Assembly (NCBI RefSeq): GCF_000384075.1 | Contig: NZ_KB913025.1 | Coordinates: 312,238-376,237 of the forward strand | DNA: 64,000 nucleotides | Reading direction: 5' to 3' | Origin: Methylovulum miyakonense HT12 | GTDB taxonomy: Bacteria > Pseudomonadota > Gammaproteobacteria > Methylococcales > Methylomonadaceae | In this document: positions 1-64,000 of the stretch, piece by piece | Layout of the letters: each line of letters opens with the position of its first letter | Position numbering within the stretch: the first letter of the stretch is position 1 | The notes under the pieces: model-generated | Told to the model about the DNA's origin: nothing | Databases searched by the model: none | What the model saw: only the letters and a program-made list of their open reading frames with translations | Translations under genes and position numbers: made by a program

Positions 1-698
1 CCGATAGGCGCGGTCATCATGCTAGTCAGACCCACGCCGGCAAACGCGGGCAAGGACACATAACCCAAGCTCCATTCCGGCAAATTCGCCGCATCCCAAC
101 CCAGCAAGGCGTAACTGGCGGTTCCGGCAAGCGCGATGGGCAAGCCGCAGGCGCTGGAGATTGCTACGGCATTGCGCATGGGCAGTTGCCCATAGACCAG
201 ATACGGCACGGTCAGGGTGCCACCGCCGATACCGACGATGGCTGACATTAAGCCAATCACGGTTGCCGCCCCCATATCCAGCCATAAGGGTTGCTTGACG
301 GCACCGGGTTTAGGCTTGAGCTGGAAAGCCATTTGCGTACCGACATAAAGCAAGAACGCCACCAAAACCAAACGTAAGGAATCGGCGGGGATTTGTTTGG
401 CAACCACCGCCCCCGCCGCCGCGCCGACCATAATCATCGGGCTTAGGCGCGACACTTTGGCCCAGACCACCGCACCTAAACGATGATGCGCCAGCACGGA
501 AGAAACCGCAGTCAGGGCAATAGTTGCAAGCGAGGTGGCGACCGCCATCAGCAAGGTGATGTCGGGCGGGAAGCCTTGCCCTTTAAAGAAGAACGCCAGC
601 ACCGGAACAATGACCAAACCGCCACCGATGCCAAACAGCCCGGCCAATAGGCCAGCGAACAGCCCTAAGGCCAGGCTGGCGATAAAAATGGTAAGCAT
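1..698 (-). CDS. TauE/SafE family membrane exporter (3' end off the window)
   Basis: The reverse strand reads openly from an ATG at 698 to the left edge, so the C-terminus is missing. The product is a hydrophobic multi-pass protein with the two glycine-rich repeats of the TauE/SafE (COG0730) family: FGIGGGLVIVPVL near residue 22 and VGIGGGTLTVPYL near residue 146, each opening one half of the inverted-repeat fold. Family members export sulfite, sulfoacetate or other small anions through the inner membrane; the substrate here cannot be told. An AAAGGGG ribosome binding site sits just upstream of the ATG. The downstream gene on the same strand side is the Slp-like lipoprotein, whose stop is about 14 bp upstream of this start, so both are probably co-transcribed. 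A second, different TauE/SafE gene occurs at 17324. Confidence 0.85.
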   Translation of the reverse strand, partial: MLTIFIASLALGLFAGLLAGLFGIGGGLVIVPVLAFFFKGQGFPPDITLLMAVATSLATIALTAVSSVLAHHRLGAVVWAKVSRLSPMIMVGAAAGAVVAKQIPADSLRLVLVAFLLYVGTQMAFQLKPKPGAVKQPLWLDMGAATVIGLMSAIVGIGGGTLTVPYLVYGQLPMRNAVAISSACGLPIALAGTASYALLGWDAANLPEWSLGYVSLPAFAGVGLTSMMTAPI

Positions 699-712
699 GC
701 GTCCCCTTTAGT

Positions 713-1252
713 TTAACGGAACGGAGGGTAGAAAAAAGGCCGGTAATAGCCCCAGGCCGGATAGCCATAAAAGCCATTATAGGGGCCGTAACCGCCGTAA
801 AATCCGCCACCATAATAATTGGTGGCATAATCCGGCCATAAATGCATCGCCGTAATCGTCAGCAACGGTAAACGCAGGGTCTTTTTGTCTATGGTACGTT
901 CAATATCGCCCACCAGGGTTCCCGCAACGGTGATTGAGGTATCTTTTTCATATACCGCCGGGTCTAAAAATTCTGGCGTGGTTATGACAAACCGCCCTTG
1001 GTAGGGCTGGTCGGTCAGCGGACGGCCTTGGCTGTTTAAAGGATAAGCCAACACTTGCACCAAACTGCGCGATTGTTCATTGGCGACGTCAACAATTACG
1101 CCCCCCCAACGCACGGGCGCATTTTTGAATTTGTCAAGATGATGGATCGCTTCCAGATAAGACAAATCATACAGCGGCGCATCGCTAATCGCAGGTGGTA
1201 CCGTCGAACAGCCGTTAAGCAGCAAAAAGAGAATAAACAAACACCGTTTCAT
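713..1252 (-). CDS. slp: Slp family outer-membrane lipoprotein
   Basis: About 179 residues. A short signal peptide ends in a lipobox, LNGC, near residues 12-15, so the mature protein should be a lipid-anchored, probably outer-membrane, protein. The body (YLEAIHHLDKFKNAPVRWGG, then TPEFLDPAVYEKDTSITVAG and the segment LPLLTITAMHLWP) follows the Slp/YeaY starvation-lipoprotein pattern. The C-terminal 40 residues are a Gly/Tyr/Phe/Pro-rich tail unusual for Slp. An in-frame GTG lies one codon upstream, but AGGAG sits 6 nt before the ATG at 1252 and only 3 nt before the GTG, so the ATG is preferred. It precedes the TauE/SafE gene on the same strand and is divergent from the helicase gene. The role in the cell is unknown for the family. 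Confidence 0.8.
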   Translation of the reverse strand: MKRCLFILFLLLNGCSTVPPAISDAPLYDLSYLEAIHHLDKFKNAPVRWGGVIVDVANEQSRSLVQVLAYPLNSQGRPLTDQPYQGRFVITTPEFLDPAVYEKDTSITVAGTLVGDIERTIDKKTLRLPLLTITAMHLWPDYATNYYGGGFYGGYGPYNGFYGYPAWGYYRPFFYPPFR

Positions 1253-1411
1253 CACGCACTCCTAAAGATAGTTTTCGTATTTGCTATGGAGAGTCCTATT
1301 CTAGCGGAGTTCCCGCCCCTGCTCCCGCTTTTGTCATGCATTCCGCATAGCATTATTCAGCGCATTGCCCTACTATGTCGTTTTTTTGGACTTTTTTCGA
1401 TACCCATTCAA

Positions 1412-3319
1412 GTGACCGAATTAGCTTCTTTTTTTAGCCACGATGGCGCACTGGCCTCTGTCATTAAAGGTTTCCAACCGCGAGCAGGGCAACTGGAAAT
1501 GGCAAAGGCCATAGAGGCCGCCATCACTGACCGCCAGCATTTGCTCGCAGAAGCCGGTACAGGCACAGGCAAAACCTTCGCCTATCTGGTTCCCGCGATT
1601 TTATCAGGGCAAAAAGTGATTGTTTCCACAGGCACGAAAAACCTGCAAGACCAATTATTTAACAAAGATTTGCCGGTGTTGCGAAAAGCTGTGCAAACGC
1701 CGTTTATGGCGGCGTTGCTGAAAGGCCGCAGCAATTATCTGTGCACTTACCGCTTGAAAAACGCCTTAACCTCAAATCTGGGATTCAGTAAGGAAGATGC
1801 GGCGGATTTGTCAAAAATCAACGCCTGGGCCAAGCGTACCCAAACGGGCGATATCGCCGATATTGCCGATGTGCCGGAAACTAGCCAAGTGTGGTATCTG
1901 GCGACTTCGACGGTGGAAAATTGCCTAGGCCAAGATTGCCCCGATTACGCCGACTGTTTTCTGGTCAAAGCCCGCAAGAAAGCCCAAGAAGCCGAAGTGC
2001 TGGTCGTCAACCACCATTTGCTGTGTGCCGATTGGTCGATCCGTGACAGCGGTTTTGGCGAACTCTTGCCCAATGCCGAAGTGGTGGTTATTGATGAGGC
2101 GCACCAACTGGCGGACACCGCGTCCAATTTTTTAGGCATCAACATCGGCGCCAAGCAATTGAATGACCTGGCGCAAGACGCGCTGATCGAGTATTTTAAG
2201 GATGCCACCGACATCCCGGCCTTACGCGCCGCCGCCGAAGAGCTGGAGCATGAAATCAAGGACTTGCGTTTGGCGTTTGGCATGGAACTGAAGCGCGGCG
2301 AATGGCAAGAGCTGGAAAGCAACCCCAAAATTATGGCGGGGCTGCAGGCCGTCAAAACCCAACTGCAAGCCTTGGCCGTGCAATTGGAATTGGCTTCGGT
2401 GAAAACCAAAGGCTTGGAAACGTGTTTCAAACGCGCCGATGAATTAGTCCAGCAACTCAAAACTATCCTGGATGACAACAGCGGCAAATGGATACGTTGG
2501 TATGAAGTCCACCGCAAAACCTTTACCCTCAGCCGTACGCCGCTGGATATTGCCGGGGAATTCCGGCTGTTCATGCAACATCACAAAGCCACTTGGATCT
2601 TCACGTCGGCGACGCTGAGCGTGGCGAACAAATTTGACCATTTTGCCAACAACTTAGGGCTAACCCAAGCGCGTAGCCAAAGCTGGGGCAGCCCGTTTGA
2701 TTATGCCAACAAGTCCTTGTTTTATCATCCCAAAGGCTTGCCGCAACCGAATGACCCCAATTTCATCCCTTTGATCATTGGATTTGTCCTGCCCGTGTTG
2801 CAAGCCAGCAAAGGCCGCGCGTTTTTCCTGTTCACCAGCCACCGCGCCTTGCAACAAGCGGAAAATTTGCTGAAAGACAAACTGCCTTATCCTTTGCTGG
2901 TGCAAGGCAGCCGCCCGAAAATCCAATTGCTGGAACAGTTTAAAAAAGTCGGGAACGCCGTTTTGCTAGGGACTTCGAGTTTTTGGGAGGGTGTGGATGT
3001 GCGCGGCGAAGCCTTATCGTGCGTGATCATCGACAAACTGCCGTTTTCCTCACCCGGCGACCCGGTGCTGAAAGCGCGTCTGGATGCCATGACCAAGCAA
3101 GGCAAGAACCCGTTTTTCGAGCATCAAATCCCCGCCGCCGTGATCGCCTTAAGGCAAGGTATAGGCCGCTTGATCCGCGACGAGAACGATAAAGGTGTTT
3201 TAATGGTCTGTGATCCGCGCTTGTTAAAACGCTCTTACGGGCAGCTGTTTTTGGACAGCGTGCCGCCCATGAGGCGGACGCGTGATATTGCCGATGTGCA
3301 GGCGTTTTTTGCGGAATAA
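1412..3319 (+). CDS. yoaA: ATP-dependent DNA helicase, YoaA/DinG (XPD-like) family
   Basis: Superfamily 2 iron-sulfur helicase thought to unwind damaged or stalled DNA with 5'-3' polarity. The frame is open upstream to 1055, but homology begins only at GALASVIKGFQPR, and a GTG start at 1412 gives 635 residues, about the length of E. coli YoaA. Its ribosome binding site is weak, so the start is uncertain. Walker A AEAGTGTGKT is at residues 46-55, the DEAH box at 228-231, and four cysteines (about 111, 171, 176, 182) match the XPD-type 4Fe-4S ligand spacing. The C-terminal helicase motifs GTSSFWEGVDV and RQGIGRLIR are present. The TAA stop overlaps the target-site duplication of the IS element that follows; the reading frame is intact. 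Confidence 0.93.
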   Translation: MTELASFFSHDGALASVIKGFQPRAGQLEMAKAIEAAITDRQHLLAEAGTGTGKTFAYLVPAILSGQKVIVSTGTKNLQDQLFNKDLPVLRKAVQTPFMAALLKGRSNYLCTYRLKNALTSNLGFSKEDAADLSKINAWAKRTQTGDIADIADVPETSQVWYLATSTVENCLGQDCPDYADCFLVKARKKAQEAEVLVVNHHLLCADWSIRDSGFGELLPNAEVVVIDEAHQLADTASNFLGINIGAKQLNDLAQDALIEYFKDATDIPALRAAAEELEHEIKDLRLAFGMELKRGEWQELESNPKIMAGLQAVKTQLQALAVQLELASVKTKGLETCFKRADELVQQLKTILDDNSGKWIRWYEVHRKTFTLSRTPLDIAGEFRLFMQHHKATWIFTSATLSVANKFDHFANNLGLTQARSQSWGSPFDYANKSLFYHPKGLPQPNDPNFIPLIIGFVLPVLQASKGRAFFLFTSHRALQQAENLLKDKLPYPLLVQGSRPKIQLLEQFKKVGNAVLLGTSSFWEGVDVRGEALSCVIIDKLPFSSPGDPVLKARLDAMTKQGKNPFFEHQIPAAVIALRQGIGRLIRDENDKGVLMVCDPRLLKRSYGQLFLDSVPPMRRTRDIADVQAFFAE

Positions 3320-3402
3320 TAGACATCTTTCCTAAATAATACAGATTAAATAAACCCCAATAAGGTTAAAATGGGCAACCTTCCTGATGCCGCCCAAAAG
3401 CC

Positions 3403-3849
3403 ATGAAAACCTATGCCCAGCTGCCCACCGACAACCCCGAAGAATTCAAACGGCTGGTCGGGCTGTCAAAGGAAAATTTCCAGCATCTCAACGGCAAGCT
3501 GTGCGCTTACATCAGCGAACAAAAAAACCTCAGCCCGCTGACACGGCGAGGCCGGAAGGACAGTAAACTGGCAGCGGAAGACCGCCTGCTACTGACACTT
3601 TATTACCTCCGCCACTATCCGACCTTGATAAACTTAGGGGCGGTCTTTGGCATCAGCGAGTCGTATTGCCATAAAGTGTATTCGCGCACTGCCAGGCAGT
3701 TGGTCAAAATTGAAAGGCTCCCCAAGCGCAAGGCGCTGTTGGAAGACCCTGCCGCCACCTTGGCCGTTGACGTGTCGGAACAGCCCATCGAACGCCCCGT
3801 CAAAGGCCAGAAAGCCTTCTACTCAGGAAAAAAAACGCCACACGGTTAA
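3403..3849 (+). CDS. IS5-family transposase, N-terminal frame (OrfA)
   Basis: 148 residues. The N-terminal half holds a helix-turn-helix region of the HTH_Tnp_4 type (LLLTLYYLRHYPTLINLGAVFGIS). The second half carries the first catalytic aspartate of the DDE triad in LAVDVSEQPIERP. The frame ends shortly after a run of eight adenines at 3828-3835, and homology continues at once in another frame (OrfB). A full transposase requires a change of frame on this A-run, by ribosomal frameshift or RNA polymerase slippage, unless the copy is simply broken. Confidence 0.85.
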   Translation: MKTYAQLPTDNPEEFKRLVGLSKENFQHLNGKLCAYISEQKNLSPLTRRGRKDSKLAAEDRLLLTLYYLRHYPTLINLGAVFGISESYCHKVYSRTARQLVKIERLPKRKALLEDPAATLAVDVSEQPIERPVKGQKAFYSGKKTPHG

Positions 3850-4240
3850 GGCCCAGTTGGTCATCTGCGCGTTGACGCTGGCCATCCTGTCCGTAGTGGT
3901 GGGCAAAGGGCGGCAACACGACTTTGCCGTCTTCAAAGGCTGCCGCCTGTTGCTGCACCCTAAAGCCAACCTGTTGGCGGATTCGGGATACCAAGGGATG
4001 CACGGCCATCACCGGAATTCGACTTTGCCTATCAAAAAGCAAAAAGGCAAGCCTCTTTCTGCCGAAGACAAAGCCCACAATAAAATCCTTTCAAAACAGC
4101 GGGTTTTCATTGAGCATGTCAACCGCCGATGCAAGATTTTCAGGATCGTCAAGGACGTTTATCGGGGAAAACACAAAAACTACTCCCTGACCTGGAATTT
4201 GGTGGCTGCATTGGTCAACTTGAGATATGCCTGTATTTAG
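3830..4240 (+). CDS. IS5-family transposase, C-terminal frame (OrfB)
   Basis: This is the part of a frame open from 3647 that carries transposase homology. It continues the DDE_Tnp_4 domain from the A8 run. The second aspartate is in LLADSGYQGM and the glutamate in QRVFIEHVNRRCKIFRI, so with OrfA the catalytic triad is complete. The stop lies inside the right inverted repeat. Relative to OrfA this frame is +1 (or -2): loss of one A or gain of two A in the message would fuse them. It has no convincing start of its own at the junction, which supports expression as a fusion. Confidence 0.8.
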   Translation, partial: KKRHTVKAQLVICALTLAILSVVVGKGRQHDFAVFKGCRLLLHPKANLLADSGYQGMHGHHRNSTLPIKKQKGKPLSAEDKAHNKILSKQRVFIEHVNRRCKIFRIVKDVYRGKHKNYSLTWNLVAALVNLRYACI

Positions 4241-4280
4241 GAAAGATGTCTAATATACGGTTACCCACAGTTGGCGCATT

Positions 4281-4329
4281 ACGACTGCATGGATGCAGGA
4301 GATAGAGCAATGCAGGAGCAATTGCCGAG
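4281..4329 (+). repeat. 49-bp dispersed repeat, copy 1
   Basis: The segment starting ACGACTGCATGGATGCAGGA and ending near ATTGCCGAG recurs at 23512-23560 with three mismatches. Here it lies between the IS element and tsaB; there it lies inside a larger inverted-repeat element. It contains an internal repeat of GATGCAGGAG / AATGCAGGAG. No coding function is visible. Confidence 0.75.
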
Positions 4330-4394
4330 GCGGCCCAACCGGCCACGCTTCGCGGCCATTAGCCGTTTAAACCGATTTTCCATAGGGACTTACC

Positions 4395-5078
4395 ATGAAA
4401 CTACTCGCCGTAGAAACCGCAACCGATGCGTGTTCGGCAGCGCTATCCATAGAAGGCGCCATCAGCGAACGTTATGAACTCGCCAGCAAAGACCATACGC
4501 AACTGATCTTGCCGATGCTCGATGGGCTGGTGAACGAAGCCGGATTACAGCCTGCCGATTTGGAAGGTTTGGCGTTTGGCCGTGGCCCCGGATCGTTTAC
4601 GGGCGTGCGCATTGCCACGGGGATTATCCAAGGCCTAGCTTTGGGGCTGGATTTGCTGGTGGTTCCGGTATCGACCCTGGCGGCGATTGCCCAGGATTAT
4701 TTTGACCACCATGATGAAAACGTTGCATTTGTGGCGATGGATGCACGGATGGGGGAAATCTTCTGGGGCGTTTACCAGCGCGACGCCAAGGGTTTTGCCC
4801 AGCTCATGGGCGAAGAAGCGGTCACGCCGCCTGGGTTGGTTGAGTTTCCCGAATTGTCCGGCGTTGGCCTGGGCACGGGTTGGGGCGTTTATCAGGCCGC
4901 GCTGCTGGAACGCTTAGGCGACCAAATCACGCATTTTGAAAGCGATCACCTGCCTAGGGCGCGGGCAATCGCCGCATTAGGCCAACGCGGCTTTGACCTA
5001 GGCCAAGCCGTACCCGTGGAGCAAGCCATGCCAGTTTATTTACGCGACAAAGTCGCCAAAAAAGAATCGGAGCGTTGA
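4395..5078 (+). CDS. tsaB: tRNA threonylcarbamoyladenosine biosynthesis protein TsaB
   Basis: 227 residues, the usual length for TsaB (YeaZ). TsaB is an inactive ASKHA-fold paralog that pairs with TsaD and, with TsaE and TsaC, forms t6A at position 37 of tRNAs reading ANN codons. Recognisable segments are MKLLAVETATDACSAAL at the N-terminus, GRGPGSFTGVRIATG near residues 62-76, and VVPVSTLAAIA after that. The cupin gene begins 3 bp after its stop, so the two share a transcript. The start ATG follows AGGGACTTACC. Confidence 0.95.
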   Translation: MKLLAVETATDACSAALSIEGAISERYELASKDHTQLILPMLDGLVNEAGLQPADLEGLAFGRGPGSFTGVRIATGIIQGLALGLDLLVVPVSTLAAIAQDYFDHHDENVAFVAMDARMGEIFWGVYQRDAKGFAQLMGEEAVTPPGLVEFPELSGVGLGTGWGVYQAALLERLGDQITHFESDHLPRARAIAALGQRGFDLGQAVPVEQAMPVYLRDKVAKKESER

Positions 5079-5081
5079 ACC

Positions 5082-5453
5082 ATGCAAGCACAAATCTTAA
5101 AAGCCGACGAAGACGAGGAATATTATTTTGACGAGGGCTGTTTTATTTTGGAATTGTCCAATTCCGCCGCCGATGCGGATGTTTCGATAGCCAGGGCGCG
5201 GGTCAGGCCAGGGGTCACCACCAAACTGCACCGTTTGCAAGGCGTAGTGGAGCGTTATGTCGTGCTGGCAGGAGCCGGGATGGTTAGGATTGATGATCTG
5301 GCGCCACAAAACGTGGCGGCGGGCGATGTGGTCATTATCCCGCCGCTATGCCCGCAACAGATCACCAATATTGGCGAGGATGATTTGGTTTTTTTGGCGA
5401 TTTGTTCGCCGCGTTTTACGCTGGGGGTTTATGAGGCGTTGAAGGAAGCTTAG
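5082..5453 (+). CDS. Cupin domain protein
   Basis: 123 residues with a single small beta-barrel. Motif 1 is degenerate (TTKLHRLQGVVERYVVLAGAG), with one histidine in place of the usual pair, and motif 2 is GDVVIIPPLCPQQITNIGEDDL. The reduced set of histidines makes a classical metal site uncertain. Family members include sugar-binding proteins and dioxygenases; the substrate cannot be predicted. It follows tsaB by 3 bp and is probably translated from the same message. A strong hairpin (5472-5513) follows. Confidence 0.8.
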   Translation: MQAQILKADEDEEYYFDEGCFILELSNSAADADVSIARARVRPGVTTKLHRLQGVVERYVVLAGAGMVRIDDLAPQNVAAGDVVIIPPLCPQQITNIGEDDLVFLAICSPRFTLGVYEALKEA

Positions 5454-5471
5454 CTAAGGCCTTTTGCCAAT

Positions 5472-5513
5472 GCAGGACGGGAGGCCTACTGCCAACTGTG
5501 AGCCCCGTCCTGC
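5472..5513. repeat. Hairpin made of the GCAGGACGGG terminal-repeat motif
   Basis: A perfect 10-bp inverted repeat, GCAGGACGGG at 5472-5481 and CCCGTCCTGC at 5504-5513, with a 22-nt loop. There is no following U-run. The stem sequence is the same as the outer tips of the inverted-repeat elements at 19902, 23431 and 48780. It lies between the convergent cupin and cfa genes and may serve as a bidirectional transcription barrier or be an element remnant. Confidence 0.7.
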
Positions 5514-5528
5514 CTATAAGACAGCCCG

Positions 5529-6668
5529 CTAACGCACCGACGTATAGCCGCCCGGCACCCCATTTTTCGATAAGACGATTTGCCAAAGCTGGTTGTCACG
5601 GGCACGGAAAGCCCCCGCACAAGACAGCAAATAATACTTCCACATCAAAAAGAAACGGTGGTCATAATTTTCTATGATGGCTTGCCAGTTTTTAGAAAAA
5701 TTATCAAACCAGCACATCAAGGTCTTGTCGTAATCGGCACCGAAATTATGCACATCTTCAATGACAAACTGGCCTTCGGCGGCCTTGCCAATTTGCTTGA
5801 TCGACGGCAACATGCTTTCAGGGAAAATATACTTGCCCATCCAAGCATCCACGGTAATCCTGGACTTACTGCTGCCGATGGTGTGCAAAAGGAACAAGCC
5901 GCCGTCCTTCAGGCAGCGGTTTGCCACCCTCATGTATTCGCCATAATTTTTGAAACCGACATGTTCAAACATGCCTATTGAAACGATATGGTCAAAATTC
6001 TCATGTAGCTCCCGGTAATCCATCAGACGGATCTCTATCGGCATATCCTGGCACAACTCTTTACCCAAAGCGACCTGCTCCCTTGACAGCGTCACGCCGA
6101 CGCAGGACACACGGTAACGCTCCACCGCAAATTTCATAAAACTGCCCCAACCGCAGCCAATATCGAGGATTTTTTGTCCAGCTTGCAGGTTCAGTTTCCG
6201 GCAGATCAAATCAAACTTATGCTCCTGGGCCTCATCAAGGTTTTTCGCGTCCTTCCAGTACCCGCAGCTATAAGTCAGGCGTTTGTCGAGCATCCGGCTG
6301 TATAAGTCATTGCCGATGTCATAATGCCATTTGATCAGCTCGGGCGCATGCCGGAGGCTTTGCCGGTTGACGACACACCCCAAGATCCGGTTCATGAACG
6401 TTTGCGGGTCAACAACGACTTTATTTTCCAATTGCGCCTGGCAAATCTTGTTGAACAACTCATCAAGCTGATGGCAGTCCCACCATTCATCCATATACGC
6501 TTCCCCCAAGCCCAAAGAGCCTTGGGTCAGGATGCGTTGGTACAGGTCACTGTTATAAACACGAATATCCCAAGGATTATCGCCATTAAAAGCAATATCC
6601 GTCCCCACCAACAACCTTTCGATATTCTCCCGATACCTATTTTTTGTGTTATCAATTATTTTGCTCAT
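5529..6668 (-). CDS. cfa: Cyclopropane-fatty-acyl-phospholipid synthase
   Basis: Transfers a methylene group from S-adenosylmethionine to cis double bonds of membrane phospholipid acyl chains. 379 residues from the ATG at 6668, close to the 382 of E. coli Cfa; the frame extends further upstream but homology starts at about this methionine. The N-terminal lipid-binding part includes GSLGLGEAYMDEWWDC. The SAM motif ILDIGCGWGS is at about 167-176, followed by IVSIGMFEHVG and NFGADYDKTLMCW; the C-terminal CAGAFRARD motif is intact. It is a single gene, convergent with the cupin. Its ribosome binding site is poor. Confidence 0.95.
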   Translation of the reverse strand: MSKIIDNTKNRYRENIERLLVGTDIAFNGDNPWDIRVYNSDLYQRILTQGSLGLGEAYMDEWWDCHQLDELFNKICQAQLENKVVVDPQTFMNRILGCVVNRQSLRHAPELIKWHYDIGNDLYSRMLDKRLTYSCGYWKDAKNLDEAQEHKFDLICRKLNLQAGQKILDIGCGWGSFMKFAVERYRVSCVGVTLSREQVALGKELCQDMPIEIRLMDYRELHENFDHIVSIGMFEHVGFKNYGEYMRVANRCLKDGGLFLLHTIGSSKSRITVDAWMGKYIFPESMLPSIKQIGKAAEGQFVIEDVHNFGADYDKTLMCWFDNFSKNWQAIIENYDHRFFLMWKYYLLSCAGAFRARDNQLWQIVLSKNGVPGGYTSVR

Positions 6669-7125
6669 AGCTTTTATAGTTATTATTTTTAGGGCCGCTA
6701 CCGGGAAGTCCTCAACACCCCTAATAACGGCGGTTAACATGATCACTTTATTTTTCCCCCTCCTGTAACTGGCCTTATCCTGCCATAACCCCCCTACCCC
6801 ACCAATTAGTTTAGTAATACGCTGCCAGTTGCCTGCCAACGGTTCAAGGCCGATAGCATAGTTGACAAATATGGACAGGTGATGACAACACCGCAGAACT
6901 GGCTTTTCCAGAAATTATCAATTAAAACCAGCAAGATAAGTGTGCCGTAAAAGCCGTAAGCGAGGGAAGATTATATAAAAGGACAGCTGTAAAAAACTAG
7001 CCTGGGCAGCAACCCAACAGTTTTTTAACCTTCAACTTTTGGAAAATAAGCGCAGACACGCCGCCTGCACGTCATGGCGCAAACAAGATACCGTGCCGCA
7101 CTTATGTGGCGAGCAACCTGCAATG
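6669..7125. other. Upstream region of cfa, no gene seen
   Basis: About 450 bp between the start of cfa and the EAL remnant. It should hold the cfa promoter on the minus strand. I see no convincing reading frame, RNA gene or long repeat here. Confidence 0.4.
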
Positions 7126-7129
7126 GGTC

Positions 7130-7485
7130 TATGCCTTACGCTGGACGGGGGGCGATTGCAAGTGGTGCATTACCAGTTACCGGCCGCAAATCAACATCCA
7201 AACCGGGCACATCATGGGCGCGGAAGCGTTGCCGCGTTGGCAATATCCCAAACTGGGCAGGGTGTCGCTGGCGGAGTTCGTCCCGAATGCAGAAGATAGC
7301 GGCATGATTTTGTCTATCGGGGGAATGGGTTTAAGATCGGCCCTGGCCTGCAAACCATCACCGAAGGGGCGGAAACGGCGGAACAACGGGCGTTCCTACG
7401 TGCGCAGGGTTGCGATGAAGCACAGCGTCACCTATTATTCAGCAAGGCCAGTGCCGGACGGGATGTTTGAAGCGCCCTTAATCCG
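7130..7485 (+). pseudogene. Remnant of an EAL-domain c-di-GMP phosphodiesterase gene
   Basis: Two separate pieces of an EAL domain are readable. The first (about 7165-7340) reads YRPQINIQTGHIMGAEALPR, WQYPKLGRVSLAEFVPNAED and SGMILSIG; it keeps the EAL signature as GAEAL and the W-x-x-P-x-x-G-x-V pattern. The second (about 7345-7450), in another frame, reads ITEGAETAEQRAFLRAQGCD then LFSK, which is the C-terminal end of the domain. The middle of the domain (loop 6, DDFGTGYSS and KID motifs) is deleted, and another frame change follows after LFSK. No start or upstream sensory domain is visible. It is a decayed gene. Confidence 0.8.
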
Positions 7486-7510
7486 GAGCCTTATCTCCCT
7501 TAAAACCTTT

Positions 7511-8230
7511 TCAGGCGAAAATTTCAGCCAAGAAGTTTTGCATCGCCACCCAAGAACGGCGGTCTGCATCGGCTTGGTACACAGTGCCAAAATCAGGGTT
7601 ATTCGCCACCGGGTTAGTAAACGCATGCATGGTGTGGCCATAAGCATGCACTTGCCAATCCACCCCGGCCCGGGTCATTTCTTGTTCAAAAGCGACCACC
7701 TGTTCGACGCGGACCATAGGGTCATCGTGGCCATGCAAAGCCAGCACTTTGGCCTTGATCGGTTGCCCTTCAAGGTTACCGGGTGCGCCCAATAAACCGT
7801 GGAAACTGACCACCCCTTTAATCTCAGCGCCCGTCCTGGCCAAATCCAGGACACATAATCCGCCAAAACAAAAACCTATCGCGGCAATTTTACTGTCGTC
7901 AACCCACGGCATTAGCCTGACCGTCGCCAAAGCCGCTTTGATGCGCCGTTGCAACATCGCCCTATCGTCTATGAATGGCTGCATCAAACGGCCATTCTCT
8001 TCCGGCGAAGCCCCTAAAACGCCATTGCCGTACATATCCAGCGCAAAACCCAGGTAACCCAATCCCGCCAGTTTCTCGGCCTTATCGGCAACAAAACCAT
8101 CCCGCCCTCCCCAGGCATGGCTGATCAAGACCGCCGGGCGGCGTCCGGCCTGCGCGTCGTCAAAGGCAAAATAACCTTCTAAAACAAGCTCGCCGTCCAA
8201 GTAATTGACTGTGTTTGTTACTATCGCCAT
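7511..8230 (-). CDS. Dienelactone hydrolase family protein
   Basis: 239 residues, alpha/beta hydrolase. The nucleophile elbow is GFCFGG with the catalytic cysteine at about residue 121. A downstream HGHDDPMV carries the aspartate and YGHTMHAFTNP the histidine of the triad. Members hydrolyse cyclic esters such as dienelactone in chloroaromatic breakdown, but many chromosomal copies have unknown substrates; no aromatic-pathway genes are nearby. GAGGAC lies upstream of the ATG. It lies just downstream of the phosphatase gene, on the same strand with a 32-bp gap, suggesting an operon. Confidence 0.9.
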   Translation of the reverse strand: MAIVTNTVNYLDGELVLEGYFAFDDAQAGRRPAVLISHAWGGRDGFVADKAEKLAGLGYLGFALDMYGNGVLGASPEENGRLMQPFIDDRAMLQRRIKAALATVRLMPWVDDSKIAAIGFCFGGLCVLDLARTGAEIKGVVSFHGLLGAPGNLEGQPIKAKVLALHGHDDPMVRVEQVVAFEQEMTRAGVDWQVHAYGHTMHAFTNPVANNPDFGTVYQADADRRSWVAMQNFLAEIFA

Positions 8231-8262
8231 TTGGTTGTCCTCGTATTAGCTATGAGTTGATG

Positions 8263-8739
8263 TTATAAACGGCCTGCTTGCTTGAGTTCCTTTAAAAAGC
8301 CTTCGGACGCTTCCTCGACCAAGTCCAATACCCGCTCAAAGCCATAACTGCCGCCATAATAGGGATCCGGGACTTCCCTCACCTTCAGGTCCGGTGCAAA
8401 ATCGAGCAAATAGCGGACTTTTTCTTTATGCCCGTCAGGGCAGGCGTCAATCAGGATGGCATAATTGTCATCATCCATTGCCAGGATAAAATCGAAATTT
8501 TCAAAATCGGCATAGGTAAATTTTCGCGCACGCAAATGGGCCAGCTCGACACCCCGGTTGCGGGCGGCTTTTTGGGCCCGTAAATCCGGCGCATCCCCGA
8601 CATGGTAAGCATGGGTACCGGCGGAATCCACCTTAAAAAGCCTAGCCAAATTGCGGTCTTCAATTAACTTGGTAAAAACACCTTCAGCCGTCGGTGAACG
8701 GCATATATTGCCCATACAGACAAACAGCACCTTAATCAT
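8263..8739 (-). CDS. Low-molecular-weight protein tyrosine phosphatase
   Basis: About 158 residues from the ATG at 8739; two further in-frame ATGs lie up to 18 bp upstream, and the start was chosen because family members begin directly at IKVLFVCMGN. The phosphate loop is VCMGNICRSPTAEG, matching C-x-G-N-x-C-R-S, and the general-acid loop is PDPYYGG. Such enzymes dephosphorylate tyrosine kinases of capsule export or act on small phosphomonoesters. No polysaccharide genes are adjacent. It probably heads a transcript with the dienelactone hydrolase. Confidence 0.92.
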   Translation of the reverse strand: MIKVLFVCMGNICRSPTAEGVFTKLIEDRNLARLFKVDSAGTHAYHVGDAPDLRAQKAARNRGVELAHLRARKFTYADFENFDFILAMDDDNYAILIDACPDGHKEKVRYLLDFAPDLKVREVPDPYYGGSYGFERVLDLVEEASEGFLKELKQAGRL

Positions 8740-9343
8740 TTCCATCATCAAACCCATTATAATTTATCTGAAACATTTTGCAGCCATGGCGTGCCCGTCC
8801 GGGATGGCAAACACAATCCCAAGCCTGGCCGTATATTCACTTTATCCTGCCGCACCTAGCCAAGGCAATAGCCCGCATTCATGGGCCGCTATGAACCCTG
8901 TCACAATATGACGGAATAATTGCGCCCCCGCCCCGCATTGGCGGAAATTATCCCATAAAGGCGGCGATTGTCTTAATCTGCCGGGCATCAATCATGAAAG
9001 TTTTCCTGTTGCCTACAGCGCAACATCCGCCGACAATGTATGCTAAGCGGCACATCTTTCACATAAAATCGCGCGACGGAAATATGGATCATAGATGGCT
9101 AGGATATTTTGACAACCAGCCCCATCGGCAACAATGGCTTGATGCACCAGGAAACTTCGGTTGGATAAAAATAACGCCAAGAACCCTGCTCGCTTAGGTT
9201 TTATGGCTACGCTAATAAAATACAATGTTAAAATAGTATTAAATCACACAACTTACGTAAAAATGCCACACATAATGCCCTACCACCTATGCCCATCCAT
9301 CCCACAGCTGCCATTCTAAAACCACACTTCAAGAGATAAGGCC
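8740..9343. other. Gene-free interval
   Basis: About 600 bp between the phosphatase start and the DUF1566 gene. It must hold promoters in both directions. Short reading frames here have no ribosome binding site or recognisable product. I see no clear hairpin terminator or RNA gene. Confidence 0.4.
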
Positions 9344-10306
9344 ATGGTTGAGTCGAATAAAGTGATAATAGATATCCAGCATTATTTTGACACCGAAATC
9401 ACGGCACGGGTATTTCGGCTAAAGATCAAACACTTGTGCCAAGAACTTGGCATTTTGTTGACAGAAAAGCCACCCAGAATTAATGCTTATCTGGCCAAAT
9501 TGCAAAATGACCTGAAACATACGGCAACCCGCCAGGAACAACAAAGGCTATCCTCGTTGATCAGTGCGTTTAGCCAATTAAAAGACTCATCGCGCACCCA
9601 AGCGAAACGTGATTTGGTGACGGCGGCGTTGTCTGCGTTTTACACCCTCTCCACGATCCCTGAATTGGGCAGGTCCGGTTCATTTAGCCACAAACAAATC
9701 CGTTCGCTGGCCTTTTTGGGTTTGGCGGCGGCGTACCATGAACTGGAAGACTCGGATGAACTCATCGCTGAAAAGCTGACCATGGCAATCTATGAGGACT
9801 CTAAGACAGCGGCGCAATTTCTTGACCGGAGCTATTTTGATTATTTCAAAGAGGTCTTGGGGCTGTTTGCTGATGACTTGCAATTTACGGTCAACGGCGG
9901 TTTGGCCACGGATACCCTACATGGCCTCACCTGGTTACGGTTCGCGCTGGGCCAAGAGTGGTACCATGAACTTAGCCAAGGCAGGTTGGCGCGTTACACT
10001 TGGAAAGAAGCTTTTTCCGAAACGGAGATATTCAATGAGCAAGGCGGTTATGACGGTTATACCGACTGGCGGTTGCCCTCCATTGAAGAATTGAAAACCC
10101 TTATCGACCTCAAAGAAGGCGACGCCAAAAAGTCGATACACTTCATCAATAACCGGGTTTTCCCAAGGAACTATGACCTGTTCTGGTCCTCTTCATCCAG
10201 CTCTTACAACGACAACGTGGCCTGGATTGTGGACTTCAACAATGGCAGTGCATTTTATGGCAATATCAATTATGGTTATGGTGTCCGGCTGGTACGGAGT
10301 TCTTAA
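9344..10306 (+). CDS. DUF1566 (Lcl C-terminal-like) domain protein
   Basis: 320 residues. The C-terminal part, from about residue 195, is a DUF1566/Lcl-type domain of C-type-lectin-like fold: TWKEAF, GGYDGYTDWRLPSIEELKTL, a stretch of six serines after LFW, then a run rich in Asn, Tyr and Gly ending GYGVRLVRSS. The N-terminal 190 residues are helical, without a signal peptide or a motif I recognise. AAGAGATAAGGCC precedes the ATG. The Asn-codon-rich C-terminal stretch resembles the variable region of diversity-generating retroelement targets, but no reverse transcriptase lies in the window. It stands upstream of pdxA by 47 bp. Function unknown. Confidence 0.75.
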   Translation: MVESNKVIIDIQHYFDTEITARVFRLKIKHLCQELGILLTEKPPRINAYLAKLQNDLKHTATRQEQQRLSSLISAFSQLKDSSRTQAKRDLVTAALSAFYTLSTIPELGRSGSFSHKQIRSLAFLGLAAAYHELEDSDELIAEKLTMAIYEDSKTAAQFLDRSYFDYFKEVLGLFADDLQFTVNGGLATDTLHGLTWLRFALGQEWYHELSQGRLARYTWKEAFSETEIFNEQGGYDGYTDWRLPSIEELKTLIDLKEGDAKKSIHFINNRVFPRNYDLFWSSSSSSYNDNVAWIVDFNNGSAFYGNINYGYGVRLVRSS

Positions 10307-10353
10307 CCGCCTGTTAACCAACCCCGCAACCCCTCACTTTTTTCAAAATCCCC

Positions 10354-11352
10354 ATGACCTCCCCCATTTTGCGCATTGCCTTAACACCTGGCGAACCGGC
10401 AGGTATCGGCCCGGACCTTTGCATCCAACTGGCGCAGCAAGACTTGCCATGTGAGCTAGTCGTAATTGCCAACCCTGAATTAATGGCGCAACGTGCCGCA
10501 CAATTAGGCCTGCCAATTAAGCTTAAGGTGTTTGACAGCAACGCGCCTATACAGCCACATCAGGCAGGCTGCCTGGCCCTATTGCCCGTGGATCTTGCCG
10601 CACCCGTACAAACGGGCCGGCTGAACGCCCAAAACAGCCGCTATGTGTTAAAAACCATCACCAAAGCCACCAAGGGCTGCATCGACGGATTGTTTGCCGC
10701 CATGGTGACCGCACCGGTGCATAAGGGCATTATCAACGATGCCGGCTTGCCGTTCACCGGACATACCGAATTTATTGCCGAACTGACGGGCGGGCACCCG
10801 GTGATGATGCTCGCCACAGAAGGCCTGCGTGTCGCCTTAGTGACCATCCACCTGCCCCTGGCCGAAGTCAGCCCGGCGATCACACATAGCCGTTTAAGGA
10901 CGGTGATCCGCGTGCTGGAACAGGACTTACGGACGCGTTTCCATCTTGAAAAACCACGGATCCTGGTTTGCGGCCTGAATCCCCATGCCGGCGAAGGCGG
11001 CCACCTGGGACGCGAAGAAATCGAAGTCATTGAACCGGTCGTGGAAAGTTTCCGCAGCCAAGGCATGGATGTGGCCGGGCCATTGCCCGCCGATACGGTG
11101 TTTACGCCAAAATACCTGGCCCATGCCGATGCCGTGCTGGCGATGTACCACGACCAAGGCTTGCCCGTCCTGAAATACAAAGGCTTTGGCCAAGCCGTGA
11201 ACATCACCTTGGGCTTGCCCATCATCCGCACTTCCGTCGACCACGGCACGGCACTTGACCTTGCCGGCACGGGCAACGCCGATGCCGGCAGCTTGGCCGT
11301 CGCCTTGCAAACCGCCTTGACCATGGCCTCCAACCCTAAATCCCCTTCATGA
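10354..11352 (+). CDS. pdxA: 4-hydroxythreonine-4-phosphate dehydrogenase PdxA
   Basis: Oxidises 4-phosphohydroxy-L-threonine in the DXP-dependent route to pyridoxal 5'-phosphate. 332 residues, normal length. The N-terminal [11 protein letters not shown] is characteristic. Divalent-metal histidines are visible in [17 protein letters not shown] and AMYHDQGLP. The gene ends in an ATGA overlap with rsmA, so the two are translationally coupled, the common gammaproteobacterial pair (surA-pdxA-rsmA); surA is absent here. Confidence 0.97.
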
Positions 11353-12122
11353 ACCATATCCCACGCAAACGTTTCGGGCAGAATTTTCTGCATGACCATT
11401 CGGTGATCAACGACATCATCTCCAGCATAGCCGCCCGCGCGGATGAGCACTGGGTTGAAATCGGCCCTGGCATGGGCGCCTTGACCGGGCCTTTGCTAAA
11501 AACCGGCATCACCCTGGATGTGGTTGAGCTGGACCGGGATTTGGTGGCCTTGCTTAACAACAAGTTCAGCCAAGAGACGCGCCTGACCATCCACAGCGCC
11601 GACGCCCTGAATTTTGATTTTTCGCAACTGGTTAAAGACAATGAAAAACTGAGGGTGATAGGCAACCTGCCCTACAACATTTCCACACCATTGATGTTCC
11701 ACTTGCTGGAAAGCACATCCTGCATAGAAGACATGCACTTTATGCTGCAAAAAGAAGTGGTTGATAGGATTTGCGCCGCTCCGGGCAGCAAGCAATATGG
11801 CAGGTTAAGCGTCATGATGCAGTATTACTGTGAGCCGGAATTGCTATTCGTGGTGCCGCCGGAAAGCTTTGACCCCGCCCCTAAGGTCATGTCCGCCGTG
11901 GTGAAGCTCATCCCCCACCAACACCCCCCCGTCGCCGTGCGTGACCCAGCCCAGCTCAGCCGCCTCGTCACCGAAGCTTTCTCGCAACGCCGTAAGACCT
12001 TACGCAATTCGCTAAGTAAAGTGCTGACCGCCGAACAAATCCAGTCGGTGGGCATAGACCCGTCCGTAAGGGCCGAAACCCTGGCCTTGGCTGATTTCGC
12101 CAGATTGTGTGATTTGTTGTAA
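11349..12122 (+). CDS. rsmA: 16S rRNA dimethyladenosine transferase RsmA (KsgA)
   Basis: Dimethylates the two adjacent adenines in helix 45 of 16S rRNA during small-subunit assembly. 257 residues. Motifs in order: [10 protein letters not shown] at the N-terminus, [14 protein letters not shown] for SAM binding, the catalytic NLPYNIS near residue 106, and [10 protein letters not shown] near the C-terminus. It overlaps pdxA by 4 bp. The last ten codons and stop (12091-12122) recur in slightly diverged form at 12385-12416, still reading DFARLSDLL and stop, beyond a repeat island; see findings. Confidence 0.97.
12091..12122 (+). repeat. 32-bp direct repeat, copy within the rsmA 3' end
   Basis: The last ten codons and stop of rsmA. 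27 of 32 bases match the copy at 12385-12416. Confidence 0.75.
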
Positions 12123-12132
12123 GACGCATTCC

Positions 12133-12374
12133 GTAGGGTGCAATAGGCGATAGCCGTATTGCACCGCATGTTGGCCTTCAACCATCCGGCGCATTACGCT
12201 ATCGAGACTGTGAAAGAATTATTTTATGTCCACGAAAATCACGAAAGTGTAAAACCAGATTAAATATAACTTATTGAAAGTTACTGTTTAATTGTTTCGT
12301 GTTTTTTGTGGACAATCATTAATTCTTAGAGCATTTTGCAATACTTTCACAGTCTCTATCGCTAATGCGCCCTA
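12133..12374. repeat. Palindromic intergenic repeat interrupted by a MITE-like element
   Basis: Starts GTAGGGTGCAATAGGCGATA with its own inverted copy (TATTGCACC), continues to GCGCATTACGCTATC at 12189-12203, and resumes at 12357-12374 as TATCGCTAATGCGCCCTAC. Removing 12204-12360 restores a continuous palindrome (GCGCATTACGCTATC against GCTAATGCGCC). The GTAGGGTGCAATAGGCG type of sequence looks like a REP-style repeat. Confidence 0.7.
12204..12356. mobile_element. 153-bp MITE-like element with 13-bp terminal inverted repeats
   Basis: GAGACTGTGAAAG at 12204-12216 is matched exactly in reverse by CTTTCACAGTCTC at 12344-12356. TATC flanks both sides (12200-12203 and 12357-12360), a 4-bp target-site duplication. 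The inside holds a second imperfect hairpin, GTCCACGAAAATCACGAAAG against TTTCGTGTTTTTTGTGGAC. There is no reading frame, so it would need a transposase supplied from elsewhere. It interrupts another palindromic repeat. Confidence 0.8.
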
Positions 12375-12384
12375 CACGGGCTAC

Positions 12385-12416
12385 CTGACTTTGCCAGATT
12401 GAGTGATTTGTTATAG
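12385..12416 (+). repeat. 32-bp direct repeat, displaced copy of the rsmA 3' end
   Basis: Reads DFARLSDLL and a stop in the matching frame, against DFARLCDLL and stop in rsmA. Four of the five base differences are silent or change only the stop codon; the fifth changes Cys to Ser. This is the pattern left when an element enters the 3' end of a gene and supplies a replacement end. Confidence 0.7.
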
Positions 12417-12449
12417 GAGCAAAGCTTTGGCTATTGCTCCGCGATGACG

Positions 12450-13697
12450 TCACCCGCCACCCTGTTGGGGATCATTCAGGAAACGGTAATTTTTGGGTAC
12501 GACGGTGATGCCGGATTCTGAAATGACGAAGCGGCTGGCATCGGCGGCGGGGTCACAGCCAATCCGTTCGCCAGGCGGGATCCGTACGTTTTTATCGACG
12601 ATGCAACGCCTCAAATGCGCTCCCGCCCCGACATGTACCCCGTCAAACAAGATCGAATCTTCGACTACCGCCTGTTCATCCACTTGGACTTGGGAAAACA
12701 GGATTGAATGCCTGACGACTCCGCCCGAAACGACCGTCCCGTTGCTGAGCAAGGAATTGACAAGTTGCCCGTCGTATCCGAAAGCCCCAGAGACCATGCG
12801 GGCGGGCGGGTTTTGTTTGTGGTAGGTGCGGATGGGCCATTCCGGCTGGTACAAGTTCAATGGCGGGACGGGGGCGAGCAGATCCATGTTCGCCAGATAA
12901 TACGCGTCGATGGTGCCGACATCGCGCCAGTAGCGGTCTTGGCTGACACGCCCGGATTCACCACCGAAGAGGTAAGCGTAAAGGCGCTGCTTACCGATGA
13001 GCCGTGGAATAATGTCCTTGCCGAAATCAAGGCCTGATGCGACATCGCTTGGATGGGCGGTTTCCAACTCACGGAAAAGCAAATCCATGTTAAAAATATA
13101 GACGCCCATTGAGGCCAGCGCATGGTGCGGGTCATCTGGCAAGGGCCGGGGATTTTTGGGCTTTTCGTGAAACTCGCCAATCCGTTGCGTATCATCCACT
13201 GACATGATGCCGAAAGCGCTGGCGTTGGCGAGCGGCACGGGCATGCACGCAATCGTCAGCTCCGCCCCCTGGTCGCGGTGGGATAGCAGCATGGCGGCAT
13301 AATCCATACGGTAGATGTGGTCTCCCGACAGGATCAGCACATAGCTGGCCTTGCTGCGTTCAAGCATGTACAGGTTTTGGCGGATGGCGTCGGCTGTCCC
13401 GGAATACCAGGACTCACCCGTCCGCATTTGTGGCGGGACGGGCATGATGTATTCGGATATTTCCGGGTTGAAAATGCCCCACGCATCGTGCAGGTGCTTT
13501 TGCAGCGATTGCGACTTGTATTGGGTCAGCACCAGCACCCGCCGCAATCCGGAATGCAGGCAATTCGTCAATGTGAAGTCGATGATCCGGTAATTGCCAC
13601 CGAACGGCACCGCGGGCTTGGCCCGGTCGGCGGTTAGCGGATGCAGCCGCCGACCCACGCCGCCTGCCAGGATTACGGTCAAGGTTTTATCTTTCAT
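12450..13697 (-). CDS. glgC: Glucose-1-phosphate adenylyltransferase
   Basis: Makes ADP-glucose from ATP and glucose-1-phosphate, the committed step of glycogen synthesis. 415 residues. The N-terminal nucleotide-binding motif is ILAGGVGRRLHPLT, followed by RAKPAVPFGGNYRIIDF. The active site YSGTADAIRQN and YVLILSGDHIYRMDY are present, and the C-terminal left-handed beta-helix carries the hexapeptide-like VVSGGVVRHSIL and VHVGAGAHLRRCIVDKNVRI segments. No other glycogen gene is adjacent. The start follows GTGACGG rather than a strong ribosome binding site. It is divergent from the twin small-RNA-like units. Confidence 0.96.
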   Translation of the reverse strand: MKDKTLTVILAGGVGRRLHPLTADRAKPAVPFGGNYRIIDFTLTNCLHSGLRRVLVLTQYKSQSLQKHLHDAWGIFNPEISEYIMPVPPQMRTGESWYSGTADAIRQNLYMLERSKASYVLILSGDHIYRMDYAAMLLSHRDQGAELTIACMPVPLANASAFGIMSVDDTQRIGEFHEKPKNPRPLPDDPHHALASMGVYIFNMDLLFRELETAHPSDVASGLDFGKDIIPRLIGKQRLYAYLFGGESGRVSQDRYWRDVGTIDAYYLANMDLLAPVPPLNLYQPEWPIRTYHKQNPPARMVSGAFGYDGQLVNSLLSNGTVVSGGVVRHSILFSQVQVDEQAVVEDSILFDGVHVGAGAHLRRCIVDKNVRIPPGERIGCDPAADASRFVISESGITVVPKNYRFLNDPQQGGG

Positions 13698-13923
13698 CCG
13701 TCACCTCATCAATCTGGTCGATAAGATCGGGGATAGCCACATCCAGTCGCCTTCCCCCGATGCCAATAACACAGGCTATTGTAAATTAGCCCTGAAAATT
13801 TATCAGCATACGGTGTCAATATTGGCCAATTATTAGGGATTTGGCAGAAAACCTAAAAACTGGCGGCTTTGGAAACATGCCAAGCTTGGTCACCACACAA
13901 CGGCCCTAACGTTGCCACCTAAA

Positions 13924-14088
13924 CCTGCGACAATCTGCCACGCGGCAATGTGTCACATTCCATTTCTGACAACTTATCCGTAAGATAACGCCAACTCTTG
14001 AGATGCATGCTCCTTCTTGGAACCTTAGAGTTTTATATCCTTCTCTTTAGCGGCTTACACAAGCCGCTTTTTTTTGCCTGTGGTTTTG
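13924..14088 (+). ncRNA. Candidate small-RNA gene, tandem copy 1
   Basis: A 165-bp unit repeated at 14119-14285. In order: an upstream hairpin TGCC-ACGC-GGCA, the 13-bp palindrome AATGTGTCACATT (13947-13959), a -10-like TAAGAT (13981-13986), then about 80 bp with no gene that can pair AACTCT with AGAGTT, and an intrinsic terminator AGCGGCTT-ACAC-AAGCCGCT followed by seven more T (14049-14075). The expected transcript runs from about 13993 to 14075. The -35 region is poor, so an activator at the palindrome is plausible. Both neighbouring genes are on the other strand, so the terminator does not belong to either. Confidence 0.65.
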
Positions 14089-14118
14089 GCGGGCTAATGC
14101 CGAGGGAAAGGCATGGCT

Positions 14119-14285
14119 CCTGCGACAATCCGCCACGCGGCAATGTGTCACATTCCTTTTGCCATAACTTGCCCGTAAGATAAGCACAACTCTTGAGATG
14201 CAAGCTCCTTCTTTGGAACCTTAGAGTTTTATATCCTTCCTCTTTAGCGGCTTATCCAAGCCGCTTTTTTTTGCCTGTGGTTTTG
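14119..14285 (+). ncRNA. Candidate small-RNA gene, tandem copy 2
   Basis: Second copy of the unit at 13924. The palindrome AATGTGTCACATT is at 14142-14154 and TAAGAT at 14176-14181, with the same 31-bp spacing as in copy 1. The terminator AGCGGCTT-ATCC-AAGCCGCT plus seven T is at 14246-14272. Bases outside the palindrome, the -10 box, the ACTCTTGAGATGC core and the terminator have drifted between copies (changed loop, small indels), which suggests those parts are under selection. The expected RNA is about 85 nt. Confidence 0.65.
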
Positions 14286-14300
14286 TAAGGGCCCCCAAAA

Positions 14301-15419
14301 TCACTTTGCCGCCGCCTCGCCCGCAAAATATTTTTCCCGAAAATACAAGGACAATTTAACCAAACCAACCAACGCAGGCACTTCAACCAACGGGCCAATG
14401 ACCGCCGCAAACGCCTCGCCGGAATCCAGACCAAAAACCGCCACCGCCACCGCTATCGCCAATTCAAAATTATTGCCCGCCGCCGTGAATGACAGCGTCG
14501 CACTGATACGGTAATTCGCCCCTGCCTTGTCGGACAGATAAAAAGTCAGCAAAAACATCACCGCAAAATAAATCACCAACGGGACGGCAATGCGCAGGAC
14601 ATCCATCGGCAATTGCACGATGTATTCGCCTTTCAACGAGAACATCACCAAGATGGTGAACAATAAGGCAATCAAGGTGATGGGGCTGATGCGCGGTATG
14701 AAGGTTTGTTCATACCAAACCCTACCTTTTAAACGCACCAAGACCAAACGGGTGGCCATGCCTGTGAAAAACGGGATGCCTAAATAAATCAAAACGCTTT
14801 GCGCCACGTCCGACATGGCCAGCTTGACTTCCAAGCCTTCGGCAATGCCCAACATATCCGGTAATACCGTGATAAAAACATAGGCGTACAAAGGGAACAG
14901 CAACACCTGAAAAATGGAATTGCAGGCCACCAAGCCCGCGCAATATTCGCTGTCGCCATCCGCCAATTCATTCCAGACCAACACCATCGCAATACATCGC
15001 GCCAAGCCGATGATAATCAAACCCACCATATAAGAGGGGTAATCGTGCAAGAAAACCACCGCCAGCGTGAACATCAACACCGGGCCTACCAGCCAATTTT
15101 GCAGCAAGGAAATGGACAGGACCTTAATGTTTTTGAATAATTGCGGCAGCTCTTCATAACGCACTTTCGCCAACGGCGGATACATCATCAGGATCAGGCC
15201 AACCGCAATTGGGACGGAAGTGGTGCCCGTTTGAAAATGCCCCAGCCATTGCGTCACATCAGGGACGAAATAGCCCAAACCCACGCCACCCGCCATGGCC
15301 AGAAAAATCCACACGGTCAGGAAGCGTTCGACAAAACCCAGGTGTTTTGGCGCGTCAACATCAACAGGCGCAGCATTGCTTGCATGCTTATCAATAGCAA
15401 GGGTGTTTTTCGTAACCAT
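14301..15419 (-). CDS. acr3: Arsenite efflux transporter, ACR3 family
   Basis: About 372 residues with some ten membrane segments; exports arsenite made by the arsenate reductase upstream. A TTG at 15455 would extend it, but the ATG at 15419 ([14 protein letters not shown]) is preferred. The N-terminal membrane entry [20 protein letters not shown], the [17 protein letters not shown] segment with the conserved cysteine, and [20 protein letters not shown] are typical ACR3 sequence. It follows arsC by 19 bp in an arsR-arsC-acr3 operon. Confidence 0.95.
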
Positions 15420-15438
15420 TAGTTTATCCAGCCTGAAG

Positions 15439-15915
15439 TTAATAAGACTGCCCAATGTAGTTGAGCTTGCCGCTCAACTCGGCACAGGACAATGTCTCCA
15501 ATGGCAACGCCAACATGGCTTTGACGCGCCGTTCCAACGCCTCATAAGTCGCTTGGAATGCCGCCTGGACCTCGGCTTCCGTACCGCTGGCATGGGCCGG
15601 GTCGGGTAAGCCCCAATGCGCCCGTGTGGTGCTGTCAAGATACACGGGGCAAACTTCACCCGCCGCCTGGTCACAAACCGTGATGGCGATATCAATGCCG
15701 GCATCGGCAAATTCATCCCAAGATTGGCTGCTATAACCTTCAGTAGGTAGGCCATTACGCTGCAAGGTCGCCAGCGCGTTGGCATTGACTTTGCCGACCG
15801 GACGGCTGCCAGCCGAAAACGCCCGCAAACGGCCTTGGCCCAAATGGTTGATCAAGGCCTCGCCCAAAACGCTACGGCAAGAATTGCCAGTACACAAAAT
15901 TAATACGTTTAACAT
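15439..15915 (-). CDS. arsC: Arsenate reductase ArsC (LMW-phosphatase type)
   Basis: 158 residues from the ATG at 15915, preceded by GAGGCGG. The P-loop [15 protein letters not shown] matches the thioredoxin/glutaredoxin-linked arsenate reductases of the LMW-PTPase fold. Redox cysteines lie in the P-loop, in ITVCDQA, and in [19 protein letters not shown] is the acid loop. It reduces arsenate to arsenite for export by Acr3. The upstream gap to arsR (58 bp) is AT-rich and contains a perfect ATATTTAAATAT palindrome. Confidence 0.94.
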
Positions 15916-15928
15916 GATGACCGCCTCT

Positions 15929-15940
15929 ATATTTAAATAT
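15929..15940. promoter_or_regulatory. AT-rich palindrome between arsR and arsC
   Basis: ATATTTAAATAT is a perfect 12-bp palindrome, followed by ATTCGAAT-like sequence and ATATATTATA. It may be an internal promoter or ArsR site; ArsR operators are typically AT-rich dyads. Assignment is inference. Confidence 0.35.
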
Positions 15941-15973
15941 TCGAATTTCCATATATTATAGGGCGAAAAACAA

Positions 15974-16330
15974 TCAGCCACAACAGCCCATGGCTTCCTC
16001 CCGACGGTTCGCCATGGCCTGCAAACGTTGTTGGTCTTCCTGTTGTTTAGGATGGCTGGAAAATTGCCCGGCGGTGATGTCCAAAATATCCGACACCCAC
16101 GTAGGCAAATCAGGATTGATCTGGTAATACACCCATTGCCCTTCCCGGCTATCCAGCAGGATATTGTCTTGCCTTAACAAGGCCAGATGGCGGGAAATTT
16201 TCGGTTGCAACATATCCAGCGCCTGTGTCAGTTCGCAAACACACAACCTGCCTTCCTTATGCAGCAACACCAGGCAACGCAGGCGGGTTTCATCGGCAAG
16301 GCATTTGAACAATTTAATCGGGGTCAGCAT
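15974..16330 (-). CDS. arsR: ArsR family arsenic-responsive repressor
   Basis: 118 residues. Winged helix-turn-helix with KCLADETRLRCLVLLH at the N-terminus and the arsenic-binding helix LCVCELTQALDMLQPKISRH, which keeps both cysteines of the E-L-C-V-C-D-L type site. A third thiol group, CC, lies at the extreme C-terminus (GCCG) and could take part in metalloid binding. It is the first gene of arsR-arsC-acr3 and is divergent from modA, so its operator is expected between 16331 and 16520. Confidence 0.93.
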   Translation of the reverse strand: MLTPIKLFKCLADETRLRCLVLLHKEGRLCVCELTQALDMLQPKISRHLALLRQDNILLDSREGQWVYYQINPDLPTWVSDILDITAGQFSSHPKQQEDQQRLQAMANRREEAMGCCG

Positions 16331-16479
16331 GGGGGTATCAAGAAAAGCAAATTGCCAAATGGCTTATTATATCTTCGTGGCTTAAAGCCCGAGGGTAATT
16401 TTGCACGCACTGGAGATTCAAATTTCCTGGCAATTCATTATGTACTATTGTATATTTCGAAACGAATCACCTTAGGCCG

Positions 16480-16493
16480 CATACGACCGTATG
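16480..16493. promoter_or_regulatory. Inverted repeat upstream of modA
   Basis: CATACG-AC-CGTATG is a perfect 6-2-6 inverted repeat 44 bp before the modA start. It lies where an operator for the molybdate operon would be expected, but it does not resemble the E. coli ModE consensus closely. Confidence 0.3.
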
Positions 16494-16537
16494 ACGCCTC
16501 CATGCGTACTTTTATTCCATAAATGCCAGGAGCCCCG

Positions 16538-17308
16538 ATGAACCGTCTCAAACTAGTCCTAGTTGTTTGTTTCTGCCTGTTTTCCCTGTCCGCACATTCC
16601 GAAAAAATCACTGTCGCTGCCGCTTCTGACCTCAAATTTGCCATGGATGAGATCATCACCGCTTTCAAGAAGGCCCATACTGGCGACGAGGTAGATGTGG
16701 TTTTCGGCTCTTCCGGTAATTTCCATACCCAAATCCAGCAGGGGGCCCCTTACGACCTTTTCTTTTCCGCCGACATCAACTTTCCCCGTGAATTAGTCAA
16801 GGGCGGCTTTGCGGCTTCCGAGGTAAAACCCTACGCCGTTGGCCGTATCGTTTTGTGGAGCGCTAGCCTTGATGCGACGAAGATGACATTGGCCAGCCTC
16901 ACCGCCCCGAACATCACCCGCATCGCCATCGCCAACCCGAAACATGCGCCCTACGGCAAACGGGCGGAAGAAGCGTTGCGTGCTTCCGGCCTGTGGGAGA
17001 AGGTGCAAGCTAAGCTGGTCTATGGCGAAAATATCGTCCAAACCGCCCAGTTTGTGCAAACCGGCAATGCCCAAGTCGGCATCATCGCGCTGTCGTTGGC
17101 TGGCAGCCCTGAATTGGCCCCCAAAGGTGGCTACTGGCTGATACCCGACAATCTCCATAAGCCCTTGGAACAGGGCTTTATCATCACCAAGCATGGGGAA
17201 AACAACAGCCTTGCCAAGCATTTTGCTGACTACATGGACAGCAGTCCTGCACGCATTGTGATGGCAAAATATGGCTTCGTGTTGCCTGGAGAAGTTTCCA
17301 AAAAATAA
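16538..17308 (+). CDS. modA: Molybdate ABC transporter substrate-binding protein ModA
   Basis: About 256 residues with a signal peptide (MNRLKLVLVVCFCLFSLSAHS), so the mature protein is periplasmic. ITVAAASDLKFAMDEI, FGSSGNFHTQIQQGAPYDLFFSAD and NPKHAPYGKRAEEAL are classical ModA segments that line the oxyanion site. The ATG at 16538 is preferred over the one at 16523 because AGGAG lies within the extra codons at the correct spacing. It is the first gene of modA-tauE-modB-modC. Confidence 0.95.
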   Translation: MNRLKLVLVVCFCLFSLSAHSEKITVAAASDLKFAMDEIITAFKKAHTGDEVDVVFGSSGNFHTQIQQGAPYDLFFSADINFPRELVKGGFAASEVKPYAVGRIVLWSASLDATKMTLASLTAPNITRIAIANPKHAPYGKRAEEALRASGLWEKVQAKLVYGENIVQTAQFVQTGNAQVGIIALSLAGSPELAPKGGYWLIPDNLHKPLEQGFIITKHGENNSLAKHFADYMDSSPARIVMAKYGFVLPGEVSKK

Positions 17309-17323
17309 CACTAGGGAGCAGCC

Positions 17324-18127
17324 ATGAGCTTACACCACCGTAGTATCCAAAGCTTCATAACTGGATCGCTGATTGGTGCGTTGGCCGGCTTAATTGGTTT
17401 GGGAGGGGCAGAATTCCGTTTGCCCGTTTTGGTAGGGATGTTCAAACTCCCTACCTTGGAAGCCATTATCTTAAACAAAGCCATGAGCTTGGTGGTAGTC
17501 ACCGCAGCGCTAATTTTTCGGACTAAGCAAATCCCATTTGACCAACAGCTGGCACATTACGGTATCACCTTGAATTTACTTGCGGGCAGCCTTATCGGTG
17601 CATGGTGGGCTGCTGGTCACGCTATGACGATGTCGCGGGTTTGGCTCAACCGTATCATCATGGTCTTGTTGGCAGGGTTGTCGCTAGTCATGCTATCAGA
17701 AGCTTGGTTTGATTTACATGATGGGGTTACCGCACTTTTTGATGCCGGCCCGCTACGGCTGGCAGCCGGATTGGTTGCTGGTTTCGGTATTGGCGTGGTG
17801 GCGGCATTGTTAGGTGTCGCGGGTGGGGAATTATTGATCCCAACTATAATGCTGCTCTACGGATTGGACATCAAACTAGCTGGCAGCCTATCTTTGACGG
17901 TAAGCTTGCCCACCATGTTGGTCGGTTTCGCCCGCTATACTCGTTCGGATGCCTTCGCCATACTGCGGCATGAACAGACACTGTTTCGCTGGATGGTGCT
18001 GGGATCTATTTTAGGGGCGGCCTTAGGCGGCTTACTTTTAGGATTAATGCCAACGGGCCTGCTGATGACCTTGCTCGGTTTCGTCTTGCTCATTTCCTCC
18101 ATAAAGACTTTCCAACATGCACATTAA
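17324..18127 (+). CDS. TauE/SafE family membrane protein inside the mod operon
   Basis: 267 residues, multi-pass. The two repeat signatures are [20 protein letters not shown] near residue 20 and [20 protein letters not shown] near residue 163; in each, an acidic residue follows the GG pair (GGAEF, GGELL), unlike the GGGxLxVP of the left-edge paralog. The gene begins 15 bp after modA, behind AGGGAGCAGCC, and ends 14 bp before modB, so it is part of the operon. TauE/SafE proteins move sulfite or organosulfonates; a role in molybdate, tungstate or sulfur-oxyanion balance is inference from position. Confidence 0.85.
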
Positions 18128-18141
18128 AGAAACCAATATTT

Positions 18142-18819
18142 ATGGCGTTAACTGACGGCGACCTTCAGGCCATCTGGCTGACTGTCCGGCTGGCGGGTAT
18201 TGTCACCGTGATCCTGTTACTGGTGGGCACGCCTATCGCTTGGTGGCTGGCCCGCACAAAAGCATGGTGGAAAGGCCCGGTTGGCGCGGTGGTGGCTTTG
18301 CCATTGGTATTGCCGCCTTCCGTGCTCGGTTTCTACCTGCTGCTTGCGATGGGCCCTGACGGCCCCGTCGGGCACCTCACCCAAACCCTGGGCATCGGCT
18401 TGCTACCCTTCACTTTTTGGGGCCTAGTCACCGCATCCGTGTTTTACTCCTTGCCTTTCATGGTGCAGCCCTTACAGACGGCTTTCGAAGCCATCGGCGA
18501 CCGCCCGCTGGAAGTTGCCGCAACCTTGCGGGCTTCGCCGTTGGATGCTTTTTTCACGGTTGCCGTGCCGTTGGCCTTACCCGGCTTTTTGACCGCCAGC
18601 ATCCTGACTTTTGCCCATACCGTCGGGGAGTTTGGTGTCGTGCTGATGATCGGCGGCAACTTACCGGGCGAAACGCGGGTCGCCTCGGTGCAGATTTATG
18701 ACCATGTGGAGGCCTTAGAATACGCCCAAGCCCACCAATTGGCGGCCATGATGTTGGTTTTTTCCTTTTTGGTGCTGCTGGGGCTTTACGCTTGGCGGCC
18801 TAATCCCAAAAAAGGCTAG
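18142..18819 (+). CDS. modB: Molybdate ABC transporter permease ModB
   Basis: 225 residues with about five membrane helices. [19 protein letters not shown] starts the protein as in other ModB. The cytoplasmic coupling loop is [20 protein letters not shown], the EAA-like motif that docks on Mod[21 protein letters not shown] and [15 protein letters not shown] are conserved. It is followed 4 bp later by modC. Confidence 0.95.
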
Positions 18820-18823
18820 AGGC

Positions 18824-19894
18824 ATGGCGAATATTCAGGCGCGTTTTCAACTTGACTGGCCAGGCTTCACGCTAGACATTGACTTGGCCTTGCCAGGGCG
18901 TGGCGTGACCGCCCTGTTCGGGCCTTCGGGTTCAGGTAAAACCACCTTATTGCGTTGCGTCGCCGGGTTGGAACGCGCGCCCCAAGGCTTTCTTTCCGTC
19001 AATGGTGAAATCTGGCAAAAAGACAATTATTGGTTGCCCACCCACCAGCGGCCTTTGGGCTATGTGTTTCAGGAAGCCAGTTTGTTCCCGCACCTGAGCG
19101 TCATGGGAAATTTGTGCTATGGCATGAAGCGCAGTGCCAATGTCCAGGCGTCGGCCCTGGATAAGCCCATTGAATTGTTGGGCATCGGGCATCTGCTGGA
19201 CCGTAAGCCAGACCGCCTTTCTGGCGGGGAACGGCAACGTGTCGGCATTGCGCGGGCACTGGCCGTCAATCCGCGCATTTTATTGATGGACGAACCACTG
19301 GCTGCGTTGGACATCAAGCGCAAGCAAGAAATTTTGCCTTATCTGGAACACTTGCACGATGCGCTGGATATCCCTATCCTGTACGTCAGCCATTCCCCTG
19401 ACGAAGTGGCACGGTTGGCGGATCATCTTGTCGTCCTGGAAGGCGGGCGGATGCTAGCCAACGGCCCTTTGGCCGAAACCTTGGCACGGCTTGACCTGCC
19501 TATCCGCTTGGGGGAAGATGTCGGGACAGTCCTGGATGCCAAGGTCGGGGCCATTGACAGCGATTGGCACTTGGCCAGGGTGGACTTCCTTGGCGGAAGC
19601 CTGTGGGCACGGGAACACGGTATCCCTATCGGCCGCCATGTGAGGGTCAGGGTGCTTGCCAGGGATGTCAGTTTAGCCCAACAGGCTCCCGGACAGAGCA
19701 GCATCCAAAACGTGCTGCGCGGGCGGGTCGATGCCATCGGCAATGACGGCCATCCGGGGCTGGCGCTGGTCCGCGTCCGGGTTGGGGATTCAATGTTGCT
19801 GGCGCGGCTGACAAAACGGGCGGTGGCCGAACTCGGCATAACCTTGGGGCAGGAACTTTGGGTCCAGGTAAAATCGGTGGCGTTAATGGAATAA
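18824..19894 (+). CDS. modC: Molybdate ABC transporter ATP-binding protein ModC
   Basis: 356 residues. Walker A FGPSGSGKTTLL near residue 32, Q-loop VFQEASLFPHLSV, signature LSGGERQRVGIARAL and Walker B ILLMDEPLAALD, followed by the switch histidine in VSHSPDEV. The C-terminal 65 residues form a Mop (TOBE) domain (VLRGRVDAIGNDGHP, then LTKRAVAELGI), which binds molybdate and gives feedback inhibition. A repeat element with GGGACGG ends starts 8 bp after its stop and separates it from modE. Confidence 0.95.
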   Translation: MANIQARFQLDWPGFTLDIDLALPGRGVTALFGPSGSGKTTLLRCVAGLERAPQGFLSVNGEIWQKDNYWLPTHQRPLGYVFQEASLFPHLSVMGNLCYGMKRSANVQASALDKPIELLGIGHLLDRKPDRLSGGERQRVGIARALAVNPRILLMDEPLAALDIKRKQEILPYLEHLHDALDIPILYVSHSPDEVARLADHLVVLEGGRMLANGPLAETLARLDLPIRLGEDVGTVLDAKVGAIDSDWHLARVDFLGGSLWAREHGIPIGRHVRVRVLARDVSLAQQAPGQSSIQNVLRGRVDAIGNDGHPGLALVRVRVGDSMLLARLTKRAVAELGITLGQELWVQVKSVALME

Positions 19895-19901
19895 CCGGAG
19901 C

Positions 19902-20098
19902 GGGACGGAGTTCCAAACCCAATGCCATTAAGTTAATCCGTTCGTGCTGAGCCTTGTCGAAGCATGAACGGTTTAACTTAGGCGTGTCGGATTTTTCCAT
20001 TCTTCCTTCGACAAGGCTCTCCTGAGGTATCAAAGGGCTCAGGATGAACGGAAAAGTCCTTAACTTAACGGCAGTGGTTCCCAAAACCCCGTCCTGCC
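19902..20098. mobile_element. Non-coding element with long imperfect terminal inverted repeats, copy A
   Basis: The left end reads GGGACGGAGTT, then AATGCCATTAAGTTAA up to 19936. The right end, read in reverse from 20098, is GGCAGGACGGGGTTTTGGG, then CACTGCCGTTAAGTTAA. The inside holds a second inverted repeat, GAGCCTTGTCGAAG against CTTCGACAAGGCTC, part of a common intergenic repeat (CCTTCGACAAGGCTC...CAGGATGAACGG). It has no gene. The same end sequences bound the element at 23431-23740. It sits between modC and modE. Confidence 0.7.
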
Positions 20099-20233
20099 CT
20101 GGTGAAACCCCATTCCGGCCCATGGACTTTCTATCCCCTGCAGGTTATTTTTTGTGAGTTACCCAACGTCCCTACAACCTTTCCATTTGGAACCATTACC
20201 TTGCCAAACGCCATCAACACAGCCGAAAAACCC

Positions 20234-21034
20234 ATGACACAAAATAACACCCCCGCCCTGCTCAGCGGCCATATTAAATTATTGGGCGGCATGGGCGAAC
20301 GCTTATTTGGTTTGCTGGAGGCTATCGAACAAACCGGCTCCATCAACCAAGCGGCAAAAACCGTGGGCTTGACCTACAAAGGCGCGTGGGAAATGATCGA
20401 GCGTGCCAATAACCTGTCGCCCAACATTTTGGTGGCTACGGCCGTTGGCGGCAAACAAGGCGGCGGCACACGGCTGACCTTGGCGGGCAAGGCCTTTTTG
20501 GCCTTGTTCAAACAACTGCAAACCGAGCATGACTTATTTTTACAACAGCTCAACCAACGCCTGAACACCCATCAGGACATTATTTTTTTATTGAAGAGGT
20601 TAATTATGAAAGCCAGCGCACGTAACCAATTTTTCGGCAAAATCACCGATGTCAGCATCGGCCCTGTCAATGCCACCGTTGTTATCGGCCTGAAAGGCGG
20701 CGACACCATCGTCGCCTCACTGACCAAAGAATCGGTGGAAACCCTAGGGATTAAAGCAGGCGTTGACGCCATTGCCTTAATCAAAGTGTCGCAAGTGATC
20801 GTCGTCACCGATTTTGGCGGTTACCGCCTATCCGCCCGTAACCAGCTCAAAGGCATTGTGGCCCGCATCCAAAAAGGCTCGGTCAATTCCGAAGTGGTGA
20901 TTGGCTTACAAGGCGGCAACTTTATCGCCGCGACCATCACCAACGAAAGCGTTGACAATTTGGGCTTGGTAGAAGGTAGCGAGGCCACGGCGGTGTTTAA
21001 GGCGGGGGCGGTGTTGTTGGGGGTGGCTTCTTAA
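20234..21034 (+). CDS. modE: Molybdate-responsive regulator ModE
   Basis: 266 residues from the ATG at 20234; the frame extends upstream but into the repeat element. The N-terminal winged helix (GERLFGLLEAIEQTGSINQAAKTVGLTYKGAWEMIE) matches ModE DNA binding. Two Mop domains follow: SARNQFFGKITDVSIGPVNA and SARNQLKGIVARIQKGSVNS, each with the S-A-R-N-Q signature that binds molybdate at the dimer interface. It is the likely repressor of modABC upstream. It is separated from modC by a repeat element, so it probably has its own promoter. Confidence 0.95.
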   Translation: MTQNNTPALLSGHIKLLGGMGERLFGLLEAIEQTGSINQAAKTVGLTYKGAWEMIERANNLSPNILVATAVGGKQGGGTRLTLAGKAFLALFKQLQTEHDLFLQQLNQRLNTHQDIIFLLKRLIMKASARNQFFGKITDVSIGPVNATVVIGLKGGDTIVASLTKESVETLGIKAGVDAIALIKVSQVIVVTDFGGYRLSARNQLKGIVARIQKGSVNSEVVIGLQGGNFIAATITNESVDNLGLVEGSEATAVFKAGAVLLGVAS

Positions 21035-21063
21035 AACCTCTTCCATGAAGAACACGGAAGTTC

Positions 21064-21168
21064 GTAGGGCGCATTAGTTGGGTGGGCAATGCTTTTCTGC
21101 CCACACAGTTGTGTGACCATACTTTTTGCGTGACAAACGGTGGGCAAAACTGCGTGCCCACCCTACCC
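21064..21168. repeat. Double-hairpin intergenic repeat
   Basis: Between GTAGGGCGCATT and a terminal CCCTACCC lie two hairpins, GTGGGCA (21082-21088) with TGCCCAC (21098-21104), and GGTGGGCA (21139-21146) with TGCCCACC (21155-21162). It resembles REP/BIME-like repeats starting GTAGGG. It lies between convergent modE and rmuC. Confidence 0.6.
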
Positions 21169-21231
21169 TATGAAATACGGCTTACGAATTTTTCACTTCA
21201 AGCCTTGCCAATCATGGGCAACGAAAAGCGA

Positions 21232-22689
21232 TCAATCCTCATCCAAAATACCAGACCGTTTCAAGCCCAAATCCCCCTCCAATTCCAACACCTCAACCCC
21301 ACGCAGTTTCCTCTCCATCGCCTTGGTGCGCGTAGTCTGCAACGTTTCCAGCGTGTTCGACGCGGAGTTGATGTATTTATGCACCGCCGCCAGTTGTTCG
21401 GAATATTTCACAAATTCCGTCTTCACTTCCGCCAATACTTTCCATACTTCGCTGCTGCGTTTTTGCACGGCCAAAGTCCTAAAGCCCATGTTCAAACTGT
21501 TCAGCAAAGCCGACAAGGTCGTAGGGCCCGTGATGGTGATGCGGTAAGTGCGCTGCAAACGCTCAAACAATTCGGGATGGCGCAGGATTTCGCCGTACAG
21601 GCTTTCAACCGGCAGGAACATGATCGCAAAATCGGTGGTGTGCGGCGGGTCTATGTATTTGCTGCTGATGTCTTTGGCGAAACCTTCCACCGCTTTTAGC
21701 AAGGCTTTTTGCGCGGCATCAATGGCGGCGATGTTGCCTTCCTCCCACGCACCCAGCAAAGCCTGGTAACTGTCCAACGGAAACTTGGAATCTATCGGTA
21801 ACCACACGGTTTTCTCATCGGATTTGCCCGGCAATTTCACCGCGAATTCGACATGGTCACGGCTGCCATGCTTGATGGCGACGTTGATGGCGTATTGGTC
21901 GGGCGCGAGGATTTGTTCGAGGATATTGCCCAGTTGGTATTCGCCCAAAATCCCCCGCGCCTTGACATTGGAGAGGACTTTTTTCAAATCACCCACGCCT
22001 ATCGCCAGATTTTGCATATCGCCCAAACCCTTATGGACTTGCTCCAAACGGTCGCTGACTTGCTTGAACGATTCGCCCAAACGTTTTTCCAACGTGTCGT
22101 GCAATTTCTCGTCAACGGTCTTACGCATTTCGTTGAGTTGCGACGCATTGTCTTCGCGTATCGCTTTGAGTTGGTTGTCTATCGTTTGCTGTATGTCCAT
22201 CATGCTGTTTTTGGCTTGCAGATTGGCTTCGGCCTGTTGCTTGTTCAGGTCGCTAAATTGCAGGCGCAATTGTCCGGTTAAATCTTTGATGCCCTCCAAA
22301 AATTTTCCCTCGAATGATTTAAGGCCCGCGTTCAACTCTTGCCGATTGGTCTGCGCATCAGTTTTTATCATTGCGGCAAACACATCCAGTTGTTGGATTT
22401 GTAGCGCGTTATTTTCCGTGATGCGCTTTAGCAGGGTGTCTTGCTGGTTTTTAAAAATTTCTTGGAGTTCACGGCGGTTTTCTGAGCTGGTTTCACGCAA
22501 CTCCCTTCTGGATTCGGCAAAACCTTGGTTAATGCTGGTTGCGCTGCTTTGCAGCAAACGGGTGAATTCTTGGAATATGTCGTCGGATTGGTTTTTTAGC
22601 AGTTTGTTGACTCGGCTTAGCAACAGCAACAATAAAATGGATATGGCTAGCAATAATGCAATGGCGGAGAGTTGTATAGGGTCTGTCAT
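21232..22689 (-). CDS. rmuC: DNA recombination protein RmuC
   Basis: 485 residues. An N-terminal membrane helix (IQLSAIALLLAISILLLLLL) is followed by a long coiled coil (about residues 40-220) and the conserved RmuC nuclease-like domain (GILGEYQLGNILEQILAPDQYAIN, VWLPIDSKFPLDSYQALLGA, YIDPPHTTDFAIMFLPVESLY). The E. coli protein limits inversions at short inverted repeats. It starts at an ATG followed by TDPIQL, behind GGGGGA-like sequence. Single gene, convergent with modE. Confidence 0.95.
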   Translation of the reverse strand: MTDPIQLSAIALLLAISILLLLLLSRVNKLLKNQSDDIFQEFTRLLQSSATSINQGFAESRRELRETSSENRRELQEIFKNQQDTLLKRITENNALQIQQLDVFAAMIKTDAQTNRQELNAGLKSFEGKFLEGIKDLTGQLRLQFSDLNKQQAEANLQAKNSMMDIQQTIDNQLKAIREDNASQLNEMRKTVDEKLHDTLEKRLGESFKQVSDRLEQVHKGLGDMQNLAIGVGDLKKVLSNVKARGILGEYQLGNILEQILAPDQYAINVAIKHGSRDHVEFAVKLPGKSDEKTVWLPIDSKFPLDSYQALLGAWEEGNIAAIDAAQKALLKAVEGFAKDISSKYIDPPHTTDFAIMFLPVESLYGEILRHPELFERLQRTYRITITGPTTLSALLNSLNMGFRTLAVQKRSSEVWKVLAEVKTEFVKYSEQLAAVHKYINSASNTLETLQTTRTKAMERKLRGVEVLELEGDLGLKRSGILDED

Positions 22690-22899
22690 GGGGGAAATCG
22701 ATTTCTAATGGGATTCGAATACCGCACAGCATAGCCCAAAAGCCGGGCGAGCGGTCATTTGGCTGGCTATACGGCAAAATAGCTTTATAAAAAAATCAAA
22801 CAGAAATATTCGGCCACATTTTTTGCTTTGCGCTTACCGATCTAATCCAATAACGGTTAAGATTAGAAGCTTTACCACCTAACTGATAAAGGCTAAAAA

Positions 22900-23316
22900 A
22901 TGAGTTATAAATCCCGTTTAATAAAAATGGCAATAAAGTTGACCCCCAATAAGATGGTTGTATGGGTGGCAAATATAGTGCTGAAAGGCGTCGCCGAGCT
23001 AACCGATTTTAATTTTGACATCGACACCCGCAAAGTCTATGTGCAAACCCTGCTTTGCGGCGAATCAGAACCGATTGAGGTTTGGGTTGATGGCTTCGCC
23101 ATCGAAAACGATGGCGGTTCGTATACATTCATCATTCAACAAGCCCAATCCAATAAGCTTTGGCTGGGTAATTTGTTGTCCCGTGTCGTCGGAAAATCCT
23201 GGAAAATCCCCGTGATCCCCCAACTGGCACCGCATATTGGGCTTATCGCCGAGGTGTTCAAAGCCGACAGCCCAGAACAAGAGCAGGAGCAGGAGCAGGA
23301 GCAAGAGAATAATTGA
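22900..23316 (+). CDS. Hypothetical protein with an (EQ)n tail
   Basis: 138 residues, no family recognised. The first 120 residues look like a folded domain with alternating hydrophobic strands (VYVQTLLCGESEPIEVWVDG, YTFIIQQAQ), and short relatives might be membrane-lipid or phasin-like proteins, but this is not shown. The C-terminus is a run of glutamate-glutamine repeats (EQEQEQEQEQE) encoded by GAGCAG hexamers, prone to slippage. The start ATG is preceded by GATAAAGGC. It stands alone between rmuC and a repeat element. Confidence 0.65.
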   Translation: MSYKSRLIKMAIKLTPNKMVVWVANIVLKGVAELTDFNFDIDTRKVYVQTLLCGESEPIEVWVDGFAIENDGGSYTFIIQQAQSNKLWLGNLLSRVVGKSWKIPVIPQLAPHIGLIAEVFKADSPEQEQEQEQEQENN

Positions 23317-23430
23317 CCGTAGTTGTCCTGCTTAACCAGTCGCCTTGATCCCAACTGGACACAAAATCCATAAGCTACGCAACCCCCGTTCCATAACATT
23401 TTCAGTATCTATCGCTATTTTGGAATGTTA

Positions 23431-23740
23431 AGGACGGGGGTTTCAAACCCAATGCCGTTAAGTTAAGAGATAAAATAGTAAAATCACTATGTTGTGAAAT
23501 TATGTTGGGTTACGACTGCATGGATGCAGGAGGTAGAGTAATGCAGGAGCAATTACCGAGCGATAGCGTAACCCAACAATTGCTGTTCGGATGCTGTCGG
23601 GTTACGCTACCGCTACCAACAGCAGGCGCATTAGGCGACCCGACCTACCTGAAAAATGTCCATATAAATAGCTTGTAATCAACTGATTATTTAAATATTT
23701 TCCATAACTTAACGGCATTGCTTTCAACCCCCGCCCTGCT
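23431..23740. mobile_element. Non-coding element with long terminal inverted repeats, copy B
   Basis: Left end AGGACGGGGGTTTCAAACCC then AATGCCGTTAAGTTA (23431-23465); right end, in reverse from 23740, AGCAGGGCGGGGGTTGAAAG then CAATGCCGTTAAGTTA. The inside carries copy 2 of the 49-bp repeat (23512-23560) within GTTGGGTTACG...CGTAACCCAAC. It has the same ends as copy A but a different interior, and no gene. Confidence 0.7.
23512..23560 (+). repeat. 49-bp dispersed repeat, copy 2
   Basis: Matches 4281-4329 at 46 of 49 positions. Here it sits inside element B, between arms of a GTTGGGTTACG inverted repeat. Confidence 0.75.
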
Positions 23741-23787
23741 ACTGGTAACCAACTGAAATCCTGGTCAACCTGCGTTGCCCTGCCCTG

Positions 23788-25176
23788 CTATGCATCATTA
23801 CGGAACCAACTCAGCTTGTTATGCAAACTCACCACAGTGCCAATGATAATCAGCGTGGGGGGGGAGATTTTCTCATGGGCCATGCGTGCGGGCATGGTCG
23901 CCAGGGTTCCGGTAAACACGCGTTGGGTGCGGGTGGTGCCCTGTTGCACCAAGGCTATCGGCAAATCAGGGGGGCTGCCATGGCTGATCATCGACTGGCA
24001 AATTTTTTCCAAGCCCATAGACCCCATGTAAACAACGATGGTCTGGTTCGGCGCGGCAAGCTGTGTCCAGTTTAGGTTGATGGTATTGTCTTTTAAATGC
24101 CCGGTGACGAAAGTGCAAGACTGGGCATGGTCGCGGTGGGTCAGCGGGATCCCCGCGTAAGAAGCGCATCCCGATGCGGCGGTAATGCCCGGGACCACTT
24201 GGAAAGCGATGCCTTCCTGCATCAGGGTTTCGATTTCCTCACCGCCACGCCCAAAAATAAACGGGTCGCCGCCTTTTAAGCGCACCACGCGCTTGCCGGC
24301 CTTAGCCAGATCCGCCAACAGGCGGTTGATGGAATCTTGCGGCAGACTGTGGTTTTGGCGTTGTTTGCCAACGTAGATTTTCTCCGAATCACGCCGTGCC
24401 AAATCTAAAATTTCCGGTGACACCAAATGGTCGTAAACAATGGCATCGGCTTGCTGCATCAGGCGCAAGGCACGGAAAGTCAATAAATCCGGCGCCCCAG
24501 GGCCCGCGCCAATCAGGTACACTTCACCGGCGGTAGGCGCGTTTTCATGCGCATCCAGCGTTTCCAGCAATTGTTGTTCGGCTTGTTGCCCGTTACCCGC
24601 ATAGATTTGTTCGGCAACCGCACCTTGAAAGATGTTTTCCCAGAAAATCCGCCGCTGTTCGGGGGCATGGATGCGTTGTTTGACCACATCCCGAAATTTT
24701 TCCGCCAATTGCGCCAATCGTCCGTAAGCGGGCGGGATCACGCTTTCTATTTTCGCCCTCAGCAAACGCGCCAGCACCGGAGCCGCACCGCCCGACGAAA
24801 AGGCGACCACTATGGGCGAGCGGTCGATAATGGCAGGCAAGATAAAACTGCACAGGGCGGGATTATCAACGACATTGACGAAAATATGGTGGGCGTTGGC
24901 CGCGGCGGCAACGGCTTGGTTGGTTTCGGCGTTATCGGTTGCGGAAATGACCAGCATAAAGCCTAGGACATCGTCCGCTGCGAAGACTTTTTCGATGGCT
25001 ATCAATTTTTTGTCCAACCCCAGTTGCGTAATGGCCGGACTGACCTCGCGGGAGATGACGGTGACCTTCGCACCTGCGCGTAACAACAAGTCAATTTTAC
25101 GTGCGGCAATATTGCCGGCTCCGATGACTAGGCAAGGACGGTCATGAAGGTTGGCGAAAAGCGGGAAATAATCCAT
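23788..25176 (-). CDS. cysG: Siroheme synthase CysG (trifunctional)
   Basis: 462 residues, full length. The N-terminal precorrin-2 dehydrogenase/ferrochelatase half begins MDYFPLFANLHDRPCLVIGA with the NAD site VIGAGNIAARK. The C-terminal uroporphyrinogen III methyltransferase half starts at about 217: GEVYLIGAGPGAPDLLTFRA, VRLKGGDPFIFGRGGEE and VVPGITAASGCASYAGIPLT. It makes siroheme for sulfite and nitrite reductases. The start at 25176 follows family alignment; a much longer upstream frame is rejected because it runs over the divergent TusA-like promoter. Confidence 0.96.
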   Translation of the reverse strand: MDYFPLFANLHDRPCLVIGAGNIAARKIDLLLRAGAKVTVISREVSPAITQLGLDKKLIAIEKVFAADDVLGFMLVISATDNAETNQAVAAAANAHHIFVNVVDNPALCSFILPAIIDRSPIVVAFSSGGAAPVLARLLRAKIESVIPPAYGRLAQLAEKFRDVVKQRIHAPEQRRIFWENIFQGAVAEQIYAGNGQQAEQQLLETLDAHENAPTAGEVYLIGAGPGAPDLLTFRALRLMQQADAIVYDHLVSPEILDLARRDSEKIYVGKQRQNHSLPQDSINRLLADLAKAGKRVVRLKGGDPFIFGRGGEEIETLMQEGIAFQVVPGITAASGCASYAGIPLTHRDHAQSCTFVTGHLKDNTINLNWTQLAAPNQTIVVYMGSMGLEKICQSMISHGSPPDLPIALVQQGTTRTQRVFTGTLATMPARMAHEKISPPTLIIIGTVVSLHNKLSWFRNDA

Positions 25177-25253
25177 TGTCTGGGATGTGTCGATTGAATT
25201 GGGGGTGTTATTATAAGCACCCTCAATAGGGTTTAGAAAACTTAAAAACAGAA

Positions 25254-25484
25254 ATGATTGAATGTAGCGTAGAAGTTGATGCCAGTGGCTTGATGTGCCC
25301 CTTGCCTTTATTGCGTTTGAAAAAGGCTTTGAATAACATGGCAAGCGGTGAAATTGTCAAAGTGATCGCCACCGATCCGGCGGCGCATCTGGATTTTGGC
25401 GTGTATGTCGATCAGGCCGGGCATGTGCTGATTGAAGTGGTGCGCCACGATAATAGCCAAATTTTTTATGTCAGAAAAAAGTGA
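25254..25484 (+). CDS. TusA-like sulfurtransferase
   Basis: 76 residues, the normal size of a SirA/TusA/YeeD domain. The signature is VDASGLMCPLPLLRLKKAL, in which the cysteine (about residue 15) would carry a persulfide. The remainder forms the short beta-alpha sandwich. Such proteins relay sulfur in tRNA thiolation, molybdenum cofactor or sulfur metabolism. It is divergent from cysG by 77 bp and followed by a clear terminator. Which TusA-like subfamily it belongs to cannot be told. Confidence 0.88.
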   Translation: MIECSVEVDASGLMCPLPLLRLKKALNNMASGEIVKVIATDPAAHLDFGVYVDQAGHVLIEVVRHDNSQIFYVRKK

Positions 25485-25489
25485 CCAGG

Positions 25490-25525
25490 AGGCCTTCCAG
25501 ATTCTTTGGGTCTGGAAGGCCTTTT
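25490..25525 (+). terminator. Intrinsic terminator after the tusA-like gene
   Basis: AGGCCTTCCAGA (25490-25501) pairs perfectly with TCTGGAAGGCCT (25511-25522) around a 9-nt loop, followed by T residues. It lies 6 bp after the stop and just before the convergent HAD gene end. Confidence 0.85.
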
Positions 25526-25530
25526 CCACG

Positions 25531-26226
25531 CTACTTTTGCCAATGCACGAAATGGTGTAGCGGACACTGTTCATCCCTTAAGCTAATCACAGGCCAATCC
25601 GCGGTTTGCGCGGACACCGCCAGTTTCTCATCGGGATCCACGGCCACAGGATGCTCAACCCGTTGCAATAAGGGCAAGTCATTATGCGAATCGCTGTAAA
25701 ACCAGCTGCCTTGCAACGTTTCACCTGACTCTTTTAACCAAGCCTCCAGATGGGTGATTTTGCCTGCCTGGAAACACGGCACACCAGTAAATTTCCCGGT
25801 ATATCTGCCATCCACCATTTCCGGAGTCGTCGCCAGTAGGTTGCTGATACCATACAACTTAACTATCGGTTCGGTGACGAAACGGTTAGTGGCGGTGATC
25901 ACCAGCAAGGTATCACCACGGGCTTTATGCCTGTTAACCAGACGTTGTGCGGGCTTTAGCAGTATCGGCGTGATGATCTCGCGGATAAACTGCTCGCGCC
26001 ATTGATAAAGTTGCGCGGGGTCATGTTCCGCCAGAGGTTTTAGGGAAAAGCCCAAAAACTCGACGATATCCAGCGTGCCTTGCTTATATTGTTCATAAAA
26101 CCGCGCATTGGCTGCTTCATACTGGCCTTTATCGACCACACCATGGTCAACCAAAAACTGCCCCCATAAATAATCGCTATCATCGCCTATCAAGGTGTTG
26201 TCTAAATCAAAAATCGCTAAACTCAT
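25531..26226 (-). CDS. HAD superfamily phosphatase, SerB-like subfamily IB
   Basis: 231 residues. Motif I is FDLDNTLI with the nucleophile and acid aspartates, motif II VITATNRFV, motif III lysine in QAGKITHLEAW, and motif IV WFYSDSHNDLPLL. The cap domain lies between motifs I and II. The subfamily includes phosphoserine phosphatases and other small-metabolite phosphatases; the substrate is not predictable. It starts at an ATG after TAACTATG-type sequence and is convergent with the TusA-like gene. Confidence 0.88.
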   Translation of the reverse strand: MSLAIFDLDNTLIGDDSDYLWGQFLVDHGVVDKGQYEAANARFYEQYKQGTLDIVEFLGFSLKPLAEHDPAQLYQWREQFIREIITPILLKPAQRLVNRHKARGDTLLVITATNRFVTEPIVKLYGISNLLATTPEMVDGRYTGKFTGVPCFQAGKITHLEAWLKESGETLQGSWFYSDSHNDLPLLQRVEHPVAVDPDEKLAVSAQTADWPVISLRDEQCPLHHFVHWQK

Positions 26227-26452
26227 AGTTATCCTGTTAAAAATAAGGCCATCACCTGCTGATGGGCCTGGAATCTACTGTCTATGGGAAAACCCTTAGA
26301 ACGTATGAAATGTACCATCAAAAGGGTGGCACACTATAGCTTCTGCACTTTTTTTATGGAACAATGGCTTAATTACAAACTACCTTGCCCGCCCGCACAC
26401 CCTCACAGGCCAATGACGATAACGGCAAGGTAAAAAAATGACAGGTTTTAAC

Positions 26453-26986
26453 ATGATAGACTCTAAAGGATACCGGCCCAATGTCGGGATCATCCTTTGC
26501 AATGACGAGGGTCGCGTGTTTTGGGCAAAACGGATGGGCGTGGACGCATGGCAGTTCCCGCAAGGCGGAATCAATGAAAATGAAGACCCAGAAAATGCGA
26601 TGTATCGGGAATTGTGGGAAGAAACCGGGCTACAAAAACAACACGTACAAATTTTAGGACGCACCCGTTACTGGTTACGGTACCAGCTACCCGAACGCTA
26701 TATCCGTAAGAATTCGCTACCGTTATGTATCGGCCAAAAGCAAATATGGTATATGCTGCGTTTGCTGGCCACCGATGCCAATGTGCGCTTTGACCACAGC
26801 CCTAAACCGGAATTTGACAGCTGGCGTTGGGTGGACTATTGGGAACCGCTCAACGATGTCGTCTACTTCAAACGAAAAGTGTACCAAAAAGCGATGACCG
26901 AACTGGGTGTCATCCTGACCACCCAAGGCATTCCGGTTAACGCGTCCGGGTATTTGTCCAAACAAAACAACAACGCTAAAGCATAA
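26453..26986 (+). CDS. rppH: RNA pyrophosphohydrolase RppH
   Basis: 177 residues. Removes pyrophosphate from the 5' end of mRNAs and so triggers RNase E decay. The Nudix box is [20 protein letters not shown] then TGL, and the protein begins [20 protein letters not shown] as in other RppH. An ATG five codons upstream (26438) has AAGG before it and cannot be excluded. [10 protein letters not shown] and [14 protein letters not shown] are conserved. A GGGGTCAC/GTGACCCC hairpin follows the stop. Confidence 0.95.
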
Positions 26987-26988
26987 GT

Positions 26989-27022
26989 GGGGTCACTCCG
27001 CGCCTAATGTCCCCGTGACCCC
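26989..27022 (+). terminator. Hairpin after rppH
   Basis: GGGGTCAC (26989-26996) and GTGACCCC (27015-27022) form an 8-bp stem. There is no strong U-run, so it may end transcription weakly or stabilise the 3' end. From here to 27290 nothing else is recognisable apart from a second GC-rich hairpin near 27053-27071. Confidence 0.45.
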
Positions 27023-27289
27023 ATGCCGGAATCCCCTTAAAAATATTAAATCCCCCTGGCCTAGCCGGGGGATAGGCCAATCCCTCCGAACCACCCAGGT
27101 TATTTTTCATATCCCTTCCTAACCGTCAGCGTAATTAGCGATTAGGCTATAGCAAATAGGCATTATAATCTTTGCACCCGCCCTATCTCCGGACAGCAGA
27201 AGCCATGCAAATGGACAGTTGCTGCAAAAAACCAGCCACTTACCGATAAACGTTGAAGCCATCATATCGCCCTTATCCTGAAAGCAGGT

Positions 27290-27607
27290 ACCAGGTGCGC
27301 CACCGACTTGGTCGCCCGCTTCGGCGGCGAAGAGTTCGCGATCGTTTTGCCCAACACCGATGCTGCCGGGGCCGAAATGGTGGTCCAAAAAATCCAAACC
27401 CGCTTGCAAAAACTACGTATCCCCCATACAAGCTCCAGCACACCTGGTTATGTGACCGTCAGCATGGGTGTCACCACCCAAATCCCCGAAACAGGAAGTT
27501 CAACGGACAGTTTGTTGCAGCTCGCCGACCAATTGCTGTATCAGGCTAAGCAGCAAGGGCGGAATACTTATAGGATTAAGGTCTTGGACGAAACTCCAAA
27601 ACCTTAG
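27290..27607 (+). pseudogene. C-terminal fragment of a GGDEF diguanylate cyclase domain
   Basis: The frame reads TDLVARFGGEEFAIVLPNTD, then VTVSMGVTTQIPETG, ADQLLYQAKQQGRNTYRIKV, and ends about 10 residues later. These are the second half of a GGDEF domain: active-site GGEEF, the central strand and the terminal AD-x-LLYQAK-x-GRN. The first half (the D-x-D-x-F-K and N-D-x-x-GH motifs) and any sensor are missing, and the sequence upstream of 27290 is out of frame or unrelated. Without the metal-binding first half it cannot be an active cyclase. Confidence 0.8.
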
Positions 27608-27748
27608 AAACATCCTTTGGTCCGTAGCATTATTTCACAAGAGGTGGATTATCTTGGCAGACGCGGTCTTGAAGTACTCGCAATGCTTTCTAACCACCAT
27701 TCGCAATAGGCAACATGAAGATTTGAAATGCCACGTTGGATTTTAGAT

Positions 27749-28072
27749 TTAGAGTAGTTTTTCAAGGTTTTCCCTCAATAGCGGCAGCCGATTTTCAATA
27801 ACAATCCAAATCTGCGGCAAGTCCAAACCTAAGTAGTTGTGAACCAAGATATTTCTGAATCCTGAAATAGCTTTCCAATTAATTTCAGGATGTTCTGCTT
27901 TTAGCTCATCGGACAATTTTTGCGTAGATTCTGAAAGTGTTTGTAAATTTCTAATGACCGCATCTTGCACCATAGTCGAGTTCATGAACACAAATGAGTC
28001 GTTCTGCGTGTATTCGTCGATCCGGTCAATGCAGTCAATGATATGTTCAATATAAATGCGGTCATTTTTCAT
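27749..28072 (-). CDS. hepT: HepT-like ribonuclease toxin (DUF86)
   Basis: 107 residues, all helical. The HEPN catalytic motif R-x4-H-x-Y is visible as RNILVHNY near residue 72. In MntA/HepT modules the toxin cleaves RNA and is silenced when the partner nucleotidyltransferase attaches AMP to the tyrosine. It overlaps the MntA-like gene by 4 bp, with the antitoxin gene first, as is usual. Confidence 0.9.
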   Translation of the reverse strand: MKNDRIYIEHIIDCIDRIDEYTQNDSFVFMNSTMVQDAVIRNLQTLSESTQKLSDELKAEHPEINWKAISGFRNILVHNYLGLDLPQIWIVIENRLPLLRENLEKLL

Positions 28073-28353
28073 AATGGCTGCGCTTCTTTCAAAATTTGGG
28101 AAGAAATACCCGGATGTAGTGCATTTTGGGTGACTAAATCCACTTTTCGTTGCAGTAAGGCTTGTAGATCCATTAGCAACTCACCCAAATCAAACAAGTC
28201 GCGGCCTTGTTCAAGTTCTACCAAAAAGTCCACATCGCTATTGTCGGTGACATCCCCCCGTACCATTGAACCAAACAAGCTAATGGATTTAACGCCATGC
28301 TGTTTGGCTAGGCCTAAAATTGCGGTTTTGTTGCGGCTGATGAGCGGGTTCAT
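28069..28353 (-). CDS. mntA: MntA-like minimal nucleotidyltransferase antitoxin
   Basis: 94 residues. The polymerase-beta-type signature G-S-x10-D-x-D is seen as SLFGSMVRGDVTDNSDVDFL. This is the catalytic core of the antitoxin that adenylylates HepT. It is translationally coupled to hepT. The island also contains a VapBC pair immediately beyond the next small gene. Confidence 0.9.
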   Translation of the reverse strand: MNPLISRNKTAILGLAKQHGVKSISLFGSMVRGDVTDNSDVDFLVELEQGRDLFDLGELLMDLQALLQRKVDLVTQNALHPGISSQILKEAQPL

Positions 28354-28396
28354 ATTGATACCTCGATTATCTCTTTAGCGATTGATACGGTCAGCT

Positions 28397-28582
28397 TTAC
28401 TTCATATTTTGTCCCGCAGTTTCGGCAAGTGACGGGGAATGTCGGTTTATATCCAGCAGGACGTTTGCGGGCGCATTTTCCAGTGTGTATTCGTTCAACA
28501 AACAATCGCCGCCTTTGCTTTGGAATTCATTCAATTCGCCACATTTTGGGCAAGGCACATAAACAGAGTCGAACATTCCCAT
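28397..28582 (-). CDS. Small protein with a CxxC motif
   Basis: 61 residues from the ATG at 28582 (a GTG three codons upstream is possible). MGMFDSVYVPCPKCGELNEF carries one CPxCG pair; a further cysteine follows in GGDC. Phage and accessory-region proteins of this look (GMFD...CPKCG...QSK-G-GDC) exist, but their role is not known to me. It stands between the MntA/HepT and VapBC pairs. The coding assignment rests on the motif and a moderate start context. Confidence 0.6.
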   Translation of the reverse strand: MGMFDSVYVPCPKCGELNEFQSKGGDCLLNEYTLENAPANVLLDINRHSPSLAETAGQNMK

Positions 28583-28626
28583 AAAATACACCCATTAAAG
28601 TCATCCAATAAATTGATGGCATCTTA

Positions 28627-29004
28627 TCAAGCACATAAAACCAACTCAGGAATAAACCGAAAATCTTTTTGGTTTATCGTGAGTAGCTCAAGCCCATAAA
28701 CTAAAGCGGTCGAGGCAATCAAAGCATCGGCTAAACGTAACCCATGCGAGAGCGAGTATTGTTTTATTAATTGCCGCGCAACGTTGAAAACTTCCGGGGG
28801 CATTTCTAGGTGGTGGAACATCGCCACTATTTTTTCCAGTTTTTGCATTTCTACTTTATTACGTGCGCCTTGGAGCAATTCTAATTCAATGACGGGATTG
28901 ATGAATAGCTGGATGTTCTGGCTATGCAAATCCACAAGTTGCCGACTGCGCCCGTTGACAAAGTCAATCAAAATGCAGGTATCACATAGCACCTGTTTAG
29001 TCAT
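28627..29004 (-). CDS. VapC-like PIN-domain toxin
   Basis: 125 residues. Acidic residues typical of the PIN nuclease site are in LCDTCILIDF at the N-terminus, in the VIELELLQGA segment, and in HGLRLADALIASTAL, followed by LLTINQKDF. VapC toxins cut tRNA or rRNA. The gene overlaps the upstream antitoxin by 8 bp. Confidence 0.9.
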   Translation of the reverse strand: MTKQVLCDTCILIDFVNGRSRQLVDLHSQNIQLFINPVIELELLQGARNKVEMQKLEKIVAMFHHLEMPPEVFNVARQLIKQYSLSHGLRLADALIASTALVYGLELLTINQKDFRFIPELVLCA

Positions 29005-29299
29005 GGCGTTGCCAAGCTTGTTGCCTTAGCTGTTTGGCAAAATTAAGGCTATCGTCAATATCTGCAAAAACTAGATCAGCATTATTTTCTGGTGACTGGA
29101 ATTTCTCACTCGGGGCTTGTGAATGCTGGAATGGGTCGAGTTTCTGGATGCTTAATGTTTCTGGTTGCTCGGTTTCATTGACATAACGGGATAGGATGCT
29201 AAGGACAAACTCCGGCAAGTTTTGCTGCTGTTGTTTTGCCAAGCGCAACAAGGCTTGTTCAAGTTGTGGATCGTGCAAGGTCAGATGAATATCTTGCAT
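28997..29299 (-). CDS. Antitoxin partner of the VapC-like toxin
   Basis: About 100 residues from the ATG at 29299, preceded by GGAG at suitable spacing. The N-terminal part (DIHLTLHDPQLEQALLRLAKQQQQNLPEFVLSIL, split here only in reading) resembles a ribbon-helix-helix DNA-binding fold. The C-terminal half is acidic and polar, as expected for a toxin-binding tail (NADLVFADIDDSLNFAKQLR). Assignment as antitoxin depends mainly on the overlap with the PIN gene. Confidence 0.75.
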   Translation of the reverse strand: MQDIHLTLHDPQLEQALLRLAKQQQQNLPEFVLSILSRYVNETEQPETLSIQKLDPFQHSQAPSEKFQSPENNADLVFADIDDSLNFAKQLRQQAWQRHD

Positions 29300-29327
29300 G
29301 TCAGGTATCTCCAAAAATCCAAGGCAT

Positions 29328-29358
29328 AAAAAAAGGGTACATCACTGTACCCTTTTTT
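29328..29358. terminator. Bidirectional intrinsic terminator
   Basis: GGGTACA-TCAC-TGTACCC with seven A on the left (seven U for minus-strand transcripts) and six T on the right. It lies directly downstream of the transketolase-like gene, which it ends on the minus strand. Confidence 0.88.
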
Positions 29359-29381
29359 GTCACTGCAAGCTAGGTGGTTGC

Positions 29382-31280
29382 TTAGGCAAGCAATTCCTTC
29401 ACTTTCGCCATGATACCAACGGGATCAATGCCTTGGTGCGGGAATTGTTCCCACAAACCGCCGCAACCTTCTTTGTGGGTGGCGATATGGGCAAACTTAG
29501 GTGTCAGTCCGCGTTCCAGCAACCAGGAACCGTAGCGGCTACCCAAACCGGTTTTGCGGTTGAAGGATTCAGCCACCAATACAAACGGTGCTTTGCCGAC
29601 TTTTTGCAGCATGTCTTCGTCGATGGCGCTTAAAGTGGGTTTGTTGATCAAACCAACGTCAATGCCTTCTGCTTTCAAACGTTCTACGGCGTCCAATGCG
29701 CGGTACAAGGTTTCGCCGAAAGCCACGATGTAGCCTGCGGTGCCTTCGCGGATGACTTCGTCTTTACCTGGGACAAACGTGTAATCGCCGCCGAAGAATT
29801 CTTCGCCTTTGTCGTTCAAAATTAATGGCACTTTTGAACGTGTGGAGAACACGAAACGTAGGCCTGGCTCGAAGAAGATTTTGCTGACCACGGCTTTCAT
29901 TTGGTTAGGGTCGGCCGGGAAATACAAGCCCGTTGCGTAAGCGTCATCCAAGCCGTTGTCGGCGAACATGTTGTTCAGACCGAAATGGCAAGTATTGTCC
30001 GCCATGTCGTCGATACCAGAATGTGAGAAATGGCTCAACACGTTGGAGTTGTTCAAACGCGCCATGGTGATTTCTGACATCAACATTTCCAAGAATGCAC
30101 TGAAGGTGCCGAAAATGCCTTGTTTGCCGGCTTCCATACCGAAACCGGCGGCGGCTGAGAAATTGCCGCGTTCCATGATACCGGAAGAGATGAAGCTTTC
30201 TGGGAACGCGGTGTGGATTTTGTGCAAACCACAAGAGCCTTCCAAATCAGAGTCGATCACGCGGACTTTTTCGATACGTTCCGCTTCGCTCATGGTGCTC
30301 ATGACAGCAACAACGGCATCACCGAAGACGTTACGGTTGGCATCCCATTTGTCACTGGAACCCAAGAATTTGTAGTCGTTTTTAGGGGCGACCACGCCGT
30401 TCAGGAAGTCAACCGCAGCAGTGTGGCCACGGTCTTGCAAGTATTCCAAGGCCAATTTGACGGAAATCACGTCATGGCCGTGGGTCGAGCCTTCCAAGCC
30501 TTTAATGCCTGGGCACATGGGGCGGTGGTTGATGATGGCGACCGGGCCTTTCGTGTTGATGGCTTTGCAGATGTTGGCATACAGGCTGTCGAGGTCTTCA
30601 CCGTTGCCTTCCAGCACGGTCAAGCCGTGGCCTTCCAGAGTTTTTGCGGTTGAGCAACCTGGCAAGTAATGTGATGGGTGGCCTGCGATAGTGACGTTGT
30701 TGTCGTCAATAATCAATTTGACGTTCAAGCCTTGGGCGACTGCTAAACGTGCTGCTTCGGCATCGTCACCTTCTTGTTGTGAGCCGTCTGAACCTAAGCA
30801 GAATACGGTTTTGCTAGGGTTAGCCATCGCCACGCCGTTGACATAAGGCCACATGTGGCCCAAACGGCCCGAGCTGAATTTAACGCCGGGTGTGAAGCCC
30901 AATTCTGGATGGCCTGGCAGATGCGAATGCGCGGCGCGGTATTCGGTTAATTTTTCGGCGGGCATAGCGCCGTTCAGCACTGACATCAAATATTGCGTGG
31001 CGACACGGTGTCCGGCTTCGTCAAAGAACGTCGGTACGAAATTATCAGAACCACGGAACAAGGCGTCCATAATCATGACTTCTGGCACGGTGTCGTAAGG
31101 GCCGCCAGTATGGCCGCCCACGCCACGCGCCGCACCGGTAGAGGTGAAGAACACGATAGCATCGCGGCACAATTGGATATTGGCTTGCAGGGCGGCTTTT
31201 TGCTCTGCGGTCAACGTAGGGACGCTAGGGTCTAGCGAAATGCGTTGGTATGCGCCAAGATCAATCGGAAAAGTAGACAT
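29382..31280 (-). CDS. Transketolase-like thiamine-diphosphate enzyme
   Basis: 632 residues from the ATG at 31280. The TPP/Mg2+ motif is GSDGSQQEGDDAEA to IIDDNN (a GDG-x-NN variant with GSDG in place of GDG), the substrate-side histidines are visible in HRVATQYL, GHTGGPYD and HSHLPGHPELG, and the pyrimidine domain includes FSHSGIDDM. The C-terminal transketolase domain ends at GLWEQFPHQGIDPVGIM. It differs from standard TktA in many active-site surroundings (for example GHPELGFTPGVKFSSGRLGH), so it may be a divergent transketolase serving sugar rearrangement in a C1 pathway; this role is inference. It has its own promoter-like region and terminator and stands alone. Confidence 0.85.
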   Translation of the reverse strand: MSTFPIDLGAYQRISLDPSVPTLTAEQKAALQANIQLCRDAIVFFTSTGAARGVGGHTGGPYDTVPEVMIMDALFRGSDNFVPTFFDEAGHRVATQYLMSVLNGAMPAEKLTEYRAAHSHLPGHPELGFTPGVKFSSGRLGHMWPYVNGVAMANPSKTVFCLGSDGSQQEGDDAEAARLAVAQGLNVKLIIDDNNVTIAGHPSHYLPGCSTAKTLEGHGLTVLEGNGEDLDSLYANICKAINTKGPVAIINHRPMCPGIKGLEGSTHGHDVISVKLALEYLQDRGHTAAVDFLNGVVAPKNDYKFLGSSDKWDANRNVFGDAVVAVMSTMSEAERIEKVRVIDSDLEGSCGLHKIHTAFPESFISSGIMERGNFSAAAGFGMEAGKQGIFGTFSAFLEMLMSEITMARLNNSNVLSHFSHSGIDDMADNTCHFGLNNMFADNGLDDAYATGLYFPADPNQMKAVVSKIFFEPGLRFVFSTRSKVPLILNDKGEEFFGGDYTFVPGKDEVIREGTAGYIVAFGETLYRALDAVERLKAEGIDVGLINKPTLSAIDEDMLQKVGKAPFVLVAESFNRKTGLGSRYGSWLLERGLTPKFAHIATHKEGCGGLWEQFPHQGIDPVGIMAKVKELLA

Positions 31281-31415
31281 ATTTTTTCTCGTTTTTAAGG
31301 GTGGATAGGAAGGGTTAATAGTTGTAGAACGGGCATTATCCAATAGATCAGGCCTCCTGAAAAGACAGCCCGTCAGATTACTAAGCCTGTCGACTTTTTA
31401 GTTGCGTCCTAGTTA

Positions 31416-31444
31416 TTTTTATGTATTAGTTGTTTTTTTGTAAA
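31416..31444 (-). promoter_or_regulatory. Sigma-70-like promoter of the transketolase-like gene
   Basis: Read on the minus strand: TTTACA (31439-31444), a 17-bp spacer, then TAAAAA (31416-31421), about 135 bp before the start codon. The long leader that follows ends with AGGAGGCCTGATC. Good -35 and spacing, weak -10. Confidence 0.4.
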
Positions 31445-31567
31445 TAGTGCGTTGCATAATTGGATGCAATCCGTCACGGTTCGTAACATTACTCTTATAG
31501 CGTCAGGGTATGCAAGCGATTTATCAGGCTTTACGGACAATTTACCTAAAGCCTGTTCTGACGCGGT

Positions 31568-32311
31568 TTAGACGTGGTTTTTATGCCAAAATCGGTATTG
31601 TTTCAGCAACAAAAAACCGCCGCAGTATAAGGAAAACAACATGACCAAAGAGCCGATATCAAAGGCCATTTTTGCAAGGGCATGGTCGTGTTGCAACAAA
31701 CCCGATTCATTCAAAATATATTGCCAATCATGAAAGCCATAAGGCGCAGAATGGCCAAAATTTCCACCCAGCAAGGGCAAAACGCCTGCGCGTGCATCAT
31801 TGATATACGGGGCTATATCGAGAAAGTTCTCCCCTACCCACCACAAGGCCACGCTCGCGCCAAACGGGTCACGCGATTTTAGCAACAGCACACCCGCGCA
31901 AACAGACGGCATCAGCAATTGCCCTAACGTCCCGCCTAATGAAGTGATGAAGGCGCCAAATGGCCTAAAAATGATATGCCCGGCTTCGTGGAAAGGCAGG
32001 TTGATGCTGTGCAAAAATGATCCGCCAACGGCATTGCTGGCAATGGACGGGCTAATCAACTGCCAGCTCCAGATAACCAGCCCTATAAAAATAACCAACC
32101 GACCCAACAAATGCAGGCCAGGAACCGGGGTCTCCTGAAACCAGCTAGATTCTTGGTCTTTGCTGAAGGTGATAACCACTGGCTCCAGAGCTGGTTCCGG
32201 GGTAGCGTTGGGCTCCGGGTGATACTTGAAATATTTCGCAAAGATAATGCCACATTGCGGGCAGCTTGGTTGTCCTTCTGGCAATTGATAATCACATTTT
32301 GGGCATTTCAT
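31568..32311 (-). CDS. Zinc-ribbon membrane protein with an HEAGH motif
   Basis: 247 residues from the ATG at 32311. The N-terminus is a zinc ribbon, MKCPKCDYQLPEGQPSCPQC, followed by a Pro-rich linker. Membrane helices are likely at about 69-87, 118-145 and 222-240. HEAGH at 108-112 fits the H-E-x-x-H zinc-protease signature of intramembrane metalloproteases, and a possible third ligand lies in the GENFLDIAPYI segment near 160-170. I do not recognise a named family; M50-like site-2 proteases are the nearest idea. Its start abuts a peptidoglycan-binding pseudogene on the other strand. Confidence 0.7.
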   Translation of the reverse strand: MKCPKCDYQLPEGQPSCPQCGIIFAKYFKYHPEPNATPEPALEPVVITFSKDQESSWFQETPVPGLHLLGRLVIFIGLVIWSWQLISPSIASNAVGGSFLHSINLPFHEAGHIIFRPFGAFITSLGGTLGQLLMPSVCAGVLLLKSRDPFGASVALWWVGENFLDIAPYINDARAGVLPLLGGNFGHSAPYGFHDWQYILNESGLLQHDHALAKMAFDIGSLVMLFSLYCGGFLLLKQYRFWHKNHV

Positions 32312-32332
32312 TACATTCACCAGTAGCTTGGG

Positions 32333-32552
32333 TTGTATCCCGAAGACGATAACAGCATCAAATGGCTGCAACAAGCCTTGAACGATTTGGGCGCAAGCCC
32401 TAAACTGGGCCGATGGCATCAGCGGCCCAGACACCACGCAAGCGGTCAAAAACTTCCAAACCAAAGCAAAACTAGCCGCTGACGGCAAAGTCGGGCCGAT
32501 GACCAAAGCCGCCATCAAACAAGCCTTGGCAAATAAAGGCCAAGGCGGCTAG
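32333..32552 (+). pseudogene. C-terminal remnant of a peptidoglycan-binding domain gene
   Basis: Two frames together give DDNSIKWLQQALNDLGASPKL, then (after a frameshift near 32411) DGISGPDTTQAVKNFQTKAK, LAADGKVGPMTKAAIKQALA and a stop at 32552. This is a PG_binding_1 domain, with two D-G-x-x-G-P-x-T repeats, of the type found in cell-wall hydrolases. There is no upstream catalytic part, so it is a relic. Confidence 0.8.
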
Positions 32553-32610
32553 TATCCACACACGCGCTGGGTAACCCAGCATTATCCAATGCCTACATTC
32601 CCCGTAACTT

Positions 32611-33381
32611 ATGAAAAAACACGCTTGCCTAGCCCTTTTGTTGTTGGCCCCCATCACAGTAACCCATCTTCAAGCGGCTGGCTTTGATTGTGCTAAAGCC
32701 AGCACGGAAGTTGAAAAAATAATCTGCGCTAACCCACAATTATCAACACTTGATGAACAGTTAGGCAAACTCTACCAAGCGGCCAGCAAAACGGCGGCCC
32801 TCAAAAAAGCCCAACAACATTGGTTACGTACGCAGCGGGACACCTGCCACGATGACGTCTGCCTTAGCAAGGCCTACCAACAAAGGATAGCCGAATTGTC
32901 CACCCCCACCGAAAAGGCTTGGACGCTATTCACCGACAAACAACTCGGCATTGCCTTTTCTTATCCTGCACAACGCAAAATCAGCCCACAATGCCATGAC
33001 AGCAAAAACTGCGTGGCTTTGCTTGAACCGGCAATGCCATCACAAACCGATTACCTGATCGCTTTTGAAATATTTGACGGGAATTTAGATCAAATCGCCG
33101 TTGATAAAGCCATCTTCACCAAAAACGGCCAAAACTGGATCGCCCAAGGCCGCTCCGGCGAATATCCTGCCGAACTGATTCAAGGGGATGGCTGGCAAGG
33201 CATCAAAGCCGTTGTCGATTGTGGCGTTTCGGACGAAAATGGCTTCCATGCCGCCGCAGGCGAATGCTTATGGGCGGTGATCAGCAATGGCAAACGTTCA
33301 GTAGTGATTGATACCCAAGGGCTAGTCGGCAATGATGAATTGTCACTACGCACCATACAATCAATACGCTTTCTCAACTGA
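32611..33381 (+). CDS. LprI-like (lysozyme-inhibitor type) secreted protein
   Basis: 256 residues with a signal peptide (KKHACLALLLLAPITVTHLQAA). The N-terminal part is an LprI/DUF1311 domain: FDCAKASTEVEKIICANPQL, LDEQLGKLYQ and QHWLRTQRDTCHDDVCL, with cysteines likely in disulfides. The second half (from about 105) has four further cysteines and no named domain. DUF1311 proteins include inhibitors of lysozyme; the role here is unproven. The ribosome binding site is poor. It is a single gene upstream of purH. Confidence 0.78.
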   Translation: MKKHACLALLLLAPITVTHLQAAGFDCAKASTEVEKIICANPQLSTLDEQLGKLYQAASKTAALKKAQQHWLRTQRDTCHDDVCLSKAYQQRIAELSTPTEKAWTLFTDKQLGIAFSYPAQRKISPQCHDSKNCVALLEPAMPSQTDYLIAFEIFDGNLDQIAVDKAIFTKNGQNWIAQGRSGEYPAELIQGDGWQGIKAVVDCGVSDENGFHAAAGECLWAVISNGKRSVVIDTQGLVGNDELSLRTIQSIRFLN

Positions 33382-33542
33382 TACCCTTAAGCCTATAACT
33401 TTACCCTTCCTTCCATGACCGATTCATTGCTGTTTACATTGAATCAGTCATTGAAGGAACGCCCCCGCCGTTTATAATAGCTTAGCAACCGCTTTAACGT
33501 GGTTTATCCCCATACAAAACCTCTCTTTAAAATAAGGCTTAC

Positions 33543-35102
33543 ATGAACAAAAAAATCACTCGGGCGCTTATCAGCGTTTCCGATAAATCCGGTATTGTCG
33601 ATTTTTGCCGCGCACTTAACCAATTAGGCATCGAAATCCTGTCCACAGGCGGCACTTTCAAAACCCTGACGGAAAACAACGTCCCCGCGACAGAAGTCTC
33701 CGACTACACGGGTTTCCCCGAAATGATGGACGGGCGCGTGAAAACCCTGCACCCGAAAGTGCACGGAGGTATCTTAGGCCGTCGCGGTATTGACGACGCT
33801 ATTATGGCGGCAAACGGCATCCAGCCAATTGATATGGTGGTGGTGAATTTGTACCCGTTCGCCGCCACCATCGCCAAACCGGACTGTGATTTTGACACCG
33901 CCATTGAAAACATCGACATCGGTGGCCCGACCATGCTCCGCGCCGCCGCCAAAAACCACTCCGATGTCGCCGTGGTGGTCAACCCTGATGATTACGGTTT
34001 TATCCTCGCCGAACTGCAAAACGAAGGCAGCCAACTCAGCGGCGCAACCCGTTTTAACCTGGCAGTAAAATGTTTCGCCCACACTGCCAGCTACGACACC
34101 CAAATCGCGGCCTACTTAAGCGGCCTAAACGGCGTACAATTCCCTGAAACCTTAAACCTGCAATTTGAACACCACCAAGCGTTGCGTTACGGCGAAAACC
34201 CGCACCAAAACGCCGCCTTCTACCGCGAAAAAGTTCCGGCATCCGGCACTATCGCCGCCGCCAAACAATTGCAAGGCAAAGAACTCTCCTACAACAACAT
34301 CGCCGATGCTGACGCGGCCTTAGAATGCGTCAAAGCCTTCACCGCCAAGCCCACCTGCGTCATCGTCAAACACGCCAACCCCTGCGGCGTGGCGGAAGCC
34401 GACGACAACTTAGGCGCGTACAACTTGGCCTACCAAACCGACCCGACTTCTGCGTTCGGTGGCATCATCGCCTTCAACCGCGAACTGGACGAAACCACCG
34501 CCGCAGAAATCATCGGACGGCAATTTGTTGAAGTCATCATCGCGCCCGTGGTCAGCGAAGCCGCCAAAACCGTACTCGCCGCCAAACAAAATATTCGTGT
34601 CTTGGAATGCGGCGTGTGGGCAGAGCAGGAAGCCGCGTCTTTAGATTTCAAACGCGTCGCAGGTGGCTTGCTAGTACAAGATAAAGACCAAGGCAAAATC
34701 ACCGCCGCCGACCTGAAAATCGTCAGTCAACGCGCCCCAACCGAACAAGAACTGGCGGATATGCTGTTCGCGTGGAAAGTCGGCAAATTCGTTAAATCTA
34801 ACGCCATTGTTTATTGCAAAAACGGGCAAACCATCGGTGTCGGCGCAGGCCAAATGAGCCGTGTGTATTCGGCAAAAATCGCCGGTATTAAAGCCGCTGA
34901 CGAAGGCTTGGTCGTGCAAGGCTCCGCGCTGGCTTCCGATGCTTTCTTCCCTTTCCGTGACGGCATAGATGCCGCAGCAGCAGCAGGTGTGACCGCGATT
35001 ATTCATCCAGGTGGTTCAATGCGCGACGCGGAAGTGATCGCGGCGGCGGATGAGCATGGGATTGCGATGGTGTTTACTGGGATGCGGCATTTTAGGCATT
35101 AA
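33543..35102 (+). CDS. purH: Bifunctional AICAR formyltransferase/IMP cyclohydrolase PurH
   Basis: 519 residues, last two steps of de novo purine synthesis. The N-terminal cyclohydrolase begins [15 protein letters not shown] with [11 protein letters not shown] and [17 protein letters not shown]. The C-terminal formyltransferase contains [29 protein letters not shown] and [20 protein letters not shown]. It has a good AAGG ribosome binding site. In most gammaproteobacteria purD follows directly; here purD begins 1.9 kb downstream, after an accessory block. Confidence 0.97.
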
Positions 35103-35120
35103 CATAACCTGGATTAACTG

Positions 35121-35546
35121 ATGAGCGCATATATTCGAATTACCCGAATTCCATACGAAGAACCTTATCATCTGCACTTGGCTTTTGAGGTTTCAAATGG
35201 ACGGCAATCTTGCTGTTTCGAATATTTTGACAATGCAGACACGTTAACTCACTTTGCTGATAAGCTTGAAGTTTTTCCTCGACATCCAACTGATGTGTTT
35301 CTTTATGAAGTAGGATCAGAGCGACCTGAGGATAGATGGGGATATTATTTCAGATTTAGGGCTTTCACCACCTCATCCACTGGACACTGTGCCATTCAAC
35401 TTCGGTTCAACAATAACGAAGCTCTTCCAATGCGTGAATTGTTTGAGTTTTGCATTAGTGCAGAACCCAACCAAATCGCAAATTTGGGTAGATTGTTTCG
35501 CCATTTCTCAAAACTTGAGGATGACGTGTTGGAATGGTCAATTTAA
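35121..35546 (+). CDS. Hypothetical protein
   Basis: 141 residues, no family recognised. It is a soluble protein with alternating aromatic strands (YHLHLAFEVSNG, CCFEYFDN, WGYYFRFRAFTT) and two clear helical parts at the C-terminus. It resembles small immunity-type proteins in size and charge, but nothing in the sequence proves this. It starts 18 bp after purH with no strong ribosome binding site, so it may be read through from the purH transcript. Codon use is less GC-rich than in purH, suggesting later arrival. Confidence 0.6.
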   Translation: MSAYIRITRIPYEEPYHLHLAFEVSNGRQSCCFEYFDNADTLTHFADKLEVFPRHPTDVFLYEVGSERPEDRWGYYFRFRAFTTSSTGHCAIQLRFNNNEALPMRELFEFCISAEPNQIANLGRLFRHFSKLEDDVLEWSI

Positions 35547-35591
35547 CTGTATACAAGAATGATGATAAACAGCTTTTGCTGTAATTAGCTC

Positions 35592-35667
35592 GTAGATGGG
35601 CTGACGTAAGGAAGCCCATCATTTACCGCACATTTTGATGGGCTTCCCTTCGTTCAGCCCATCCTAC
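35592..35667. repeat. Palindromic intergenic repeat (GTAGGATGGGCTGA family), copy 1
   Basis: GTAGATGGGCTGACGTAAGG, then AAGCCCATC, a short loop, GATGGGCTTCCCTTCGTTCA and GCCCATCCTAC. The arms pair over some 30 bp. Copies at 36174 (left half only) and 44395. Confidence 0.75.
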
Positions 35668-35711
35668 AAAATTGATATTTATGCTCAAACTTCATTATTC
35701 AGGAGAACAGC

Positions 35712-35984
35712 ATGTACCGTTTAGGCTGGCCTTGTGCGGCATTCTTTGCAAGTTTGGGATTGTCGTTGTTAATCAAAGTTGAAATCATCCATGACGACGA
35801 AGCTAATGTTTACGTCGCCACTAGCCTTGATTTAAAAGGCTTGGTAGTGGAAGCGGAAACATTGGACGAGTTGGAAAAAGAAGTGCGGGATTTAGTGCCG
35901 GAATTGCTTACGCTGAACCTACCCAAGTTACACGCCAAAGCCGGAACGCATGTGTCGTTTTTTCAACCACCTGTTGCGGTATGA
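35712..35984 (+). CDS. HicB-like antitoxin (DUF1902 type)
   Basis: 90 residues. After a hydrophobic N-terminal extension of about 20 residues, IKVEIIHDDEANVYVATSLD, LKGLVVEAETLDELEKEVRD is a DUF1902/HicB-like partial RNase-H fold. AGGAGA precedes the ATG at 35712 at good spacing, so the N-terminal extension appears real even though most relatives lack it. It overlaps the HicA-like gene by 4 bp, antitoxin first. Confidence 0.8.
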   Translation: MYRLGWPCAAFFASLGLSLLIKVEIIHDDEANVYVATSLDLKGLVVEAETLDELEKEVRDLVPELLTLNLPKLHAKAGTHVSFFQPPVAV

Positions 35985-36172
35985 ATGGTTACGAAAAACT
36001 GGTTAAAGAGCTTTTGCTTAAGCATGGTTATAAATTAGTCCGCACTGGCAAAGGTTCACACGAAATCTGGGCATCAGAAAAAGGTGTCTCTGTGACGGTA
36101 AACCATGCTTGTAAATCAAGGCATACGGCTAATAGCATCTTAAAAGCGGCGGGTATTCCGCATCGATTTTAA
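35981..36172 (+). CDS. hicA: HicA-like mRNA interferase toxin
   Basis: 63 residues, YcfA/HicA double-stranded RNA-binding fold. LLLKHGYKLVRTGKGSHEIW contains the catalytic histidine in GKGSHEIW, and HTANSILKAAGI forms the C-terminal helix. HicA toxins cut mRNA. It is coupled to the HicB-like gene by an ATGA overlap. Confidence 0.88.
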   Translation: MNGYEKLVKELLLKHGYKLVRTGKGSHEIWASEKGVSVTVNHACKSRHTANSILKAAGIPHRF

Positions 36173-36173
36173 C

Positions 36174-36205
36174 GTAGGATGGGCTGACGTAAGGAAGCCA
36201 ATCAT
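36174..36205. repeat. GTAGGATGGGCTGA repeat, half copy
   Basis: GTAGGATGGGCTGACGTAAG then GAAGCCAATCATTCAATC, directly after the hicA stop. Only the left arm is present. Confidence 0.6.
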
Positions 36206-36222
36206 TCAATCAAATACGCGCC

Positions 36223-36396
36223 ATGAATATAAAATCATCACAAAATACAACCTGTTTGAAAGTCGATCCGCCATTGACCAAGCCGCAACAAGAAGAACTC
36301 GACCGCAGACTTGAGGATTATCTCGCCAACCCAAATGATGTACTATCTTGGCAAGAAGTGAAAATCGCCGCTATCCAGGAGTTAAAATCATGTTAG
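36223..36396 (+). CDS. Addiction-module antitoxin-like small protein (orphan)
   Basis: 57 residues: MNIKSSQNTTCLKVDPPLTK, PQQEELDRRLEDYLANPNDV, LSWQEVKIAAIQELKSC. The middle-to-end part matches the putative addiction-module component family (TIGR02574 type), with helix EELDRRLEDY and the S-W-x-E-V motif. Such antitoxins usually sit next to a ParE/RelE toxin, which is not found here. Its last 7 bp overlap the start of the AbrB-type gene, so it is coupled to that pair. The start ATG at 36223 is plausible but has a weak ribosome binding site. Confidence 0.65.
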   Translation: MNIKSSQNTTCLKVDPPLTKPQQEELDRRLEDYLANPNDVLSWQEVKIAAIQELKSC

Positions 36397-36602
36397 AAGC
36401 AACGCTTTCAAACCAAAACCAAGTTGTAATTCCTAAAGAAATTGTCGATTCCCTGCATTTACAAGCCGGACAAACGTTTGATGTGGTCTTGAAAGAGAAT
36501 TTCATCGCGTTAGTGCCACAACAAACTTTACCCAAATCCTTGCGAGGCATTTTAAAAGGTGCGAATACCGACAACATCCGTGATCGCAGCGACAGGATAT
36601 GA
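36390..36602 (+). CDS. AbrB/SpoVT-type antitoxin (VapB-like)
   Basis: 70 residues. TLSNQNQVVIPKEIVDSLHL and QAGQTFDVVL form the swapped-hairpin AbrB DNA-binding fold. The C-terminal tail NTDNIRDRSDRI would bind the toxin. It overlaps the upstream orphan antitoxin by 7 bp and the PIN toxin by 4 bp. Confidence 0.88.
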   Translation: MLEATLSNQNQVVIPKEIVDSLHLQAGQTFDVVLKENFIALVPQQTLPKSLRGILKGANTDNIRDRSDRI

Positions 36603-36985
36603 CCATCGTTGACACTTGCGGTTGGATAGAATGGTTGACCGATGGCGTTTTGGCGAGTGAATTTGAACCGTATTTGCTTAAACCAGAACTGTTAGTCGTA
36701 CCAACTACCATCCAATACGAACTGCATAAATGGATTTGTCGGGAACGATCTGAAGCAATGGCTTTAGAAATCATTGCTTATACCCAACAAGCAAGCATTG
36801 TTGCATTTACCCAAACACTGGCGTTACGGACTTCGGCATTATCACAACAATATCGTTTAAGTTTTGCCGATGCCATCATTTACGCAACTGCCGAGCAAGA
36901 AAACGCCGGACTTGTTACGGCTGACGACCATTTTGAAAACCTTCCTAACGTCCGTTTTTTTTCCAAAAAACAGACGGCTATTTAA
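36599..36985 (+). CDS. VapC-like PIN-domain toxin
   Basis: 128 residues. PIN-domain acidic positions are visible in IVDTCGWIEWLT (N-terminal D), the TIQYELHKW segment, and LSFADAIIYATAEQENAGLV followed by TADDHFENL. It is a probable ribonuclease toxin controlled by the AbrB-type gene with which it overlaps. It ends 16 bp before purD. Confidence 0.9.
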   Translation: MTIVDTCGWIEWLTDGVLASEFEPYLLKPELLVVPTTIQYELHKWICRERSEAMALEIIAYTQQASIVAFTQTLALRTSALSQQYRLSFADAIIYATAEQENAGLVTADDHFENLPNVRFFSKKQTAI

Positions 36986-37001
36986 CCCGAGAACCTAACC
37001 C

Positions 37002-38279
37002 ATGAACATCCTCATCGTCGGCAGCGGCGGGCGCGAACATGCCCTTGCCTGGAAAGCTAGCCAATCTCCTAATGTCACAAAAGTTTTTGTCGCGCCCGGC
37101 AACCCCGGCACGGCTTCTGAACCTGGCATTGAAAACGTCGCGATTGCGGTCGATAACATTCCGGCCTTGTTGCTGTTTGCCCAAGAGCATGACATCGGCC
37201 TGACCATCGTCGGCCCCGAAGTACCGTTGGTGTTGGGCATTGTTGACCAATTCCAAGCCGCTGGTTTGAAGTGCTTTGGCCCGACCGCACAGGCGGCGCA
37301 ATTGGAAGGCTCGAAGTCGTTTTGCAAAGATTTCTTAAGCCGCCACGGCATCCCGACCGCCGCTTACCAAAGCTTTACCGACAAAGACTTAGCGATTGCT
37401 TATATCAAACAACAAGGCGCGCCTATCGTGGTGAAAGCCGATGGTTTGGCGGCGGGCAAAGGCGTGATTGTCGCGCAAACCGAACAAGAAGCCATTGATG
37501 CCGTAGAAGATATGCTCGCGGGCAATGCCTTTGGCGAAGCCGGACATCGCGTGGTGGTCGAGGAATTTTTAGTCGGCGAAGAAGCCAGTTTTATTGTCAT
37601 CGCCGATGGCAAACACGCTTTGGCAATGGCAACGTCGCAAGACCACAAAGCCCGCGACAACGGCGACAAAGGCCCGAACACGGGCGGCATGGGTGCGTAT
37701 TCGCCTGCGCCAGTGGTTACGCCCGATGTCCACGAGCGCACACTACGCGAAGTCATCATGCCCACGCTGGAAGGCATGGCGGCGGATGGCATCCCGTACA
37801 CAGGCTTTTTGTACGCGGGCTTGATGATTTCGCCGAACGGCGCGATTAAAGTGTTGGAATTCAACTGCCGCTTCGGCGACCCTGAAACCCAGCCGATCAT
37901 GATGCGGTTAAAATCGGATTTGGTGGAACTGTGCTTGGCGGCCTTAGCGGGTGAATTGGACAAAACCACCAGCGACTGGGATGAGCGCGCGGCTTTGGGC
38001 GTGGTATTGGCGGCAGGCGGTTATCCAGACGCTTACCAAAAAGGCGCGGTGATTTCCGGTTTGGCGGCTGATGACACGGATGATTGCAAAATTTTCCACG
38101 CCGGTACGGCGCAAGTGGGTGATGATATTGTCACAGCGGGCGGACGCGTGCTGTGCGCCTGCGCCTTGGGCGAGGACATCGCCACCGCGCAACGCAAAGC
38201 GTATGAATTAGCCGGAAAAATCGATTGGAACGGGATTTATTTCCGCACGGATATTGGCTTTAAGGCGATTAAGCCATGA
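37002..38279 (+). CDS. purD: Phosphoribosylamine-glycine ligase PurD
   Basis: 425 residues, ATP-grasp enzyme, second step of de novo purine synthesis. N-terminal VGSGGREHALAWKASQS, ATP-grasp loop VVKADGLAAGKGVIVAQTEQ, GGMGAYSPAP and LEFNCRFGDPETQ are all present. Normally paired with purH; the two are separated here by five accessory genes. The start has no strong ribosome binding site. Confidence 0.97.
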   Translation: MNILIVGSGGREHALAWKASQSPNVTKVFVAPGNPGTASEPGIENVAIAVDNIPALLLFAQEHDIGLTIVGPEVPLVLGIVDQFQAAGLKCFGPTAQAAQLEGSKSFCKDFLSRHGIPTAAYQSFTDKDLAIAYIKQQGAPIVVKADGLAAGKGVIVAQTEQEAIDAVEDMLAGNAFGEAGHRVVVEEFLVGEEASFIVIADGKHALAMATSQDHKARDNGDKGPNTGGMGAYSPAPVVTPDVHERTLREVIMPTLEGMAADGIPYTGFLYAGLMISPNGAIKVLEFNCRFGDPETQPIMMRLKSDLVELCLAALAGELDKTTSDWDERAALGVVLAAGGYPDAYQKGAVISGLAADDTDDCKIFHAGTAQVGDDIVTAGGRVLCACALGEDIATAQRKAYELAGKIDWNGIYFRTDIGFKAIKP

Positions 38280-39152
38280 AAATATCAAAGAAGGGTGGAT
38301 TCGATGCGCCAGCTATTGGCGCCCCTGGCCCCGGACAGCCCCATCCGTAACCCCAGAACCCAAGCAGACGAAAATTAATGCACCAATATCACGATCAATG
38401 TGAATTAATTAATCGTTTTTATACGTGATTCACAGGCTTTCATAACAGCCGCCCTGGCTACATGAAAGTTCTTTTATTTGTGACTAATGCTCAGTCATTG
38501 ATTTTTTGTCGGGGCAGTCTAAATCCGTAAATAAAAGGCGGACGGTTGTCCGCCTTGTTTATGGCCTGTGCCAACATCCGTAGCGATCAGGCGGGCAACC
38601 GCCCGCCCCTACGAAAATAACACTGACAATTCAACATTGACTGAGTACTAGATGGGTGTTGAGGTCAAGTTAGCCTTTGAATCCGGTTAGCCCCGTGAAA
38701 AAAGTTCTGTGCAAATCGACAAACAACTATCCCGGCATTGCTCCTATAGATACGGATGCCGTTTTCCCCATCGTTGGCATTGGGCTGACCTGCACTTGTG
38801 CCCCAGAGATAGCGTCATAAAAGACGGCGGCCTTTTTTAGTATTTAGCCCCCCCATCCGCAATTGCTCAATTTCTTTACGCAGCCGGCCCAGTCCGTTGT
38901 GGCCTGCCAGATTCATTGGCTGGATTTTTACACCGGCAATATCCAAAAATACCGGACAGAGCCAAACTGGGTCAGCCCCAATCAGACTTTGATGACAAAT
39001 TCTTGATGACAGCCCATGGGCTCCCTATGATGAAATGCGGCACATGCCAAAAGAAATGGGACGAATTTCCGATAAATCCATCTCCCCTTTCCACATGAAC
39101 GCCCTGTTAGGCAGTTTAAGCAAACCCACTGCTGGATTTACAGGAGAAACCC
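38280..39152. other. Repeat-rich gap after purD, no full gene
   Basis: About 870 bp. Visible features: a perfect hairpin GGCGGAC-GGTT-GTCCGCC (38537-38554), a second GGCGGGC-AA-CCGCCCGCC (38590-38607), and around them an imperfect inverted repeat, CTAATGCTCAGTCATTG (38484-38500) against CATTGACTGAGTACTAG (38635-38651). From 38700 on there are fragments of coding-like sequence that I cannot assign. Confidence 0.5.
38484..38651. repeat. Candidate small inverted-repeat element
   Basis: CTAATGCTCAGTCATTG at 38484-38500 pairs imperfectly with CATTGACTGAGTACTAG at 38635-38651 (CTCAGTCA core identical). The interior holds two GC-rich hairpins. It resembles a small non-autonomous element; no clear target duplication. 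Confidence 0.4.
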
Positions 39153-39377
39153 GTGCATTATCTTGTGACCGTGAATGTCCCCGGAGCCGATGACGCATCA
39201 ATGAACGTAAAATTAGAAGGCCAGCGTCTGCATATTCCAATAAAAACCGACTACCATAACGGTACGGCCCTTACAGCCCAAGGCGAAATGGACCCAATCC
39301 AAAGCATCATACGGACAATTCAACTTGAGATGGCGCCAGTTAACGCAGGGCCGGGCCTTAAGGGGCATCACGATTAA
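39153..39377 (+). CDS. Small hypothetical protein
   Basis: 74 residues starting at a GTG behind a good AGGAGA ribosome binding site (39142-39147). No family recognised. It has short strands (HYLVTVNVPG, MNVKLEGQRLHIPI) and no signal peptide or membrane segment. It is followed 45 bp later by the DUF2934 gene, with which it may be co-transcribed. Confidence 0.55.
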   Translation: MHYLVTVNVPGADDASMNVKLEGQRLHIPIKTDYHNGTALTAQGEMDPIQSIIRTIQLEMAPVNAGPGLKGHHD

Positions 39378-39421
39378 TGGAGCCATAACCGTATTAGCAA
39401 ATTTTCGTTGGAACAACATCC

Positions 39422-39811
39422 ATGATCAGAAATTTAGCAACGAATATCAACCGGCATCAGTGGATAGCCGAAGCCGCATATTTCAAGGCGGAAGCCAGAA
39501 ACTTTGAGCCCGGCAACGAGCTGGAAGATTGGCAGGCGGCCGAAATGGCGTATTTGGAAATGCTGGTGGGGATTTACGTCACCATTTTGGCGGAAGACGG
39601 GCCGATGACGGTCGTAAGCTTACAGCAGTTGGCGGCATTGATCGGCATTGAAAACCCGGAGAGCTTAGTTTCGGAGTTGGCGTTGGTACAGGCCATCCAA
39701 AAAGCCACACAACATCGCCCCTGCTTCCGCTCTGAATTTAAAGGGGTTTGCGAAGAAAAGGAATGCAAATGGGTGACGGAATGCCGGAAGTTGATCTCCG
39801 TATGGTATTAA
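39422..39811 (+). CDS. DUF2934-containing protein
   Basis: 129 residues. The motif IAEAAYFKAEARNFEPGNEL then EDWQAAE is the DUF2934 signature (A-Y-x-x-A-E-x-R-x-F-x-P-G-x-E-x-x-D-W). The C-terminal part carries four cysteines (RPCFRSEF, GVCEEKECKWVTEC), a possible metal or disulfide site not usual for DUF2934. Function unknown. The start at 39422 has a weak ribosome binding site. Confidence 0.75.
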   Translation: MIRNLATNINRHQWIAEAAYFKAEARNFEPGNELEDWQAAEMAYLEMLVGIYVTILAEDGPMTVVSLQQLAALIGIENPESLVSELALVQAIQKATQHRPCFRSEFKGVCEEKECKWVTECRKLISVWY

Positions 39812-39838
39812 GGCGGGCGGCTCTATATCTTCTGACGC

Positions 39839-40396
39839 TCACGTTACCACTTCGGCACGGTAGCGGTAAACCCTGACCGTATCGGACCAATAACCCGCAG
39901 GCAAACCGGCCTTTTGTTTTAAATGCCGCAGGAATTGCCCAGGCTCAGGCAGCGATTCCCAAACCGAGGGCAGGAATGTCCCGCGCCGACGGCCTTCTTC
40001 CAGGATCAGGCCGTCTATGCCGGGTTGCAGTTGCGCCAGCAAATCCTCTTCGGACGTGAATGCCATAGGCTCAGCGGACGTGAGTATGGACAGGTGTATG
40101 TCCAAACCGTCCAGTTCCTCAGCTTGCAACGGCGGGAACCGGGGATCCCTGAAAGCGGCTGAAAATGCGTTTTCGGCGATGTCTTCCGCCAATGGCCTGA
40201 CGGCTTCGAGCATACCGATACAACCGCGCAACTGATGCTGTTTTTCTAGGGTCACAAACGTCGCCCGCCGCCCTGCCAATTCAGGCGGGAAATCAGCCAG
40301 ATTGATTTTTAAGGGCTTGCCCGTCTGCAAACCATGCTCGATTGAGTTTTTTGCCAACGCCAACAGCCGTTGTTGATGCGCTTTAGTCAATGACAT
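39839..40396 (-). CDS. amrA: AmmeMemoRadiSam system protein A (AMMECR1 domain)
   Basis: About 185 residues. The AMMECR1 domain begins HQQRLLALAKNSIEHGL, contains the highly conserved LRGCIGMLEA and DPRFPPLQAEELDGLDIHLSILT, and ends GLPAGYWSDTVRVYRYRAE. The start at 40396 is preferred but an ATG 9 bp upstream is possible; both overlap the end of the Memo gene, so the two are coupled. The domain's biochemical function is unknown; it is consistently found with Memo and a radical SAM protein. Confidence 0.92.
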   Translation of the reverse strand: MSLTKAHQQRLLALAKNSIEHGLQTGKPLKINLADFPPELAGRRATFVTLEKQHQLRGCIGMLEAVRPLAEDIAENAFSAAFRDPRFPPLQAEELDGLDIHLSILTSAEPMAFTSEEDLLAQLQPGIDGLILEEGRRRGTFLPSVWESLPEPGQFLRHLKQKAGLPAGYWSDTVRVYRYRAEVVT

Positions 40397-41162
40397 ACGC
40401 ACCATACCCCACCACCCGGCTTTTATCGCCCGCCGTATCGCCGGAATTGCGCAAGTCTATGGTTTTTACCGTCAGTGATTTTTCCTGCGCCACCTTCAAC
40501 AAACCGCTGACCGGAACCCTGCCACAAGCGGATTCAAAGGATAAGGCGTCATATTGCAAGTTTTCTATCCGTTGGCTGGTCGCTTTGTCCAAGCGCTGCG
40601 CCGTTGCGTAGTCATGATAATGGCTAAGGTCGGAACTGATGACTATCAGCGTTTCCTCGCCACCCCACAGGGCGTCTAGCACTTGGCCGACCTGTCCCGG
40701 CGTCGCGTCGCCTGCGACTATCGGGACGATTGTGAAATCATCGAGCATTTCCTGCAAAAATGGCAGATGCACTTCCAGGCTATGTTCAGAGGTATGCGCC
40801 TGTTCGCCATAGCCGACAAATGGTAACTGCGTGATGGCCTGCACGGCGGCCTGGTCGACGGGGATAGCCCCGAGGGGGGTCACGAAATATTGCGCCCCGC
40901 TCACCGCCAGCCCTTTGAAAGCGACCCGATGGGAAGGGCCGATAAGGACGACACGGGTTATCCGGTCATGGGCTTTTTTTAAGCGGATATAGGCGGATGC
41001 GGCGATAGGGCCTGAATAAATGTAGCCTGCATGGGGGACGATAATGGCTTTGGGCACTTTTGCGGCAGTTTCGGCATCGGTAAGATACTGGTCCAGCATG
41101 GCGTGGAGTTGCTTCGGGTCGGCCGGATAAAAAGCCCCGGCCACAGCGGGTTGTCTGTTCAT
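40383..41162 (-). CDS. amrB: AmmeMemoRadiSam system protein B (Memo-like)
   Basis: 259 residues. Memo fold related to extradiol dioxygenases: RQPAVAGAFYPADPKQLHAM at the N-terminus, IIVPHAGYIYSGPIAASAY with a metal-site histidine, LIGPSHRVAFKG, HTSEHSLEVHLPFLQ and VISSDLSHYHDYATAQRLD. The human homologue MEMO1 binds metal at this site. It is upstream of and overlapping amrA, and divergent from amrS by about 100 bp. Confidence 0.95.
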   Translation of the reverse strand: MNRQPAVAGAFYPADPKQLHAMLDQYLTDAETAAKVPKAIIVPHAGYIYSGPIAASAYIRLKKAHDRITRVVLIGPSHRVAFKGLAVSGAQYFVTPLGAIPVDQAAVQAITQLPFVGYGEQAHTSEHSLEVHLPFLQEMLDDFTIVPIVAGDATPGQVGQVLDALWGGEETLIVISSDLSHYHDYATAQRLDKATSQRIENLQYDALSFESACGRVPVSGLLKVAQEKSLTVKTIDLRNSGDTAGDKSRVVGYGAYVID

Positions 41163-41263
41163 AAGTGCGCCCTCCTATTTCCGATAAAAATTACGCTATA
41201 AAATCTTTAGGTATGAGTATATGCTGTTTTTGGCAATTATAAATAGCTTTCGGGAGCATAAAG

Positions 41264-42349
41264 ATGACTGAGTTTATCACGCACGACACCGTAAAAACCC
41301 GCTATTGGCATGCACTGGATGACGGACGCATCCAATGCGACTTGTGCCCGCGGTTTTGTAAATTGCATCAGGACCAACGCGGCCTGTGTTTTGTCAGGCA
41401 AAACCTTGACAGCCAAGTGGTGATGACCAGTTATGGGCGCTCCAGCGGTTTTGCGATTGACCCTATCGAGAAAAAACCGCTCAACCATTTCCTGCCTGGC
41501 ACGCCCGTGTTCTCTTTTGGCACGGCAGGCTGCAACCTCGCCTGTAAATTTTGCCAGAATTGGGACATCAGCAAATCACGGGAAATGGACACGCTGATGG
41601 GCAAAGCCTCCCCCGAAGCCATTGCCCAAGCGGCGCTGGCCCATGGTTGCGACAGCGTGGCCTATACCTACAATGACCCGGTAGTGTTCCATGAATATGC
41701 CATCGACACCGCAATCGCCTGTAGAAGCTTGGGGCTAAAATCCGTTTCGGTTTCGGCGGGTTATGTCTGCGCAGAACCCAGGATCGAGTTCTATCAATGG
41801 ATGGATGCCGCCAACATTGACTTGAAGGCGTTCACCGAAGATTTTTATCACAAGATCACCGGCAGCCATTTGCAGCCCGTATTGGAAACCCTGCAATACC
41901 TTAAACATGAAACGTCGGTGTGGCTGGAACTGACCACCCTGATCATTCCCGGTGAGAATGACTCAGCAGCGGAACTGGAAGCGATGACCCAATGGGTGGT
42001 GGAAAACCTGGGGCCGGACGTGCCGATGCACTTCACCGCCTTCCACCCCGATTGGAAAATGCAGGACAAGCCGCGCACGCCTGTTTCGTCGTTGCTGCTG
42101 GCCCGGCAAATCGCGTTAAAAAATGGCGTGCATTACGCCTATGTCGGCAATGTCCATGACAAGTCCGCCGACAGCACATATTGCCACAGTTGCGGCAAGC
42201 TGTTGATAGGCCGCGATTGGTATGAGCTGTCGGAATGGAATTTGGACCAGCACGGCTGTTGCAGCTTTTGCGGGACACGCTGCGCCGGGGTCTTTAAGGC
42301 GGCACCGGGCAACTGGGGGGCGAAACAGCAAGCGGTGGTGATGGGGTGA
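41264..42349 (+). CDS. amrS: AmmeMemoRadiSam system radical SAM enzyme
   Basis: 361 residues. An N-terminal cysteine cluster (IQCDLCPRFCKLHQDQRGLC) precedes the radical SAM motif GTAGCNLACKFCQNWDISK with the three cluster cysteines. The central GENDSAAELEAMTQWVVENL and HFTAFHPDWKM are family-typical. A C-terminal zinc-finger-like region (YCHSCGKLLIGRDWY, HGCCSFCGTRCAGVF) is present. GGGAG stands before the ATG. It completes the three-gene set with amrA and amrB on the opposite strand. The substrate is unknown. Confidence 0.95.
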   Translation: MTEFITHDTVKTRYWHALDDGRIQCDLCPRFCKLHQDQRGLCFVRQNLDSQVVMTSYGRSSGFAIDPIEKKPLNHFLPGTPVFSFGTAGCNLACKFCQNWDISKSREMDTLMGKASPEAIAQAALAHGCDSVAYTYNDPVVFHEYAIDTAIACRSLGLKSVSVSAGYVCAEPRIEFYQWMDAANIDLKAFTEDFYHKITGSHLQPVLETLQYLKHETSVWLELTTLIIPGENDSAAELEAMTQWVVENLGPDVPMHFTAFHPDWKMQDKPRTPVSSLLLARQIALKNGVHYAYVGNVHDKSADSTYCHSCGKLLIGRDWYELSEWNLDQHGCCSFCGTRCAGVFKAAPGNWGAKQQAVVMG

Positions 42350-42465
42350 CCGTCGCTGCCTGGAAGCCTTAAGGCTTCCCTGCAATCAACGGCACAAGAC
42401 GTTACGGATACCCAGATACGCGCACAGCCCGGCCAAAACCTTACCGATGTCTGGCGCTGGAAACC

Positions 42466-43038
42466 TCATCTAGGCAAGTATTTATACTTCTCGATCAATG
42501 ACTTGACTTGGCGGTGGTCAATCGCGTTTTTTTTGGTAAAAACGCCCAGGGTATCAACTTCCGCCTGGGTTTCCAGAAACGGAAGGACGATGTGGTAGTA
42601 GGGGCGGTTCCAGAAATCGTGGATGAGGATCTTGCAATGTTCCGGCGTGTTCAAAATGGTGTTAAGGGTGCAGGCCACGCGGAAGCGCCCGTCTATCAAC
42701 ACCAAATCATGCTCGCTTTTTTGCCGGAAAATATGGAAAGAATAATCGGGCCAGAGATGTTTTTTGCAAAAACTCGCCGGATAGCCCCAATAAAACGTTT
42801 TGCCGATGTCGATGATATGGAACAGCAAACGTCCGGCGGACAGGGCTTCGGAAATCACCGGATTATGTTTAAGGTTCTCATCGACGAACTCGGCGGACGA
42901 TTCCACCGAGTCGATTTGGGTGATGCCCGGCACACTGGCGGCATACAAAGTGCTTGCCCCCGCACCAAATTCCAGGAACTTGGTGGACGTGTCAATATGG
43001 CTATGCAGGACGTTAAGTTCGGCGGTGGTCATGGTCAT
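42466..43038 (-). CDS. Class I SAM methyltransferase-like protein
   Basis: 190 residues. Motif I appears as FLEFGAGASTLYAASV, with an acidic end of strand 2 in QIDSVESSAEF, then DLVLIDGRFRVACTLN at strand 4 and ILIHDFWNRPYYHIVLPFL at strand 5. Similar proteins are predicted methyltransferases of unknown target, sometimes near glycan genes. GGAAG precedes the ATG at 43038. It is monocistronic between amrS and nadA. Confidence 0.75.
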   Translation of the reverse strand: MTMTTAELNVLHSHIDTSTKFLEFGAGASTLYAASVPGITQIDSVESSAEFVDENLKHNPVISEALSAGRLLFHIIDIGKTFYWGYPASFCKKHLWPDYSFHIFRQKSEHDLVLIDGRFRVACTLNTILNTPEHCKILIHDFWNRPYYHIVLPFLETQAEVDTLGVFTKKNAIDHRQVKSLIEKYKYLPR

Positions 43039-43209
43039 GGCTTACTTCCTTGACTGCCAGTCAGTAGCATGGATGCTGCAAACAGCGGACAGCTTTATTT
43101 TTATTGTTAGAAAAATCATATTTATCAACCCGTAATCATTGTTTTCTGTCCTTATCCCTAACTCCTGTAGTACGGCTGATACCCCGTGCAAAGCCGACTG
43201 GCGAAAATC

Positions 43210-44298
43210 TTAACTCACCATCAACATATTATCCAATGCCTTTTTTGCCGGCCCCGCCACTTCGGGCAATACGGCAATTTGGTTGATGACCTCACCCGCC
43301 GCCAGATTTTCCATCACCCACGCCAAATGTTGCGGGTCGGTGCGGAACATGGTTGAACACATACACAAAGTTGGCGACATGAAATGCACGTTTTTACCTT
43401 GGCTTTTACATTCTTCATGCAGACGGTTGACCAAATTTAATTCAGTTGCCACCAACCAGCGCGTATCCGGTTCGGCGGCGCGGACGGTTTTTAAAATGTA
43501 TTCAGTAGAACCGACAAAATCGGCTTTTTCGCAAACTTCAAAACAGGCTTCGGGATGGGCGATCACGTTGGTTTCTGGGTAACGCGCCAGGAAATTGTCG
43601 ATTTGCTCCGGCTTGAACGCCTGGTGCACCGAACAATACCCGTTCCAAAGTATCATTTTGGCGTTGAGGATTTGTTCCTCGGTCAACCCGCCCATGGGTT
43701 TGTTAAAATCCCAAGTGACCATTTCTTCCAACGGGATGCCCATGCGGTAGCCTGTGTTGCGGCCCAAATGCTGGTCAGGGAAAAACAGCACTTTCGGTTT
43801 TTGCGCAAAGCTCCAAGTGAGGATTTTTTGGGCATTTGATGAGGTGCAGACAATGCCGTCATGCTGGCCGCAAAAGGCTTTCAAATCGGCGGCGGAATTG
43901 ATGTAAGTGACGGGCGTGATTTGGCTTTCCACATCCAACACTTGCGCCAGTTCTTCCCAGCATTTTTGCACCTTCATCAGGTTCGCCATGTCCGCCATCG
44001 AACAGCCCGCCGCCAAATCCGGCAAAATGGCGATTTGCTCAGGGCGCGACAAAATATCCGCCACTTCGGCCATGAAATGCACACCGCAGAAGACGATGTA
44101 TTCCGCTTCCGAGTTGGCGGCGTCCCGCGACAATTTCAGCGAATCGCCGGAAAAATCGGCGTGTTTGAAAACTTCATCACGTTGGTAATGGTGGCCCAGT
44201 ATCACACAACGGGAGCCCAGCTTGGCTTTCGCGGCGCTAATCCGCGCATCGCATTCGTCATCGTCGAGTAAAGCGTAATCTTGAATGGGTAAAGGCAT
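43210..44298 (-). CDS. nadA: Quinolinate synthase NadA
   Basis: 362 residues. Condenses iminoaspartate with dihydroxyacetone phosphate to quinolinate in NAD synthesis, using an oxygen-sensitive 4Fe-4S cluster. Cluster cysteines are in YIVFCGVHFMAEVA, IAHPEACFEVCEKADFVGST and MSPTLCMCSTMFRT. ILGHHYQRDEVFKHADFSGD is the N-terminal signature. A GTAGGATGGGCTGA repeat lies upstream. Confidence 0.97.
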   Translation of the reverse strand: MPLPIQDYALLDDDECDARISAAKAKLGSRCVILGHHYQRDEVFKHADFSGDSLKLSRDAANSEAEYIVFCGVHFMAEVADILSRPEQIAILPDLAAGCSMADMANLMKVQKCWEELAQVLDVESQITPVTYINSAADLKAFCGQHDGIVCTSSNAQKILTWSFAQKPKVLFFPDQHLGRNTGYRMGIPLEEMVTWDFNKPMGGLTEEQILNAKMILWNGYCSVHQAFKPEQIDNFLARYPETNVIAHPEACFEVCEKADFVGSTEYILKTVRAAEPDTRWLVATELNLVNRLHEECKSQGKNVHFMSPTLCMCSTMFRTDPQHLAWVMENLAAGEVINQIAVLPEVAGPAKKALDNMLMVS

Positions 44299-44394
44299 GT
44301 CCAGTAATTCTCAGAAAGTAAATCTTTGGTGGGGCTATTTTAAAAGCTTATGGGGTGGATGACTAATTTGATTGTTATACCTTGGTAGGATGGG

Positions 44395-44461
44395 CTGAAC
44401 GAAGGGATGCCCATCGTTTCTGGTGAATGTTGATGGGCATCCTGTCGTCAGCCCATCCTAC
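44395..44461. repeat. GTAGGATGGGCTGA palindromic repeat, copy 3
   Basis: GTAGGATGGGCTGAACGAAG, GGATGCCCATC, a loop, then GATGGGCATCCTGTCGTCAG and CCCATCCTAC: nearly perfect arms. It overlaps the last codons of the regulator gene downstream and probably contributes its stop region. Confidence 0.8.
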
Positions 44462-45798
44462 AAACCATACCGCTTGCGCTTGCGCCATAATGTCGCCCGG
44501 CTCATCCCCAACAAATCCCCCGCATGGCCAACTGAGCCGTTGCTTTGCTGCAAGGCTAGCCGGATGGCCGTGGCTTCATCCTCGCCCGATAAGCGCAGTT
44601 TGGTGGCGGCAGGGGCTTCCACACTGACGGCAGGTTCACGAAATTCCGGCGGCAATTCCGACATTTTCAGCGTTGTTCCACGCCCGACCGCAAACGCGTA
44701 TTCAATGACATTATGCAGTTCCCGCACATTGCCGGGCCATGGGTAATCCAGCAACAGGCGCATCGCCAGCGGGTCGATTTTGTCGATTTTGCGCAAGTTT
44801 TCGCCATTATGCAGCTGGATGAAATGCCACAATAACAAGCTGATGTCCTCGCGGCGTTCGCGCAGGGCGGGCAGAAAAATGGGCACGACGCGCAGGCGGT
44901 ACATCAAATCTTCGCGGAATTCGCCTTTTTTGACCTGCTCACGCAAAGAGCGGTGCGAAGCGGCGACCAGGCGCACATCAACGCTCACCGAACGGTCACC
45001 GCCGACGGGGATGAAATTGCGCTCCTGGATCACCCGCAACAGTTTCGCCTGCAAATCCAGCGGCAATTCGGCGACTTCGTCCAAAAACAAAGTGCCGCCG
45101 TGGGCGCGTTGGAACAGCCCTTGATGGTCTTTAACCGCCCCGGTAAACGCCCCGCGCACATGCCCGAACAACTCGCTTTCGAGCAAACTACTCGATAATG
45201 CCGCGCAATTGATCGCCAGGAACGGCGCGTTACGGCGTGTACTGAGCTGATGGATGGCCCGCGCCACCAATTCCTTGCCCGAACCGCTTTCGCCCCTCAC
45301 CAACACGGTGGCCGTGGTTTCGGCGGCGTTTTCGATGATCTGGAACACCGCCTGCATGGCCGGGGAGCGGCTGATGATGCCATAAAAGTTCTGGTTGGAA
45401 TTTTTCTTGATTGTTTTCAACGTGTCCTGGCTGCCAATCGGGCCGCAAGCCATCAGCAGGCCAATGCCGCCAACAATGTTGCCGTCCGGGTCGCGTAAGC
45501 TTTGCACGGATTTTTTCATGCAGACATTATCGCCATTTGGGCACACCAGATTGACCATCTGGTTGCCCTCGTCAAGGTGGCCGACATCAATGGCATAATC
45601 CGGCAAACACGGCTTAGTGACAACCTCTTGGGCGGGCAAACCCGTCAAGCGCTCCATTGCCGGGCTCCAATAGAGGATGTTTTGCCGCTGGTCAACACAA
45701 TAAACCGCGCTATCGGCAAACAAAGCCAATAATGAAGCCAATAATTCATGGCAGTCCAATTGGCCTAACAAAGGAGGAAATAAGGGAATTTGTTTCAT
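44458..45798 (-). CDS. Sigma-54-dependent transcriptional activator with PAS sensor
   Basis: 446 residues. The N-terminal 110 residues form a PAS domain ([27 protein letters not shown]). The central AAA+ domain has Walker [17 protein letters not shown], the sigma-54 contact loop [12 protein letters not shown] and Walker [18 protein letters not shown]. The C-terminal Fis-type helix-turn-helix is [20 protein letters not shown]. It should sense a small molecule or redox state and drive a sigma-54 promoter; its target is not identifiable here. The 3' end runs into the palindromic repeat at 44395-44461. Confidence 0.93.
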
Positions 45799-45954
45799 TT
45801 AAAATGTTCAGAGTCTGGCTTGTGGGATGCCCATTATTGTAATGCCAAAACCGGGCCGGACAGCCAAATCCGGCGATGTCCCGTTTTCGCGTCGATGTTA
45901 CACTATTTGCATTTGTTAACCCTGCTTTAATCTTGAATCGTAAGGTGATGTGAT

Positions 45955-46467
45955 ATGTTGGAATTATTAAGGTTTACCCCCCGGATCTGGTTTTTTTGGG
46001 GATTTTTGGGTTGTGTGTTTTTGCTGGGCATGGGCGCGTATTTCCAGTTCGTTGACGGGTTGGAGCCCTGCCCCTTGTGCATTTCCCAACGTATCGGCAT
46101 TTTGTTGACGGGCTTGTGCTTTTTGGCGGAGGCCATCCACAACCCGCAAGCACGCGGCATCAAAATTTATTCGATAGCCGGTGCGGTGCTTGCGTTATGT
46201 GGCGGGGCGGTGTCGGCGCGGCATGTTTGGATACAGCATTTGCCGCCGGATAAGGTACCGGAATGCGGCCCGGGCTTGGAATATGTGTTCCAGAATTTCC
46301 CATTGTCCGCAACCATCAAACTGATGCTGAATGGTTCTGGGGATTGCGCAGAAGTGAATTGGCAGTTTTTGGGGTTCAGTATGCCGGCGTGGACTTTGCT
46401 GGCGTTTTTGCTTTTGGCGACGTTGAGCTTGTTGCAGATTTGGAATACGGATAAAGAAACCACTTAA
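45955..46467 (+). CDS. dsbB: Disulfide bond formation protein DsbB
   Basis: 170 residues, four membrane helices. The first redox pair is in LEPCPLCISQRIG and the second in DKVPECGPGLEY and GSGDCAEVNW, in the periplasmic loops. It reoxidises DsbA and passes electrons to quinone. Start at ATG 45955 after GGTGATGTG. Single gene. Confidence 0.95.
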   Translation: MLELLRFTPRIWFFWGFLGCVFLLGMGAYFQFVDGLEPCPLCISQRIGILLTGLCFLAEAIHNPQARGIKIYSIAGAVLALCGGAVSARHVWIQHLPPDKVPECGPGLEYVFQNFPLSATIKLMLNGSGDCAEVNWQFLGFSMPAWTLLAFLLLATLSLLQIWNTDKETT

Positions 46468-46525
46468 GGATGATACCGTTTACACTCACCCAGGCTACGG
46501 TAACCATAAATTGGAGTTTGCCACT

Positions 46526-47140
46526 ATGTCATCCGTAAAACCATTACCGCCTTATTTAATAAGCGAAGAAGAATATTTGGCGAGCGAACAAGTTTCCGAC
46601 ATCAGGCATGAATATATTGGAGGGCAAGTATACGCAATGGCTGGGGCGGGATATAACCACAATTGTATTACCGCTAACATCATGCGTAAATTTGGCAATC
46701 ATCTGGAAGGCACTCCATGCGCCACTTTTGTTGCCGATATGAAAGTCCGTTTAGGAAAAGACTATGTGTATCCCGATGTGCTGGTGGATTGCGGCAAACT
46801 ATCCGGTGACGATTATTTTGCCAACTCGCCCGTCATCATCGTGGAAGTGCTCTCGCCATCCACCCGCAAAACCGACACCACCACCAAGTTGATACGTTAC
46901 ATCAACCTGCCGTCCGTGCAGGAATATGTGCTGGTTGAACAGGATTTTGTCTCCGTGCAAGTGCTGCGCCGCAGCCAACATTGGCAACCGGAATATTTCT
47001 ATCTGGGCGATGCCGTAACTTTTGCCCCGATTGGCCTGACGCTGGCTGTGGAAGAAATTTATGACCGTGTAGACAATAAGGACATGAACGAATTTAGGAT
47101 GCGGCAATCGGTGCTGACAACGGACATGCCCGCAGTGTGA
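46526..47140 (+). CDS. Uma2 family endonuclease-like protein (DUF820)
   Basis: 204 residues from the ATG at 46526, with GGAG at 8-nt spacing. The Uma2/DUF820 fold is of the PD-(D/E)xK type: ISEEEYLASEQVSDIRHEYI, KVRLGKDYVYPDVLVDCG (catalytic D), PVIIVEVLSPSTRKTD (E-x-L core) and KLIRYINLPSVQEYVLVEQD. The biological role of the family is unknown; copies are often mobile and abundant in some bacteria. Confidence 0.9.
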   Translation: MSSVKPLPPYLISEEEYLASEQVSDIRHEYIGGQVYAMAGAGYNHNCITANIMRKFGNHLEGTPCATFVADMKVRLGKDYVYPDVLVDCGKLSGDDYFANSPVIIVEVLSPSTRKTDTTTKLIRYINLPSVQEYVLVEQDFVSVQVLRRSQHWQPEYFYLGDAVTFAPIGLTLAVEEIYDRVDNKDMNEFRMRQSVLTTDMPAV

Positions 47141-47319
47141 ACGCCTTCAAAACCCATGCGCAGCCTATTGGGGCATTATCGTGGCGGCATGGGACAAGCC
47201 TAAACAACCGGTTATTTTTTAAATGGCCAGTAAGCTTAAAACCGATTTCCTGTTGGGCCCTTGGTTGTGCTGTGTACCGATTGCCCACTTCAATTAAGCG
47301 CAGCAAATGGGAGTGTATT

Positions 47320-48669
47320 ATGGGTATCAAGAAAACAAAACCGCTGTTTTTGGTGCATATTGCAGCCTGGTTGCTGGGCTTATCCAGTATGTGTTTCATA
47401 TCGGCAGCCCAGGCGGCGGCCGTTTTTCAAGAATTAGTCTACCAAGGCCAAGAGCGTCCTGATAAGACTAACTCTGGTAACGCCACTTTTTTTGAGATCG
47501 GTTGTCCGGTCATCGAAGGGGATGATGTGGTGTTCCGCTCGCTTAGCCTTATTTCTCGGGCAGGTTATGACTCGATCTGGACCATCAAGGCCAATGGCGC
47601 AGGCTTGCGTAAGTTAGTGGGCCAAAGTCAAGCCGTGCCCGGAGGCGTCGGTACGTTTAGCACCTTTGGGTTTAGTAACGGCGGGGACTATACGACCTCT
47701 CCCGTGTTAGGCAAAGGCAGGGCGGTGTTTTTTGCCACTGACTCCAATCCCGACCCCGCTTTGCGGGCTGTTGGCGGGCTGTATTCAATCCGCTTGCAGG
47801 ACGGGCTGATCAAGCGTGTTGCAAACTATAAAACCACCAACCCTAGCGATGGTTTCACCAAATTTGGGCAATTTTCTGGTTTTAGCCAACAAGGTTGCCA
47901 CAACGCTTATGCCTTTAATGGCAACAGGGTGTTTTTTTCGGCGGCGACACTTGGCAACTCCGACCCTTCGGGGGTTTATCAGGCAAGATATGACGGCGCA
48001 GGCCTGACCAAAATCCGCGACAACAATGATCCTGATATTGCCATTTCCCCCAATCCACGCGCTTTTTACGGCCCGACTTTAGGCGTTTATCCTAAAAATG
48101 GCGCCACCCTGTTTGGTTATGCTGGCAGCAACGTCTTTGGCCCCCAAGCTTTATATGCCGGTAAGCAGCATCTTTTGGTGCGTTCCAATAATTTGCCCGG
48201 CGACCCCAGCCCAGAAACGGCCGGGGCGGCTTTCAGTTATTTTTTATTTGATGGCAACAAATCGGTATTTTATGCCAACAGCGGCGCGGATTATTATGGG
48301 CTTTTTTCCAAAGTGGGGGGCGCACCTATTCGTAGGATTTTTAGCAACTTACAAAAGTTACCGGGGATGAGGCAATGCCCTGCCAATGTGATTGGCAATT
48401 TTGTCGCCGACGCAGGGCGGGTGTTTTTCTTTGCCAATACGACTAACTGTGATGGGCTGACGGCCAATGGCAGAATGGGGATTTTTATGTTTAAGGACAA
48501 TAAAATCCAACGTATTGTCGGCATTGGCGATAAGCTGGGCGATGGGACTTCAGTTCTGGAAGTGTACAACGAACTGGGGCCTGGCTCGGTCAATGGTAAC
48601 CGCTTGGTTTTCGCCATGCGGACGACAAAACGTCCTGGCGCCGCCTTGTATGTGGCGAATTTGCTTTGA
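47320..48669 (+). CDS. Secreted repeat protein of unknown function
   Basis: 449 residues from the ATG at 47320, behind GGGAG. A signal peptide (KKTKPLFLVHIAAWLLGLSS to CFISAAQAAA) exports it. The mature part consists of beta-rich repeats with the pattern F/V-G-x-x-V-x-F-x-A-x-x: PVIEGDDVVFRSLSLISRAG, PVLGKGRAVFFATDSN, YAFNGNRVFFSAATLG, LFDGNKSVFYANSG, FVADAGRVFFFANTTN. It resembles a multi-bladed propeller. No catalytic motif is seen. Two conserved cysteines (about 62, 193) may form a disulfide. A repeat begins shortly downstream. Confidence 0.7.
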   Translation: MGIKKTKPLFLVHIAAWLLGLSSMCFISAAQAAAVFQELVYQGQERPDKTNSGNATFFEIGCPVIEGDDVVFRSLSLISRAGYDSIWTIKANGAGLRKLVGQSQAVPGGVGTFSTFGFSNGGDYTTSPVLGKGRAVFFATDSNPDPALRAVGGLYSIRLQDGLIKRVANYKTTNPSDGFTKFGQFSGFSQQGCHNAYAFNGNRVFFSAATLGNSDPSGVYQARYDGAGLTKIRDNNDPDIAISPNPRAFYGPTLGVYPKNGATLFGYAGSNVFGPQALYAGKQHLLVRSNNLPGDPSPETAGAAFSYFLFDGNKSVFYANSGADYYGLFSKVGGAPIRRIFSNLQKLPGMRQCPANVIGNFVADAGRVFFFANTTNCDGLTANGRMGIFMFKDNKIQRIVGIGDKLGDGTSVLEVYNELGPGSVNGNRLVFAMRTTKRPGAALYVANLL

Positions 48670-48683
48670 TAACAATTAGTGTT

Positions 48684-48761
48684 GTAGGTTGGGATGAAGC
48701 GATAGCGCAATCCCGGCAATAGCGGCTTTATACGCTGGGATTCCCTTCGTCATCCTAATTT
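48684..48761. repeat. Palindromic intergenic repeat related to GTAGGATGGG family
   Basis: GTAGGTTGGGATGAAGCGAT, AGCGCAATCCC, then GCTGGGATTCCCTTCGTCAT and CCTAATTTAC. Arms pair around a short centre. Similar to the repeats at 35592 and 44395 at its ends but with GATGAAGCG in place of GCTGAACG. Confidence 0.65.
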
Positions 48762-48779
48762 ACAAGCTTTAAAACGTTT

Positions 48780-48805
48780 AGGACGGGGTTGCAAAACCCC
48801 GTCCT
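48780..48805. repeat. Fused terminal-repeat hairpin
   Basis: AGGACGGGGTT-GCAA-AACCCCGTCCT: a perfect 11-bp stem. The arms equal the outer ends of elements A and B, as if an element had lost all its interior. It lies upstream of priA. Confidence 0.75.
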
Positions 48806-48893
48806 GCTCAAGCCCTGCTCCCCCTGCGAACAATTTCCAAGCCCACCCCCGGTATCGCTATAATGCCCTACCCCCACCCTTAGTTTTTAGCCA

Positions 48894-51107
48894 ATGCCCA
48901 CTTCCCCCTCCGCTGCGGCACGGATTTTCCGTGTGGCTTTACCTTTGCCCGTATTTAGCCTGTTCGACTACCTGGCAATTGATGACGAACCAATCTGCCC
49001 TGGTGTGCGCTTAGAAGTGCCGTTTGGCAAAGGCCACAAAATCGCGGTGCTGATGGAAATCTCCACGACCAGCCCGGTGGCGGTGGAAAAATTAAAGCCG
49101 ATTTTACGGGTTATTGACAGGGAGGCTTTGTTAACAAAGCAAGATTTGGCGTTGTTGCAATGGGTGGGCCATTATTACCATCATCCCTTGGGCCAAGTCA
49201 TCAGCACCGCTTTGCCTGCGGGTTTGCGGCAAGGCAACACTGCGGCCTTGCCGCAAACCCGTTATCTCGCGCTGACCGACATGGGCAAAAACTTCGATGC
49301 CAGTTCATTAAAACGCGCCCCGCAACAAAAAAACCTGCTGGAACAATTCCAGGCGCACACCAGCGCCTTGCCGGAAACGCAGTTGGCCTCCCTGCAAAAC
49401 AACTGGCGCACAGCCGCCAAGGCGTTAATCGGCAAGGGTTTATTGATGCCAGCCGACGCGCCGGATATGGTGGTGCAGGCGCCTGCCCATAACACGGGCT
49501 TATCCTGCAACGCCGACCAGCAAGCGGCGATTGCCGCCGTCACTGACAGTTTTGGCAAGTTCCGCGTGTTCCTGCTGGATGGCGTGACCGGCAGCGGCAA
49601 GACTGAAGTGTACATGCAGTTGATCGCCATCGCTTTGGCACGGGGTTTACAGGTGTTGGTGCTGGTGCCGGAAATCACCCTCACGCCGCAATTGGAAGCC
49701 CGGTTCCGGCAACGCTTTAACGTCAGCATCACCGTGTCGCATTCCAAATTGACCGACCCCCAACGGCAAACGGCGTGGCTACAGATACGGCAAGGCGAAT
49801 GCGCGATTTTGCTGGGGACGCGCTCGGCCTTGTTCACGCCGTTCAAAAACTTGGGGCTGGTTATCCTTGATGAAGAACACGACACCTCTTTCAAGCAGCA
49901 GGAAGGGCTGCGTTTTTCGGCGCGGGATGTCGCCGTGGTGCGCGGCAAACAACTGGGCGTCCCAGTGGTGCTGGGCTCGGCGACCCCTGCCCTGGAAAGC
50001 CTGTGCAATGCCGCAAACGGGCGTTACCAACATCTGCGTTTGCTAAAACGGGCGGGCGTGGCGGTGCAGCCTAGCCTGCAATTGTTGGACATCAGGAACC
50101 AACGGCTACAAGAAGGTTTGTCCGAGCCCTTGTTGGCGGCGATACGCGGGACGTTGGCAAAACACGAGCAAGTCCTGTTGTTTTTAAACCGGCGCGGCTT
50201 TGCGCCAACCTTGATTTGCCACAGTTGCGCGTGGGTGGCGCGTTGCCGCCGCTGCGATGCGAACTTGGTCATCCATAGGCATGAACAACGCCTGCGCTGC
50301 CACCATTGCGGTTCAGAACAGGCTTTGCCCAAGCACTGCCCGGCCTGCAAAACGGGTGAGCTGACTGCATTGGGCTTAGGCACGGAGCGGGTCGGGCAAG
50401 TGTTGGCCGCGATTTTCCCCGATAAAACCATCGTCCGCCTAGACCGCGACACCACGCAGCGCAAAGGCGCTTTGGAAAATTATCTGGAGCAAATCAACGC
50501 GGGAAAAGTGGACATCATCCTAGGCACCCAAATGCTGGCGAAAGGCCACCATTTTGCCAACGTCACGCTAGTGGCGCTTTTAGATGTCGACAGCGGCTTG
50601 TTCAGCATTGATTTCCATGCGCCGGAAAAGCTCGCGCAATTGTTGGTGCAAGTCTCAGGCCGCGCCGGACGGGCGGAAAAACCCGGCAAGGTGGTGATGC
50701 AGACCCGCCGACCCGACCATCCCTTGTTATTGGCGTTGATCCATTCCGGTTACCACAGCTTTGCCCAAACTGCGTTGGCGGAACGGCAAGAAGCGGGCTT
50801 GCCGCCTTATAGCCATCAAGTCCTGATGCGGGTGCAAGCGGCTTCCGAAGACGCGCCGTTGGCTTTTCTGAATGCGGTCGTGGCCTTATTGCAACAACAC
50901 GCCCAAACCAAAGTGGAGGTGCTGGGGCCGGCCGCCGCGCCGATGGCAAAACGGGCGGGGCTGTACCGTTACCAATTGCTCCTGCAAAGCCAACACCGGC
51001 AAGCCTTACATAGGTTGTTGGATAAGTTGGTGCCGCAAATGGAAGCCATGAAGGGCAAACAAAAAGTGCGCTGGTCTTTGGATGTTGACCCGGTGGATTT
51101 GTATTAA
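48894..51107 (+). CDS. priA: Primosomal replication restart helicase PriA
   Basis: 737 residues. N-terminal DNA-binding region begins RIFRVALPLPVFSLFDYLAI. Walker A is DGVTGSGKTEVYMQLI, the DEEH box ILDEEHDTSFKQQEGLRFSA, and helicase motif SGRAGRAEKPG. Eight zinc-binding cysteines lie between: ICHSCAWVARCRRCDANLVI and LRCHHCGSEQALPKHCPACK. It reloads the replisome at stalled forks. Its stop overlaps the convergent asparaginase stop by 4 bp. Confidence 0.97.
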   Translation: MPTSPSAAARIFRVALPLPVFSLFDYLAIDDEPICPGVRLEVPFGKGHKIAVLMEISTTSPVAVEKLKPILRVIDREALLTKQDLALLQWVGHYYHHPLGQVISTALPAGLRQGNTAALPQTRYLALTDMGKNFDASSLKRAPQQKNLLEQFQAHTSALPETQLASLQNNWRTAAKALIGKGLLMPADAPDMVVQAPAHNTGLSCNADQQAAIAAVTDSFGKFRVFLLDGVTGSGKTEVYMQLIAIALARGLQVLVLVPEITLTPQLEARFRQRFNVSITVSHSKLTDPQRQTAWLQIRQGECAILLGTRSALFTPFKNLGLVILDEEHDTSFKQQEGLRFSARDVAVVRGKQLGVPVVLGSATPALESLCNAANGRYQHLRLLKRAGVAVQPSLQLLDIRNQRLQEGLSEPLLAAIRGTLAKHEQVLLFLNRRGFAPTLICHSCAWVARCRRCDANLVIHRHEQRLRCHHCGSEQALPKHCPACKTGELTALGLGTERVGQVLAAIFPDKTIVRLDRDTTQRKGALENYLEQINAGKVDIILGTQMLAKGHHFANVTLVALLDVDSGLFSIDFHAPEKLAQLLVQVSGRAGRAEKPGKVVMQTRRPDHPLLLALIHSGYHSFAQTALAERQEAGLPPYSHQVLMRVQAASEDAPLAFLNAVVALLQQHAQTKVEVLGPAAAPMAKRAGLYRYQLLLQSQHRQALHRLLDKLVPQMEAMKGKQKVRWSLDVDPVDLY

Positions 51108-52120
51108 ATATGCTCGCCCGCAATATCCGCCGCCATAAACCCGACGATTTCCTCTTGTTGCGTAAAATTGCCATAAGCCAGCGAAAGTTTGGCGTAGGCC
51201 GTTTCGATGGACAAATCCCACAACACATGCACGCCCTGCTCGATCAGCTGCCGTGTGCTTTGGTAAGCATCCGGCGAATGCAAGGCAGGGGCCAGGTAGA
51301 CGGCGATATTGCGCATCCGGCATTGGGCGATGAATTCCGGCAAGGCGTGGTGTTTGCCAGTGCTGGGCGAGACGCAAGCCGTACCGGAATGGTATAAGTC
51401 GTGCAGCACGGCATCGGCATGGTCTAAGTTGATGTTGCGGTAATCTAGGCCTGGGTATGGGCGCAACAACATGACCCGCTCAGAAAAACGGGCGGTCAAA
51501 CGGTAATGGGCCTGCTGCCTGGGTTTACGCGGATGCAGGATCCTGAACGCCCCATCATGCTGCATATAGCTCTTGTGCTGCACGCTAATAAAGTCGCCGC
51601 TGAGTTGCAAGGAAGACGCGAGATGGTGGCCTTGATGGATGTGCATGGCTTGGCCTGGGTTGCGGTAAGGCACAAACACGCCGGGTTGCGGCTGTTGCGC
51701 GATAAAATCCACTGCACACATAAAGTTGGCAAGGCCATTGGCACGGGGGTCGGCGAGCGGGTAATCGCTGGACACCAACAAAATAGGCGTTTCCAAGGCA
51801 TGGAAATAACAGCCCAAGGCGGCGGCGGTGAACGCCAAGGTGTCAGTGCCGTGGGTGATGACAATGCCATCGAACCGCCCTGGATTTGCGGCTTCAATGG
51901 CCGCTATCAAAGCCGTCCAATCGGTCGGGACCAAATTCTCGCTTAACAAATTGAGCGGCGCGATGGGTGTAAAATTCACATTCCCCGCATTAGGATCATG
52001 TTGTTGGAATTGCTGCAATAGGGTGTATGGCGCAATGCTGGAGGTGTTGATCGTCCCCGCCGTGACCGATGAACCTATCGTGCCGCCAGTAAATACCAGC
52101 AAAATTTTTTTATTTTTCAT
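51104..52120 (-). CDS. Asparaginase
   Basis: 338 residues, no signal peptide, so cytoplasmic. The catalytic threonine motif 1 is VFTGGTIGSSVTAGTIN and motif 2 is IVITHGTDTLAFTAAAL with the T-D pair. It belongs to the bacterial L-asparaginase/glutaminase family; the sequence between the motifs is divergent from E. coli AnsA, so substrate preference is open. Convergent with priA (4-bp overlap of the ends), divergent from folA. Confidence 0.88.
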   Translation of the reverse strand: MKNKKILLVFTGGTIGSSVTAGTINTSSIAPYTLLQQFQQHDPNAGNVNFTPIAPLNLLSENLVPTDWTALIAAIEAANPGRFDGIVITHGTDTLAFTAAALGCYFHALETPILLVSSDYPLADPRANGLANFMCAVDFIAQQPQPGVFVPYRNPGQAMHIHQGHHLASSLQLSGDFISVQHKSYMQHDGAFRILHPRKPRQQAHYRLTARFSERVMLLRPYPGLDYRNINLDHADAVLHDLYHSGTACVSPSTGKHHALPEFIAQCRMRNIAVYLAPALHSPDAYQSTRQLIEQGVHVLWDLSIETAYAKLSLAYGNFTQQEEIVGFMAADIAGEHI

Positions 52121-52178
52121 AGTGTATGATGTCGGGTTATCCGTTCATTAAGCATAACAAAGCCACCTTTTTAAGAAC

Positions 52179-52673
52179 ATGAAAATATCATTGATAGTCG
52201 CGATGTCCAGCAACCGCGTGATCGGCCTGGACAACAAAATGCCCTGGCATTTGTCGGCCGATTTAAGAAAATTCAAACACATCACGATGGGGTTCCCGCT
52301 CATTATGGGAAGGAAAACCTTTGAGGCCATCGGCAAACCCTTGCCTGGACGGACAAACATCATCATCAGCCGCAACCCCAATTATCACCAGGACGGTTGC
52401 TTGGTGTTTACGTCGCTGGACGCGGCGCTAAACCATGCTTGCCGGTTGTCAGCACAAGTGTTTGTCATCGGCGGGGCGACTTTATACGAAGCGGTGCTGC
52501 CGCTAGCCAACGAGCTGTACCTGACCGAAATCCAACAGGAATTTGCGGGTGACACGTTTTTTCCAGAAATTAATGCCTCCGAATGGCGGGAAGTGACCAG
52601 GGAAGAAATTGCCGACGATCCGCAGGTTAGTTTCAGTTATCGCTTTATGAAGCTGGTTCGGGTGCTGAAATAA
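52179..52673 (+). CDS. folA: Dihydrofolate reductase
   Basis: 164 residues. MKISLIVAMSSNRVIGLDNK, MPWHLSADLRKFKHITMGFP and GRKTFEAIGKPLPGR are the canonical N-terminal segments, with the catalytic aspartate in ADLRKFK. VFVIGGATLYEAVLPLANEL and ELYLTEI close the fold. Recycles dihydrofolate to tetrahydrofolate with NADPH. Confidence 0.96.
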   Translation: MKISLIVAMSSNRVIGLDNKMPWHLSADLRKFKHITMGFPLIMGRKTFEAIGKPLPGRTNIIISRNPNYHQDGCLVFTSLDAALNHACRLSAQVFVIGGATLYEAVLPLANELYLTEIQQEFAGDTFFPEINASEWREVTREEIADDPQVSFSYRFMKLVRVLK

Positions 52674-53005
52674 GCACGTTTTTCAGATGAGCACACACGC
52701 TGGGATACAAGAAAACTGAAAAGCCTGGAGCCGTCCACAAAAAACGAAAAACCTCATACAACGGTTTTTTTCCGATAATTTAGCCTGCTGTCGTGGCAGA
52801 ATTGGACAGATGCTCAAGCTTGGCAGACAGGCTTGCCATAACCCGGTTCAGAAGCAATTTTTTGTGCCTTCCGTACTTTTCGTGGACATTTCTTGTATTT
52901 TAAGATCAATCACTAAGCAAAAACTAACCCCAAAGAAGCCGAAAACAGTTAAAATACCAGGATTTGAAACACATCCTGTAATAAAGCAGCAGCTTGGTAG
53001 CACTC
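52674..53005. repeat. Intergenic region with GTCCAC...GTGGAC arms
   Basis: Holds GTCCACAAAAAACGAAAAAC (52733-52752) and, in reverse, GTCCACGAAAAGTAC (52873-52887), the same arms seen inside the MITE-like element at 12204 and at 55089-55150. The rest should contain the promoter of the DAHP synthase gene. Confidence 0.5.
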
Positions 53006-54094
53006 ATGCAAACAAAATATAACACTGATGATTTGAGAATTTGTGAAATTAAAGAAGTGATTGCACCGATTCTGGTCCACGAGGAATTGCCGATTACCGA
53101 CGCGGCCGCAGAAACTACCCTGGCCGCCCGCAAGGAAATCCATAATATCCTGACGGGGGCGGATGACCGGGTGCTGGTGGTGATAGGCCCTTGTTCCATC
53201 CATGATCCGGTTGCCGCCAAAGAATACGCGCAACGCCTGAAAGCCGTTAAAGATGAGCTGAAAGACTACCTGCTCATCGTCATGCGCGTTTATTTTGAAA
53301 AACCCCGAACCACTGTCGGCTGGAAAGGTTTGATCAACGACCCTGACTTGGATTCCAGCTTCAACATCAACAAAGGCTTGCGCATTGCCCGGCAGTTGTT
53401 GGTCGATGTCACCAGCATGGGCATGCCGGCGGCGACTGAATATTTGGACTTGATTAGCCCGCAATATATCTCCGACCTGATCGCCTGGGGCGCCATCGGC
53501 GCACGCACCACCGAAAGCCAAGGCCACCGTGAATTGGCCTCCGGCGTGTCCTGCCCTATCGGTTTTAAAAACTCCACCGACGGCACGATCAAAATCGCCA
53601 TTGATGCAATAGGTGCGGCGATGAGCCCGCATCACTTTTTGTCCTTGACCAAAACCGGCCATTCGGCGATTTTTTCCACCACCGGCAATGAAGACGTGCA
53701 TATCATTTTGCGCGGCGGCAATGACCGGCCGAATTACGATGCGGTCAGCGTCGAACAAGTCGCCGAAGGCTTGCGCAAGGCTAATCTCCGCCCGAATATC
53801 ATGATAGATTTCAGCCACGCCAATAGCCTAAAACAATGCCAACGGCAGCTGATTGTCGGTGAAGATGTCAGTGCGCAGATTGCGCATGGCGACCACCGCA
53901 TCATGGGCGTGATGGTTGAAAGCCATTTGAAGGCGGGTAGCCAAAAACAAATCGAAGGCCAAGAACTGGTCTATGGGCAAAGCATCACCGATGGCTGTTT
54001 GGGCTGGGAAGACACCGTACCGTTGTTGCATGAATTGGCGGAAGCGGTACGGAAACGCCGTGTCGCCAACCCTGACGGGAGTTTGAAAATATGA
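53006..54094 (+). CDS. 3-deoxy-7-phosphoheptulonate synthase (DAHP synthase, class I)
   Basis: 362 residues from the ATG at 53006 (an upstream TTG in frame is less likely). First step of aromatic amino acid synthesis. [20 protein letters not shown] with the metal cysteine, [40 protein letters not shown] and [13 protein letters not shown] are the AroF/G/H signature segments. Which E. coli paralog it matches in feedback control cannot be read. It overlaps thiSG by 4 bp. Confidence 0.96.
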
Positions 54095-55068
54095 AAGTTT
54101 TTGTGAACGGCGATAGCCGTGACTGTGCTGACAATGCCAGTGTCGCCGATTTGGTTGCCGATTTGGGCTTGACGGGCAAAAAAATTGCCGTGGAATTGAA
54201 CAAGGAAATCTTACCGTTCAACCAATACGCCAGCCAAACCTTGCAGGCCGATGACCGTTTGGAAATCGTCCACGCCATAGGTGGAGGCCAGGACGATTCG
54301 TTTATTTTGGCGGGCAAAGCCTACCAATCGCGCCTGTTGGTCGGCACCGGCAAGTACAAAGATTTGGAAGAAACCCGTCTGGCGATTGAAGCGAGCGGGG
54401 CGCAAATCGTCACCGTGGCCATACGCCGCACGAATATCGGGCAAAATCCCGGCGAGCCGAATTTGCTGGATGTCATTTCACCGGATAAATACACCATCCT
54501 GCCGAACACGGCGGGTTGCTTCACCGCCGATGATGCGGTTCGGACCTGCCGTTTGGCGCGGGAATTGTTGGGCGGACATAAATTGGTCAAGCTGGAAGTG
54601 TTGGCAGACCAGAAAACCTTGTTCCCGGATGTTGCCGAAACCTATATCGCGGCGGAATTATTGGTGAAAGACGGTTTTGATGTCATGGTCTACACCAACG
54701 ATGACCCGGTAGCCGCCTTACGTTTGGAGGCGATAGGCTGTGTCGCAGTCATGCCGTTGGCTGCGCCGATAGGTTCTGGTTTGGGTGTGCGCAACCCGTA
54801 TAACATATTGACTATCGTCGAAAACGCCACCGTGCCAATCTTAGTTGACGCCGGGGTCGGCACTGCTTCTGACGCCGCCATTGCGATGGAACTGGGGTGT
54901 GATGGCGTGTTGATGAACACCGCGATTGCCGATGCAAAAAACCCTATCCTGATGGCTTCAGCGATGCGCAAAGGCATAGAAGCCGGCCGTGAGGCCTTTT
55001 TGGCAGGGCGTATGCCCAGACGCCGGTTCGCCTCAGCGTCTTCTCCGATTGATGGCTTGATTATTTAG
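54091..55068 (+). CDS. thiG: ThiS-ThiG fusion: sulfur carrier and thiazole synthase
   Basis: 325 residues. Residues 1-66 are a ThiS-like ubiquitin fold ([20 protein letters not shown] to [11 protein letters not shown]), which runs straight into ThiG (residues about 70-325): [20 protein letters not shown], the Schiff-base lysine in [12 protein letters not shown], and [14 protein letters not shown]. ThiG forms the thiazole of thiamine from DXP, glycine imine and sulfur on ThiS. In free ThiS the terminal Gly-Gly is adenylated by ThiF; here it is internal (IGGGQDD), so either cleavage or another sulfur route is needed. Fusions of this kind are known in some proteobacteria. Coupled to the DAHP synthase gene by ATGA. 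Confidence 0.93.
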
Positions 55069-55088
55069 CCGTCGCTTAAAAGCTTTAT

Positions 55089-55150
55089 ACACGAAAGCCA
55101 CGAAAAACAGCAAAGTACGCTATGAATATTTTCGTGTTTTTCGTGGACAT
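55089..55150. repeat. CCACGAAAAACA-type inverted repeat
   Basis: ACACGAAAGCCACGAAAAAC (55089-55108) pairs in part with TTTTCGTGTTTTTCGTGGAC (55129-55148). The same arms occur at 12228-12312 and 52733-52887. It lies between thiSG and trmB. Confidence 0.6.
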
Positions 55151-55187
55151 CAAACCCTCCGTGGTTTAGCCGTACCTTCTTCAATTT

Positions 55188-55874
55188 ATGCTTAATCCTG
55201 AAATTCCTTTTAAAAAAATCCAAAGTTTTATCCGTCGGCAAGGCCGTTTGACTCCGGGCCAACAATTGGCTTTGGATACCCATTGGGACAAATACTGCCT
55301 AAACCCTGAACTTGATTATAACTTTAGCGAAGTGTTCGGGCGTACTGCGCCGCTGATCATGGAAATCGGTTTCGGCAATGGCGAAAGCTTGGCAAAAATG
55401 GCGGCGGCGAATCCCGGACAGGATTACCTCGGCATTGAAGTGCACCGTCCAGGCGTCGGCCATTTGCTGATGTTACTGGAACAAGGCGGCATCAGCAATG
55501 TCAGGATTTATTGCCATGACGCCATTGAAATTCTCGAGAAAAAAATCCCGGACCACGCCCTTGCCGGCCTGCATTTATTTTTTCCTGACCCTTGGCCGAA
55601 GAAAAAGCACCATAAGCGCCGGATCGTCAATACAGGGTTTGCGAGGCTATTGACTAGGAAACTCGTGGCTGGAGGATATTTTCACGCCGCCACTGACTGG
55701 CAACATTACGCCGAATGGATGTTGGATATCCTCGGCGCAGAAGCGGGGATGGACAATTGCAGCAGAACCGGGGGTTATTGCGGGCGGCCTGACTACAGGC
55801 CTTTAACTAAGTTTGAACAGCGCGGATTGCGCTTAGGGCATGGGGTATGGGACCTGATTTTTAAGGCATCATAA
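55188..55874 (+). CDS. trmB: tRNA (guanine-N7-)-methyltransferase TrmB
   Basis: 228 residues. Methylates G46 of the tRNA variable loop. IMEIGFGNGESLAKMA is the SAM motif, YLGIEVHRPGVGHLL and LHLFFPDPWPKKKHHKRRIV (the tRNA-binding/catalytic segment) follow, and TKFEQRGLRLGHGVWDL closes it. An N-terminal extension (PFKKIQSFIRRQGRLTPGQQ) is typical of the family. Confidence 0.97.
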   Translation: MLNPEIPFKKIQSFIRRQGRLTPGQQLALDTHWDKYCLNPELDYNFSEVFGRTAPLIMEIGFGNGESLAKMAAANPGQDYLGIEVHRPGVGHLLMLLEQGGISNVRIYCHDAIEILEKKIPDHALAGLHLFFPDPWPKKKHHKRRIVNTGFARLLTRKLVAGGYFHAATDWQHYAEWMLDILGAEAGMDNCSRTGGYCGRPDYRPLTKFEQRGLRLGHGVWDLIFKAS

Positions 55875-55920
55875 GCGCGGTTTAAAGCGGCTCCCGCCTT
55901 ATGATGGCTTTAAACCGTAA

Positions 55921-57861
55921 CTAGCCGCTTTCTGCGAGCTGGCCTTCCAACTGCATGGATTTTATCATGATTGCCAGCTCTTCACGTTGCCGTTTTAACG
56001 GCACCAGCTCCGCTTCAAGATGGGCTATATTTTCAGCGACAGTGCCTTTAGATTCGTTGATTTTCCTTAGCATCTGCAACCGGCCTTCAATTTGCTTTTT
56101 GTGGTCTTTAATCTGCCGTGCTAAGGGCGATAACGCGCCATTACTCCAAGAAATGGCATCATCATGGGCGCGGCCGAGGATAGCCTTGGCTTTAGCCACT
56201 AACGTGCTGTACAGCTTATCAACTACAATGCCTTGCTCGGTCATAGTCACTTTAGCACTGGTACGGAAAGCTTCCCCTTCTTCAAAAACTTCTTCGAGTT
56301 CTATTTGATATTTTTTTATATCAAATAATATCGGTTCGATTTCTTTGAAACCATATTCATCTTTAAATTTCTTGTGTATGGCCTTCACCAAACGGCGTGT
56401 TTCATTGGTAATATCCACCGAATCTTGAAGCAAATCACGCAAATCATCAAACAACTTACGTATATTTTGCTTCATGCCAATCGTCGTCAGGCTTTTGCTT
56501 ATATCATGCTTGGCGGCATAAATGACCTCATTAATCCTTTCTTCCGCAAGGGAATTAATTAACATTTTTGCCTGGACAATAAACACCCTTCGGCTAGATT
56601 GGAAGTTTTCGACGTTCGCCATATACAAGCTTTGCCGGTCACGGGTTTCGGCCATCAGCTTGCCGGTCATATCCTGATTATGAAAATCGACTTTTCTGAA
56701 TTCTTCCAATTGCTCGCTTGCATGGGCCAATGCGGTATTTGCCGTATTAACCGATTCATTTATGAGGCTGCCAATATCACGCATCACGATAGAAGCCATG
56801 ATATTGCGCTTGTCCCTTAAAATATCATTAGAAAGATAATTTTCTAATGCGGAGATACGGCTCTTTGCAAGCAGTTCCTTATCGCTTTTAATTTTAGCAA
56901 GCAAGGCTTGTTTCGCGGAAACGGGAAATATGGATTCCTCGTCTATTTTTAAAATGGTGGCCGAAGCTTTAATCTGCGACTTAATTGACCGGTCGTAATC
57001 ATTACTTCCGCCCAAATCGTCCCACATTGCGTCAATCTTATTCATGACCACAGCCAACCCTTGCTTTTTTGCACTCCGGGCACGGTTGATGTGGTTCATC
57101 CATATTTCCAAATCGCTTTTGGTCACCCCGGTGTCAGCCGCCAACAAAAAGATGATGGCTTGGGCGCTCGGCAACATGTTGAGCGTCAGTTCCGGCTCAG
57201 TTCCCAAAGCATTTAAGCCAGGTGTGTCGATGATCGACAACCCTTCCTTCAATAAGGGATGGGGAAAACTGATCAGCGCATGCCGCCAGCAGGGTATTTC
57301 CACAGTATCCGGATTCATGACGCCTTGGGTTGCCGCTTCACGCTCATTCCACAAGCCCAACCTATCCGCCAATTCACGGTCAACTTTTTTGGTGGCGATC
57401 AGCTCTTTGAATGCATTCTGCATTTGTGTCGGGGAGTCGCAATTAAGCTCCAATTGCGTCCATCTCTCAGGTATGTTCTTAAATTCTGCCAAGGACATGT
57501 CTTCAAGGCGGCTCTCGATATTCAGCAAGCGGATGTAACTGCCTCCCTCCGCATCATAAAAAATTTCGGTGGGCGACATGGTGGTACGGCCTGGCGAAGA
57601 CGGCAATAACCTAACGCCGGACTCGGCAAAAAACATGGCGTTAATCAGCTCAGTTTTACCGCGTGAAAACTCGGCAACAAACGCCAAGGTAATACGGTCA
57701 TTTTTTAAACTTGACAGGATATTTAAAAGAGTATTGGTACGATGGGCATCGTCCATCCCATAGCGGGTTAGCCACTGCTGGTACATTTCTATCGCTTGCA
57801 CCAAGTTTGCACGCCATATCGAATATTCGTGCATTTTTTCTTTAAATTCCAAGTTCCTCAT
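55921..57861 (-). CDS. Dynamin-like large GTPase
   Basis: 646 residues. The G1 P-loop is VAEFSRGKTELINAMFF, a SRGKTE variant typical of bacterial dynamins; G3 is IDTPGLNALGTE and G4 AVVMNKIDAMWDD. A middle helical part and a C-terminal coiled coil (about 570-640) follow. Bacterial dynamin-like proteins remodel membranes, some in phage defence or envelope stress. It is a single gene without the usual partner dynamin beside it. AT content is above that of its neighbours. Substrate membrane unknown. Confidence 0.88.
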   Translation of the reverse strand: MRNLEFKEKMHEYSIWRANLVQAIEMYQQWLTRYGMDDAHRTNTLLNILSSLKNDRITLAFVAEFSRGKTELINAMFFAESGVRLLPSSPGRTTMSPTEIFYDAEGGSYIRLLNIESRLEDMSLAEFKNIPERWTQLELNCDSPTQMQNAFKELIATKKVDRELADRLGLWNEREAATQGVMNPDTVEIPCWRHALISFPHPLLKEGLSIIDTPGLNALGTEPELTLNMLPSAQAIIFLLAADTGVTKSDLEIWMNHINRARSAKKQGLAVVMNKIDAMWDDLGGSNDYDRSIKSQIKASATILKIDEESIFPVSAKQALLAKIKSDKELLAKSRISALENYLSNDILRDKRNIMASIVMRDIGSLINESVNTANTALAHASEQLEEFRKVDFHNQDMTGKLMAETRDRQSLYMANVENFQSSRRVFIVQAKMLINSLAEERINEVIYAAKHDISKSLTTIGMKQNIRKLFDDLRDLLQDSVDITNETRRLVKAIHKKFKDEYGFKEIEPILFDIKKYQIELEEVFEEGEAFRTSAKVTMTEQGIVVDKLYSTLVAKAKAILGRAHDDAISWSNGALSPLARQIKDHKKQIEGRLQMLRKINESKGTVAENIAHLEAELVPLKRQREELAIMIKSMQLEGQLAESG

Positions 57862-57965
57862 GGCAAGCCTTTTGTAAAAAACACGAGATTAATAAATGGA
57901 TTCAGATTTCAAGTTTATCGCACAATTGTAGTACATATATCAACAACGGTCAGGATCATAAACTT

Positions 57966-58631
57966 TTATTTTTGAATCTGCGGATTACTGCCTATATCAA
58001 GCCCATAGAGACTTTGATAAGCCTTAATCGCATTGACTTGTTCACTTGCATCAGGTGTTAAATAATCAACAATATCCGCTAATGTTATAATAGCAAAAAC
58101 CGGTAAACCAAATACATCACTTACTTCCTGAATAGCAGAAATCTGGTTTTGCCCTTTTTCCTGCCTATCTAAAGCGATTAGCACCCCGGCGGGGGTTGCA
58201 TTGGCGTTTTTTATGATGTCAACGGATTCCCTGACCGATGTCCCGGCGGTAATCACGTCATCAACAATCACAACACGGCCTTGTAAGGGCGCCCCCACCA
58301 TGACGCCACCTTCCCCATGATCCTTGCCCTCTTTACGGTTAAAAGCAAAAGGGACGTCCCCAGAAGTCAATTGCGAAAAGGCCATCGCCGTAGCGCAAGC
58401 CAGTGGGATGCCTTTATAAGCTGGGCCATAGAGGATATCAAACTGGATGCCGGATTGCCGTAATGCTTGCGCGTAAAATTCCCCGAGCCTTGCTAGTTTG
58501 GCGCCCGTATTAAACAGGCCTGTATTGAAAAAATAAGGGCTTGTGCGCCCGGACTTTAGGAGAAACTCACCGAATTTTAATACCCCACACTCTAGCGCAT
58601 AGGAAATAAATTCTCTTTGATAATCAAACAT
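57966..58631 (-). CDS. pyrE: Orotate phosphoribosyltransferase PyrE
   Basis: 221 residues. Makes orotidine monophosphate from orotate and PRPP. The PRPP motif is [20 protein letters not shown], and [20 protein letters not shown] and [18 protein letters not shown] are family-typical. A perfect 20-bp palindrome lies about 55 bp upstream of the start. Confidence 0.97.
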
Positions 58632-59138
58632 ATAGTATCACAAAATAATGCGACGGCTTCACGCCCTCACCACATTAACAATTGATGGCTATTTTAAAAT
58701 AGCCAGTTATTTGTGTAGCAATAAATTTGATTTGCCAACAATCAAATTTATGTCTCGAGCAAGTTATGTACCAAAAATTAGACTTATGGCACGCCCCTTA
58801 TGCAAAAAGCCAACCGCAATCCTATAACAAACCCCATTTATGCAACAATATTATTTCCATAAACCGGTGCCAAAAAATTTCCCGCCATCATAACAACAAC
58901 ATCCGCATGCTACCCCACCCTAAACTTTAAACACCACGCAAAAGGACCCATATCGGCCAAACCTAAATCTGCAGGCCTCTTTACACGCTTTCTTCACAAG
59001 GCAAAATAGCGCTAGACCCGATAGACTTAGGTTTAAGTGACTTATTTTACTAGGTAGTGACCATTTTTGTCAGTTTCACACACTTTTATCCTGACGGCCA
59101 CTGGGTAGCGGAAGGGTGTTTCCTATCATGCCATATCG
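58632..59138. other. Intergenic region between hemW and pyrE
   Basis: About 500 bp, AT-rich. Apart from the pyrE palindrome nothing could be assigned. It should carry the pyrE promoter and the end of the hemW transcript. No RNA gene recognised. Confidence 0.4.
58686..58705. promoter_or_regulatory. Perfect 20-bp palindrome upstream of pyrE
   Basis: TGGCTATTTTAAAATAGCCA is fully self-complementary. Its place, 55 bp before the pyrE start, suits an operator or a leader hairpin. Nothing in the window identifies the regulator. Confidence 0.5.
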
Positions 59139-60278
59139 CTATGCAACAAAATTCTGCAAAACGGTGTTGAGGAAATCCCAGCCTTTTGGCGAACAAAAAT
59201 ATCGTCCATGCCCATAATCTATCAACCCTTGCGCCATGCAACCAGACAATGCCGGCTCCAAAGTGCGAGGGTCGAGCCCGGTCATTGCCTGATAATGGGC
59301 GACGGAGAAACCTTTCCGCAAACGCAGGTGGTTCATGACGAACTCCAATGGCAGATCACCAAGGGTAACGGCGTCAGCACCACCATTGGCATGGCTATCT
59401 TGTAAATATTGCTCCGGGCTTTTAGGCTTATGCGTACGCATGATCTGCCCCGGCAATGCCCCGGTGATCTTCCCGTGGGCTCCTGCCCCGATACCTAAGT
59501 AATCGCCAAATTGCCAATAATTAAGGTTATGGCGGCATTCATGGCCGGTTTGGCTGTAAGCGGAAATTTCATATTGCTGATAACCGCAGCCCGCCAATAA
59601 TTTTTGCCCTGCTTTTTGTATCAAAAAAACAGCCTCATCATCCGGCAACACTGGCGGGAATTTATGGAAATAAGTATTAGGCTCCAATGTCAACTGGTAA
59701 AAAGAAATATGCCCGGGCTCCAAATCTATGGCCACTTGCAAATCTTCCTGGCTACAAGAAGCACTGGCGCCCGGCAAACCAAACATCAAATCCAAATTGA
59801 TATTGTCAAACCCTGCCCGATGGGCGATTTCTACAGCCCGGATAGCTTCTTTGGACGAATGCACACGCCCCAATTTTGCCAATAACCCATCTTGGAAACT
59901 TTGTACGCCTATTGATAAACGGTTAATGCCCAGACTTCTAAATTCGGCAAATTTATGGCTTTCAAACGTGCCCGGATTGGCTTCCAGCGTAATTTCCACA
60001 GCATCCGCCAAAGGCACTTGGCATGCAATACCGTCCAAAAGACGGCCAAATGACTCCGGCGAAAAAAGGCTGGGCGTACCTCCGCCGATAAAAATGCTGT
60101 TGACCGGGCGGCTGATGGCATACGTGGCCAAATCCTGAGCCAAATCCTGTAGCAACGCCTCGATATACGCCCGTTCAGGCGTATCCCCCTTAACCGCATG
60201 GGAATTAAAATCGCAATAGGGGCATTTTTTTATGCACCAAGGGATGTGGATATAAAGGCTAAGTGGCGGCAAATTCAA
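59139..60278 (-). CDS. hemW: HemW-like radical SAM protein (heme chaperone)
   Basis: 379 residues. The cluster motif is IHIPWCIKKCPYCDFNSHAV (C-x3-C-x2-C). FIGGGTPSLF, EANPGTFES and RLSIGVQSFQDGLLAKLGRV are shared by the HemN/HemW family. The protein lacks the N-terminal extension of HemN; HemW moves heme to target proteins rather than acting as coproporphyrinogen oxidase. Usually near rdgB, which is not here. Confidence 0.94.
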   Translation of the reverse strand: MNLPPLSLYIHIPWCIKKCPYCDFNSHAVKGDTPERAYIEALLQDLAQDLATYAISRPVNSIFIGGGTPSLFSPESFGRLLDGIACQVPLADAVEITLEANPGTFESHKFAEFRSLGINRLSIGVQSFQDGLLAKLGRVHSSKEAIRAVEIAHRAGFDNINLDLMFGLPGASASCSQEDLQVAIDLEPGHISFYQLTLEPNTYFHKFPPVLPDDEAVFLIQKAGQKLLAGCGYQQYEISAYSQTGHECRHNLNYWQFGDYLGIGAGAHGKITGALPGQIMRTHKPKSPEQYLQDSHANGGADAVTLGDLPLEFVMNHLRLRKGFSVAHYQAMTGLDPRTLEPALSGCMAQGLIDYGHGRYFCSPKGWDFLNTVLQNFVA

Positions 60279-60485
60279 GTGGGCATCTATACAAAAAGCT
60301 AAAAGCCAGCAAGTGTAGCATCAATACGCCGGTAACCCATAGTTTATGCGGCTTTGGTAACAAGCCATAAAGTCTATACATTACGAAGGCATTTTTGGGT
60401 GTTAGAATACTGGAATTATTTTTCTATTAGCTTCTGTCGATAAAAGCTAATACAGGATCGGTTAACAAACTTTTAAGAGGACGGT

Positions 60486-63134
60486 ATGGGGAAATTGAAG
60501 TCTTTACCCGCGTTGATTGGAGCCACGCTAGTCATCGTTGGCGTTTTATATATTGCGTTCCATTTCATATTTCTTGATCTGTTTGTCGATCTATGGTGGT
60601 TTCAGTCCTTAAAATTGGAAGCCTATTTCTGGCTAAAACTGTTATACAGGTTTTTCCTGTCAGGCGCAGTCACCCTAGCTTTTTTTACCATTTTCTTTCT
60701 GCATTTTTGGATTGCCTCTGGCTTTTTAGGCCTAAACCCTCCCGATGAAGTGCGTCACGACGCGGCCAAACGCCGGAAATTCCAAAGTTTTGCCAATACC
60801 TTCATGAGCGGTTCGGCAAAGGTTTACACGCCAATTTCATTGATATTGGCCATTTTTATCGCCATCCCTTTTTATACGCAATGGGAAACATCGTTGCTGT
60901 ATTTTTTCGGCGCCGACTCCGGGGTAAGCGAAACGGTTTACGGCAAGGATGTCAGTTTTTACATGCTGTTTTACCCTACTTACCAACTCATCCAACAAGA
61001 ACTGCTGACTACCGCTATCTTGATATTTGGCATGGTGACGGCCTTATATTGGCTGGAACACACGCTCATTCCTAATCAGCGCAAAGAATACCCCCTAGGT
61101 GCGAAAATCCATTTGACGCTGTTGATTGGCTTCGTCGTCGCATTTGTGGTTTGGGGCTTTATGCTGCAACGGTTTGCCCTGCTTTACAACGGCAGCCATG
61201 AACCCGTTTTTTATGGCCCTGGATTTGTCGAACTGCGCTATCAGCTGCCGTTGATATGGTTGGCCGTCGGCACGTTTTTAGCTACCGCCCTCTCCGCCAG
61301 CTTATATATTTTTTCCCCAAAACACCGCATTAAAACCCCGTTTATCTTATCCCTATCGGCGTTTTTGTTCGCTTTGGCGCTACCCAACATCGAGTTCATC
61401 CCGCAAATCATCCAACGCTATATCGTCAACCCTAATCCGGTCAAAGCTGAAAAACCGTTTATCCAACACAATATCAACGCCACGTTGGATGCCTATAAGT
61501 TGCGCAATATCAAACAAATGGATGTGTCGATTAATTTGAACGCCGCCAAAGACATTGAAACCTGGGGAACACAAAAACGCTTCGAGAATATTCCGGTTTG
61601 GGATCGGGAGTTTATTATCGACAGCTACCGGCAATTGCAGGAAATACGGCCTTACTACCGCTTCCGGTCGGTTGATGAGGACCGTTATTTTGTGCTTGAC
61701 CACACCCGGCAAGTCAATATTTCCGCACGCGAAATCAATATTTCCAAACTACCTTTGGAAGCGCAAAACTGGGAAAATATCCATTTGCGCTACACCCACG
61801 GCTATGGGGCGGTCGTGACACCTGCGGCACAAGATGCTGACAAGCCGCAAGTCTGGTATTTACGGGATTTGAACATGAGCTCCGAAGTTGGCTTCAACGT
61901 CAAGCACCCTGACATTTATTATGGCCAGGAGCAATTTGATTATGCCATCGTGCCTAACAATCTCGACGTGGTCGGCATTGCCGGAACCGACCCAAGCTTG
62001 ACCGAAGCCTACCATGGCAAGGGCGGCATACCTATCCCGTCGTACTTCCGAAAAGCCTTATTCGCGCTGTATCTGAAGGATGAAAAAATCTTTTTTTCAT
62101 CCAACATTTCCACGGAGAGCAAGCTGAAAATCTTCCGTAATATCAACGAACGGGTCAATAAGTTAACCCCATTTTTACATTTGGACAAAGACCCTTATCT
62201 GGTCATGACCAATGACCGGTTTTACTGGATGATGGATACTTACACCTTGTCCGATAAATATCCGGTCTCCAAACCCATGGACGATGATTTCCAAGAAGGC
62301 AAGCAGCATTTCAATTACATCCGCAATTCGGTGAAAGTGGTGGTTGATGCATTTGATGGTGATGTGGATTTTTATATTGCCGACAATAAAGACCCGATTA
62401 TCCAAGCCTACAGCAACGCTTACCCAAGCCTGTTTAAACAATTGGAGGACATGCCGGCAGAATTACGCCAACATCTACGCTATCCACGCGACTTGTATTA
62501 TGTGCAGATGCAGATATATGCCAAATACCATCAGAATAGCCCGGAATTGTTCTATGAGCAGGCGGAAACCTGGCAGTTTGCCAATGTGCGTGACAAAGCG
62601 GTGATGCCTTACTACCAAACTATGGACTTTGGCAATTGTAATGACAGTGAAGAATTTGTGCTGATTGACCCGATGACCCCGGTCAATCGAAGCAACCTAA
62701 GCATGATAGGTATCGCCGGCACACTGGACAGCAAAACCTGTGGCACGGATTACCAGCCTAATATCACGGTGTATAAATTCGGCAAGGAAGTGCAAGTGAA
62801 CGGCCCTGCGCAGATCGAAGCGCTCACGCAACAAGTCCCTGAAATATCGGCCCAATTCACATTATGGGGGCAATCTGGTTCGGTCGTCGAAATGGGGCGC
62901 ATGGTGATCTTGCCTATGGGCAACACAGTGCTGTACGTGCAACCCATTTATATCGCCTCAACCAAAAACAAAATGCCGGAATTGACCAGGGTGATTGTGT
63001 CAATTGGTAATGAAACGGTTATGGACAAAACTTTGTCAGGGGCATTTGATAAGCTGAAACAAATTTTCATCAAAAATGCCGAAGTCAGCATCAACTCGGA
63101 AACCAGACAAACACCGGCATCAACACCCAATTAA
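60486..63134 (+). CDS. UPF0182 family large membrane protein
   Basis: 882 residues. About seven N-terminal membrane helices occupy residues 1-310 (for example LPALIGATLVIVGVLYIAFH and LTLLIGFVVAFVVWGFMLQR), followed by a large outside domain to 882: NIEFIPQIIQRYIVNPNPVK, YRFRSVDEDRYFVLDHTRQV, YTHGYGAVVTPAAQD, GKGGIPIPSYFRKALFALYL. UPF0182 proteins are of unknown function and are found in a scatter of bacteria. AGAGGACGGT precedes the ATG. A perfect hairpin follows about 250 bp downstream. Confidence 0.93.
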   Translation: MGKLKSLPALIGATLVIVGVLYIAFHFIFLDLFVDLWWFQSLKLEAYFWLKLLYRFFLSGAVTLAFFTIFFLHFWIASGFLGLNPPDEVRHDAAKRRKFQSFANTFMSGSAKVYTPISLILAIFIAIPFYTQWETSLLYFFGADSGVSETVYGKDVSFYMLFYPTYQLIQQELLTTAILIFGMVTALYWLEHTLIPNQRKEYPLGAKIHLTLLIGFVVAFVVWGFMLQRFALLYNGSHEPVFYGPGFVELRYQLPLIWLAVGTFLATALSASLYIFSPKHRIKTPFILSLSAFLFALALPNIEFIPQIIQRYIVNPNPVKAEKPFIQHNINATLDAYKLRNIKQMDVSINLNAAKDIETWGTQKRFENIPVWDREFIIDSYRQLQEIRPYYRFRSVDEDRYFVLDHTRQVNISAREINISKLPLEAQNWENIHLRYTHGYGAVVTPAAQDADKPQVWYLRDLNMSSEVGFNVKHPDIYYGQEQFDYAIVPNNLDVVGIAGTDPSLTEAYHGKGGIPIPSYFRKALFALYLKDEKIFFSSNISTESKLKIFRNINERVNKLTPFLHLDKDPYLVMTNDRFYWMMDTYTLSDKYPVSKPMDDDFQEGKQHFNYIRNSVKVVVDAFDGDVDFYIADNKDPIIQAYSNAYPSLFKQLEDMPAELRQHLRYPRDLYYVQMQIYAKYHQNSPELFYEQAETWQFANVRDKAVMPYYQTMDFGNCNDSEEFVLIDPMTPVNRSNLSMIGIAGTLDSKTCGTDYQPNITVYKFGKEVQVNGPAQIEALTQQVPEISAQFTLWGQSGSVVEMGRMVILPMGNTVLYVQPIYIASTKNKMPELTRVIVSIGNETVMDKTLSGAFDKLKQIFIKNAEVSINSETRQTPASTPN

Positions 63135-63383
63135 AGCATAGGGCCATCGGACACCTCCTTTAGGATATAAGGCTCTGCGTATTCTAAAGGGGCATCTATG
63201 CAGGGCTTGGTCGTGGATGAAGGACGCGGGCGACGACAGAACAGTTGATGGCCGCCAGGAAAGTTTTTCGCAACTAAAATAGAATGCCCCCTATTTTATC
63301 TTCCGCGAAAAAACCTGACGCGCCCGTACTTGTTCTAAATTTTAATAAGATAACCGGATAGGGTCTTATTCTGGAGAGGGGAG

Positions 63384-63413
63384 GCTGTTTGCCAAGTCAA
63401 GGCAAACAGCATT
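63384..63413. terminator. Hairpin between UPF0182 and the small exported protein
   Basis: GCTGTTTGCC (63384-63393) and GGCAAACAGC (63401-63410) form a perfect 10-bp stem around AAGTCAA, followed by ATTT. It could end either convergent transcript. The rest of 63135-63480 shows nothing else. Confidence 0.6.
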
Positions 63414-63484
63414 TAAGGCAGGATATTCTTATTTTAAACCCTACAAAGAAACCTACAAAAGCTTCCAGTATGGCCTTATACGGC

Positions 63485-63871
63485 TTACAGCATTCCTTTC
63501 AGATCTTGGAAGCCTTTATAAGCGTTTCTCAATTCTTGCTCTGCTTCTTGTAAAGCATTTTCTTTAGCATGGGCACGGGCAGCCTTCAATTTGTTGTTCG
63601 CTCTTGAGCGCGCCATATCAACCTTGTCGTTAGCATTGATTTCTTTGCTGGCATCCAATGCATCCTTAATTAATTTCGCCACTGTTTCGCCATCTGAACC
63701 AGTAGAAACGGCATCAATAGCGATTTTTACTTTAGCCGCTACCATATCAATCGCTTCGGCAGGAGCATATGTGATTCTGCCTGGATCAGTTTCAGCAACA
63801 GCGATAGTTGAAACGCCACCAATAGCAGATGCGATCACTAAAGAAAGCAGGATTTTTTTCAAGTTTTTCAT
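63485..63871 (-). CDS. Small exported helical protein
   Basis: 128 residues. A signal peptide (KNLKKILLSLVIASAIGGVS to AVAE) targets it to the periplasm. The mature protein is helical and rich in Ala, Lys, Asp and Glu: AEAIDMVAAKVKIAIDAVST, LIKDALDASKEINANDKVDM and AHAKENALQEAEQELRNAYK, a likely helical bundle. I do not recognise a named family; lengths and composition recall small periplasmic chaperone- or metal-binding-like bundles but no motif proves this. AACTAGGGGACTAGTG precedes the ATG. Confidence 0.7.
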   Translation of the reverse strand: MKNLKKILLSLVIASAIGGVSTIAVAETDPGRITYAPAEAIDMVAAKVKIAIDAVSTGSDGETVAKLIKDALDASKEINANDKVDMARSRANNKLKAARAHAKENALQEAEQELRNAYKGFQDLKGML

Positions 63872-64000
63872 ATTTCACTAGTCCCCTAGTTGTTATTATC
63901 ATAAAAATTTTGCCAGCATAATGATTATTTACGATTATGTGACAAAATTATTTTATCATATTTTAAAATTTTTTAACCTTGCAAAGCTTTTAAAAATGGC

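Follow-up and report, generated by a model that had tools for sequence, protein, structure and literature searches.

Probable tandem small RNA genes with RegA-type promoter boxes in Methylovulum miyakonense HT12, putative members of an RNA family of methane-oxidising bacteria

In Methylovulum miyakonense HT12, two units that are about 90% identical lie head-to-tail on the plus strand, flanked by two minus-strand genes, glgC (12450-13697) and a gene for ACR3 arsenite efflux (14301-15455). Coordinates refer to the window, which is the whole stretch of 64,000 nucleotides that was analysed. Each unit consists of a promoter, a core of 83-85 nt that is apparently non-coding, and its own terminator. 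The original prediction described tandem twin small-RNA-like genes, and the palindromes, the TAAGAT elements, the cores, and the terminators with eight T were all located as described there. In a DNA search of the own genome, unit 2 matches unit 1 with 90% identity over 152 bases (E 8.9e-52), and no further unit matches were found in this search at E <= 0.01. Most differences between the units fall in the linkers, and both units retain the boxes, the -10 element, the core, and the terminator; the unit alignment and the relatives agree with the earlier view that the linkers drifted and the functional parts were retained. The following features were assigned.

13927-13941, plus strand: distal RegA-type box GCGACAATCTGCCAC of unit 1, 15/15 to the box pattern GCGRCAATNTGNCRC, at -65 of the RNA start
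13941-13957, plus strand: exact match of unit 1 to the PrrA site YSCGGC(5)GWCRMA, formed by the proximal box with its flanks
13942-13956, plus strand: proximal RegA-type box GCGGCAATGTGTCAC of unit 1, at -50, overlapping the palindrome at 13947-13959
13947-13959 and 14142-14154: palindromes AATGTGTCACATT
13981-13986, plus strand: -10 element TAAGAT of unit 1, with no -35 consensus
13993-14075, plus strand: small RNA of unit 1, conserved core, start placed by the spacing from the -10 element
13993-14032, plus strand: 5' hairpin of unit 1, outer stem AACTCT/AGAGTT, inner TCC/GGA hairpin with C/U-rich loop
14033-14047, plus strand: unpaired conserved stretch TTATATCCTTCTCTT of unit 1, proposed target-pairing (anti-SD) region
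14049-14075, plus strand: intrinsic terminator of unit 1 with T8 (hairpin 14049-14068)
14122-14136, plus strand: distal RegA-type box GCGACAATCCGCCAC of unit 2, 14/15
14136-14152, plus strand: exact PrrA-consensus match of unit 2, proximal box with flanks
14137-14151, plus strand: proximal RegA-type box GCGGCAATGTGTCAC of unit 2, 15/15
14176-14181, plus strand: -10 element TAAGAT of unit 2
14188-14272, plus strand: small RNA of unit 2
14229-14244, plus strand: unpaired conserved stretch TTATATCCTTCCTCTT of unit 2
14246-14272, plus strand: intrinsic terminator of unit 2 with T8 (hairpin 14246-14265)

A scan for consensus terminators recovers both terminators (3 such sites found in 801 bases, where 1.2 would be expected). 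No sigma-70 -35/-10 pair was found on the plus strand in a scan of 801 bases, which fits an activator-dependent promoter.

The units have relatives in many other genomes. A DNA search of 41 genomes, including the own genome, found the unit or a part of it in 22. For wider searches the covariance model R1 was used, a roughly calibrated model that covers 84 positions of the RNA, excludes the promoter, and contains a 5' stem entered by hand. The window RNAs, which are themselves part of the alignment of the model, score 95.4 bits (unit 1) and 88.6 bits (unit 2). Of 301 genomes from the order Methylococcales, 199 gave matches; 190 of these genomes belong to the window's own family, and the matches in the nine others are weak (E 0.001-0.01). 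In a sample of the class (369 genomes), two genomes have matches at E <= 0.001, both from the window's family. The searches of order and class used stricter filters by which weak matches are lost. In the order, copy number ranges from 1 to 7 per genome at E <= 0.01. Among 79 loci with copies, each holds 1 to 4, and 25 contain tandem arrays of 2-4 copies spaced by 165-240 bases (e.g. L080, L076, L113, and L114); at two further loci the spacing is wider, with 586 bases (L110) and 7030 bases (L096). A pattern scan led to 82 stretches, and among the 80 loci listed all are assigned to Methylococcales (Methylobacter, Methylovulum, Crenothrix, Methylotuvimicrobium, Methylomicrobium, Methylocucumis, and Methylococcaceae) except for L081, which is assigned to Gammaproteobacteria only and has an RNA and promoter nearly identical to the copy of Methylotuvimicrobium buryatense. 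The expectation that the core is conserved in relatives is borne out by the covariance search, and this conservation extends beyond the terminators to the core and the promoter box. Genome G041 has three dispersed and diverged copies (L354-L356) with two boxes each, near -50 and -65. In the copy of G021 (L026:1501-1680), boxes, -10 element, and terminator are kept around a divergent core that is devoid of UAUAUCC; this copy is possibly another sibling type.

None of the families of Rfam 15 matches anywhere in the window at its gathering threshold, in line with the earlier remark that no named family has such a sequence. The best match below threshold by bits is suhB/MmgR (RF00519), with 22.0 and 20.3 bits where the gathering score is 41; the Burkholderia RNA Bp1_781 has a lower E-value than suhB/MmgR, yet reaches 18.8 of 80 bits. 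Membership in a known Rfam family was therefore rejected. A literature search at the level of titles and beginnings of abstracts found no published account of this RNA family. The units are almost certainly small RNA genes, and by their sequence they look like members of an RNA family that had not been listed before and that is found in methane-oxidising bacteria.

The conserved part of the promoter was delimited in an alignment of 26 copies. The upstream element TGCGACAATCTGYCAC-GCGRCAATNTGYCACATT is made up of two 15-bp boxes that directly adjoin each other. Both are imperfect inverted repeats of the form GCGRC-N5-GNCRC, from which a few rows deviate in the distal box. The box GCGRCAATNTGNCRC is located at about -50 from the RNA start and is often doubled at -65. 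R1 gave 125 matches in 88 sources, 122 of which were examined after omission of the truncated L044 and the duplicates L020 and L023; at least 80 bases of upstream sequence are available for 120 copies. Of these 120, 119 have a box with at least 13/15 between -52 and -47, and the single boxless copy (L039) is an evident chance match (E 0.56). The model that found the copies excludes the box, and the scoring pattern of the box was derived from the first 26 copies. A second box with at least 12/15 at -63 to -68 accompanies 84 of 116 group-A copies, the group of the window units. Two copies have short upstream regions: in L076 a 14/15 box is located at -50, and in L117 no box is present within 62 bases. 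In G041, the two divergent copies with scores of 40.2 and 36.2 bits have the proximal box at -50/-51 and the distal box at -65/-66. No box accompanies a chance-level R1 match in the own genome (E 6.4).

It was originally predicted that the units share the palindrome as an operator. A putative common operator is indeed present in both units in the form of the 15-bp boxes at -50/-65. The palindrome itself does not hold in this role: only 4 of the 116 group-A copies, including both in the window, keep its exact symmetry, it overlaps the second (proximal) box only, and the conserved element begins upstream of it. The palindrome was therefore rejected as the operator. With up to one mismatch, AATGTGTCACATT occurs at three places in the 4.69-Mb genome, and the third, at 1182.6 kb, is a divergent paralogue (group B). 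This group-B copy, whose neighbour gene we take from its sequence to be msrA, has one box, a stem AACTTT/AAAGTT instead of AACTCT/AGAGTT, the same UUAUAUCCUUC stretch as group A, and a terminator. In 14 group-B sequences (13 and that of the own genome) AGTTGCGTTATAT is invariant.

The form of the box points to a response regulator of the RegA type. The RegB/RegA system is also named PrrBA or RoxSR. In the own genome, a single full-length regulator of the RegA type (187 aa) is encoded behind a putative kinase of the RegB type (459 aa). The regulator has the domains Response_reg and HTH_8, and its best NCBIfam match is ActR/PrrA/RegA (3-171 of 173, 191.9 bits, below the cut-off of 250); that of the kinase is ActS/PrrB/RegB, which again does not reach the cut-off (202.9 of 350 bits). 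The kinase contains GGASNP, which resembles GGXXNP, a quinone motif of RegB, and the HTH of the regulator carries ALNMHRRTLQRKL, which we take to be the recognition helix of RegA/PrrA/RegR.

Three consensus sites are quoted in the literature, namely PrrA (YSCGGC(5)GWCRMA), RegR (GNGRCRTTNNGNCGC), and R. capsulatus RegA (PMC5506826). The same paper describes RegA-type sites as degenerate and their prediction as having failed in Acidithiobacillus (PMC5506826). The PrrA pattern is independent of the sequences analysed here, unlike the box pattern GCGRCAATNTGNCRC. Both window units match it at 12 of 12 positions, and 9 exact matches occur on both strands of 1.66 Mb. Among 119 copies, which are related to each other and hence are not independent trials, the best PrrA score near -51 is 9 in 7 copies, 10 in 56, 11 in 49, and 12 in 7, so that 112 copies reach at least 10 of 12 and 56 at least 11; in background windows of equal width, 10 is found in 0.37%, 11 in 0.03%, and 12 in 0.001%. 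For RegR, 107 of the 119 copies score 9 of 11 (background 0.23%), as do the window units, while 10 copies score 8, two score 10, and none scores 11. The R. capsulatus RegA consensus is very loose: 102 copies score 11 of 12 (background 2.3%), two score 12, and 15 score 10, and the 10 of 12 of the window boxes is reached by 9.6% of the background.

The genomic position of the group-B RNA provides a further link. Because this RNA was located near the RegA gene in two relatives, the regions upstream of regB were inspected in 20 genomes, which were chosen by hand, include both of these relatives, and comprise 18 of the window's family. A box with at least 14/15 is present in 15 of these 20 regions; at the rate in the own genome, about 0.04 boxes (up to one mismatch) per 3 kb are expected by chance. 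In 13 of the 18 family genomes, a group-B RNA with box lies divergent from regB-regA (11 of 16 excluding the two relatives that prompted the inspection). It is absent from this place in G000, G006, G007, G041, and G079, i.e. in five of the 18 family genomes, the own genome being one of them. G047, from another family, has a 14/15 box upstream of regB without the RNA, and in G034, from a third family, such a box falls within the longest open frame of regB, the start of which is uncertain. Since a RegA-type regulator is encoded in 190 of 201 genomes of the order and the RNA is nearly restricted to one family, co-occurrence alone proves nothing.

According to these sequence comparisons, the promoter boxes are very probably under the control of RegA. 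A different regulator, e.g. a Fis-type response regulator or an unrelated dimeric factor, might read the RegA-like box of a genuine sibling sRNA family. This reading draws on the higher specificity of the conserved box compared to published RegA-type sites, on the two deviations from the RegR consensus in the 107 copies mentioned above, on the scores of the RegA-type proteins under the curated cut-offs, and on the families with RegA in which the RNA was not found or has weak scores only. It is opposed by the exact PrrA matches of both window boxes, the box and sibling sRNA adjoining regB-regA in most of the family genomes inspected, the box-like sites near regB in G047 and G034, and ALNMHRRTLQRKL in the HTH, and it appears unlikely.

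The RNA itself is predicted to start with a hairpin, followed by the unpaired stretch UUAUAUCCUUCUCUU and the terminator. Folding z-scores are modest (-2.2 for unit 1 and -2.1 for unit 2), and the complementary strands fold equally well or better (z -2.25 and -3.1), so that the folding energy is no proof by itself. The terminator covaries, with two-sided changes in all 6 pairs. In the 5' outer stem, 1 or 2 two-sided changes per pair were found in 119 distinct rows; as its pairs are nearly invariant and the covariation alignment was fitted to the structure, support for the 5' stem is mostly conservation. With 25 rows aligned by MAFFT, RNAalifold failed to reproduce the 5' stem and proposed a short AGAG/CTCT helix along with the terminator; pair counts on alignment A5 tend towards the stem given by hand. 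At least 5 of the 6 outer pairs are formed in single-sequence folds of 86 of 114 distinct sequences. The pairings of the inner hairpin vary (UUCC/GGAA, CCCCC/GGGGG, GUCCCU/GGGGAC, ACCUU/AAGGU, and CUCC/GGAG), and its loop is C/U-rich, frequently UCCUC. The UAUAUCC stretch has a mean probability of 0.92 of being unpaired (minimum 0.44, 108 distinct sequences); AUCC is absent in 6 sequences, and ATCCTTC is present in 110 of 122 rows. Features of the Hfq type are a U-rich stretch before the terminator and a U-rich tail; no hfq was found by tblastn in the 1.66 Mb searched, about a third of the genome.

Together, these features would be explained by a family of sibling sRNAs that is activated by RegA and represses translation through exposed anti-SD motifs, a model which is likely as a whole and whose steps are unequally supported. 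Each unit would be an independent gene for a trans-acting small RNA of 83-85 nt, the boxes of which are predicted to bind the response regulator RegA. Upon a quinone or oxygen redox signal to RegB, RegA would activate transcription from about -50. The RNA, probably together with Hfq, would expose two anti-SD motifs, the hairpin loop and the UAUAUCCUUC stretch, and these may cover the ribosome-binding sites of target mRNAs and thereby cause repression. The twins and the divergent group-B copy would then be sibling RNAs and form the repressing arm of RegA.

Possible targets were evaluated in a duplex scan of 1545 predicted gene starts in 1.66 Mb (about 35% of the genome), based on a simple in-house start prediction and energies that contain no accessibility term. 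For all three RNA segments, the top-1% energies lie within the range of five shuffled controls: -16.1 for the group-A stretch (shuffled -14.5 to -16.9), -19.9 for the group-B stretch (-17.4 to -20.7), and -20.8 for the loop (-19.9 to -23.0). The top match is a membrane protein whose pairing is not conserved; among the 18 genomes that have a match, energies span -4.2 to -20.8 kcal/mol in 17 (G015 was omitted as broken). The gene pmoB is third for the group-A stretch, with -18.8 and 12 contiguous pairs. The pairing bases AGAGGAGGATAT of pmoB do not vary among the 16 genus genomes in which a pmoB start was examined, a set that includes G009 and G015, where the gene is split over contigs or frames. 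Outside the family, pairing is -15.8, -14.9, and -20.2 kcal/mol in the three genomes examined of the 7 with a pmoB match; the DNA search found no such RNA in these three, so the strength of pmoB pairing does not track the presence of the RNA. In addition, a strong Shine-Dalgarno sequence scores well against any anti-SD RNA, and, together with a hairpin in the leader, this means that the conservation at pmoB may have another cause. By this modelling, pmoB is a weak candidate for a target. A wider proposal, which is improbable, holds that in the main family of gammaproteobacterial methanotrophs RegB/RegA acts largely via dedicated multi-copy sibling sRNAs, at which most of its strict operators lie and one of which is divergent from regBA, and that during redox stress these RNAs would lower methane oxidation by binding to the ribosome-binding site of pmoB.

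The pmoB leader TTCTCTATTATAGAGGAGGATAT before the ATG (L305, positions 886902-888143 of the own genome, minus strand) is identical in 15 of 16 genus genomes. It contains the CTCTATTATAGAG hairpin beside the Shine-Dalgarno sequence, and G015 deviates in the loop only.

The results of the duplex scan could also mean that the RNA does not act on ribosome-binding sites and has a protein as its partner or some other mode of action without pairing, as no target exceeds the shuffled controls. Moreover, a search of 19 genus genomes for the complementary 12-mer AGAAGGATATAA found just the opposite strand of the RNA itself and one further site, in G015, with no repeated target. The shape of the RNA argues against such a mode of action, which is rather improbable: the unpaired conserved stretch is an extended CCUUC motif, repeated GGA loops are lacking, and the one GGA that the window RNAs contain is predicted to be paired. 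Repression of translation by way of the anti-SD stretches is reasonably likely.

A very small protein translated from GAGATG was rejected as the product of the units and is hardly credible, since the ATG frame, which has 15 codons in unit 1 and the same length in 20 of 118 group-A rows, varies from 1 to more than 30 codons in these rows, and GAGATG is missing in 6. The tandem arrays of 2-4 copies at 25 of 79 loci would be compatible with a mobile or REP-like repeat element without function, a reading with next to no probability given that promoter geometry is conserved while linkers drift, the terminator covaries, and few copies per genome (1-7) are kept across the family.

Several known systems resemble parts of the proposed one. 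OmrA and OmrB are tandem twin sRNAs; they serve as an analogy only, with no Rfam family reaching its gathering score in the window. The Neisseria sibling sRNAs NmsRA and NmsRB have gonococcal counterparts, NgncR_162 and NgncR_163. NmsRA and NmsRB are tandem, structurally near-identical intergenic sRNAs with 70% identity and two predicted anti-SD motifs, which are tied to RelA and the stringent response and have sigma-70 -35 and -10 elements (PMC5362039). The sequence of the window units likewise indicates near-identical sRNA genes in tandem with their own promoters and terminators, and anti-SD motifs are predicted to be exposed in the C/U-rich loop and the unpaired UAUAUCCUUC. In contrast to NmsR, with which the units were likened by description, they have RegA-type boxes, no -35 match, and 1-4 copies per locus.

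With respect to its regulation, the RNA can be compared to PcrZ, which is directly controlled by PrrA. PcrZ of Rhodobacter sphaeroides is an sRNA of the oxygen-response network that includes PrrA and affects photosynthesis gene expression (PMC4263372). Compared by description, both RNAs would hold a similar regulatory position in a RegA/PrrA network, whereas PcrZ acts on photosynthesis genes. FnrS of E. coli is described as being directly under an oxygen-response regulator and as repressing target RNAs anaerobically (PMC4263372). It differs in being driven by FNR, and no Rfam match at gathering score is present in the window. The suhB/MmgR RNA shares the order of hairpin, C/U-rich unpaired stretch, and terminator, but its score is below the gathering threshold. 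As these comparisons are by description, the RNA is filed with neither the NmsR nor the PcrZ family.

If true, the model would describe a new regulatory RNA family in methane-oxidising bacteria that is tied to a redox sensor. How aerobic methanotrophs survive at very low oxygen is an open question in the literature, and an sRNA arm controlled by RegA would bear on it. The conserved box would also be a handle on RegA-type sites, which are degenerate according to PMC5506826.

In the own genome, the strict box is almost reserved for these RNAs, which account for 4 of its 5 exact matches and for 5 of the 8 intergenic sites with at least 14/15 in 1.66 Mb. With up to one mismatch, 68 matches, some of them on both strands, were counted in 4.69 Mb compared to 16 for the reversed pattern; four scrambled controls gave 7-30 sites on 1.66 Mb, 1-2 of them intergenic, compared to 22 and 8 for the true box. 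Of 29 box loci examined in the own genome, 24 are away from these RNAs, and 19 of these 24 lie inside predicted genes. The sole exact match outside these RNAs, GCGACAATTTGCCAC (L124, genome positions 4480025-4480039, minus strand), is located about 75 bases upstream of a gene resembling those for TonB-dependent receptors.
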